A stretch of 32,453 bases of DNA from a virus, in IMG/VR virus record IMGVR_UViG_3300020408_000023, positions 1 through 32,453 of that record. One strand, 5' to 3'. A program made the position numbers and the translations under genes. The notes under the pieces were generated by a model, which was not told the origin of the DNA, did no database searches, and worked only from the letters and a program-made list of their open reading frames with translations. Below, one piece after another: positions 1 through 32,453 of the stretch. Each line of letters begins with the position of its first letter. The stretch's first letter is position 1.

Positions 1-449
1 CCAGTGAATGGGTCAATCAGGCACAGCTCAGCATCAGACTCACCAAAAATCTCAATCAGCTCCTCTGGTTTATAAAGGTGTTTATTTGAGACAAAGGTGA
101 AAGACTCCTCAAGCATATTGTGAAGATATCTAATCACTCCCAGCTCCAGCTCCTTGAATGGTTTTCCAGCTGTCATCTGGATGAGGTCTCTCATGATTTG
201 TCCCTTCTGGTTTTCTCCTGACCACATAATCACCTTCAGTTTGTTCCTGAGAACATGACAGAGAAAAATCCAGTTCATGACATAGGTCTTCCCTACACCA
301 TCATGACCGAGAAAAAGACAAAGCTCAGACTTCTTGATTCTCATGAAATCATCCAGCTGACATCCTATCCCAAGACCTTGCTGAATTTTACCCTCATGAT
401 ATTTCATCAGGTAGGGCATAGAGGAACCATGTGGTTCAATCTTATTCAT
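1..449 (-). CDS. DnaB/RecA-like replicative helicase, N-terminal part (cut by window edge)
   Basis: This is the first 149 codons of a P-loop ATPase that probably unwinds DNA at the phage fork. The Walker A motif GHDGVGKT is at residues 48-55. A MWSGENQ segment and a Walker B-like strand ending LCLIDPFTG follow, just before the reading frame runs off the window. The ATG at 449 has the strongest Shine-Dalgarno in the region (AGGAGG, 6 nt upstream) and overlaps the stop of the replication initiator gene by 8 nt. The missing remainder appears to be the fragment at 32172-32453 at the other end of the window, which carries the C-terminal motifs. Membership of the RecA/DnaB-like phage helicase group is clear from the motifs; the exact subfamily is inference. 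Confidence 0.85.
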   Translation of the reverse strand, partial: MNKIEPHGSSMPYLMKYHEGKIQQGLGIGCQLDDFMRIKKSELCLFLGHDGVGKTYVMNWIFLCHVLRNKLKVIMWSGENQKGQIMRDLIQMTAGKPFKELELGVIRYLHNMLEESFTFVSNKHLYKPEELIEIFGESDAELCLIDPFT

Positions 450-1104
450 GTCCACCTCCTCTCATTTGTTTTTTTATGTTTGCTTGAAGCTGGTCTTCTC
501 CTGATGTGGAATTCATCTTCTCCTGATTCCTTGACCATGTTCCCAGTCTTCTTCCTAAAGAGAAGGCTTTCATTGTTTCAAACCTCATCAAACCCTTTGG
601 AGTTTCCTCTGTCCAATACAAAAAGAAATCATTGAGCATATCCTTTCCATATTTGTCTAGATAAGGCTCCAGATTTTTTTGGAAGTTTTTTCTCTTTTCA
701 TTCTTTTCATTCTTGTTTGGGTCCTTCCCTGATTCGTCTGTGATTCGTTTGTGATTCGTCTGTGACTTTTTAGTGATTCGGTCAATCTGATAAGTCTCAT
801 AATTACAGACTCTTATCCTTGTCGTTTTTATTTCATTAGTGAGCTGAATCATGTTGTCATTTTTTAACAGCTCCAGAAATCTTCTGACCTTGCTTTTTGA
901 ACACTTCCATCTGTTGGAAAGTGTCTGGATGCTCCTGAGTGTTTCTCCTCTTTTACAAGTAAATAAAGTCCCATTTATAAGGACCTTATTTTCTTTGTGA
1001 TTAACCATCAAAATCAAGTCAAGCCAGTTTTTCAATCTCCAGCTGTCTTGAAAAATCCAATGCTCTTGAATCTTTCTGTCAATTTTTATCCATCCCTCAC
1101 TCAT
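442..1104 (-). CDS. Replication initiator-like protein, winged helix plus DnaD/O-type C-terminal domain
   Basis: A 220-residue protein beginning MSEGWIKIDRKIQEHW, typical of phage and plasmid replication initiators. Residues about 45-90 look like a winged helix (TLSNRWKCSKSKVRRFLELL). Residues about 110-145 are a lysine- and asparagine-rich linker. Residues about 150-190 match the conserved C-terminal block of phage initiators (FFLYWTEETPKG, then MRFETMKAFSLGRRL). It probably binds the origin and loads the helicase encoded directly downstream, whose start overlaps this stop. The linker-coding DNA holds an 11-bp tandem repeat, so the gene may contain its own origin, as lambda O does. The start ATG overlaps the previous stop as ATGA; no good Shine-Dalgarno is visible, so translational coupling is likely. 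Confidence 0.8.
   Translation of the reverse strand: MSEGWIKIDRKIQEHWIFQDSWRLKNWLDLILMVNHKENKVLINGTLFTCKRGETLRSIQTLSNRWKCSKSKVRRFLELLKNDNMIQLTNEIKTTRIRVCNYETYQIDRITKKSQTNHKRITDESGKDPNKNEKNEKRKNFQKNLEPYLDKYGKDMLNDFFLYWTEETPKGLMRFETMKAFSLGRRLGTWSRNQEKMNSTSGEDQLQANIKKQMRGGGHE
660..785. other. Candidate replication origin: five 11-bp iterons plus A-rich tract
   Basis: On the plus strand, units GATTCGTCTGT (731-741), GATTCGTTTGT (742-752), GATTCGTCTGT (753-763), the degenerate GACTTTTTAGT (764-774) and GATTCGGTCAA (775-785) follow each other with an exact 11-bp period, about one helical turn. Next to them at 660-730 the minus strand is almost pure purine (repeats of GAAAAGAAT), a plausible unwinding tract. 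Iterons followed by an A-rich stretch inside the linker region of the initiator gene is the arrangement of lambda ori within O. The repeat is seen directly; origin function is inferred. Confidence 0.5.
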
Positions 1105-1346
1105 AACTTTGATTTATAAACGTGACAGACATTCCCATTGATATGTCTTTCTTGATAGTCATAATTGACAGAATAAGACTGAGTAAATTCATAGTATATG
1201 AATTCATCATCCCAGCTCCATGAATCTGATTTTTGTTCTTCTCCCCTCTTCATGTGGTATAGTATTTTCTGAAAAGCTTTTTCCAGCTGATATCGGTCAG
1301 TATATATCAGAGATATGTTGACCAGCTTATTGTGTTTTTTAGCCAT
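1101..1346 (-). CDS. Hypothetical small protein
   Basis: Unrecognised, about 81 residues from the preferred ATG (MAKKHNKLVNISL), which overlaps the preceding stop by 8 nt. The frame stays open for 19 more codons, but an upstream start would overlap the previous gene by some 60 nt. The C-terminal half is rich in Tyr, Trp and Asp (SDSWSWDDEFIYYEF). A TATAAACCTTTT sequence lies about 14 nt upstream of the ATG, inside the previous coding region. It resembles the tail of the cassette hairpins further upstream but has no hairpin. Its stop overlaps the replication initiator start as ATGA, so both are probably translated from one early message. Confidence 0.6.
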   Translation of the reverse strand: MAKKHNKLVNISLIYTDRYQLEKAFQKILYHMKRGEEQKSDSWSWDDEFIYYEFTQSYSVNYDYQERHINGNVCHVYKSKL

Positions 1347-1749
1347 TATAAGACGATTTAAAAGGTTTATATTCTTTTTTAATAGGAATGTGAAGGTCAT
1401 CAATGTTCATTCCTTCAGACCACAAAGATGGACATTTCTTTGAAATCCTAAATTTTGTCACTGACATCACCTTTCCAGATGAGTCACATTTCATCTCTTT
1501 GATGATTTGACCATCAAGATTAAGCTTGTAGATGACCACCTCATCCCTGATGATTTTAACCACATCCAGACGAGCAAAGAAATGGAAATCTTCTCCCACA
1601 TGAAAATCAAGTGAGTCTTGTGGTATTTCTTGAGGTCCACCATTGTCTGGTGACAGCTCTCTGGCTTTTAGATATTTTTTAAAAAGAGGAGCATTGAATC
1701 TCCCCCTGATGTCTGTCCAGTTTTTCTGGAGCTTTTGAATTCTGTTCAT
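1339..1749 (-). CDS. Hypothetical early protein
   Basis: A 136-residue soluble protein with a basic N-terminus (MNRIQKLQKNWTDIRGRF) and no motif I can name. It sits in the early operon, 4 nt after the preceding gene's stop and overlapping the next start by 8 nt. An AAAGAG sequence immediately before the ATG may help initiation. The neighbourhood (replication initiator and helicase downstream) suggests an accessory replication or host-takeover role, but nothing in the sequence shows one. Confidence 0.6.
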   Translation of the reverse strand: MNRIQKLQKNWTDIRGRFNAPLFKKYLKARELSPDNGGPQEIPQDSLDFHVGEDFHFFARLDVVKIIRDEVVIYKLNLDGQIIKEMKCDSSGKVMSVTKFRISKKCPSLWSEGMNIDDLHIPIKKEYKPFKSSYNG

Positions 1750-1753
1750 CTCT

Positions 1754-2029
1754 TTAATTTTTATTTAATGTTTGAATAGCTGAGCCAATTGTGAGCTGGT
1801 TCACAGCTTGTCTTTTGTTATGCTCAAGGACAATTGTTTCCATGTCTGATAAAATCCATTTAGCAAGAATATTCAGCTCATCGGATTTGAAGTGAGCTGA
1901 CTTCATAGTCAGCTCATTTCTGTTGGATAGTTCAAGCTCACACCTCTTAAAGTCCACAAGCTTGTCATCAAAGTGAAGAATATTTTCTTTGATGTTTTTT
2001 AATAGTGATAATTTTAATTTTTGATTCAT
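1754..2029 (-). CDS. Hypothetical small helical protein
   Basis: A 91-residue protein predicted by eye to be mostly alpha-helical with heptad-like Leu/Ile spacing (SLLKNIKENILHFDDKL, NILAKWILSDMETIVLEH). The ATG overlaps the preceding stop as ATGA and carries a strong AGGAGG Shine-Dalgarno about 9 nt upstream, unusual for this window. It follows the KATQYFTLWSI protein directly. No function can be assigned. Confidence 0.6.
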   Translation of the reverse strand: MNQKLKLSLLKNIKENILHFDDKLVDFKRCELELSNRNELTMKSAHFKSDELNILAKWILSDMETIVLEHNKRQAVNQLTIGSAIQTLNKN

Positions 2030-2898
2030 GATTTGACCTCCTCTTTTATTGTGTAATGTGGATAAATATCAAGATAAGAACCATCACCACTCCCAGCATT
2101 AAATTCAAGGACCAGAATCTTGTTCTTGAAGCTTCTCATCCCAGCTGGGACCCAGTAATGAAAACCATTGTAAAATCTTACTTTGCATTCTCCATTATAC
2201 TTAATGAGAATGTTAAAGCCAAAAGGAATGACTTTCTCAGCTGTTTCAATCTCTTGGTCACTCATGTCTTCTCGCATCGGTGCAATGCGTACACTGAAAA
2301 AGCCTTCAGGCATATGGTCAGCTCCTTCTTTCAATCCAAAATTAGACTGAGTCTGGACTCTGATTCTTCCAGTCTTAATCCTTTCTTTAAGACAAAACCA
2401 GTCAAGGTCTTCAAGAGTTGTATAAAATCCTCTATTTTCCACCATACCAACAAAGGGAAGAATCTCAGGAATGAGCTTGACCAGTTTCTTTTGGTCTTCT
2501 GGATGTTGCTCTTTGAAATACCATCTCAGATATTTTTGTCCATCAGTGTTCTCCTGATTCTTATTCCAGATTTTACTCATCCAGTCAATCTGAATAAATT
2601 CTTTGATGTTTGCATTCCTATATTTACCATATTGAAAACAATCTTCAGGAATGACTTTAATATCACTCTTGTAACCTTCAAGGATTGTCCATGATTTACC
2701 TCTAAGAGATTCATCTGGGACCAAATCTGTGCATCCTCTAAGCTCAGCTTTCTTGATGGCTTTTTGTTTGTCTTTTGAGAGTCTTCCCATATAAGAATAA
2801 TTCGTCACCTCATAAGCTTGACCACTTGAGGTATATCTTGTTTCATTGTCTATACTCCAGAGAGTGAAATATTGTGTAGCTTTTCCGATTTTTAACAT
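2026..2898 (-). CDS. Conserved phage protein of the KATQYFTLWSI type
   Basis: A 290-residue protein starting MLKIGKATQYFTLWSIDNE, followed by SKDKQKAIKKAELRGC and PDESLRGKSW. I recognise this N-terminal arrangement from early genes of Bacteroidota phages and conjugative elements; its biochemical role is not known to me. The middle repeats the theme of short aromatic-rich strands (EDCFQYGKYRNANIKEF). The C-terminal third is beta-rich. It overlaps the preceding gene by 7 nt and the next by 4 nt, so it is firmly part of the early operon. A nucleic-acid-related role is possible but only a guess from context. Confidence 0.65.
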   Translation of the reverse strand: MLKIGKATQYFTLWSIDNETRYTSSGQAYEVTNYSYMGRLSKDKQKAIKKAELRGCTDLVPDESLRGKSWTILEGYKSDIKVIPEDCFQYGKYRNANIKEFIQIDWMSKIWNKNQENTDGQKYLRWYFKEQHPEDQKKLVKLIPEILPFVGMVENRGFYTTLEDLDWFCLKERIKTGRIRVQTQSNFGLKEGADHMPEGFFSVRIAPMREDMSDQEIETAEKVIPFGFNILIKYNGECKVRFYNGFHYWVPAGMRSFKNKILVLEFNAGSGDGSYLDIYPHYTIKEEVKS

Positions 2899-3245
2899 TG
2901 TTCTGATTTTAAAAGTTGATAAATAAGAGCCTCCTCAATAGCCAGACAAATGATGTCTGGATGACAATTGATAAAGTGTCCCTTGATTGTTTTGAATGTG
3001 TCGCAAAAGACATTTACCTCAACAAATGTCCCCAGCTCTGTGATGATTGTTCCATTCTGGACTGAGACTTCCACTTGTTCCTGATATTCTTCTCTGAGAT
3101 ATTTCACAGAGCAATTGAATCCACCATTCACAAGCACAAGGACTCTGTCATCTGTAATGGTTTGAATGTCTATGCAAAGAGCTTCCTTCATCTCAAGGAC
3201 CTTCATGCTCTCCAGCTGTTTAGTTTTTAGTCTATGGTTTTTCAT
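2892..3245 (-). CDS. Hypothetical early protein
   Basis: A 117-residue unrecognised protein. A basic start (MKNHRLKTKQLESMK) is followed by a beta-rich core with strands such as DRVLVLVNGGFNCSV, and a C-terminal helix. An internal ATG at residue 14 is an alternative start, but the upstream ATG overlaps the previous stop as ATGA and is preferred. The coding DNA contains a perfect 7-bp inverted repeat with a 5-nt loop (2942-2960), whose significance is unknown. Confidence 0.6.
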   Translation of the reverse strand: MKNHRLKTKQLESMKVLEMKEALCIDIQTITDDRVLVLVNGGFNCSVKYLREEYQEQVEVSVQNGTIITELGTFVEVNVFCDTFKTIKGHFINCHPDIICLAIEEALIYQLLKSEQC

Positions 3246-3595
3246 GACTTGAGTAATTTTAAAGCCATGTTAAAACATTCTTGACCATTCTTATAGTTGT
3301 TAAGAAGGTTCATGATATTTACAGCCTTGTATTTACCATTATGGTTAGGATATTTTAGCCTAGAGAATTCAAAAACATCACTCATATTTTCAACATATTT
3401 TACTATTGATTTACCTCTCACGATTTCAGTCTTTTGAAGTAAAACAATGCAGTTATCTATACCATGAGTCGGAAGTCCAGAATCAATGTGATGGTATAAA
3501 TAGAATGATGTATAAAACATCAATGTGTTTCCGTCTAAATGTTCAGCAATTAATCGAGCCACAATCGGCATCTTTTTTTCTGTAATTTTTTTCAT
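3242..3595 (-). CDS. Hypothetical early protein
   Basis: A 117-residue unrecognised protein (MKKITEKKMPIVARLIAEHL), mixed helical, with several Tyr residues in TSFYLYHHID. It begins 4 nt after the 52-codon gene upstream and overlaps the next gene as ATGA, so it belongs to the last hairpin-headed early cassette. No membrane segment, metal-binding cluster or DNA-binding motif is visible. Confidence 0.6.
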   Translation of the reverse strand: MKKITEKKMPIVARLIAEHLDGNTLMFYTSFYLYHHIDSGLPTHGIDNCIVLLQKTEIVRGKSIVKYVENMSDVFEFSRLKYPNHNGKYKAVNIMNLLNNYKNGQECFNMALKLLKS

Positions 3596-3599
3596 GTTT

Positions 3600-3758
3600 T
3601 TATTTTTTAAAGATTATAGTGTATAAAATTGATGAGGCTCCTTCCAGATGTACTGGGTCAATAAGTGACCTAAGCTTCTTTTGAAGTTTGTATCTTTTTA
3701 AAAGATAAATTTTAGGTGTTTTGTTGTATTGTTCAACAACAGATAAAATCTTATTCAT
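3600..3758 (-). CDS. Hypothetical 52-residue protein
   Basis: A small open frame starting MNKILSVVEQYNKTPKIY and ending ILYTIIFKK. It is strongly basic in the middle (LLKRYKLQKKL), with amphipathic helices likely. Its ATG follows a hairpin and TATAAACC tail identical in layout to three others in this region, and the next gene starts 4 nt after its stop. Both points support a real gene despite its length. Function unknown. Confidence 0.5.
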   Translation of the reverse strand: MNKILSVVEQYNKTPKIYLLKRYKLQKKLRSLIDPVHLEGASSILYTIIFKK

Positions 3759-3768
3759 AATTAAAAAT

Positions 3769-3814
3769 TTAAAGGTTTATACCTACAAAACCCCACAGCT
3801 CTAAAGCTGTGAGG
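3769..3814 (-). promoter_or_regulatory. Cassette hairpin, copy 1
   Basis: On the minus strand CCTCACAGCT and AGCTGTGGGG form a 10-bp stem with one G-U pair and a TTAG loop. The constant tail GTTTTGTAGGTATAAACC follows and then an A/T-rich spacer to the ATG at 3758. The stem starts 8 nt after the previous gene's stop. Stem sequence differs between copies while pairing is kept, so an RNA structure is likely. It could be a terminator, an RNA-processing site or a translation signal. Confidence 0.6.
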
Positions 3815-3822
3815 TGATGTGT

Positions 3823-4125
3823 TTAATCAAATGTAACTTGTTTAAAGAATGATTCTGACAGCAAGTGATTTGCAAAAGTCAAGTGAAGCCATCCATCATC
3901 AAGAACCATATTGAGAAGCTTGGCTCTTTGCAAGGATTTCAATTCTTTTTCAAACTGCAAAAGCTTGGCTTCTTTCAGATTCTTTCTAAGTGATGATTGT
4001 GAAAGCTCCTCTCCAGTCCAGACAGCAAGACGAGTCTTGTCATTGTTTTCTTTAAAGGTCATTTCATTGTCAAGTCCATTCTCTATGAAGGACATGAGTG
4101 CTGGTGTTAAAGTTTGTGTTTTCAT
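3823..4125 (-). CDS. Hypothetical early protein, single-gene cassette
   Basis: A 100-residue protein (MKTQTLTPALMSFIENGLDN) with a helical, lysine-rich centre (SLRKNLKEAKLLQFEKELKS) and an aromatic C-terminus (DDGWLHLTFANHLL). It may contain a helix-turn-helix-like pair of helices, but I cannot identify one with confidence. It is flanked on both sides by hairpin-TATAAACC elements and is the only gene in its cassette, as expected for a modular early gene that can be gained or lost alone. Confidence 0.6.
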   Translation of the reverse strand: MKTQTLTPALMSFIENGLDNEMTFKENNDKTRLAVWTGEELSQSSLRKNLKEAKLLQFEKELKSLQRAKLLNMVLDDGWLHLTFANHLLSESFFKQVTFD

Positions 4126-4140
4126 GTTTTCTGTTTTTTA

Positions 4141-4187
4141 AAAGGTTTATACCACACAAACCCCCAGCCAAATTCATGACTGGAGGT
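4141..4187 (-). promoter_or_regulatory. Cassette hairpin, copy 2
   Basis: Minus strand CCTCCAGTC pairs with GGCTGGGGG (9 bp, two wobble pairs, 8-nt loop). The tail GTTTGTGTGGTATAAACC and an A-rich spacer lead to the ATG at 4125. Unlike copies 1 and 3, the stem uses CCAG/CTGG in place of ACAGCT/AGCTGT, so paired bases have changed together. It begins about 29 nt after the stop of the preceding gene. Confidence 0.55.
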
Positions 4188-4215
4188 AAGGTGATAAACC
4201 AAATTTAAGGCTGTA

Positions 4216-4503
4216 TTAATGTGTAGTATTATTTAATTGTAAATCAATGTAGGCATCAATGTCAAAGTGTTCAAGCATTGATGTGTCACAAGTTCTCATT
4301 GAGTAGGTATGCTGATTGACTTTATTTACATTGATGTATTTTGAATAGTCTATCTTATACCATGTGAAAAGCTTGTCATCACTTCTATAAGGATGAGGAA
4401 GTCTGTTGATGCTCGTAATCTTTCCGATTTGCTGTGCGTATGTTGAACCATGATTGATGGTCACAATGTCACCGATTCTAAATGTTGTTTTTTCTTTTGT
4501 CAT
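4216..4503 (-). CDS. Hypothetical protein with SH3/KOW-like N-terminus
   Basis: A 95-residue protein whose first 35 residues (FRIGDIVTINHGSTYAQQIG, then KITSI) look like a small beta-barrel of the KOW/SH3 type often found in nucleic-acid or ribosome-associated proteins. The rest is Tyr- and Asn-rich with no known motif. It is the second gene of its cassette, 23 nt after the 56-codon gene. The barrel resemblance is by eye only, and function is unknown. Confidence 0.55.
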   Translation of the reverse strand: MTKEKTTFRIGDIVTINHGSTYAQQIGKITSINRLPHPYRSDDKLFTWYKIDYSKYINVNKVNQHTYSMRTCDTSMLEHFDIDAYIDLQLNNTTH

Positions 4504-4526
4504 TTTATTTTTTTTAGTTGTGAATT

Positions 4527-4697
4527 TTAGTCTTTATACTTTTTAGTAATTACTTGACATTTTTGTTTTTTCTCTATTATTCTCAAGAGTCTTAGAGTCA
4601 AAAATTTGCTGTCTTTTGGGTACACATAGCAAGTTGAGTCATTAGGGTATTGTATTTCTACAATGTCGGATTGTGTGTAGTGTGTAATTGTAAACAT
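4527..4697 (-). CDS. Hypothetical 56-residue protein
   Basis: A small open frame (MFTITHYTQSDIVEIQYPND) with a basic tail (EKKQKCQVITKKYKD). The N-terminal half reads as beta strands and the C-terminal half as a basic helix. The ATG lies directly downstream of hairpin copy 3 and its A/T spacer, as for the other cassette starts, which supports the call. Function unknown. Confidence 0.5.
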   Translation of the reverse strand: MFTITHYTQSDIVEIQYPNDSTCYVYPKDSKFLTLRLLRIIEKKQKCQVITKKYKD

Positions 4698-4710
4698 GAT
4701 ATTTATTTAT

Positions 4711-4755
4711 TAAAGGTTTATACCTAGAAAACCCCACAGCTCTGGAGCTGTGAGG
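4711..4755 (-). promoter_or_regulatory. Cassette hairpin, copy 3
   Basis: Minus strand CCTCACAGCT pairs with AGCTGTGGGG across a CCAG loop, then GTTTTCTAGGTATAAACC and a spacer to the ATG at 4697. The stem is identical to copy 1 but the loop differs. It begins 15 nt after the stop of the 4771-4977 gene. Confidence 0.6.
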
Positions 4756-4770
4756 TGATGATTTTAAAGG

Positions 4771-4977
4771 TTAGACATTGAATCCTAAAAATCTGTTTAG
4801 TCTTCTTGAGGACTCTGACATTCTCATCTTGAATTGTGATTCAAGCTCCAGAGTGACTCTGTCCCAGCTGGTCTGATAATACTTTTTAAAAAAGTATTCA
4901 AGTTCACTCAGGTCAAATGTGTGAGTCCTTATAGCTATGTTTCTAAGTTTTGGATATTTGCTTTCTAAGTATTCCAT
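4771..4977 (-). CDS. Hypothetical small protein
   Basis: A 68-residue basic protein from the ATG at 4977 (MEYLESKYPKLRNIAIRTHT). The frame extends further upstream, but that would overlap the previous gene, whereas this ATG begins 13 nt after its stop. The sequence (LEYFFKKYYQTSWDRVTLEL, then SSRRLNRFLGF) resembles a compact helical DNA-binding protein without a clear family match. Second gene of the first cassette. Confidence 0.5.
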   Translation of the reverse strand: MEYLESKYPKLRNIAIRTHTFDLSELEYFFKKYYQTSWDRVTLELESQFKMRMSESSRRLNRFLGFNV

Positions 4978-4990
4978 GATGTAATGATTT

Positions 4991-5191
4991 TTATTTTTTA
5001 AGTTGTGCGTTGTATTTTGCATTTTTCTCAGCCTCTTCAATTGAATCAAAGTGAGTATCCATTTTATTCAGGTAAACATCGCCATTCATTTCATACATCC
5101 AATGAAATTCATTTTTATCTCCGAATTGAAGTATTGAGATTGTTGCTAATTCGTTCAAAAAGTAAAATTCTAATTTCTTAACTAATTTCAT
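4991..5191 (-). CDS. Hypothetical 66-residue protein, first gene of operon A
   Basis: From ATG 5191 (MKLVKKLEFYFLNELATISI) the protein is 66 residues with alternating strands and a helical acidic/basic tail (SIEEAEKNAKYNAQLKK). The frame remains open 41 codons upstream, but that stretch contains hairpin copy 4. In the other three copies the ATG lies just after the TATAAACC tail, so 5191 is chosen. It is the first gene downstream of promoter-like element A. Function unknown. Confidence 0.5.
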   Translation of the reverse strand: MKLVKKLEFYFLNELATISILQFGDKNEFHWMYEMNGDVYLNKMDTHFDSIEEAEKNAKYNAQLKK

Positions 5192-5202
5192 AATATTTTT
5201 TT

Positions 5203-5248
5203 TTAAAGGTTTATACCACAAAAACCCCACTCCGTTTCTGAAGTGAGG
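5203..5248 (-). promoter_or_regulatory. Cassette hairpin, copy 4
   Basis: Minus strand CCTCACTTC pairs with GGAGTGGGG (9 bp, 6-nt loop AGAAAC), then GTTTTTGTGGTATAAACC and an A-tract before ATG 5191. The inner stem differs from copies 1-3 but stays paired. Here no coding gene precedes the hairpin, which argues against a simple gene-end terminator. Confidence 0.6.
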
Positions 5249-5657
5249 TAAAATGTTTTGATGGTTTTGTTTTTTGAAGATGCTCCGAGAATACATTTCC
5301 AGATGGTCTGTCATAAAGGCTCAATTCAAGCGTATGTCCTTTCAATGATTTTCCATGATGGTCATGTGGTCATATTTAAGTCATCTGTTCGTGAACGCAA
5401 TTGGTCTCATCAGAGAGGCTCCCTCAGTGTGTGAGGTCATGTCTCTGGGAGTGTTCGTCAAGCCATTATTTCAAGGTACTCATGTGCGTCATGCACACCA
5501 CGAATATAAGGACTTTAAATTAATATAAACAAGAGCATGAGTGAAATAAATTCCAAAACAGCTCTGAAACCCTTGTAAACACTGGGAAAAATTTTTTTAT
5601 TTTTTTTTACTTTGGTTAGATTCTAATCATAAATTAAAAATGTTGAGATTCTAATCA
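5249..5657. other. Long leader/intergenic region of operon A
   Basis: About 400 bp with no convincing gene, between element A and the first early cassette. It contains several short inverted repeats (CCTCA-CACAC-TGAGG and TGTGC-ATGAC-GCACA on the minus strand; the imperfect palindrome GTTCGTGAAC near 5388) and a second copy of the CTCTGnAACCCTTG box at 5562-5575. The GATTCTAATC pair is listed separately. Only mini-frames of fewer than 20 codons occur. An untranslated regulatory leader or operator region is the likeliest role. Confidence 0.4.
5619..5656. promoter_or_regulatory. Pair of GATTCTAATC operator-like sites
   Basis: GATTCTAATC occurs at 5619-5628 and again at 5647-5656, 28 bp apart. 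Each is a palindrome (GATT-nn-AATC) apart from its centre. They lie just downstream of element A, ahead of the early genes. A repressor or activator site is plausible; the phage-encoded HTH protein at 29049-29264 is one candidate ligand (inference). Confidence 0.4.
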
Positions 5658-5753
5658 CACCCCCCTCTGGAACCCTTGATTTTACTGGTGTTTTTCATAA
5701 CTTTAATTTTTGATAGTAGGATACCAGAGAACCCCTAAAGTCTCTTAAATCGC
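5658..5753 (-). promoter_or_regulatory. Operon-head element, copy A
   Basis: One of three related intergenic sequences. Reading the minus strand: TTAAGAGACTTTAGG, a possible stem AGAGA/TCTCT (5726-5730 with 5741-5745), CTGGTATCCTAC, an A-rich stretch, TTATGAAAAACACCAGTAAA, and the box CAAGGGTTCCAGAGG. A mini-frame of 15 codons (ATG at 5698, stop at 5651) starts inside it. It precedes the early operon. A promoter with a structured leader is the favoured reading. Confidence 0.5.
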
Positions 5754-5894
5754 TTTATATGGCTTCTCAGAGGATTTTGGCTTTTTCGCCATTTTAGGAA
5801 AATTTGACCAAGATTTTGGTCTCATATTTTGTGATTTTTATGCAAAAATTAGGTCATTTTCTGGTCTATTTTAACCATAAAAAAGCTCTTTTTT
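5754..5894. other. AT-rich spacer after operon B
   Basis: No gene seen. The plus strand has repeated ATTTTGG words and a small GGC/GCC inverted repeat. It ends in AGCTCTTTTTTTTTAGTG, which closely matches AGCTCTTTTTTGGTGTG upstream of element B. A weak A/T inverted repeat right after the metallophosphoesterase stop could end operon B, but no convincing terminator is visible. Confidence 0.35.
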
Positions 5895-6773
5895 TTAGTG
5901 TGGAAACTGCATTGAATCCACTTTTTTTACCAGTTTGTCAGTCTTATTTTCATAAGTTCTAACCAATTTTAAGACCAAAATTCTTCCTCCAATTGGCTTG
6001 ATACCAGCTCCTCTCTCGACATGAAAACCAGAAAATCCACCATCCCATTCTTCTTTATATGTACCACAAATCATCAAATGTATTTCCTGATGATGAAGCA
6101 TAGGACCATACTTTTGTGACAATTTTATGGTCTCTCTTACATTCACTCTGCATGAATTTTCGTGAACGTGACCCATGCAATACACATCAGCTCCTTCAAA
6201 TTTTCCCAAAGCTCTGGTCAGATTTATGGCTCCCTGAGTAACTGGTCCACCACCTCCAGACCCATGAAAATATTTTATTCTAAAATTGCAATATTGCCTT
6301 GTATTTCTTCTCATTCTTATTAGAAACCAGCCACCATAACCACCAGAGTGAATCTTTGTTCCATTTTTATAGTTCATCATATCAACAAACCTAGCAATGA
6401 TGTCAGTCTCCTGATGCTTGATAATTGAGGTCTCATGATTCCCATATCCCACCACTTGAATCAGGTGAGCATAAGGTGAAAAATATTCCACAGCTGTCTC
6501 CACCACAGAATCTAAATATCTTGAGTTGTTGTGTTCGTCTCTGATGTCTGACTTGTTCCCTCTTCTGTCTCCTTTGCCTTGCATAAGACAAAACCAGTCA
6601 CCTATTCCAAGAATTTTAATGTCATGCTCCAGACAATAGTCAAGGTCTCTTTTTAATTTATCTCTGTCACATTTTGGATTGTCCCAATGAATGTCACCAA
6701 TTACAGCAAGTTTTAAATAATCACCAGCCACCTCCATCTGGTGAATGTTTCTTGAGTATCTGGTCACTTCCAT
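5895..6773 (-). CDS. Calcineurin-like metallophosphoesterase
   Basis: A 292-residue protein with the full set of metallophosphoesterase motifs: GDIHWDN (D27, H29), GDW (D59), GNHE (N112, H113), HGSGG (H170) and GHVH (H202, H204). These residues bind two metal ions and hydrolyse phosphomonoesters or phosphodiesters; SbcD/Mre11 nucleases and many phosphatases share the fold. There is no signal peptide or membrane segment, so it should act in the cytoplasm. It is the last gene of the tail/lysis operon, starting one base after the endolysin-like gene ends. The substrate cannot be read from the sequence; nucleic acid processing or nucleotide turnover late in infection are both possible. Confidence 0.85.
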   Translation of the reverse strand: MEVTRYSRNIHQMEVAGDYLKLAVIGDIHWDNPKCDRDKLKRDLDYCLEHDIKILGIGDWFCLMQGKGDRRGNKSDIRDEHNNSRYLDSVVETAVEYFSPYAHLIQVVGYGNHETSIIKHQETDIIARFVDMMNYKNGTKIHSGGYGGWFLIRMRRNTRQYCNFRIKYFHGSGGGGPVTQGAINLTRALGKFEGADVYCMGHVHENSCRVNVRETIKLSQKYGPMLHHQEIHLMICGTYKEEWDGGFSGFHVERGAGIKPIGGRILVLKLVRTYENKTDKLVKKVDSMQFPH

Positions 6774-6774
6774 A

Positions 6775-7383
6775 TTAAAATTCTTTTATTAAACAATAGG
6801 AAACAAACTTTTGAGTCCCTGAATCCAGAGCTTTCTTGAACCATCTCATGTGGTCCATATATTTAACCCTCTGGTTGATGGTCTGACATCCAGCAGACCA
6901 TGAATTTATGTCTTCTCTGTGAATTTTTATATTCTTTTTACTAAAGTCATAAGTGTTTGAATGAAAGTTAATCCCAAACCATCCCATGTAAGCTCTTCCC
7001 AGCTCCTCAGCTTTTCCATCCATGTCATTGTCTCTATGGATTATCACCTGACTTCCCAATTGTTTTAAGCTGGGCATTCTTCCCCTATGAAGACCATACT
7101 TCCATACGTTATGATACCACATATCAGACTTTAAGATTGCACATCCCTTGCTGTTAAATTTTTTAAATCCACCTTTTAAAATTGTGACTCCAGCGTTCGT
7201 GGTTCCAGTCATTACATCAATGAATTTAGTCCCTTCATATATGTAGAATTTATCATCAAACTTATTTGTCAAATCAGCTGAAGACCTGACTCCTATTATC
7301 CATCTACCTCTGGGATATCCCTTAAATGAATCCAGCTCCTTGACTCTATTAAGAAGCTCTTTATCTGTGTATTTTCTGACCAT
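6775..7383 (-). CDS. Endolysin-like protein with SxGC motif
   Basis: A 202-residue protein placed directly after holin and a small membrane gene, as expected for a lysis enzyme. The C-terminal half carries IHRDND(M)DG (115-123), GINFHS with H141, and SWSAGCQTIN with C166. The H...SxGC arrangement recalls the L,D-transpeptidase/YkuD active site and occurs in a peptidoglycan-active family common in Bacteroidota phages. No signal peptide is seen, so export would depend on the holin. Assignment to cell-wall degradation comes from motif plus position; whether it is a hydrolase or a transpeptidase-derived enzyme is not settled. Its start overlaps the previous stop as TAATG. Confidence 0.65.
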   Translation of the reverse strand: MVRKYTDKELLNRVKELDSFKGYPRGRWIIGVRSSADLTNKFDDKFYIYEGTKFIDVMTGTTNAGVTILKGGFKKFNSKGCAILKSDMWYHNVWKYGLHRGRMPSLKQLGSQVIIHRDNDMDGKAEELGRAYMGWFGINFHSNTYDFSKKNIKIHREDINSWSAGCQTINQRVKYMDHMRWFKKALDSGTQKFVSYCLIKEF

Positions 7384-7691
7384 TACTTTTCTTTTTTACA
7401 GCTCCACTTTTTCCAGACAGAATATAAAACAAATACAAGAATCAAGATGCTTACAGCTGACTTCCCAAAGTCAGGTCTGTCCATTATTTTCTCAATGATT
7501 TCAATCTCCTTGTCAAAGGTGATTGTCTCAATATATATTGTGTCATGTTTTATAAAAGTGTCAGTGACAATGTGCTTGTCATTTATTATAGTGTCGCTGT
7601 GACCTATTATGACAAGAGTATCTTTATCATAGTTCACCACAGCAAAGCTGTCCTTAACCAGCTCAGTCATGTTGTCATCATCAAATTTCAT
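7383..7691 (-). CDS. Small C-tail-anchored membrane protein in the lysis cassette
   Basis: A 102-residue protein with a soluble N-terminal region rich in Asp, Ile and Thr (HSDTIINDKHIVTDTFIKHD) and one hydrophobic segment near residues 78-92 (AVSILILVFVLYSVW), followed by a basic tail WKKWSCKKEK. Position between holin and endolysin suggests a lysis accessory such as an anti-holin or spanin-like protein. Classical i-spanins have an N-terminal membrane segment and no lipobox is visible, so the spanin idea is weak. Confidence 0.55.
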   Translation of the reverse strand: MKFDDDNMTELVKDSFAVVNYDKDTLVIIGHSDTIINDKHIVTDTFIKHDTIYIETITFDKEIEIIEKIMDRPDFGKSAVSILILVFVLYSVWKKWSCKKEK

Positions 7692-7692
7692 T

Positions 7693-8010
7693 TCATTTCA
7701 TTTTATTTTTCTTCTTTTTTATCCAATCCAGAGCAATGTCAAAAGCATCATCAAAAATCAGGTCAATTTTCTCAGTGATTTCATTCGCTAACCATCCCAC
7801 TACAAAGCTTACTAAAATGATAAGCTTTGGAGTCAGTTCTTCATAGAACAATTCAATCACGCCAATGAGTGAAAATGACAGAATCCCAGCCACCACCATC
7901 CCAATTAAGATGGATTTTATCTTCAATCTCTTTTTCATTCCTTTCATCAAGGCTCCAGTCATTCCGATTCCCATTGCAATGATGTCGGTGAATTGTTCAA
8001 ATCCTTTCAT
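7693..8010 (-). CDS. Holin
   Basis: A 105-residue membrane protein with hydrophobic segments around residues 8-23, 31-53 and 61-77, and a strongly basic C-terminus (DWIKKKKNKMK). The opening GIGMTGALMKGMKKRLK fits class I-like phage holins of the LydA type that I know from this kind of phage. It would form inner-membrane holes and set the timing of lysis. The neighbours downstream complete a holin, accessory protein, endolysin cassette. Confidence 0.75.
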   Translation of the reverse strand: MKGFEQFTDIIAMGIGMTGALMKGMKKRLKIKSILIGMVVAGILSFSLIGVIELFYEELTPKLIILVSFVVGWLANEITEKIDLIFDDAFDIALDWIKKKKNKMK

Positions 8011-8020
8011 TTTTTAATTT

Positions 8021-8734
8021 TTATATTGATGTATTTGCAGTTAAAAAAGACAATAAATTCTCGTAGCTCATTTTTGACTCTTTATCACCATTTAAAACAA
8101 TTCTTTCTGATTCCTCTTGTGGAATTCTAATTCTACCACCATTCTGATTCTTTAACACAATCACATTCCTTTTTATTGGTTGTGTGCTAAAATTTACCTC
8201 AAACACTGAAGCTGGTCCAGTCACGTCTTGTGTTGCACTTAACATCTGTGCTGATGCTTCTAAAGATTTGACATTTGCTTCTTTGACTGGTTCTGAAATT
8301 TCAGACCCTTCTGAGTTTAGGGTCTCTTGCTCAATGTGAAAGGTTGTATTTTTTTTAGAATAGTATAGTGTTATACTTTCAGTGTGAAGTGTGTAGGATG
8401 GCTCTTTAATCTTGTCAAATGTGGTTGTTACTTCTTGTTCACCATCTTTCTGTGTGGTTTCTGTTACCTCACCTGATTCTGGTGATGGTTTAGACTCAAC
8501 AGCTTCACCTTCGCTGGTTTTTATAGCTGTTTCTGTTTCTTTAGCAGAAGTCGAAAGTTTTCCGATAATGTCTTCCACATTTGTGTTTGTATCTGGAGTT
8601 TCTAAAATAATGGCTTGGGTTGTTTGTGCCTGAATGCGTAGATAATTGTTGTCAACGTCTATCGCATTTATAGACATGACTGGATTTCTAAATGTTTTAA
8701 TAACTTCTGGGTTAATTAGTGCTGTATGAGGCAT
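8021..8734 (-). CDS. Putative virion-associated protein, Glu/Ser/Thr-rich
   Basis: A 237-residue protein between the tail-tip genes and the holin. Residues about 60-110 are low-complexity and acidic (SEGEAVESKPSPESGEVTET). The flanking parts are beta-rich (SYTLHTESITLYYS; RNVIVLKNQNGGRIRIP). No family recognised. Gene order favours a structural or adsorption-related protein, but it could equally be a lysis-region accessory. Confidence 0.55.
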   Translation of the reverse strand: MPHTALINPEVIKTFRNPVMSINAIDVDNNYLRIQAQTTQAIILETPDTNTNVEDIIGKLSTSAKETETAIKTSEGEAVESKPSPESGEVTETTQKDGEQEVTTTFDKIKEPSYTLHTESITLYYSKKNTTFHIEQETLNSEGSEISEPVKEANVKSLEASAQMLSATQDVTGPASVFEVNFSTQPIKRNVIVLKNQNGGRIRIPQEESERIVLNGDKESKMSYENLLSFLTANTSI

Positions 8735-8751
8735 GTTTTTTTTTTAAATAA

Positions 8752-9933
8752 TTAATAAAAAGTCCTTTTGTTTTTGATTTTATCTGTGACCACAGCTGTC
8801 AGTTTTACTTTTCTTGAGTGGTCATAATATTCCAGTGAAGGTGACTCACTTAAAATCACTGGAAGGTCTTGAATGTCATATCTCGGATTTGTTGCATTGT
8901 AATCAGAAATAAAAAGCTGGTTTTCACTTAACAGATATAGGTCCACCAGTGGCTTTATTATGCAGTCATCAGATGGTTCTGTTATTATTTCATAAGTGTT
9001 TAAATTTTCTCTTATGACTCTTTTCATTTCTCTATTGTTGAAAATGATGTTGTCTATTTCAGTGTTTGGTTGTCTGTTTCCTATGTACCCATGAAATCTG
9101 AAACTGGATTCAACATCGGCTCCAGTAAAGTTGATGTCCTGAACCTCTTGCACTCCATTGAAAATTGCTCTGACTCTTGCAGTGTGAAGAGCATTGTGAA
9201 TGCTGTACTCTTGAAGGTCATATTTTCCCCATGAAAGGTCTCCAGTGATTCCTGAAATTGAATACTCAATTTTTATCTCATAGCATCCCACACCATCTGA
9301 ATTGAGAACATCAATCCATTTGATGGTAGTATAATATGCAAGAGAGTCAGCTGGGAATTGATTTTCTGTGGGATTGTATGTCGTTAATACTCCATTTTTG
9401 TACAGCTTAAAGTCAAAGGTATCAGAAGGGTCTGAGGTCTTTATCCATGCTGATGTCACATCACTTTTCCAAGTGTCTGAGCTAGGAGATGCAAGGACTA
9501 AAAACTTGCAACAGCACTCCTTGACTCCTCTGTCCTCTTCCACAAAATCCTCTGGAAGCTTTATGCTGTTAAAAGACTTTTTAGTTCTATCTTCTTGGTC
9601 GCATTTTGGACAAGGTTGAGCTGAGCTGGTTAAAGTCTTCCAAATATTTTGGATGTCATTCCATCCAGTAACTGGTGAACCAGTTAAGGAGGCTAATGGA
9701 CAAGAACCAGCGAAAGCATATCTTGAGTATTGTGTTCCACTACCTAAAGCTCCCAATATGGATGAAATGAACCAAGTACCAGCTGGAGCATCATACCACA
9801 TAAAATAAGTGATTCCTTGATGAGTCCATGTCCAGTAGTTTTCACCATCATACTGACCACTGGCTGACAGCTGATAAGTTGTCGGTTGAGTATCACCATT
9901 TGCTTCTATTTCAATTTTTATACAATCGCACAT
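8752..9933 (-). CDS. Putative tail-tip or fibre protein with cysteine cluster
   Basis: A 393-residue beta-rich protein. The N-terminus MCDCIKIE and a central stretch CPKC(109-112)...ECCCKF hold most of the cysteines and could bind metal or form disulphides. The first 100 residues are aromatic and Gly/Ser-rich (YDGENYWTWTHQG), as in adhesins. It follows the 728-residue structural protein in a typical tail-tip position. Host-recognition or minor tail function is inferred from context and composition. Confidence 0.6.
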   Translation of the reverse strand: MCDCIKIEIEANGDTQPTTYQLSASGQYDGENYWTWTHQGITYFMWYDAPAGTWFISSILGALGSGTQYSRYAFAGSCPLASLTGSPVTGWNDIQNIWKTLTSSAQPCPKCDQEDRTKKSFNSIKLPEDFVEEDRGVKECCCKFLVLASPSSDTWKSDVTSAWIKTSDPSDTFDFKLYKNGVLTTYNPTENQFPADSLAYYTTIKWIDVLNSDGVGCYEIKIEYSISGITGDLSWGKYDLQEYSIHNALHTARVRAIFNGVQEVQDINFTGADVESSFRFHGYIGNRQPNTEIDNIIFNNREMKRVIRENLNTYEIITEPSDDCIIKPLVDLYLLSENQLFISDYNATNPRYDIQDLPVILSESPSLEYYDHSRKVKLTAVVTDKIKNKRTFY

Positions 9934-9943
9934 ATTATTTATT

Positions 9944-12130
9944 TTAAGTCCAGTGACATCCCTTAATTTTTGCAGTAATTTTCACACCAGCTGATAGGTC
10001 AATTTTCGAAGGGTCAAAGTTGCACTCCAGCCGAGCAACATCAGGAGACGGAAAAGTCAAGTCACACCTGAGACCAGACAGAGGTGTCAGTGGATTCAAT
10101 GTGTTTCCGTCAAAATCTATGGCTGTGCTGGAAATCCATCTGGGACTGGATTCTGTTGGTTCAATTGTAATCATTCCCCATGTGGTTTCTTCTTCCCATG
10201 CATCACCATTAAGATTGGTATTTGTTGCAACAATTTTCATCTGTTCTCCTTCAATTATGACCTGAACATTTTGCAAAGGGTCAGCTCTAAACAGCTGTAT
10301 GTCTTGCTGAATATTAGCATCAGAATCATAGTCTTTTATTTGCAAAGTGTCATAATATTTATAGGCAAGACCATTCATGTCATATTCTACAAAAAGTCTC
10401 AAGGTCCAGTTTCCAGTGTTACCATAAGGCACCCAGTTTCTGGTCTGTTCATCTGGATAAAAATCAGGACTCACGTTCATAAGCTGAAGCCAGTATTCCC
10501 ACCTATATAGGTAAGGAAAATATAAGCTTACACCATATTGAGTCACTTGGTCCAGTGATGTGTCTCTCTTCAGTCTTATTTCTCTTTTCACTGATGTTGT
10601 TGGAAGTGTTGAATTCACAGCTTGAGTCTCATCTAAAATGTAGGCTTCAAGTCCACTGGTTTCTTGTGGTATATTGTTCAAGCTAAAGTTGTTTTGCTGA
10701 AGTGTAAAAGATGCTCCAGTGGAAGTGTTGTAAGCTTGTACCCCCACTCTAACATAAGATACAACAGCCTTCTTTATCCATCTCCATTTTCCTATCCAGC
10801 CAAAATCATCCTCAACATTCCCAGCGTATCCTGATTGAACAAGAGAGCCATCTGTTAGCTGTTGAGAATGGTCAAAAAATTCACTGACCACCATTGTGAT
10901 AGGTCCAGCTGAGACTGGTTGTTTTGTCAATTGACCAGAGAATACAAGAACATTCACAGACCCAAATTTCATCCACACATAAAAGCTTCTATTCCCTTCT
11001 GTCTGAGCCTCCATGAACGTAGTGAATGCACTATTCGGAGTGAATGTGAAGTCAATTGTCCTGATAGTCCCAGCTGTTGCAATATTGGTCAGCTCTATTG
11101 TATATCCAGCTCCATCTGGATTCAGTGCTGATTGATTCGCCACTCCAGAAATCGGAATAGAGGAAGGGACAATCATGGTCAGGTTTGATTGTGATTCTGG
11201 TTGAATTTTAAAATAAGAGTCATCATTGCTGATGTAAGCTGAACCAATTGCGTAGTCATTAGAAGCTGAGTCAATCACAAACTGACCAGAAGTAGGTTGG
11301 TCATATCCCAGCTCGGATATTCCTTGCACAAGTGTTGCATCAATTGAACCAGTGTTAAAAGCTTCATTAAACCATCCAGTGTCTGCATCATCATTAAAGA
11401 TAGATTCTGTCTGTCCAAATGGTTCACCCAATAAACTTGACCAGCTCATTTTTGCATATAGTTTCAAGCAATTGTCAAAGCTGAAAAGATTTGAATCATA
11501 CAATCCAGATTGTTGAAAGTTTATGACTAAATCATAATTTTTAAAAATACCTGATGTTGAATTTAAGAGCATCTGTGCAGATACATCGTAAGCTCCAGAC
11601 TTATTCCCTATCTGGACCCCAGTTGCTCCAGCTCCACCTGACAAGTCAAAGGTAAATCTGCTAACCTCTCCATCTATTAAAGAGTATTGAGAACCAGCTG
11701 AACCATTCACCACCATGTTAAAGTCCAGAGTCATTTGTTCTCTGTTTCTATTATTAAAAATAATCACAGCCTCTCCTGAGCTTTCATCATACCAAGAGGA
11801 CAAAGCTAGACCCACCTCCATCTCATCTCCGTTAATATATACGACATTGGTTGTCGTTGATGCTAACACTATCCCTGAAGACTGAATATAAGTAATGATA
11901 CCAATTGAATCACCCACTCTAAAACCCTCAGCCTCCCAATCACCTCCAAGCCAAGTCATCAAGTCAAGTGTGAAATTGTTTTGAATTGATTCACCTAGAG
12001 CTGAATTTACAGAGATGCTCTCTCTTATGCTTATCCTTGCTGTCTGCAAATCTCCAGCATTCCCTTTGAGGAAAGAGGTATTATTTCCAAAAATATCCTG
12101 AAAACTTTGATTAATTTGAATTATCGGCAT
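9944..12130 (-). CDS. Large tail-tip/baseplate structural protein
   Basis: A 728-residue beta-rich protein with high Ser, Thr, Asn and Gly content and aromatic-rich patches (FGWIGKWRWIKKAVV; LYFPYLYRWEYW), as typical of baseplate or central fibre proteins. There is no enzymatic motif, signal peptide or membrane segment. It overlaps the 70-residue gene before it by 20 nt. It lies two genes after the tape measure, where distal-tail and receptor-binding components are encoded in siphophages. The precise role cannot be assigned. Confidence 0.65.
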   Translation of the reverse strand: MPIIQINQSFQDIFGNNTSFLKGNAGDLQTARISIRESISVNSALGESIQNNFTLDLMTWLGGDWEAEGFRVGDSIGIITYIQSSGIVLASTTTNVVYINGDEMEVGLALSSWYDESSGEAVIIFNNRNREQMTLDFNMVVNGSAGSQYSLIDGEVSRFTFDLSGGAGATGVQIGNKSGAYDVSAQMLLNSTSGIFKNYDLVINFQQSGLYDSNLFSFDNCLKLYAKMSWSSLLGEPFGQTESIFNDDADTGWFNEAFNTGSIDATLVQGISELGYDQPTSGQFVIDSASNDYAIGSAYISNDDSYFKIQPESQSNLTMIVPSSIPISGVANQSALNPDGAGYTIELTNIATAGTIRTIDFTFTPNSAFTTFMEAQTEGNRSFYVWMKFGSVNVLVFSGQLTKQPVSAGPITMVVSEFFDHSQQLTDGSLVQSGYAGNVEDDFGWIGKWRWIKKAVVSYVRVGVQAYNTSTGASFTLQQNNFSLNNIPQETSGLEAYILDETQAVNSTLPTTSVKREIRLKRDTSLDQVTQYGVSLYFPYLYRWEYWLQLMNVSPDFYPDEQTRNWVPYGNTGNWTLRLFVEYDMNGLAYKYYDTLQIKDYDSDANIQQDIQLFRADPLQNVQVIIEGEQMKIVATNTNLNGDAWEEETTWGMITIEPTESSPRWISSTAIDFDGNTLNPLTPLSGLRCDLTFPSPDVARLECNFDPSKIDLSAGVKITAKIKGCHWT

Positions 12131-12323
12131 ACTTCTTTTTTAACTTGTTTAGTGTATCAGTATCATTGTTCTTTATTGCTTTTAAAATTGTACTCTGGTC
12201 TTTTAAAATATCAGCTACCTTCTCAGGTTCGTGATGCTGTATTTTTTTTAGTGATTCGGTATTAATTTTAACAAGCTTGTTCAAACCATTTCTAAATTCA
12301 TCCAGTGTCTTTTTTATATCCAT
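12111..12323 (-). CDS. Small helical tail-region protein
   Basis: A 70-residue, Lys/Asp/Leu-rich, probably all-helical protein (MDIKKTLDEFRNGLNKLVKI). It starts one base after the 583-residue tail protein ends and overlaps the next start by 20 nt, so it is translated within the tail operon. It could be a small chaperone or minor tail component. No homology recognised. Confidence 0.55.
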   Translation of the reverse strand: MDIKKTLDEFRNGLNKLVKINTESLKKIQHHEPEKVADILKDQSTILKAIKNNDTDTLNKLKKKYADNSN

Positions 12324-12324
12324 T

Positions 12325-14076
12325 TTAGTTGACTCTTAATGTTTCCACTTTACCATTTGCCCAGTCAAGTGGTTCTTTATATGTTATCTGTGCAAAGCTC
12401 TTTTCATCAATCCACTCAAGTCTCAAAATCTCACATATTTTACCATTGATTTCTGCAAAATTGTTCTCTAACAAAGATACAAATTCAGAGGATGAAATCC
12501 GAATCCTCACATTTTCCCTGATGATAAAATCATTGTTTACAATTTCATTAATAGTGTGAAAATTGTCATATAAAGCTTCAGCTTTTACAATGTTATTGAA
12601 ATCCGATTCTGTTGTAATAATTTGATTTGACAAAACAGCTCCAGCTTGTCCATAAATGACTTTAGTATTTGAAAAATACGTTTGACTAATTTGCAGACAA
12701 TCTTTTCTGGATGTGATGATTTGAGCGAAATTTGAGCTACCTCCTAAAGTATTATTTAATTCATCAATAAATACAAGCAAATTTTGTCCTATTTTTTCAA
12801 TAAAATTAAGTTTATCTTTTCTTGCTCCAAGACTAAAAGGAATACTTACATCATTGAGACCTTGAATCTGCACTAGGTCCTGATTCTGGATAGTAAAAGT
12901 TGGCTCTGTTGAATACTCTGAATCGTGTGCATCGTATGTTTTACCATCAGCTGTATGAACATCCTGAAAATCTACCTGATAATGAATATAGTATCTCTTC
13001 CAGACATCCTCTAAATTGTAGCTAAATTCATCATCCCTCTCAGCTTGTAAAGTCATAGCTGGGACAATCTGATTCTGTGTCTGACTTTGGAGCCAGTCTC
13101 GTCTTTCTATTCTGACCACATTCCCAATGACAAAAGTCCTCCCATTGAACATGGTTTCAAGAGCCTGAATGAATGTCAGGACTGAAGGAGTTGAGTCTGA
13201 GCTGGATGGATATCCATTGTTGAAGACTGGAAAGATATCATCTGGAAGAAGATTCCAAACTGAATCTCTGTCCCTGACCAGTGGGACTGGGACCAGTGTC
13301 CAGAAAGGTTGAGAATCCAGAAGGTCACTCTCAAAAGTATATCCAAAGTGTTCACAAGCTTTGTCCATAAGCTCTCTAAAATATACACCTTTTAGCTTTC
13401 TTTTAGGAGGAAAAACAATCAATATAAATTGTGTAGCTAATTCAAGAACAGCTGAGAGCAAAAGTCCAAAATAAATTACACGAGCCACCACCATCAGGGA
13501 AGCTCCCACAATTGCTGGGACATTGAAACCCACTCCAGCTGGAGCCACTGGAATTGGAATAGTTGCCTCAATCAGCTTATTAATAGACTCAAGAAGCTTG
13601 TCACCAGCATCAATCAAGGCTTGTGTCATAATATATAAAATGACAAAAATTTGCAAAGCTTCCTGAAAAGCGTTATCTCTCACCACAAAATATGGTACAT
13701 CATAGGTCTGAAAATTTACTCCTTTCTTTGCAAGAAGCTCCCAGCTGGTCCCTTCAGCTCTTGCAAAAAAATTGTCCTTCGATGTTCTCTTTTTTAGCTT
13801 GACTTCAATCTCATGCTGTCTGACTTTTACACCATCCATCAGGTCCACATAATACTCAAGAGTGACTCCATCATCCATCTCCACAGAATATGGAATCCCT
13901 TCAAATAATCCAACAGAATTGATGTGATTAAGAATGATATCATTTGCTTCTCTTGGAAGTATAACAGCATCCACAGAAATAGAAAGGAAGTCAGGATTTC
14001 CAGTGAAATCTGAGACCACTCCAATGTCTGTCAAATTTCTTGGAGCAACAGCAATCCCATTCAAAAAGTGTCTCAT
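12325..14076 (-). CDS. Distal tail/hub protein with internal hydrophobic helices
   Basis: A 583-residue protein directly after the tape measure, where distal-tail and tail-associated proteins lie. The first 120 residues are beta-rich (GVTLEYYVDLMDGVKVRQHE). Residues about 140-230 contain hydrophobic helices (ALQIFVILYIMTQALI; VGASLMVVARVIYFGLLLSA; LATQFILIVFPP) that are long enough to cross a membrane. The C-terminal 350 residues look like a mixed alpha/beta virion domain. Such helices in a tail-tip protein could insert into the host inner membrane during DNA entry. Tail location is supported by gene order; the entry role is inference. Confidence 0.65.
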   Translation of the reverse strand: MRHFLNGIAVAPRNLTDIGVVSDFTGNPDFLSISVDAVILPREANDIILNHINSVGLFEGIPYSVEMDDGVTLEYYVDLMDGVKVRQHEIEVKLKKRTSKDNFFARAEGTSWELLAKKGVNFQTYDVPYFVVRDNAFQEALQIFVILYIMTQALIDAGDKLLESINKLIEATIPIPVAPAGVGFNVPAIVGASLMVVARVIYFGLLLSAVLELATQFILIVFPPKRKLKGVYFRELMDKACEHFGYTFESDLLDSQPFWTLVPVPLVRDRDSVWNLLPDDIFPVFNNGYPSSSDSTPSVLTFIQALETMFNGRTFVIGNVVRIERRDWLQSQTQNQIVPAMTLQAERDDEFSYNLEDVWKRYYIHYQVDFQDVHTADGKTYDAHDSEYSTEPTFTIQNQDLVQIQGLNDVSIPFSLGARKDKLNFIEKIGQNLLVFIDELNNTLGGSSNFAQIITSRKDCLQISQTYFSNTKVIYGQAGAVLSNQIITTESDFNNIVKAEALYDNFHTINEIVNNDFIIRENVRIRISSSEFVSLLENNFAEINGKICEILRLEWIDEKSFAQITYKEPLDWANGKVETLRVN

Positions 14077-17000
14077 TTATTTTCTGATTTTATATCTGTT
14101 ATACACAATGGAATTCCCTTGCTTTCTGGACTTGACCATCTCCATCATTGATGAGGTTATTTCTCCCAGCTCAATGTTTGTCTCTGGCTTGTTCTTTATG
14201 GTTTGCTTTATGTCAGAAAGCTCATTCACTAATATTGACAAATCAAGAGCTGTTGAGCTGTGTGAAGCTCTCTCAATTACTCTCCCATTCTTATAGTCCA
14301 CAGCTAATTTTGTAAGGTCCTCATTTGAAAGATTTCCTATCTGGTCATTTAATGATTTAGGGACCACTCTTTCATTGGGATGAAGTACAGCATGAAATCC
14401 ACCTTTCCCATCCACACCTTGACCATTCTTCCCAGTGTCTTCTGTTCCATCCATAAAAGCTGGAATTGAATTGATGAAAGACAACAGAAGACTGGTGTCT
14501 TTGATGGTCTCAGCAAGAGCTGTCTCAGGATTGGCTTGGACCTTGCTTGAGTAAGTATTGAAAACAGATTCAGCAAGTCTCAATCTTTGCTGTTTCTTCT
14601 CTTCCTGAAGTCTTTGTTTGTTCTTTTCATTTATTATTCTTTGCTGTTCAGCAAGTGATTCCTTTGCATCAATATTCCCATTAATTGCTAGTTGTTTAAA
14701 TGTTTCAAACTGGTCTTCAGCTTGGGATATTTCTTTGTCAATCTGTTCAATCTTTCTCTGTGATTGCTGAATGAAAAAATCAGCTGATGTCTTTACAATC
14801 TGATTGATTTGTTCAGCCTCTTGTCTTGCCTCTTTTACTCTGTCCTTATTAAGCTTGTCATTTGTTGCATTCTGATTCTCAGCATACTCTTCCAAAGCTC
14901 CATTTATCTTATTGTTATAATCATTTATCTGTCCCTCAGTGGTCTTTAGAATCTTATCAGTGGCTTCTTTTAGCTTACCATCTTTAACATCCTGAGAAGC
15001 CATGAATTCACCTTGCTCTTTCTTTTCCAAAAATTCTAGCTGTGTTTTTCTTTCCTCGAATAGATTCTTTAGAGCTGTGATTTCAGCTTCCTTCTCTTTA
15101 GATTTTGAGTTTTGTATTTTTGTAATCTTTTTTTCAAGCTCTTTGTCCAGCTCTGTTCTCCTGAGTCTTTGCATCTCCTCCATGTCCATCTTTTCAAAGA
15201 ATCTCTCATCCTCTCTTTGTTGCTTTAAGAAGTCAATTCTTTTCTGTCCTTCTTTGGTCATCATATCCTCAACAATCTCCACACGAGCCTCACCAGTTTC
15301 TCTGGCTGTCTTAATTGCATTCATTACCTCTCCAGAAATAAGGTCATCAGCTCCTCCTTGTCTTAGCTTTTCTTCTTGCTCTTTTAATTCCTTTACAAAA
15401 TCAATTATTTTGTCAGCTCCTTCTTTGTACTCTTTAAGGTTTGCTGATATGTTTTTCTTCAGGTTTTTAGGATTCCCCATAGGGTCCACATCCTCATCAT
15501 TTGCCTCTCTGTTCTTTATAGCATTTAACTTCATTGCATTGTATTGCTTTTCATATTTTTCAGCCTCTTTCATAGCTGAAAAATATACATCCGAATAAGC
15601 TTCCAAAACATCACCAAGCTCTTTCTCATTTTCTACACCAAAGACTCCGAAAACTTCTCTAAAAAATCCTTCTGCTGTTCCACTCATCTTATTGCTAAAT
15701 GCAATGAATTTGTCTTCAGCTCTGTTGAAATCCATTTCAGCTTTTGCGAGTTGTTGCTGTGATATTGTAAATCTTGTCGCAATGGCTTCCATCTCTGACT
15801 TCTTTTCAATTTCAGTAATTAAATCAGAATAGCTCTCTTTGACTTGGTCCACAAATTTACTCTCATCTTCCAGATTTTGCAGAGTGGTACCATATCTGGA
15901 ATTAATTTCATCTATTAAGTTTTTTCTTTCCTTACTTCCTTTATTTGAATCCATAAGAGCATCAAATAAACCTTTTACCTCGTCTTTTTCGTTTTGAGTT
16001 TCTCTTGCAAGTTTGTTCTCAGCCTCAGCTAAATCACGAGCATTGTTCTCTGTCGTTTCCATTATGCTGTTTAACTTCTGAAATCTTTGAAAAAGCTCTA
16101 AAGCAACAATCAAAACCACACCAAAAATATTCTTTTGTAAGGTTTGACCCAGCTTTTGAAATCCTCCCCTCAACAGAGCAAGAACCCCAGTCAATCCTTT
16201 GACCCTTCCAGACATGGTCATCAAAGAAGCTGTATAAAGTCTATTAGCTAGAGCTGAGCTTTTGACAATTATCTGGTATCTAATAAAAATCTCAATCGCA
16301 TTCATAACCACTGACATTATAGTGGATAAATTCTCAGCCAGAAACCCAATCATGTCCTTGAGTTTTTCTGAGGCTCCAGTAGAATCATCCACACCTAGAA
16401 TAAATCCTTCCCATGCTGAAGACAATAGAGTGATTTTACCTTGAACAGAATCAAGTCTTTTCTGAGCCATTGCTTCAAGCTCAGCATTCACATCAGTAAT
16501 TGAATCTTTAAATGAGGTTAGTGTATCAGCTTGATTCAGGAATACAGAGAAAGCTGAGACTGACCTTGCATCTGTCAGCTCAAGAGCTTCACCTAAATCT
16601 GTTCCCTCAGCTTTAAGTTTTTTAAATGCTTCCACAAGGTCATCCATGCTCTTGACTGGACCACCAATGCTCTTGGCTAATGGTGAGGAAGCATCAGCTA
16701 ATTTTAAGAATATGTTTCTCACAGCCACTGAACCCTTAGAAGCTTCAAAACCAGCATCTTTCAGCTTAGCAAGTAAGGTCACAGAGTCCTCAATTGAGAA
16801 GCCAAATGAATTCGCCACTGGTCCCACATTACTCATTGCACTCTCAAAATCAGCAAAGGAAAGAGCTGACTTTGTTGTCGCCACTCCAAGAGTGGAGACC
16901 ACTCTATCCATCTCCGAAGCATCCAGATTGAACATCCTTAATGATGCACCAGCCACCTTTGAAGCTGAAGCCAAATCTGAACCAGTTGCTGAGGCAAAAT

Positions 17001-17946
17001 TTGAGACAGCTTGTGTTGATTTTGTAATCTGTTCAGTAGTAAATCCAAGCTTTCCAAGTTCAATCTGCATCTCAGTGATTTGAGTTGCTGAAAATTGTGT
17101 TGTGGCTCCAAGCTCTTTGGCTTGTTCAGTCAATCCTGAAAGCTCTTGTTTTGTCTTTCCAGTTATGGCTGATAGGTCTGCTTGAGCTTGGTCAAAATCA
17201 ATCATGATTCCAGTCACATTCCTAAATATTTGACCAATACCCACACCAGCTCCAAGTGTTCCAAGTGTTCCAATCAGTCCCTGAATAGCTCCTTTGTAGT
17301 TACCTACATTTCTAAAGTTATCACCCACAGACTTGTCAAGCTTCTTCAGAGCCTTGTCTCCTCTCTTTGCTTCGCTGGTCATTTTATGGTATGACTGAGC
17401 CAGATTTCTGTATTCCTTAGAATTCTTTTTTCCAGCTTTCTCCAGAAGAAGCATCTCAGCTCCCAGCCTCTTGGATTCATTCTTTGCTTCTCTGGTTTCT
17501 TTGACCAGTCTCTTGTAAGCATTGGACTCATCCTGAATGGTCTTCTTTTGTTTCTCCTGAATCTTCTGGAGTCTCTCTTTCTCCTTTCTGTTTTGCACAT
17601 CAAGTCTCTGTTGTTGCTGTGCTGTTTTTATCTTTTGCTGTTCAATCTTTTCCAGCTCTTGGTTTGCTTTGGCTTCTTGCTGGATAGCTTGAGAGTGAAG
17701 CTTTTCTATCTGAATGGCTTCCTTTTTTAATGTGTTAGCTTGTTTAGTGACTTTGACCACCTTCTGGATTTCAGCTGTGGAATTGAGTTTTTTATTGTTC
17801 AGTCCTCCAGATAGTGCTGAAGCTGTTTTCTCCACCTCACTCTTCAGCTGTTCCATCATTTTAATGGTTTGCTTTGCTGAGTCTCTTATTCCTTTGAAAA
17901 TGTCTTCACTGGAGAAGATATCTTTTGCACTGATTTTCTTAGCCAT
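14077..17946 (-). CDS. Tape measure protein
   Basis: About 1289 residues from ATG 17946 (MAKKISAKDIFSSEDIF), which overlaps the previous stop by 8 nt; a GTG 11 codons upstream is less likely. Residues about 60-200 are a Gln/Lys/Glu coiled coil. A glycine-rich stretch (GLIGTLGTLGAGVGIGQIF) and a TP901-type core follow (KTKQELSGLTEQAKELGATT, then QFSATQI). Further on are hydrophobic helices and more coiled coil, and a C-terminal AVLHPNERVVP block common in Bacteroidota phages. It sets tail length and is probably ejected ahead of the DNA. The length and the lack of a sheath gene indicate a long non-contractile tail. Confidence 0.95.
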   Translation of the reverse strand: MAKKISAKDIFSSEDIFKGIRDSAKQTIKMMEQLKSEVEKTASALSGGLNNKKLNSTAEIQKVVKVTKQANTLKKEAIQIEKLHSQAIQQEAKANQELEKIEQQKIKTAQQQQRLDVQNRKEKERLQKIQEKQKKTIQDESNAYKRLVKETREAKNESKRLGAEMLLLEKAGKKNSKEYRNLAQSYHKMTSEAKRGDKALKKLDKSVGDNFRNVGNYKGAIQGLIGTLGTLGAGVGIGQIFRNVTGIMIDFDQAQADLSAITGKTKQELSGLTEQAKELGATTQFSATQITEMQIELGKLGFTTEQITKSTQAVSNFASATGSDLASASKVAGASLRMFNLDASEMDRVVSTLGVATTKSALSFADFESAMSNVGPVANSFGFSIEDSVTLLAKLKDAGFEASKGSVAVRNIFLKLADASSPLAKSIGGPVKSMDDLVEAFKKLKAEGTDLGEALELTDARSVSAFSVFLNQADTLTSFKDSITDVNAELEAMAQKRLDSVQGKITLLSSAWEGFILGVDDSTGASEKLKDMIGFLAENLSTIMSVVMNAIEIFIRYQIIVKSSALANRLYTASLMTMSGRVKGLTGVLALLRGGFQKLGQTLQKNIFGVVLIVALELFQRFQKLNSIMETTENNARDLAEAENKLARETQNEKDEVKGLFDALMDSNKGSKERKNLIDEINSRYGTTLQNLEDESKFVDQVKESYSDLITEIEKKSEMEAIATRFTISQQQLAKAEMDFNRAEDKFIAFSNKMSGTAEGFFREVFGVFGVENEKELGDVLEAYSDVYFSAMKEAEKYEKQYNAMKLNAIKNREANDEDVDPMGNPKNLKKNISANLKEYKEGADKIIDFVKELKEQEEKLRQGGADDLISGEVMNAIKTARETGEARVEIVEDMMTKEGQKRIDFLKQQREDERFFEKMDMEEMQRLRRTELDKELEKKITKIQNSKSKEKEAEITALKNLFEERKTQLEFLEKKEQGEFMASQDVKDGKLKEATDKILKTTEGQINDYNNKINGALEEYAENQNATNDKLNKDRVKEARQEAEQINQIVKTSADFFIQQSQRKIEQIDKEISQAEDQFETFKQLAINGNIDAKESLAEQQRIINEKNKQRLQEEKKQQRLRLAESVFNTYSSKVQANPETALAETIKDTSLLLSFINSIPAFMDGTEDTGKNGQGVDGKGGFHAVLHPNERVVPKSLNDQIGNLSNEDLTKLAVDYKNGRVIERASHSSTALDLSILVNELSDIKQTIKNKPETNIELGEITSSMMEMVKSRKQGNSIVYNRYKIRK

Positions 17947-18526
17947 CTTTTTGAGCTTTGTTGTGTTTTTCAAATTCACTCAGGAGGTCAAAATATTCCT
18001 GAGTCTTTAATTCTTTTATATTGAGCCAGTGACCAATCCACTTGCTCAGGTGAATCAAGGTCTGTGAGATTGTCATTCCACTTCCCTTATTTCTCATCAT
18101 GGTCTCAATTCTTTGCTCTTCAATCTCAGCTGTAGTCAGCTTCAATCTGTTTCCTGAGATACAAAAATCAAGCTCAGCTTTTGCTTTTCTTATCATAGCT
18201 TCAAGAAGCTTTTTATATAACTTCCCTAAGCCAAACTTTTTGATATAATCATCATAAACCATCTCCCAAGCAATTGAGTCCATCTGTGGGTCTCCTTTGG
18301 TCCCCTTTCGCAGTTGTGTCAGGTCTCCATCCGTACACTTGACCCAGCAATCAAGAGGAAGCTCATTGATGCTGATGAAGTATAAATCAGGAGAGCAAGA
18401 CTTGTCTGACTCTTCCTTCAAATCTGAGGATGATTTCTTGACCCAGCTTCTCAAGACTTTCTTGAGTGAGTCCAATGATACCCTCACCATATTTGAAAAA
18501 GAGATTTGTCTTTTCTCCTTCGTCAT
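17939..18526 (-). CDS. Tail assembly-region protein upstream of tape measure; start unresolved
   Basis: The frame encodes 195 residues, but the conserved-looking part starts near residue 48 (FISINELPLDCWVKCTDGD) and runs to the end (MTISQTLIHLSKWIGHWLNI). This fits a small protein family found just before tape measure genes in Bacteroidota phages. The first 46 codons lie inside the preceding gene in another frame, and no ATG, GTG or TTG occurs between that gene's stop and residue 82. Either translation starts inside the upstream gene (ATG 18526 or 18490, without Shine-Dalgarno), or ribosomes shift +1 at TCC-TGA (18392-18387) and make a 310-residue fusion. Its position matches that of tail assembly chaperones. 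Confidence 0.6.
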   Translation of the reverse strand: MTKEKRQISFSNMVRVSLDSLKKVLRSWVKKSSSDLKEESDKSCSPDLYFISINELPLDCWVKCTDGDLTQLRKGTKGDPQMDSIAWEMVYDDYIKKFGLGKLYKKLLEAMIRKAKAELDFCISGNRLKLTTAEIEEQRIETMMRNKGSGMTISQTLIHLSKWIGHWLNIKELKTQEYFDLLSEFEKHNKAQKDG

Positions 18527-18872
18527 TTATTTTAATCGGATTCGCATTGATTTCAAAATAATCTGGATAAACATCCAGAGTAAAAGAATCAAAAAAAGCT
18601 CCAGTGTCTTTCAATGTGTAATGTGTCCCAGCCATCTTTTCACCTCCAGAAATTTCTTGAGTCCTGATGCTATATTCACCAATGACATTTCCATCTTCAT
18701 CCACTCCTTTCTTGAAAAGTTGGTCCTCTGTTATGAGGTCCAGAATAAAGGTGTGAAGTGTCTTGTCTTTAAAGATTTCTTTCCACACAAATCTCTGATT
18801 CCACTTCCTTCTTCCATCAGCTATAATCCTGATTTTTTCCCCCATTAAAGTGTTCATTATATCAAAAGACAT
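18387..18872 (-). CDS. Tail-completion or tail-assembly protein, first gene of operon B
   Basis: A 161-residue protein (MSFDIMNTLMGEKIRIIADG). The central KMAGTHYTLKDTGAFFDSFT and the end (LTQESLEKLGQEIILRFEG) are features I associate with small tail genes beside the tube gene in Bacteroidota phages. It begins 3 nt after the 17-codon mini-frame in element B. Its stop region TTG-CTC-TCC-TGA is the possible +1 frameshift site linking it to the next gene. A neck/tail terminator or chaperone role is inferred from position. Confidence 0.6.
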   Translation of the reverse strand: MSFDIMNTLMGEKIRIIADGRRKWNQRFVWKEIFKDKTLHTFILDLITEDQLFKKGVDEDGNVIGEYSIRTQEISGGEKMAGTHYTLKDTGAFFDSFTLDVYPDYFEINANPIKINDEGEKTNLFFKYGEGIIGLTQESLEKLGQEIILRFEGRVRQVLLS

Positions 18873-18888
18873 GATTTAAGTGTTTTGA

Positions 18889-18984
18889 AAACCCCTCTCT
18901 GTATCCCTTTGTTTATAGGCAAATCGCATTTCTCCAGATTTTGATGGTATCATACCAGAGAAAGACAAAAGTGTCTTAAAACGC
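18889..18984 (-). promoter_or_regulatory. Operon-head element, copy B
   Basis: Second copy of the repeated intergenic element. Minus strand: GCGTTTTAAGACACTTTTGT, a 6-bp stem AAGACA/TGTCTT (18962-18967 with 18972-18977, loop of 4), CTCTGGTATGATACC, ATCTGGAGAAATG, then the box AAAGGGATACAGAG. An ATG preceded by TGGAGA opens a 17-codon frame (18929-18876) ending 3 nt before the first tail gene. It heads the tail/lysis operon. Confidence 0.5.
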
Positions 18985-19045
18985 ATAAAAAGGATATCTG
19001 TGGACATTTTGGTGATTTTGGACATTTAGCTCTTTTTTGGTGTGA

Positions 19046-19065
19046 GGGAGGACCAAAATCCTCCC
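19046..19065. other. Hairpin after the tail-tube gene
   Basis: GGGAGGA and TCCTCCC form a perfect 7-bp GC-rich stem with a 6-nt loop, 28 nt after the stop of the tail-tube-like gene. No U-tract follows in either direction, so it is not a standard intrinsic terminator. It may still mark the end of the head operon or protect the transcript's 3' end. Confidence 0.45.
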
Positions 19066-19093
19066 CCATTGTTCACCAATTTAAACCTAATTA

Positions 19094-19996
19094 CTATGAA
19101 GCAACAAAGGTCTTTTCTCCGACAAAACCAGCCTTATTAATCGCCACAATGTAAGTTGTTCCAGTAACGAATGCACCAGTCAAAGTGTAGTTTCCTTCAA
19201 GTGGTATATTCTCAACAGCGACAATCGGCAAGTTGACCCCTGAAGCATCCTTCACCCTAAAGTCAGGTGTGTCTAATCCCTTCACCATGATTGGATTATA
19301 TGCTGTACCATAGTCAAGCTCGGCATCAAAAGTGATTGATGTGTTTGCTACCTGAGTCAAGTCATTGAAATTGACATCCATCAAACCAGTCAAGTCATTC
19401 ATGTTTATTCCAGATTCTTCTGGAGTAATCATGTAAAGAGTACCCTCGTCAAAGGTTCTCTCAAAGTCAAATCCTATCATGATTTTTGAACAAGTTGAGT
19501 CTGTTGCAAACATTAATTTAGGGTCAAAAGAAGGATTGTCCACTGGGATAGGATATAAATATCCGTCTTTTTTAGAACCTATTAAATTACCAGCAACATC
19601 AACCATAAAGATTCCAAAATCTACGCATCTGTTGTTTTGTAATTTACTCAACAATGTAGGTGATGAATCATCAGCCCAAAGCTCACCTGAAAAGCTTCTC
19701 ACTCCTTGTCTAAGGAAAGCTTTTCTCCCAGAGTTTGCTTCCTCAAAAAGTGAGTCAGCTTTTGGAAGCTCCACATTCTCAAAGCTTGGAAGTGGGAACC
19801 ATCTTTTTGAGTCATCTGTATCATTAGTTAAATCTGTCCAGACTGGGACAGAAGCTGACAAATCAATTCCATTTAGAACCCCAGTGTCAGATTTCAAGGG
19901 AACCATTATCAATGAGCTTGTCACTGATTGGATAGGAAGACATGAAGGAAGTCCAGTGTTTGAAAGTCCCATGTCGCAGTTACATCCTAAAGCCAT
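19094..19996 (-). CDS. Major tail tube-like structural protein
   Basis: A 300-residue protein beginning MALGCNCDMGLSNTGLPSCL, a cysteine-bearing N-terminus I recognise from the principal structural protein found after the connectors in Bacteroidota siphophages. The body is beta-rich (SFSGELWADDSSPTLLSKL; ILKs are scarce), and the last 70 residues look like an Ig-like or beta-sandwich domain (NYTLTGAFVTGTTYIVAINK). It is the last gene of the head operon and precedes element B. Tail tube is the favoured identity from order and composition; a different major virion protein is possible. Confidence 0.65.
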   Translation of the reverse strand: MALGCNCDMGLSNTGLPSCLPIQSVTSSLIMVPLKSDTGVLNGIDLSASVPVWTDLTNDTDDSKRWFPLPSFENVELPKADSLFEEANSGRKAFLRQGVRSFSGELWADDSSPTLLSKLQNNRCVDFGIFMVDVAGNLIGSKKDGYLYPIPVDNPSFDPKLMFATDSTCSKIMIGFDFERTFDEGTLYMITPEESGINMNDLTGLMDVNFNDLTQVANTSITFDAELDYGTAYNPIMVKGLDTPDFRVKDASGVNLPIVAVENIPLEGNYTLTGAFVTGTTYIVAINKAGFVGEKTFVAS

Positions 19997-20068
19997 ATTT
20001 TAAAAGTATTTTGAGCTTTTTAGCTCTGTTAATTATTCAATTTTGTTTTGTGTTTTAAGCTCACCAGC
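19997..20068. other. 72-nt gap with small hairpin
   Basis: Non-coding gap between the connector gene and the tail-tube-like gene. It contains GAGCT-TTTT-AGCTC (20013-20026), a 5-bp stem with a 4-nt loop, in an A/T-rich background. Possibly an attenuator or processing site that adjusts expression of the abundant tube protein. No promoter motif is clear. Confidence 0.3.
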
Positions 20069-20755
20069 TCAACATTTGCAGTTTATTTTATACTTTCTGA
20101 GATTGACTCTCAGCTCCACACCAGAAAGATTTGCATCCAGTATGTTCTCAAAGATTCCTTTCTCATCTTCCATCCCAAATCTTGAGAATGTTGTCAGGTC
20201 GAAGGACTCCAAAGTTTCAAAGCTTCTGTCTTTCTCTATTGTCTTAATAAATTGCTGAGCCAGTCTTTCCATAGGATAGACCACATGCATTCTGTGGTCT
20301 TTCGTATAGTAGTTTCTGACATCGGTTTCATCCAAGAAGAAGAGCCTTATCTCAGACTCAAAATCAATGGACTCACCTCTCCCCAGTTTGCTGATTCTGA
20401 TTATCTCCAGAAGCCAAGCAAGAGGAGTCTTTTCTCTGAGGTCATTAGTTGAGAGTGACCACTCTCTATTGGTTGCAAGTTTGGTCCCTGAGATATAGAA
20501 TGGAGCTGGAAGATATATCTTCCCATCTAATGGAGGAGAAGCTGAATCCTTTGGTTTTGATGTGCAATATTCATCATCAACCACCTCAGTGATTCTGTAC
20601 TTTCTATCAAATGAGTCTGTGACTATCTTCCCCACTCTCATCCACTTGGTGTCACAAATGTAGGTCCTCTCAGTTGAAGCATCATACTTCCCTTGAACAG
20701 AATTGTCCATCTGTGAAATCAAATCACCCACAATGACTGAAAGCTCTTTCATCAT
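20069..20755 (-). CDS. Neck/head-tail connector-region protein
   Basis: A 228-residue protein from the ATG at 20755, which overlaps the preceding stop as ATGA; the frame is open 12 codons further upstream, but that would overlap by 40 nt. Features include DTKWMRVGKIVTDSFDRKYR near the N-terminus and a basic, cysteine-ending tail (LRKYKINCKC). No enzymatic motif. Gene order between the adaptor-like gene and the tail-tube-like gene suggests a neck, stopper or tail-completion protein. Confidence 0.55.
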   Translation of the reverse strand: MMKELSVIVGDLISQMDNSVQGKYDASTERTYICDTKWMRVGKIVTDSFDRKYRITEVVDDEYCTSKPKDSASPPLDGKIYLPAPFYISGTKLATNREWSLSTNDLREKTPLAWLLEIIRISKLGRGESIDFESEIRLFFLDETDVRNYYTKDHRMHVVYPMERLAQQFIKTIEKDRSFETLESFDLTTFSRFGMEDEKGIFENILDANLSGVELRVNLRKYKINCKC

Positions 20756-21549
20756 ATCCAGTAAGCTTTTGATTTCATACAACCATTCCAAAGACTAAAA
20801 TCACCCACTCCAACGTATGTAGGAGTGATAGTTGCATTCTCGTCACCACCAGCAATGGTCAAGACTTCGCCTACAACATATCCACTCCCCACATTTGTAA
20901 AAGTTAGGGATGTAACTTCACCAGCTGTGGTAACAATTGTCACCTCAGCTCCTGAGCCTGAACCACCATTCAAAGCAAAAGTCCCATCCACATATCCAGT
21001 CCCAGCTGTGGTCAAGTCATAAGTGACCAGTTGACCAGTGACCTGATTCTGATTGCTGTGAATGTATTCCTGAATGCTTCTGTAAGTGTTCAAGGCTTCG
21101 TTGTATCTTTCCCACATTAATGAATGTGGTGAATCAACAACATCACTCAGCTCAGCTCTTTGTTTTACATTCCCATAAGGTGTCATCTGATTCATTAAGT
21201 CCCTTGCATATTCCCAATATATGAACCCCTTGAGCATCTCAAGGATTCCATCTGATTCAAGAATCTGGTTCAATCTATATCCATAAAGACTGGACCCACT
21301 CAAAAAGAGTGACTTGTTCCAGTCCATGAAAAATGGATTGAACACTTTTTGAAAGTTTGGACTCTTAGGTGTCTGAGGACTTCCAGCTGTGAGGTCTGCT
21401 TCAAAGGAATTGAAGAGGTCAGCTCCAAACAAATGAAGTAGATATCTCTCACTATATTTCTCAATGTAGCTCTCAAGCTTTTGGTCATCATACATCCCAG
21501 TGCTTAGCTCATACTTATCAATAAAATCATCAGGACTCAATAATATCAT
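20752..21549 (-). CDS. Head-tail adaptor-like protein with added GSGY beta domain
   Basis: A 265-residue protein. The N-terminal 170 residues (MILLSPDDFIDKYELSTGMY, then KLESYIEKYSERYLLHLFG) resemble the helical head-tail adaptors of Bacteroidota phages. A second region of about 75 residues reads TAGTGYVDGTFALNGGSGSG... and NVGSGYVVGEVLTIAGG, two related strands with a GxGY-x-x-G signature often found in beta-rich modules of marine and gut phage neck proteins. The fusion is unusual for a small adaptor and may decorate the neck. Confidence 0.6.
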   Translation of the reverse strand: MILLSPDDFIDKYELSTGMYDDQKLESYIEKYSERYLLHLFGADLFNSFEADLTAGSPQTPKSPNFQKVFNPFFMDWNKSLFLSGSSLYGYRLNQILESDGILEMLKGFIYWEYARDLMNQMTPYGNVKQRAELSDVVDSPHSLMWERYNEALNTYRSIQEYIHSNQNQVTGQLVTYDLTTAGTGYVDGTFALNGGSGSGAEVTIVTTAGEVTSLTFTNVGSGYVVGEVLTIAGGDENATITPTYVGVGDFSLWNGCMKSKAYWI

Positions 21550-21554
21550 CAGTC

Positions 21555-21932
21555 TTATTTTTTCAATTTACCCCATCCCCTTTTCAGGAAACCTTTGACC
21601 ACTGCACCAGTGACCTTCCAGATTGCACCTTTTGGAAGTTTACGATTTGTACCATTTGCTTCAAAGAGATAAGTGTCTGAGTCATTGATTTCAATCTCCA
21701 GACTGACATTGTCACCTTTCTTGGAATACTTTCCATCAATATGCTTTCCATCCCATTCCACATCAAGATTCCCATCAGCATCTCTGTCAATTTCAATGTC
21801 CACTCTTTTAGTGTCAATATCAATATCAAGGACTTTTTTCTTTCTGGTCTTCTTGGCTTGTTTTCGGTCAGCTCTTTTCTCAGCTCTGTCCTCTTGTCTT
21901 TGCTCTTTGGTTCTTCTCGTTTTCTTTTCCAT
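21555..21932 (-). CDS. Highly basic/acidic head-region protein
   Basis: A 125-residue protein with an extremely basic N-terminus (residues 1-33, Arg/Lys-rich: KKTRRTKEQRQEDRAEKRAD) followed by alternating strands rich in Asp (DIDIDTKRVDIEIDRDADGN) and a short hydrophobic, basic C-terminus. It lies between the capsid and adaptor genes. A head-stabilising, DNA-contacting or capsid-decoration protein is plausible from charge and position; I recognise no family. Confidence 0.6.
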   Translation of the reverse strand: MEKKTRRTKEQRQEDRAEKRADRKQAKKTRKKKVLDIDIDTKRVDIEIDRDADGNLDVEWDGKHIDGKYSKKGDNVSLEIEINDSDTYLFEANGTNRKLPKGAIWKVTGAVVKGFLKRGWGKLKK

Positions 21933-21948
21933 TGTGTGCTATTTTATT

Positions 21949-23169
21949 TTAAGGCTGGTCTATTGAAGCAAGGTCTGTGCTTATATCACCTACAACAAAA
22001 GCTTTCTTTTGGTTAGCTTTTACATAAGAAACCAGACGAGCCTCAGCAAGTATCGTCACCATGTTCTTAGTAAAGTCATCAGTATCTAAACCAACAGACA
22101 GCTCAACATTGTTCCTGAATCGAATATTCAATTTTGACAAATCACCCACAATGTACTTGTCTTGTGCTATATAAGTTGAAGATATCACTCTCATTCCAGC
22201 AATTCTCATCTCACCAGCTCCATCTTGTGTAGGCAAGTACATTGGATAAGTGTATGTCCCATCTGTACCTTTTGTCAATTGAATCTTAGCAATATCTTCA
22301 GGATTCATAATCACATGACTAGGTGTAAAGTTCTCACCTTCAATCTGAGCCATAACCACTCTCAATAAGTCAGTGATTGATGCATTCGGCACTGAATTCG
22401 CAAAGGACCCAGCTCCAAAGACTGGAAGACCCATTCCAGCGTCAAGGAGTCCATTGATTCCTTGTCCTGGTGCAGTGATTAAGGCTGATTCAATTGCCTC
22501 TCTTAATCCACTGATTAAGTCATTGTCAATCTCAGCTCTGATGAAAGATAAATCCTCAAGCATCTCTTTTGAGACTTTAACATACTGAGCAATTTTCTTC
22601 ACCTCTTCAGAAACCTCTTTCCAAGTTGGTTCACCCACTGCCTTTTCTTTACCTTCATTTACAAATTCACCACCTGACCCTTGTTCTTGCTGAACATAAG
22701 TTACAAATTTTCCAGTGGTCTGACCAGTGTTGGAATTCTCAAGGATTCCGTATCTCTTGCGAACCACTCGGTCCACTTCAGAATCAAAGTCAGTCAAAGC
22801 AAAGTCACCAGTATAGGAATTAGCTATTGTGGTCTCTTTTGTTGAAAGATTGACCTTTCCACCTTTTTCCACTGCATCCTTAATCGTTTCAATGTTGTCA
22901 GCATAAGTCTTAAAAAGACCTTCAGACAAGCTCATTGTTTTTACTTTCGGAGTGACAGCTTTCTCAGACATTGCTTCAAGTCTTCCCTCAAATTTTGCAA
23001 TGCTCTTCTCAATCTCTTGAGATTTTTCTTCAAGTGACTTGAGTGAATCAAGCTCACTTTTTAATCCAGCAACATCCTCTTGAGTAGGGACATTCTGCAT
23101 CTTTTCATTGAATAAGTTATCCAGCTTCTGGATGACTTCTTCAGTCTTTAGATTTGTGTTTTCTTCCAC
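21949..23169 (-). CDS. Major capsid protein, HK97 fold
   Basis: A 406-residue protein with the HK97 pattern. The N-terminal coiled-coil delta/scaffold domain covers about residues 1-75 (QEDVAGLKSELDSLKSLEEK). The mature part carries a region including FVTYVQQEQGSGGEFVNEG and EVKKIAQYVKVSKEMLED, and the typical C-terminal strand-rich domain (RIAGMRVISSTYIAQDKYIV). The start codon is GTG. The delta domain would be removed by the prohead protease encoded 24 nt upstream. Capsomers assemble into the icosahedral head. Confidence 0.92.
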   Translation of the reverse strand: MEENTNLKTEEVIQKLDNLFNEKMQNVPTQEDVAGLKSELDSLKSLEEKSQEIEKSIAKFEGRLEAMSEKAVTPKVKTMSLSEGLFKTYADNIETIKDAVEKGGKVNLSTKETTIANSYTGDFALTDFDSEVDRVVRKRYGILENSNTGQTTGKFVTYVQQEQGSGGEFVNEGKEKAVGEPTWKEVSEEVKKIAQYVKVSKEMLEDLSFIRAEIDNDLISGLREAIESALITAPGQGINGLLDAGMGLPVFGAGSFANSVPNASITDLLRVVMAQIEGENFTPSHVIMNPEDIAKIQLTKGTDGTYTYPMYLPTQDGAGEMRIAGMRVISSTYIAQDKYIVGDLSKLNIRFRNNVELSVGLDTDDFTKNMVTILAEARLVSYVKANQKKAFVVGDISTDLASIDQP

Positions 23170-23193
23170 GTTTTCTCGTTTTTAAAAAATTAA

Positions 23194-24252
23194 TTATTCA
23201 CCTTCAATTTGTGCAATCTTTCTTTCAGTCCAGCTGAGCATTGCATCACCTCCCCAGAGAAGATATGAGATGGTCCCACAAGCTTTCTCATCAGATGGTT
23301 TGTAGTATGTTCTGGCTCTTGATAAAAAAGAAAAAGTCCTCTTTATTGTGTCCAGACTCAATCCAGCTCCTGAGCTTATTTGTGAGGCTCTTATTTTTCC
23401 AGTTTGTGTCGCACACCTATTCCCCACTTCCTCATTTAACCGAATGCCTCTTTTTGCATTGTCTTTGGCTTTCTGTGGATAGTCAGAATAAGTCTCAGCT
23501 TTTGTGTCCAATTGATTTAACACTTGCACCCATTTCACTTCTTCAGTTGATGTTTGTGGCTCTTCAGGAATGGAGTGGACAATTGAATCCGTCTCCTTCC
23601 CAGCAAGTACAATCAGCTGAGCTGTGATACGTTTGACTTTCATTTCTATTCCATGAAGTCTCTCATCACTTCCCTTTCCTTTGGAAAGAGCTTTGATGCA
23701 GACATTCAATTCATTTTTGAGCTTCTCTAAAAGCTCAGTCTTTTGTTCTCCTTTTACATCAATGACTGGAGTGTCTTCATTAGCTCCAAAGGTCACAGCT
23801 GAACCTTCATAAAGCTTCAGCTCAGTGATGTCATAATAACCACCAGAAGGAAGTGATTTGTCTTCCACCAGTGTCATCTTGTCCTTAATATATTGGAACC
23901 CTATGGAATGCTCCTTAATGATTCCATCCTCATAGTCCTTAAAAGCATCCTCTCCAGCTGTGGACCTTCCCAGCTGACCAACAGCCAGAAGTCCATAATC
24001 ATCTTCAGTCAGCTCAAGAAATTTTCCTATCTGTTGCTCCCAGTCATGGTGTCTCAGGAAAGCTATTTTTCTATTGGATGAGGATTGTGGTCCTCTCTCT
24101 TGTATTGATTTAGTGAAAGCTCCTTTCCTGATTATGTCAAAGTCTGAGTCAATTGAGTCAAACTTGCTTAGATATATCTGGACCTTTCTTTGTTTCTGGT
24201 CCAAATCTTTTACCTCAAAAGCTTGTTTTAAGCTGTATATATTTTGCTTCAT
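23194..24252 (-). CDS. HK97-family prohead protease with C-terminal extension
   Basis: A 352-residue protein. Residues 1-165 are a U35/S78-type prohead protease (FDSIDSDFDIIRKGAFTKSI; FLRHHDWEQQIG with catalytic His 68 or 69; EHSIGFQ with Ser 116; ELKLYEGSAVTFGANED). Residues about 255-352 are a separate domain (YPQKAKDNAKRGIRLNEEVG, then GTISYLLWGGDAMLSW) that I know from several Bacteroidota phage proteins. The protease matures the capsid; the extension's role is unknown. It overlaps the portal stop as ATGA. Confidence 0.88.
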   Translation of the reverse strand: MKQNIYSLKQAFEVKDLDQKQRKVQIYLSKFDSIDSDFDIIRKGAFTKSIQERGPQSSSNRKIAFLRHHDWEQQIGKFLELTEDDYGLLAVGQLGRSTAGEDAFKDYEDGIIKEHSIGFQYIKDKMTLVEDKSLPSGGYYDITELKLYEGSAVTFGANEDTPVIDVKGEQKTELLEKLKNELNVCIKALSKGKGSDERLHGIEMKVKRITAQLIVLAGKETDSIVHSIPEEPQTSTEEVKWVQVLNQLDTKAETYSDYPQKAKDNAKRGIRLNEEVGNRCATQTGKIRASQISSGAGLSLDTIKRTFSFLSRARTYYKPSDEKACGTISYLLWGGDAMLSWTERKIAQIEGE

Positions 24253-25463
24253 TCCTGATTATTTAAGTCTGTTAATATTCTGACTTCTTCCTGACTCAAT
24301 TCCACACCAAGTCCAGCAATTTTTTCCAGTGTCTCAGCTTTGGTCTTCTGGACATTTGCTCTTGATTCTTCATCCACTTGCATCACTGGGAGATGATTAA
24401 ATTCAGCTTTCAGATAATACTGATTATCTAGACCCCATTGCTTCATGATGCTGTCATACATGGACTGAGTCTCTGGAATGATTGTGTCAGTGTAAACCAT
24501 TCTGATTGAGTCTCTCACATTGGTGAATGTTGCTCCTCTGTCTGAGCTGAATAGATTCACACTAAGACCATAGGTGTCTATGATTGCAATCTTGTCAGCT
24601 GTCAGCTCTTCAAAAAGCATCAGGTCCTTTGTGGGATAGCTCATAGGCTTCCAGTCCACACTTGACTCTGTTATCATCAGCTCATCCTTGTTTCTATTAA
24701 ACCAATCTCTCTGGATTTGTTTCCTCTCTTCTGGTGTCATTGGGATAGCTCCTCCCATGTCATTGTTATTAGTTGAAAGAATTCCAATTGCTCCTAGATT
24801 TTCCAGAAGAACATTTCTCTTGTGGTATTGAGCTTTGATGTTGCTCAATGGATATCTCAAAGAGTCCACTCTGGATATTGGCTTGACCAGATTCATTCCA
24901 TCATCAGTGGTCAGATAGACCATATCAAACCAGTCAATAGTTTGGATGGTATCATCATCATAATGGAATTTAAAATTTGTAATAAGGTCCTCTGTGTCCA
25001 TTGCTTCAAGCTTTTTCCCTGAGAGATTAATCTTGACCTTATTTGCTGGAAGTGGGACTATTAGATTTCTGATATCAAAGCTTCTCTTGGGACAATATGC
25101 GAAGCTGTTGGAATAAAGAGCATCCTGAACAGACAAAGAATAAACAACATCAGACCAGCTCTGTGTTGCATTCGGATTCTTGATAAGGTCCATGACCCAA
25201 TGATTTTCCACCTTGTCTCCATTCATATCATAAAGGCATGGATGATTTGATGACATCATTGATGCTCTCTTATCAATCACAGCTCTTAATTCTGGAATCT
25301 CTATGAACAGCTTCCAGCTGTCGTTTGTATCTATCCAGACAGCTTCCTTCCTTCCCCATATTTGTGAAGCATAAGGAAGCCTCCCAGAGACTTGATTGAT
25401 GAATCTCTTGAGCTGACTATTCTGGTTTAATCCCAGAAGATTGTTCAGAAAATTAAATTCCAT
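24249..25463 (-). CDS. Portal protein, HK97 type
   Basis: A 404-residue protein with features of the phage portal family: an N-terminal ELRAVIDKRASMMSS block, a central KPISRVDSLRYPLSNIKAQY segment, GAIGILS, and SVNLFSSDRGATFTNVRDSI near the C-terminus. Twelve copies would form the DNA channel at the capsid vertex and dock terminase. Gene order terminase, portal, protease, capsid is standard for HK97-type heads. A 64-nt gap precedes it. Confidence 0.92.
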   Translation of the reverse strand: MEFNFLNNLLGLNQNSQLKRFINQVSGRLPYASQIWGRKEAVWIDTNDSWKLFIEIPELRAVIDKRASMMSSNHPCLYDMNGDKVENHWVMDLIKNPNATQSWSDVVYSLSVQDALYSNSFAYCPKRSFDIRNLIVPLPANKVKINLSGKKLEAMDTEDLITNFKFHYDDDTIQTIDWFDMVYLTTDDGMNLVKPISRVDSLRYPLSNIKAQYHKRNVLLENLGAIGILSTNNNDMGGAIPMTPEERKQIQRDWFNRNKDELMITESSVDWKPMSYPTKDLMLFEELTADKIAIIDTYGLSVNLFSSDRGATFTNVRDSIRMVYTDTIIPETQSMYDSIMKQWGLDNQYYLKAEFNHLPVMQVDEESRANVQKTKAETLEKIAGLGVELSQEEVRILTDLNNQE

Positions 25464-25487
25464 ATATGGTCAATTTACTTCATGTTA

Positions 25488-25502
25488 ACAAAGTTACTCA
25501 AT
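25488..25502 (-). promoter_or_regulatory. TAACTTTG promoter-like site before portal
   Basis: The minus strand has ATTGAGTAACTTTGT 25 nt upstream of the portal ATG. TAACTTTG fits the Bacteroidota -7 consensus TAnnTTTG. The same 15-mer recurs at 28336-28350. No good TTTG -33 element is seen at the proper distance, so promoter activity is uncertain. Confidence 0.3.
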
Positions 25503-25527
25503 AAGCGTTAATCATATCTTTAAGAAG

Positions 25528-26892
25528 TTATTGACTTAGGTTTCTAAACATGCTTTGAGTGAATATGCTGAGACCAGCAAGACAATCAGGAGCATCATCA
25601 TTCTTATTCTTACCATCCTTAGAATATGAGACCACTGAATCAATGAACAGAGAGCAATCCTGAGAGTCTCTCCTGATGTATGTGACAAAGTTTTGGAGCC
25701 AAGCTGACTGCATGATGATTCTGGTGTCTTTGTTTGTGGTATTGTTCACCATGAGAATCTTTGTTTGGACCAGCTTCTGAAGGTGTCTGGAAAACATTGC
25801 TCCCATGTTGTTAGATTCCACACGACAATAAGAGACATCCCACTCTTTGAGCTTTGATGCACAGAGAGGAATTGTGATGTCAGTGTTCTCTCTGGAATAG
25901 ACATAATCCACCAGATAAAAGCTCCCCTTGATGACAGCCATGACTCCCATTGCTGTGAAGTCTTTTCCCATGTCAGCTACATCAATATAAGCCACACAGC
26001 CATCAATCCCTCTGGCTTGTCTCAGCTGAGTGAATTCATCAGGAGACATGAAGCTCATGTCACTGAACAATCTTCCTCCAATGTCCACTGGTGTCTGTTG
26101 ATATTCAGCTGACCATATCTCTGGAGCTGTCCTCTTCTTCTTGGCTTGATATTCTTCTGTGGTCATCACAGCTGGACAGAAGCTCTCTCCTGATTCATTT
26201 AGTGCTGGGATGATGATTGACTTCTCATAGGCTCCTTCATTGATGTTCTGTCCTATAACATCCCTCAAGGACCATCTGGTCCCTATGTCTATTCTGGAAC
26301 ATCCTGATTCAAAACGTGAGTCATGAGTGGCTTGTTTCCATTGAATGATTCTGTCATTTGTAGTGTCTGACATTGCATCCTCTATCCCTCTGTAAAGGTC
26401 ATCAGTAATCCCCACCATTGAAGCTCCAAATCCTATGATGGTTCCTCCCACTCCAGCTCCGAAATAGGAAACTTGATTTGCTTTGTTCGTATTCCATCCC
26501 TGAAGGTTCTTTTTATCATCTGAGAGCTTGACATCAGGAAAGACATCCTTGAACACTTCACTCTTGACAATAGCTCTCACATCATAGCTGAATTTAAGAT
26601 ACAATGTAGCTGTGCAAGTGTTACGCATGACAGAGCCATCTGGCTTCTTTCCGATTAACCATGCACAGAATAAGCTGGTGATATAGCTTTTCCCAGCTCT
26701 GGGAGGCATGGAGACAGATAAGCTCCTGAGAGAGCCTTCAAATATTTTCTGGAAGGAGACAGCCACTTCTTTGAGAAAAGGTCTCTCAGCAAAGAATTTT
26801 GAGTCATAGACATTACAGAAGACCCAGAAGCTCCTTCTGGATAGCTCATCAAGAATCTGTTTCTGGTTTGTCATCTTCTTTCGTTGATTCAT
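25528..26892 (-). CDS. terL: Terminase large subunit
   Basis: A 454-residue packaging motor. ATPase: Walker A MPPRAGKS (62-69), Walker B GITDDLYRG (D164, D165), the coupling-like IGTRW (206-207) and AEYQQTP. Nuclease: AYIDVADMGKD (D304), RVESNN (E359) and NDDAPDCLAG (D432/D433, D436), a complete RNase H-like acidic set. It cuts concatemeric DNA and pumps it into the head through the portal. The ATG at 26892 overlaps the small subunit by 44 nt; a second ATG at 26874 is an alternative start. Confidence 0.95.
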   Translation of the reverse strand: MNQRKKMTNQKQILDELSRRSFWVFCNVYDSKFFAERPFLKEVAVSFQKIFEGSLRSLSVSMPPRAGKSYITSLFCAWLIGKKPDGSVMRNTCTATLYLKFSYDVRAIVKSEVFKDVFPDVKLSDDKKNLQGWNTNKANQVSYFGAGVGGTIIGFGASMVGITDDLYRGIEDAMSDTTNDRIIQWKQATHDSRFESGCSRIDIGTRWSLRDVIGQNINEGAYEKSIIIPALNESGESFCPAVMTTEEYQAKKKRTAPEIWSAEYQQTPVDIGGRLFSDMSFMSPDEFTQLRQARGIDGCVAYIDVADMGKDFTAMGVMAVIKGSFYLVDYVYSRENTDITIPLCASKLKEWDVSYCRVESNNMGAMFSRHLQKLVQTKILMVNNTTNKDTRIIMQSAWLQNFVTYIRRDSQDCSLFIDSVVSYSKDGKNKNDDAPDCLAGLSIFTQSMFRNLSQ

Positions 26893-27262
26893 CCCTGAGC
26901 ATGTCGGTCAGCTGAGCTGTGGTAAATTGACTAAGGTCTTCCACCTTGTGCTTTTGCTTTGTCTCCATGAATGAAGTGGACAAGGCTCTTCTCTCATCAT
27001 CTGATGACAAGAGCTTCATCAATCCCAGCTGGAGAGCTGGAGCTGTTGATTCCATCCACTTGCTTCTCATCTCTCTCTTCATGTCAATCTTGTTCTCTTC
27101 TAAAGCATCTTTTATGCTGTCCAGCTTGTCCAGTCCATAGGTATAAAATGAGGACCTTCCAATTGGAAGAAACGTGACCACATCCATGATGAACACAAGT
27201 CTGTGTTTTTTTATTACTTGGAGACATTTCTTCTCCAGTGATTTAGTTGTGTGTTTAGTCAT
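26849..27262 (-). CDS. Terminase small subunit-like protein
   Basis: A 137-residue protein directly upstream of terL. It contains MDVVTFLPIGRSSFYTYGLD (a helix-turn-helix-like segment), a basic helix KREMRSKWMESTAPALQLGL and the MKLLSSDDERRAL block typical of Bacteroidota phage small terminases, with an acidic C-terminus. It probably recognises the packaging site and regulates the large subunit. The assignment rests on context and the pattern seen. Confidence 0.7.
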   Translation of the reverse strand: MTKHTTKSLEKKCLQVIKKHRLVFIMDVVTFLPIGRSSFYTYGLDKLDSIKDALEENKIDMKREMRSKWMESTAPALQLGLMKLLSSDDERRALSTSFMETKQKHKVEDLSQFTTAQLTDMLRDESTKEDDKPETDS

Positions 27263-27326
27263 AGCGTTTATAAATTCTGATTTTATACTTGAACAGATTC
27301 AGCTTAAATATGGTTTTATAAGTCAT
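27255..27326 (-). CDS. Possible 23-residue coupling peptide
   Basis: A 23-codon frame (MTYKTIFKLNLFKYKIRIYK) whose ATG overlaps the previous stop as ATGA and whose stop overlaps the terminase small subunit start by 8 nt. The overlaps suggest it carries ribosomes from gene to gene; the basic peptide itself may have no function. Too short to be sure it is translated. Confidence 0.3.
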   Translation of the reverse strand: MTYKTIFKLNLFKYKIRIYKRYD

Positions 27327-27448
27327 CTCTTTAGTCTTTTATCTCTCACATAGTTAACACACCCCTGAAAGCTTCCTTCATATAGTGTGGACCCATCTTC
27401 ATCATTTAATACTATAAAGACATGGTCTTTCTTTCTTCTGATTGTCAT
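27323..27448 (-). CDS. Hypothetical 41-residue protein
   Basis: A short frame (MTIRRKKDHVFIVLNDEDGS, ending VRDKRLKR) that starts in an ATGA overlap with the 79-residue gene. Two or three beta strands between basic ends. Small proteins like this often precede terminase genes. Function unknown. Confidence 0.4.
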   Translation of the reverse strand: MTIRRKKDHVFIVLNDEDGSTLYEGSFQGCVNYVRDKRLKR

Positions 27449-27684
27449 TTCTGGAGTGGCTTCTTGTCCCATGTGTTTAGTGTTTGATTTATATATTTTT
27501 CGACATCATGGTCTTTGAACATTCTTCTGAATTTTCTTGACCTGATATATTCTTCCAAGACCAGAGAACCCAGTCCCATGATTTTCAATTCTTTTGGGTC
27601 CAGCTTTTTGTATCTGGTGTCTTTTTTCCTTTTTAGGAATGAGACAATCCATGTCAGGACTTTAAAGATTTTAAGTGCTTTCAT
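27445..27684 (-). CDS. Hypothetical small basic protein
   Basis: A 79-residue, very basic protein. A hydrophobic start (MKALKIFKVLTWIVSFLKRK) could be a membrane-associated helix, and RSRKFRRMFKDHDVEKYINQ follows. It overlaps the 51-codon frame upstream by 14 nt and the next by 4 nt. Located at the head of the packaging operon. No family recognised. Confidence 0.5.
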   Translation of the reverse strand: MKALKIFKVLTWIVSFLKRKKDTRYKKLDPKELKIMGLGSLVLEEYIRSRKFRRMFKDHDVEKYINQTLNTWDKKPLQK

Positions 27685-27826
27685 CTGTTTTAATTTTGTC
27701 TTTTAGTTTTTCTATTATGTAGTGAACATCATTTTCTGAAATAACATTTTCCATGATAAAATCCACCAATGAGTCTGGGTCAAATTCTTCCTCATTGTAT
27801 TCATTTATGATGTAGAATCTTTTCAT
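27671..27826 (-). CDS. Hypothetical acidic 51-residue protein
   Basis: An open frame MKRFYIINEYNEEEFDPDSL continuing through helices to EKLKDKIKTDEST. It is acidic, in contrast to its basic neighbour. The start context AAACAGATGAAA is repeated at the start of the next gene. Packed overlap with the following gene supports translation. Function unknown. Confidence 0.45.
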   Translation of the reverse strand: MKRFYIINEYNEEEFDPDSLVDFIMENVISENDVHYIIEKLKDKIKTDEST

Positions 27827-27841
27827 CTGTTTTGGCTTTCT

Positions 27842-27937
27842 TTAAAGGTACAAAATCCACAGAAATTGAATTTTATTACTTTTTTCTGATGTCAAAAATG
27901 TGCCTCTGTAACCCTTGCCCTTACTGGATTTTTTCAT
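27842..27937 (-). CDS. Possible 31-residue leader protein in element C
   Basis: ATG 27937 is preceded by CTGGAGAT and opens a 31-codon frame (MKKSSKGKGYRGTFLTSEKK) ending 15 nt before the next gene. The DNA under its first 15 codons is the conserved part of the operon-head element, but the frame is not kept in copy B, so the conservation may be at nucleic acid level only. Confidence 0.3.
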   Translation of the reverse strand: MKKSSKGKGYRGTFLTSEKSNKIQFLWILYL

Positions 27938-27993
27938 ATCTCCAGATTTTAAGGGTAAGATACCAGCGAGAACCTAAAGTCGCTTAGAGAGGC
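27897..27993 (-). promoter_or_regulatory. Operon-head element, copy C
   Basis: Third copy. Minus strand: CTAAGCGACTTTAGG, possible stem AGCGA/TCGCT (27965-27969 with 27980-27984), GCTGGTATCTTACC, AAAATCTGGAGATATG, then CAAGGGTTACAGAGG. Compared with copy A the AGAGA/TCTCT stem becomes AGCGA/TCGCT, a paired change. It heads the packaging/head operon and follows the end of the early operon. Confidence 0.5.
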
Positions 27994-28037
27994 TAAAAAC
28001 CACTTTAAAACGAATTTAAGTAATTATAACTATTTTA

Positions 28038-28319
28038 TCATTTCCAGACTAAATGTAGTCCATAAAACAGACAGAAAATCATCACTCTTAGCAATGAATA
28101 AGCCATTCGTTCAGGGTCATTTGACCACTCCTTAAATGACTGAATTCTGAACCACCAAAAGAATGCACATATCACTCTATCAACAATGAATGAAGAGAAG
28201 ATAATTGGGAAAAAAATCAAAGCTGTGAGCTGTCTAAGTTTTGTCATATCTAAATATTTTTTATTAAGGTGAAAGGAGCCAGTAAGCTGGAGGAGAAAAG
28301 TTGTCACCAGCTCCCTCAC
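28038..28319 (-). CDS. Small membrane protein
   Basis: A 93-residue protein from a GTG at 28319; an ATG at 28247 would give 69 residues and keep both membrane segments. Hydrophobic stretches are LTALIFFPIIFSSFIVDRVI (then CAFFWWF) and RVMIFCLFYGLHLVW, so two transmembrane helices are likely. It is the last gene of the early region. It may act on the host envelope (superinfection exclusion, for example), but that is a guess. A TAACTTTG promoter-like site lies upstream. Confidence 0.5.
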   Translation of the reverse strand: MRELVTTFLLQLTGSFHLNKKYLDMTKLRQLTALIFFPIIFSSFIVDRVICAFFWWFRIQSFKEWSNDPERMAYSLLRVMIFCLFYGLHLVWK

Positions 28320-28335
28320 CAGATAAACCTATTTC

Positions 28336-28350
28336 ACAAAGTTACTCAAT
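28336..28350 (-). promoter_or_regulatory. Second TAACTTTG promoter-like site
   Basis: The minus strand has ATTGAGTAACTTTGT, identical to the site before portal. Here its TAA is also the stop codon of the 86-residue gene. It lies 17 nt upstream of the membrane protein's GTG. It fits TAnnTTTG, but the spacing of the nearest upstream TTTG (11 nt) is too short for a standard promoter. Confidence 0.3.
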
Positions 28351-28602
28351 GAATTCAAACCATATTGAATGAATCAGTCCATGAAACTTGGTTCTCTTTA
28401 TCTTGACCCCTTTTTCTTGAGCATAAAGAACAAAGTCTTTCAGGTCTTCATCAAGGCTGTGAGCTTTCCATAGGAACCCAGCTTTCTTCTCTCCATAGTC
28501 AGCACAGAATTGGACCCTCGCAATCTCCACACCATGCTGTTTCAGAAGCATCTTGATGGCTTTCATCTTTGGGAATCCTTCTCTGTGATAGTTAGCTCTC
28601 AT
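28342..28602 (-). CDS. Hypothetical early protein
   Basis: An 86-residue basic alpha/beta protein (MRANYHREGFPKMKAIKMLL, then VEIARVQFCADYGEKK) overlapping the previous gene as ATGA. Ends in an aromatic strand (HGLIHSIWFEFIE). No recognised family. It lies after the intrinsic terminator in the tail end of the early region. Confidence 0.55.
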   Translation of the reverse strand: MRANYHREGFPKMKAIKMLLKQHGVEIARVQFCADYGEKKAGFLWKAHSLDEDLKDFVLYAQEKGVKIKRTKFHGLIHSIWFEFIE

Positions 28603-28997
28603 AGTCTGTGGAAAACTTTTGGAAACTTTAATTTATCCAATATCTGAACAGATACATTTTCACTATGTGAATACACCTCATCAAGACTTGAATCTTTGTC
28701 ACTCATCAGATATGACAGCTTGAAAGAGGTATTTTGAATAATTAGGACAGCCAGAGTGATTTCAAGGTCCATGAGCTTAGTGGTGTTTAAGTACATGAAA
28801 GGTCTTCTCTCAAGGCTTTTTTCCTTATCCTCTGGGTGATGGTCCACCATAGAACAGAAACCCTCTTGAAACTGATTCATGAAAGTGGCTTCAGCATAAG
28901 TCACCCCACAGAGAGAATTGACTCCAAACCATTTGAAAATGTCTCTCACATCATCCGAGATGATGAGGTCAAAGTCTGGAAAAATTATCTGTCTCAT
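28599..28997 (-). CDS. Hypothetical early protein
   Basis: A 132-residue protein from ATG 28997 (MRQIIFPDFDLIISDDVRDI); an upstream in-frame start would place the coding sequence across the terminator and is rejected. It contains several Cys/Met residues (GVNSLCGVTYAEATFMNQF) but no ordered metal site. A 12-bp perfect palindrome CTTAAATTTAAG lies just upstream of the ATG and may be an operator. Function unknown. Confidence 0.55.
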   Translation of the reverse strand: MRQIIFPDFDLIISDDVRDIFKWFGVNSLCGVTYAEATFMNQFQEGFCSMVDHHPEDKEKSLERRPFMYLNTTKLMDLEITLAVLIIQNTSFKLSYLMSDKDSSLDEVYSHSENVSVQILDKLKFPKVFHRL

Positions 28998-29011
28998 ACT
29001 TAAATTTAAGC

Positions 29012-29043
29012 AAAAAAAAAGCTCCCTCATTTCTGAAGGAGCT
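29012..29043 (-). terminator. Intrinsic (rho-independent) terminator
   Basis: On the minus strand AGCTCCTTCA and TGAGGGAGCT form a 10-bp stem (one G-U) closed by a GAAA tetraloop and followed by nine T. It begins 5 nt after the stop of the HTH gene. It is the only textbook intrinsic terminator I find in the window and should reduce transcription into the three genes downstream. Confidence 0.9.
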
Positions 29044-29048
29044 GTCTG

Positions 29049-29264
29049 TCATTTATTTTCTGACATATACTTTCCGAGCTTTTGAATGGTCCCAGTGTGG
29101 AGTCCCTTCTTGTCATCTCCTGAATGTAAATACATCCACAGCTGTGACTGATGGACTCCAGCTTGTTCACTAAACTGAGCCAGACTCATGTTCTTTTCTG
29201 TGATGAATTTTTCAATCATCAGCCTCACATTCTTATTGAGGTCTTTTAAGTCTTCAGCTACCAT
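29049..29264 (-). CDS. Small HTH (XRE-like) transcriptional regulator
   Basis: A 71-residue protein with a helix-turn-helix: MSLAQFSEQAGVHQSQLWMY (helix, turn AGV, recognition helix) followed by LHTGTIQKLGKYM as the last helix of the Cro/C1-type fold. It probably binds DNA as a dimer, possibly at the GATTCTAATC sites or the CTTAAATTTAAG palindrome. Start overlaps the previous stop as TGATG. It is the last gene before the terminator. Control of the early-to-late switch is a reasonable guess. Confidence 0.7.
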   Translation of the reverse strand: MVAEDLKDLNKNVRLMIEKFITEKNMSLAQFSEQAGVHQSQLWMYLHSGDDKKGLHTGTIQKLGKYMSENK

Positions 29265-29626
29265 CAGAAAGGGAGGTCATCTTTTGTTTCATCAAGAGTG
29301 GTCTTCATGTCTTGAAGTCCTCCAGAAGTCTCAGGAGCTGACTGGTCAATCTCAGCTGACCAGACATCCAGTGAATTAAAGTATTTGACTTCTCCTTCAT
29401 CTGGAGTCCATTCTCTTCCTCTCAGGTTAAATTTGACATTTGTCAAATATTCCCCTTCCCTGATAGAGAATTCATCCACTCTTTCATTTGTCAGCTGAAA
29501 TTTGACTGGTTGTGGAAATTTTCCCTCTATCTCAAGAACGAATTCTTGAATTTTGAATTTAGGTGATATCACTTTGACATCATACACTTTAAGCACTTTG
29601 GCTCTTTCAATTGTTAGATTGTTCAT
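29264..29626 (-). CDS. SSB-like DUF3127 protein
   Basis: A 120-residue protein. The core (FKIQEFVLEIEGKFPQPVKF, then VDEFSIREGEYLTNVKFNLR) fits the DUF3127 OB-fold family of Bacteroidota and their phages. The C-terminus is acidic and ends DDLPF, like the DDIPF tail by which SSB recruits partner proteins. It likely binds ssDNA during phage recombination or replication. It sits next to the exonuclease and annealase. Confidence 0.8.
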   Translation of the reverse strand: MNNLTIERAKVLKVYDVKVISPKFKIQEFVLEIEGKFPQPVKFQLTNERVDEFSIREGEYLTNVKFNLRGREWTPDEGEVKYFNSLDVWSAEIDQSAPETSGGLQDMKTTLDETKDDLPF

Positions 29627-30394
29627 TTATGTGGTTTTATAAATTTCATCATAGACTTCTTTAGCCTCTATGATTCTGGCTTTTACTTTTTCAATTTCAT
29701 CCATGTCAAGGTCAATCTCAAAAATCTTGATTCTGGACTTTTCAGGGACATGACTGAAAATCATGGACTTTCTTACGTTGGACCTGATTTCATCTTCAAG
29801 CTCTGTCATGTCTTTGTCATAGTTCTCAGGAGCTTTCATCTGTGACAATGTCTGATAGTAGACTTGACCCTCAATGATGTGGTCTGGAGTATCTGTCAAG
29901 CAATAAGCCAGAAATGACTTCTTGACATCACCACAGAGCCACATATACATCAGCATCTGATACCAGTAACTTTTATTTAATGTCTTGAGAGGTCCCTTGT
30001 AGTTCATAGGCTTTGTGAATGTTGATAAACTGAACGAGCTTTTGACATCACCCAAGACAATGCTGGAGCTGTTCTTCTCCATGAAGTAAAGGTCAGGCTC
30101 TCCAGTGACATAGTCATTGAAAAATCTTTTCTTTTTCAGATGACCATCCTTCTCCTGAGCTTTCCATTTCTTTGCATTCATCATCATCTTGATTGACTCA
30201 GGCTCCATGATGATTCCCTTCTGGAGAAATTTGTTCTGTGGGATTTCATTTGTCACTCCATACTTATTGAGCCAGACTGCATCTGTAATGACTGACATTG
30301 ATGTCTGTCCAAAGCTCTCACCTTTAGTCCCTTTGGACATCAAAGCTCCCACTTGGGAAGCTCTGACATACCAGCTTTCTGATGGTTTACCCAT
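29627..30394 (-). CDS. YqaJ-like (PD-(D/E)XK) recombination exonuclease
   Basis: A 255-residue nuclease. Catalytic pattern: E64 (IIMEPESIK), GEPDLYF with D101, VLGDVKSS with D116 and K118, and Q146 (SYWYQMLMYMW), the order in lambda-exonuclease/YqaJ enzymes. It resects dsDNA ends to give ssDNA for the ERF annealase encoded just upstream (8-nt overlap), forming a Red-like two-component system. It may also help make concatemers for packaging. Confidence 0.85.
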   Translation of the reverse strand: MGKPSESWYVRASQVGALMSKGTKGESFGQTSMSVITDAVWLNKYGVTNEIPQNKFLQKGIIMEPESIKMMMNAKKWKAQEKDGHLKKKRFFNDYVTGEPDLYFMEKNSSSIVLGDVKSSFSLSTFTKPMNYKGPLKTLNKSYWYQMLMYMWLCGDVKKSFLAYCLTDTPDHIIEGQVYYQTLSQMKAPENYDKDMTELEDEIRSNVRKSMIFSHVPEKSRIKIFEIDLDMDEIEKVKARIIEAKEVYDEIYKTT

Positions 30395-31007
30395 TGGAAA
30401 CCTCCTTCAGTCTTTTCTGTTGATTCGGATTGAGAGCATAAGCTGACTCAATGAATTCAGTGGTGATTATTTTACCTTTCCACTCCTTTCCATACATAGC
30501 AAGAAGCTTCTTAAAGTCACCATCACTAATAAGCTTTAGAGATGGCTCTGGAGCTTTAGGTTTTATCTTCTCAATTTCTCCCTGAACATCAATATCAGAC
30601 GAATCCACCAAGTTCAGCAGACATGAAATTGAGTACCTTTTGAAGTATGTGATGACAGCTCCCTTTGACTGAACAGAATTCATCCCTCTAAGCTCTACCA
30701 CTGGAAGCTCAACAAAGCTCTCATCAAAACAGCCTGACTCCATGTGGAAGAGTCTTGTGGTCAATCCAGTCCCTTCCAGTTTATAGTTCCAGACAAGTCC
30801 CTCCTCATAAGCAATAGGAACAGCTGTCTCAACAATTGTCTTGAGGTCAGTATAAGTGTAGCTGTGAGCTTTTGCTCCTTGATGGAGAATAGGCATCTTC
30901 ATCTGGAATCTTCCAAGAGCTTTCCAGATTGTGTCTTTTGCTTTATGGTCTGCAAGAGTTTTCTTTGCTGTTGTTTTTTTCGCTGGTGTTTTTTTAGTTT
31001 CTGACAT
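30387..31007 (-). CDS. erf: ERF-family single-strand annealing protein
   Basis: A 206-residue protein with a Lys/Ala-rich N-terminal tail (TKKTPAKKTTAKKT) and the ERF core: HSYTYTDLKTIVETAVPIAY, EGLVWNY, and the signature SVQSKGAVITYFKRYSISCL. ERF proteins anneal complementary ssDNA in phage recombination. It overlaps the nuclease gene downstream by 8 nt. The C-terminal 60 residues are charged and probably flexible. Confidence 0.88.
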   Translation of the reverse strand: MSETKKTPAKKTTAKKTLADHKAKDTIWKALGRFQMKMPILHQGAKAHSYTYTDLKTIVETAVPIAYEEGLVWNYKLEGTGLTTRLFHMESGCFDESFVELPVVELRGMNSVQSKGAVITYFKRYSISCLLNLVDSSDIDVQGEIEKIKPKAPEPSLKLISDGDFKKLLAMYGKEWKGKIITTEFIESAYALNPNQQKRLKEVSNG

Positions 31008-31269
31008 GGCTTGATTGTTTTGGGTGAATATATTTGTACTTGGCTAATGTGACAGAGTTTCCAAATCTGTTCACCTTTGTCAAGGGAATGGATGTAATTG
31101 CATATCCCTCAGCTCTGAGTCCATGTATTATGGATGCTAGTCTTGTGATTCCATAATGTTCAATGGCTTCCAGACTGGTTATGGTCTGGCTCTCTTTAAG
31201 ATGAACCATGACTGCATCTCTTTGAGTTTTTACTTGACTCGGTTGAGTCATAATCTCCTTCATTTTCAT
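30994..31269 (-). CDS. Helix-turn-helix domain protein
   Basis: A 91-residue protein with ITSLEAIEHYGITRLASIIH, a pattern I know from small phage HTH proteins (HTH_39-like), then LRAEGYAIT and a C-terminal strand that may form a wing. It overlaps the ERF gene by 14 nt. It may regulate the recombination genes or act as an accessory DNA-binding factor. A TATATTTG box precedes it. Confidence 0.7.
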   Translation of the reverse strand: MKMKEIMTQPSQVKTQRDAVMVHLKESQTITSLEAIEHYGITRLASIIHGLRAEGYAITSIPLTKVNRFGNSVTLAKYKYIHPKQSSHVRN

Positions 31270-31297
31270 AGGCTTAAAAATTTATTATTTTGTTTTG

Positions 31298-31305
31298 CAA
31301 ATATA
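31298..31305 (-). promoter_or_regulatory. TATATTTG promoter-like -7 box
   Basis: TATATTTG is an exact match to the Bacteroidota -7 consensus TAnnTTTG. It lies in the 42-nt gap between ninG and the HTH gene, about 28 nt upstream of the latter's ATG. The -33 region is A/T-rich but lacks TTTG. This may be an internal promoter for the recombination genes. Confidence 0.35.
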
Positions 31306-31311
31306 GGGAAT

Positions 31312-31869
31312 TTAATCTTTAAGATTTAACTTTTTGAGCTTCCCTTTATACTCATCAAGTATCTCTTGAAGTTCCGATTTTGTGAACCTCCTTGTCACTC
31401 TTGCATCCTTCTCCAGCTGACTGAATTTTTCAGGTCCAATCCTCTGGAGCAATTTCTCTCTATATTGTAAAAGTGAACCATGACCCCATCTGTTGCACCT
31501 AACACACTGACCCCAAATATTTCTTTCAGCATCAAAGGTCACATTCTTGTGATTGTTACTATTCCAAAAATGACCAGCATCAAACTTCCCCTTCAGGATT
31601 TTGTCACATGAACAGCATTCCTTTCCAGCATCTCTGGTCCTGACATATAAATTGACAATTTTCTGGACCCTCTTCATCATTTCTCTGATGGTCTCAAGAG
31701 ATTCTTTCTTCTTTTTTAGCTCTCTCTTTTGATTTTTGACCCTCATACTTTTGATTTTAGAGACTTTCTCCATTGCTTCGATAGTCTTACACTCCAGCTC
31801 CCAGCAAAATCTCTCTAAGGAGCTAAAACGTGGTTTAAATGGCTTTTTACAATTTTTACACTTCTTCAT
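31312..31869 (-). CDS. ninG: NinG/Rap-like recombination protein
   Basis: A 185-residue protein. The N-terminal zinc site CKNC (C4, C7) with C22 and C27 is followed by a Lys-rich coiled helix (residues 35-75). The core IVNLYVRTRDAGKECCSC, FDAGHFW (H100) and WGQCVRCNRWGHG (C122, C125) is the NinG pattern with an HNH-like metal centre. In lambda, Rap resolves recombination intermediates. It fits with the ERF and exonuclease genes that follow. Confidence 0.85.
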   Translation of the reverse strand: MKKCKNCKKPFKPRFSSLERFCWELECKTIEAMEKVSKIKSMRVKNQKRELKKKKESLETIREMMKRVQKIVNLYVRTRDAGKECCSCDKILKGKFDAGHFWNSNNHKNVTFDAERNIWGQCVRCNRWGHGSLLQYREKLLQRIGPEKFSQLEKDARVTRRFTKSELQEILDEYKGKLKKLNLKD

Positions 31870-31872
31870 TTG

Positions 31873-32175
31873 TCAGATATTAGCCTCATTCATGAGTCTT
31901 TCATTGATTTTTTTTAGCTCAGCCACCTTCCCAATCAGCTCAATGTTTTGAGTCTGTGTGGTGTGAAGTGTTCTGTGTGCTGTTCTCAGCTCATCTGTGA
32001 CAATCATCCAGAAGCTCAGTGTCTCTGTCAAGTCCTCCTGAGACTCTTTCATTGATTTTATGAGGTCAGTCCTCTCTGGATGCTTTCTCTCAATCTCTTC
32101 TCTTGACTCTTTGATTCTCAGGAGAAGAAGTTGAATGTTGAGCTTTACTTTTAAAAAAATTAGTTCTTCAGTCAT
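31873..32175 (-). CDS. Hypothetical coiled-coil protein
   Basis: A 100-residue, almost wholly helical protein (LLLLRIKESREEIERKHPER; IELIGKVAELKKINERLMNE) with heptad-like spacing and high charge, so a coiled coil or helical hairpin is likely. Its ATG overlaps the helicase stop as ATGA and ninG begins 4 nt later. A role with the helicase is suggested by coupling only. Confidence 0.6.
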   Translation of the reverse strand: MTEELIFLKVKLNIQLLLLRIKESREEIERKHPERTDLIKSMKESQEDLTETLSFWMIVTDELRTAHRTLHTTQTQNIELIGKVAELKKINERLMNEANI

Positions 32176-32453
32176 AATCTCAATTTAGTGATTTTGTTCA
32201 TATCTGGTCTCAGCTTAGCAAGTGGGTCCACTCCATTCACCTTCATTCCCATTCCATAATTGTATTCAGCAAGAATGGGAGAATTCAGCTCAGAGATAGC
32301 TCCACCAGTTTCTGTGTCCTTGACCTTCTCAATGCTCAGCATGGTGTGGAATTTCATTGTGGGATGATTGGTCAATCTGTGAATGATGCACAGAAAATCT
32401 GCACGATTCAGAAAGCTCTTTCCTCCTTCAATATCTGAACGATTGGGAGCCTT
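32172..32453 (-). CDS. DnaB/RecA-like replicative helicase, C-terminal part (cut by window edge)
   Basis: The frame is open to the window edge and encodes about 93 residues. KAPNRSDIEGGKSFLNRADF, CIIHRLTNHP and EKVKDTETGG are the C-terminal motifs of the phage RecA/DnaB-like helicase: the SD-EGG strand and nucleotide-contacting loop, then the KVKDTETGG arm. There is no start codon with Shine-Dalgarno here. It therefore should be the other half of the gene cut at the left edge (1-449), with a stretch in between absent from the window; the frames do not join if the two ends are simply fused. Confidence 0.75.
   Translation of the reverse strand, partial: KAPNRSDIEGGKSFLNRADFLCIIHRLTNHPTMKFHTMLSIEKVKDTETGGAISELNSPILAEYNYGMGMKVNGVDPLAKLRPDMNKITKLRL

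Follow-up and report, generated by a model that had tools for sequence, protein, structure and literature searches.

The repeated hairpins found among small genes of an uncultured virus are best read, from comparison of the copies, as a phage-specific, cis-acting RNA element that lies in the leaders of these genes or between cistrons. The comparison supports an arrangement in which the upstream stop codon is followed, in this order, by an interrupted stem-loop, a conserved UAnAAAC and a canonical Bacteroidota initiation region. It is almost certain that the copies make up a real RNA family, and the element probably acts post-transcriptionally on the gene downstream of it (a probability of about 0.65).

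The window, meaning the whole stretch of DNA analysed, is a 32.4 kb virus record (IMGVR_UViG_3300020408_000023, positions 1 to 32,453). Its nearest IMG/VR relative, the contig 3300025120_000012 (labels L001, L052 and L133; called the sister phage below), shows ~88-96% DNA identity over the aligned stretches. The virus probably infects a member of the Flavobacteriia, because a gene for a 290-aa protein matches Tenacibaculum phages and because initiation regions and promoter-like boxes of the Bacteroidota type are present. This protein (2026-2898, minus strand) has no known function, and among cultured records its relatives were found only in Tenacibaculum phages. Promoter-like boxes of the Bacteroidota type were seen on the minus strand at 28344, 25496 and 31305, two of them with GAGTAACTTTG and one with TATATTTG.

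The small genes around the hairpins are all encoded on the minus strand and are of unknown function: gene A (4991..5191, 66 aa), gene B (4771..4977, 68 aa), gene C (4527..4697, 56 aa), gene D (4216..4503, 95 aa), gene E (3823..4125, 100 aa) and gene F (3600..3758, 52 aa). The genes around the hairpins gave no Pfam match above the cut-off, and those tested against PHROG gave no convincing match; with genes D and E as queries, the sister phage was the sole relative reached. Judging from their position adjoining the replication genes, the small genes associated with the hairpins are probably early.

Four minus-strand hairpins had been pointed out between 3769 and 5248 by a sequence-only reading of the window, and they were present there far beyond chance. 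Copy 1 (5214..5265), which precedes gene A, has a first helix, P1, at 5249-5224 (ACCTCACTTC/GGAGTGGGGT), and the 5' arm of a second helix, P2, at ~5256-5265, which pairs with UUUUUGUGGU in the tail; the tail GGTATAAACCTTT lies at 5205..5217, before the ATG at 5191. The covariance model R2 matched this copy at 5254-5200 with an E value of ~1e-13, copy 1 itself being in the training set. The P1 hairpin of copy 2 (ACCTCACAGCT/AGCTGTGGGGT) was located at 4731..4756, with the tail at 4712..4724 before the ATG of gene C at 4697, and that of copy 3 (ACCTCCAGTCA/TGGCTGGGGGT) at 4160..4187, with the tail at 4141..4153 before the ATG of gene E at 4125; upstream of copy 3, GGTTTATCAC is able to pair with the tail as an extended P2. 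Copy 4 has the same P1 arms as copy 2, at 3790..3815, and its tail, at 3771..3783, precedes the ATG of gene F at 3758. All four features are on the minus strand, and GGTATAAACCTTT occurs in the window exactly at these four places. When 2 mismatches were allowed, 5 matches were obtained versus 0.81 expected, a number reached in 0 of 100 shuffles.

Some details of the sequence-only reading had to be adjusted. The stems, described as 9-10 bp, are 10-11 bp long when the A-U closing pair is counted, and the tail does recur, although the string given for it, GTTTnTnnGG, is inexact, as the copies read GTTTTTGTGG, GTTTTCTAGG, GTTTGTGTGG and GTTTTGTAGG. Variation of the stem bases with pairing kept holds in the broad set of copies described below, whereas the window alone offers three stem sequences only, because the stems of copies 2 and 4 are identical. 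Each copy had been said to precede one or two small genes, which fails for the last one, as a longer run of genes follows it. The hairpin-less TATAAACCTTTT noticed before the gene starting at 1346 is real. It corresponds to the tail-like AATATAAACCTTT (1361..1373, minus strand), with similar sequence kept in L133, L134, L055 and L056, and in the window it overlaps the coding end of the upstream ORF; in the syntenic relative L055, TATACACCTTTAAAACG is kept at that place, past the stop codon of that gene. L055 also carries, at 8485-8508, a single intercistronic hairpin of another kind (AAAGGGAGGA..TCCTCCCTTT), which is immediately followed by an ATG. Tail letters may be common to copies of one genome, such as TAGG in window copies 2 and 4, or GTCAG in the sister-phage copies at 2891-2945 and 4002-4056, and from their sequences the copies within one genome look as if they were converting each other.

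A relaxed and then a sharper pattern search showed that dozens of other IMG/VR contigs carry the element as well. Among 50 distinct pattern matches, 31 had 9 or more consecutive pairs and the remaining ones had at most 6, which makes two well separated groups. Real hairpins should give the first group only; a few members of the second (e.g. L339, L352 and L498) were shifted stems of the same kind. The R2 model was built from 15 copies, and its alignment A3 contained 69 matches in 50 distinct rows. Searches of whole records showed one to four copies per IMG/VR record, which lie on a single strand and mostly span no more than a few kilobases, and the common anatomy consists of a P1 of 9-11 bp (usually ACCUC...GGGGU), about four U, (N)GGUAnAAAC, an A-rich leader and the AUG. 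Both the extent of the family, far past this phage, and the helix P2 had been missed by the sequence-only reading. The uncultured viruses that bear the element probably infect marine Bacteroidota. By eye, GroEL- and GroES-like proteins were seen to be encoded near the element cluster of the phage contig L442 (5738-7622), and a cysteine-rich repeat protein (CSYCSDCSDC...) is encoded on L488 (7750-8367, minus strand), a phage contig on which the element occurs four times.

The family is absent from Rfam 15, where neither the window nor the L402 copy gave a credible match, even at permissive thresholds, and where the element exceeded the gathering threshold of no family. No genuine copy was found in 395 Bacteroidota genomes by covariance model and pattern search, the filters of the model being strict and few candidates being scored per genome. 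The sole model match in these genomes (L441), which resembles a terminator hairpin and lacks the GTA tail, and the sole pattern match (L504), which has no stem, were both judged to be due to chance; the pattern matches on genome contigs L193-L204 were about as numerous as expected by chance, and none had a convincing element. No convincing copy was found in cultured phages by blastn, nor by the covariance model in 15 phage records, most of them from Bacteroidota phages. A 77.8% blastn match in Flavobacterium phages was also attributed to chance, as it extends over two neighbouring genes and depends on the A-rich tail. The Cellulophaga phages phi10:1 and phi19:1 (L519 and L520) have an intercistronic hairpin, ACCCCTA..TTAGGGGT, followed by a T-run and then TATAAACATG, an arrangement similar in layout to the element and with a weak covariance model score. 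L381, in which a Shine-Dalgarno-like sequence is present, is probably outside the family.

The covariation implied by the first description of the stems was borne out in the broad set, where P1 covaries strongly: 98.4% of cells were paired, the score was 0.596 compared to 0.169 for shuffled alignments (0 of 500 reaching it) and no more than 0.095 when slid, and 5 of the 9 pairs had changes on both sides. The letters CCTC, GGGG, TTTT and GGTA..AAC were forced by the search patterns on most copies from outside the window and their constancy cannot serve as independent support for conservation; no such constraint acted on the start codon, the A-box, the inner stem or P2.

P2, newly recognised here, pairs the bases just 5' of P1 with the NNGGU in the tail, a U-rich internal loop lying in between, and P1 and P2 together constitute an interrupted long hairpin of ~13-19 bp in total. 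When the upstream segments were swapped among 40 copies, the mean fold energy was -20.64 for the real arrangement versus -19.5 (sd 0.26) for the permuted ones (z -4.34, 0 of 1000), a strength that is somewhat overstated, since related phages are among the 40 after thinning of redundant copies, and P2 had been noticed in the very copies then used for its test. Segments taken as controls at 21-36, 41-56 and 60-75 nt upstream had no effect, and a cruder score of the helix alone was equalled in 21 of 1000 permutations. The pairing differs between phages, with CCUAG/CUAGG in L442 versus UCUAA/UUAGG in L496, and UUGGU/GCCAG in L488; in the window, P2 is weak in copy 4. Two further pairings were rejected: a mini-hairpin GGU/ACC inside the tail, which did not covary, and a complementarity of GGUGGU to the 3' end of the 16S rRNA, which was dropped by hand because the window tails do not keep it.

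The association of the copies with gene starts also held: of 51 distinct copies, 47 have the start of an ORF no more than 60 nt away, compared to 24% of random points. A stop codon on the same strand was found 7-30 nt upstream of most copies, and the distance from UAnAAAC to the AUG is typically ~18-25 nt. Translation initiation in Bacteroidota is not driven by Shine-Dalgarno sequences. A sequence of this type was detected in only one of the 47 copies with a downstream ORF, and the leaders were rich in A at -3 (39/47), -6 (30/47), -12 (39/47) and -13 (37/47), the positions at which A is reported to be a positive determinant of initiation in Flavobacterium johnsoniae (PMC6847099).

The Bacteroidota -7 box (TAnnTTTG) was found within 80 nt upstream of 8 of the 51 copies versus 2.2 expected, including L463, L487 and L447, in which the element is a promoter-proximal leader; none of the 51 copies had this box inside the hairpin or between the hairpin and the AUG. 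Copies 3 and 4 of the window are also among the eight: -7-like boxes on the minus strand are located 12 nt upstream of copy 3 (TAAATTTG, 4200..4207) and 12 nt upstream of copy 4 (TACATTTG, 3828..3835, overlapping the end of gene E). A candidate main early promoter with the -7 box TATATTCG (5501..5508, minus strand) was identified by eye from sequence comparison, and the syntenic place in L055 has TATATTTG and a similar AT-rich stretch upstream. Between this candidate promoter and copy 1 there is an apparently noncoding leader of 250 nt (5251-5500, minus strand), which is kept in L133, is absent from L055 and showed no unusual folding (z -0.45).

The early intercistronic RNase III sites of phage T7 are interrupted stem-loops placed between early genes, just before the next start. 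From sequence alone, the element resembles these sites (R0.3 to R1.3; for the R1.1 substrate see PMC4858673) in being an interrupted double helix between genes, and differs from them in its shorter helices and in the conserved sequence of its lower stem and tail. In the reading that we favour, the element would work at the mRNA level, where it would set each cassette apart from the message upstream and give it a 5' boundary that is structured and defined, together with a ribosome landing site that is kept open; the message of each cassette would then be translated and would decay independently. The likeliest route would be a cut in the internal loop by the host RNase III or a similar endonuclease, as at the T7 early sites, and alternatively the uncut stem-loop would shield the leader. 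This mechanism of processing and insulation we put at even odds. RNase III would leave the constant CC.C/G.GG, UUUU and GUAnAAAC unexplained, the 13-19 bp of P1 plus P2 are short for a classical RNase III site, and the extended P2 of copy 3 would cover AUAAACC.

The main alternative to endonucleolytic processing is protein binding at UAnAAAC, with a specific host or phage protein switching the translation of early genes or the elongation of transcripts, as at a translational operator or a nut/put-type site. GUAnAAAC, the U4 and the letters of the lower stem are near-invariant in phages with unrelated flanking genes, a constancy that suggests a specific binder, though part of it was imposed by the search patterns on most non-window copies. 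There is neither a candidate protein nor a known trans factor, and a host factor would be left without an obvious natural target, because the 395 Bacteroidota genomes gave no genuine copy; we regard such a binding site as unlikely. A dedicated RNA signal of Bacteroidota phages can be proposed tentatively, in which a specific factor would read UAnAAAC together with the interrupted stem and single out phage messages to be processed or preferentially translated in non-Shine-Dalgarno hosts, the signal doubling as a cassette joint.

Like an intrinsic terminator, the element has a GC-rich hairpin and then U residues shortly past a stop codon, and it might end a fraction of the transcripts as a terminator or attenuator, grading or regulating the downstream cassettes. 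A precedent is offered by the promoter early stem-loops (PeSLs) of T4-like phages (Arbiol 2010; Comeau 2014; via PMC4503421), which pair a stem-loop with an early promoter. As described in that source, PeSLs share with the element that they are small intergenic stem-loop modules between small genes, repeated in the genome; they are tied to cassette shuffling, a link that the element may have as well. In contrast to PeSLs so described, the element does not include the early promoter, its -7 boxes being upstream (8/51) and never inside or after the hairpin (0/51), and it has a tail with the conserved UAnAAAC, the helix P2 and an initiation region of the Bacteroidota type. A rule of at least 5 T within 8 bases after the stem was passed by one of the four window copies and failed by the other three. 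Unlike that of intrinsic terminators, the run is of 4 in nearly all copies, then broken, and is followed by the conserved tail and the immediate initiation region of the next gene. A terminator-like hairpin with 8 T is present elsewhere in the window (AGCTCCTTCAGAAATGAGGGAGCT, 29020-29043, minus strand), where it overlaps the listed start of the ORF 28599-29030, a start that may be wrong. Termination would also leave the downstream genes without a recognisable promoter, as the stretch from hairpin to AUG holds no -7 box, it would make promoter-proximal copies stop the very transcript that they belong to, and it would not account for UAnAAAC and P2; this explanation therefore appears improbable. 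Of the repeated RNA device proposed by the sequence-only reading, a covarying element at gene starts was confirmed and the terminator option was weakened.

Since every cassette begins with the same element, the favoured leader element would also provide a short homology, and genes may be exchanged with the junction placed at it. Compared to the window, the sister phage has an unrelated gene in place of gene A after copy 1, the alignment stopping at the start codon, has an extra gene between gene D and copy 3, and lacks gene G, which is not adjacent to any hairpin. In other phages, L456, L464 and L481 have upstream sequence in common with L500 and differ downstream, whereas downstream but not upstream sequence is common to L486 and L493, and to L442 and the group L458/L470/L496; L402 and L347 have the element alone in common. 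This switching of homology at the element in several phage pairs supports the cassette exchange suggested earlier, short of proof. It would also suit a DNA-level linker kept only for promoting recombination between cassettes, as would the tail letters that window copies 2 and 4 share with one another and not with the copies at the corresponding positions of L133, a pattern expected from gene conversion. Recombination, however, needs neither compensatory changes in P1 and P2, nor strand bias, nor siting before initiation signals, which makes this explanation very improbable.

To our knowledge, little is known about how Bacteroidota phages control small genes in polycistronic messages. A compact, repeated and covarying element beside A-rich initiation signals would be a directly testable handle on such control. 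It may also serve as a landmark for exchangeable gene cassettes in uncultured phages, and could be tried as a part for expressing genes in Bacteroidota.
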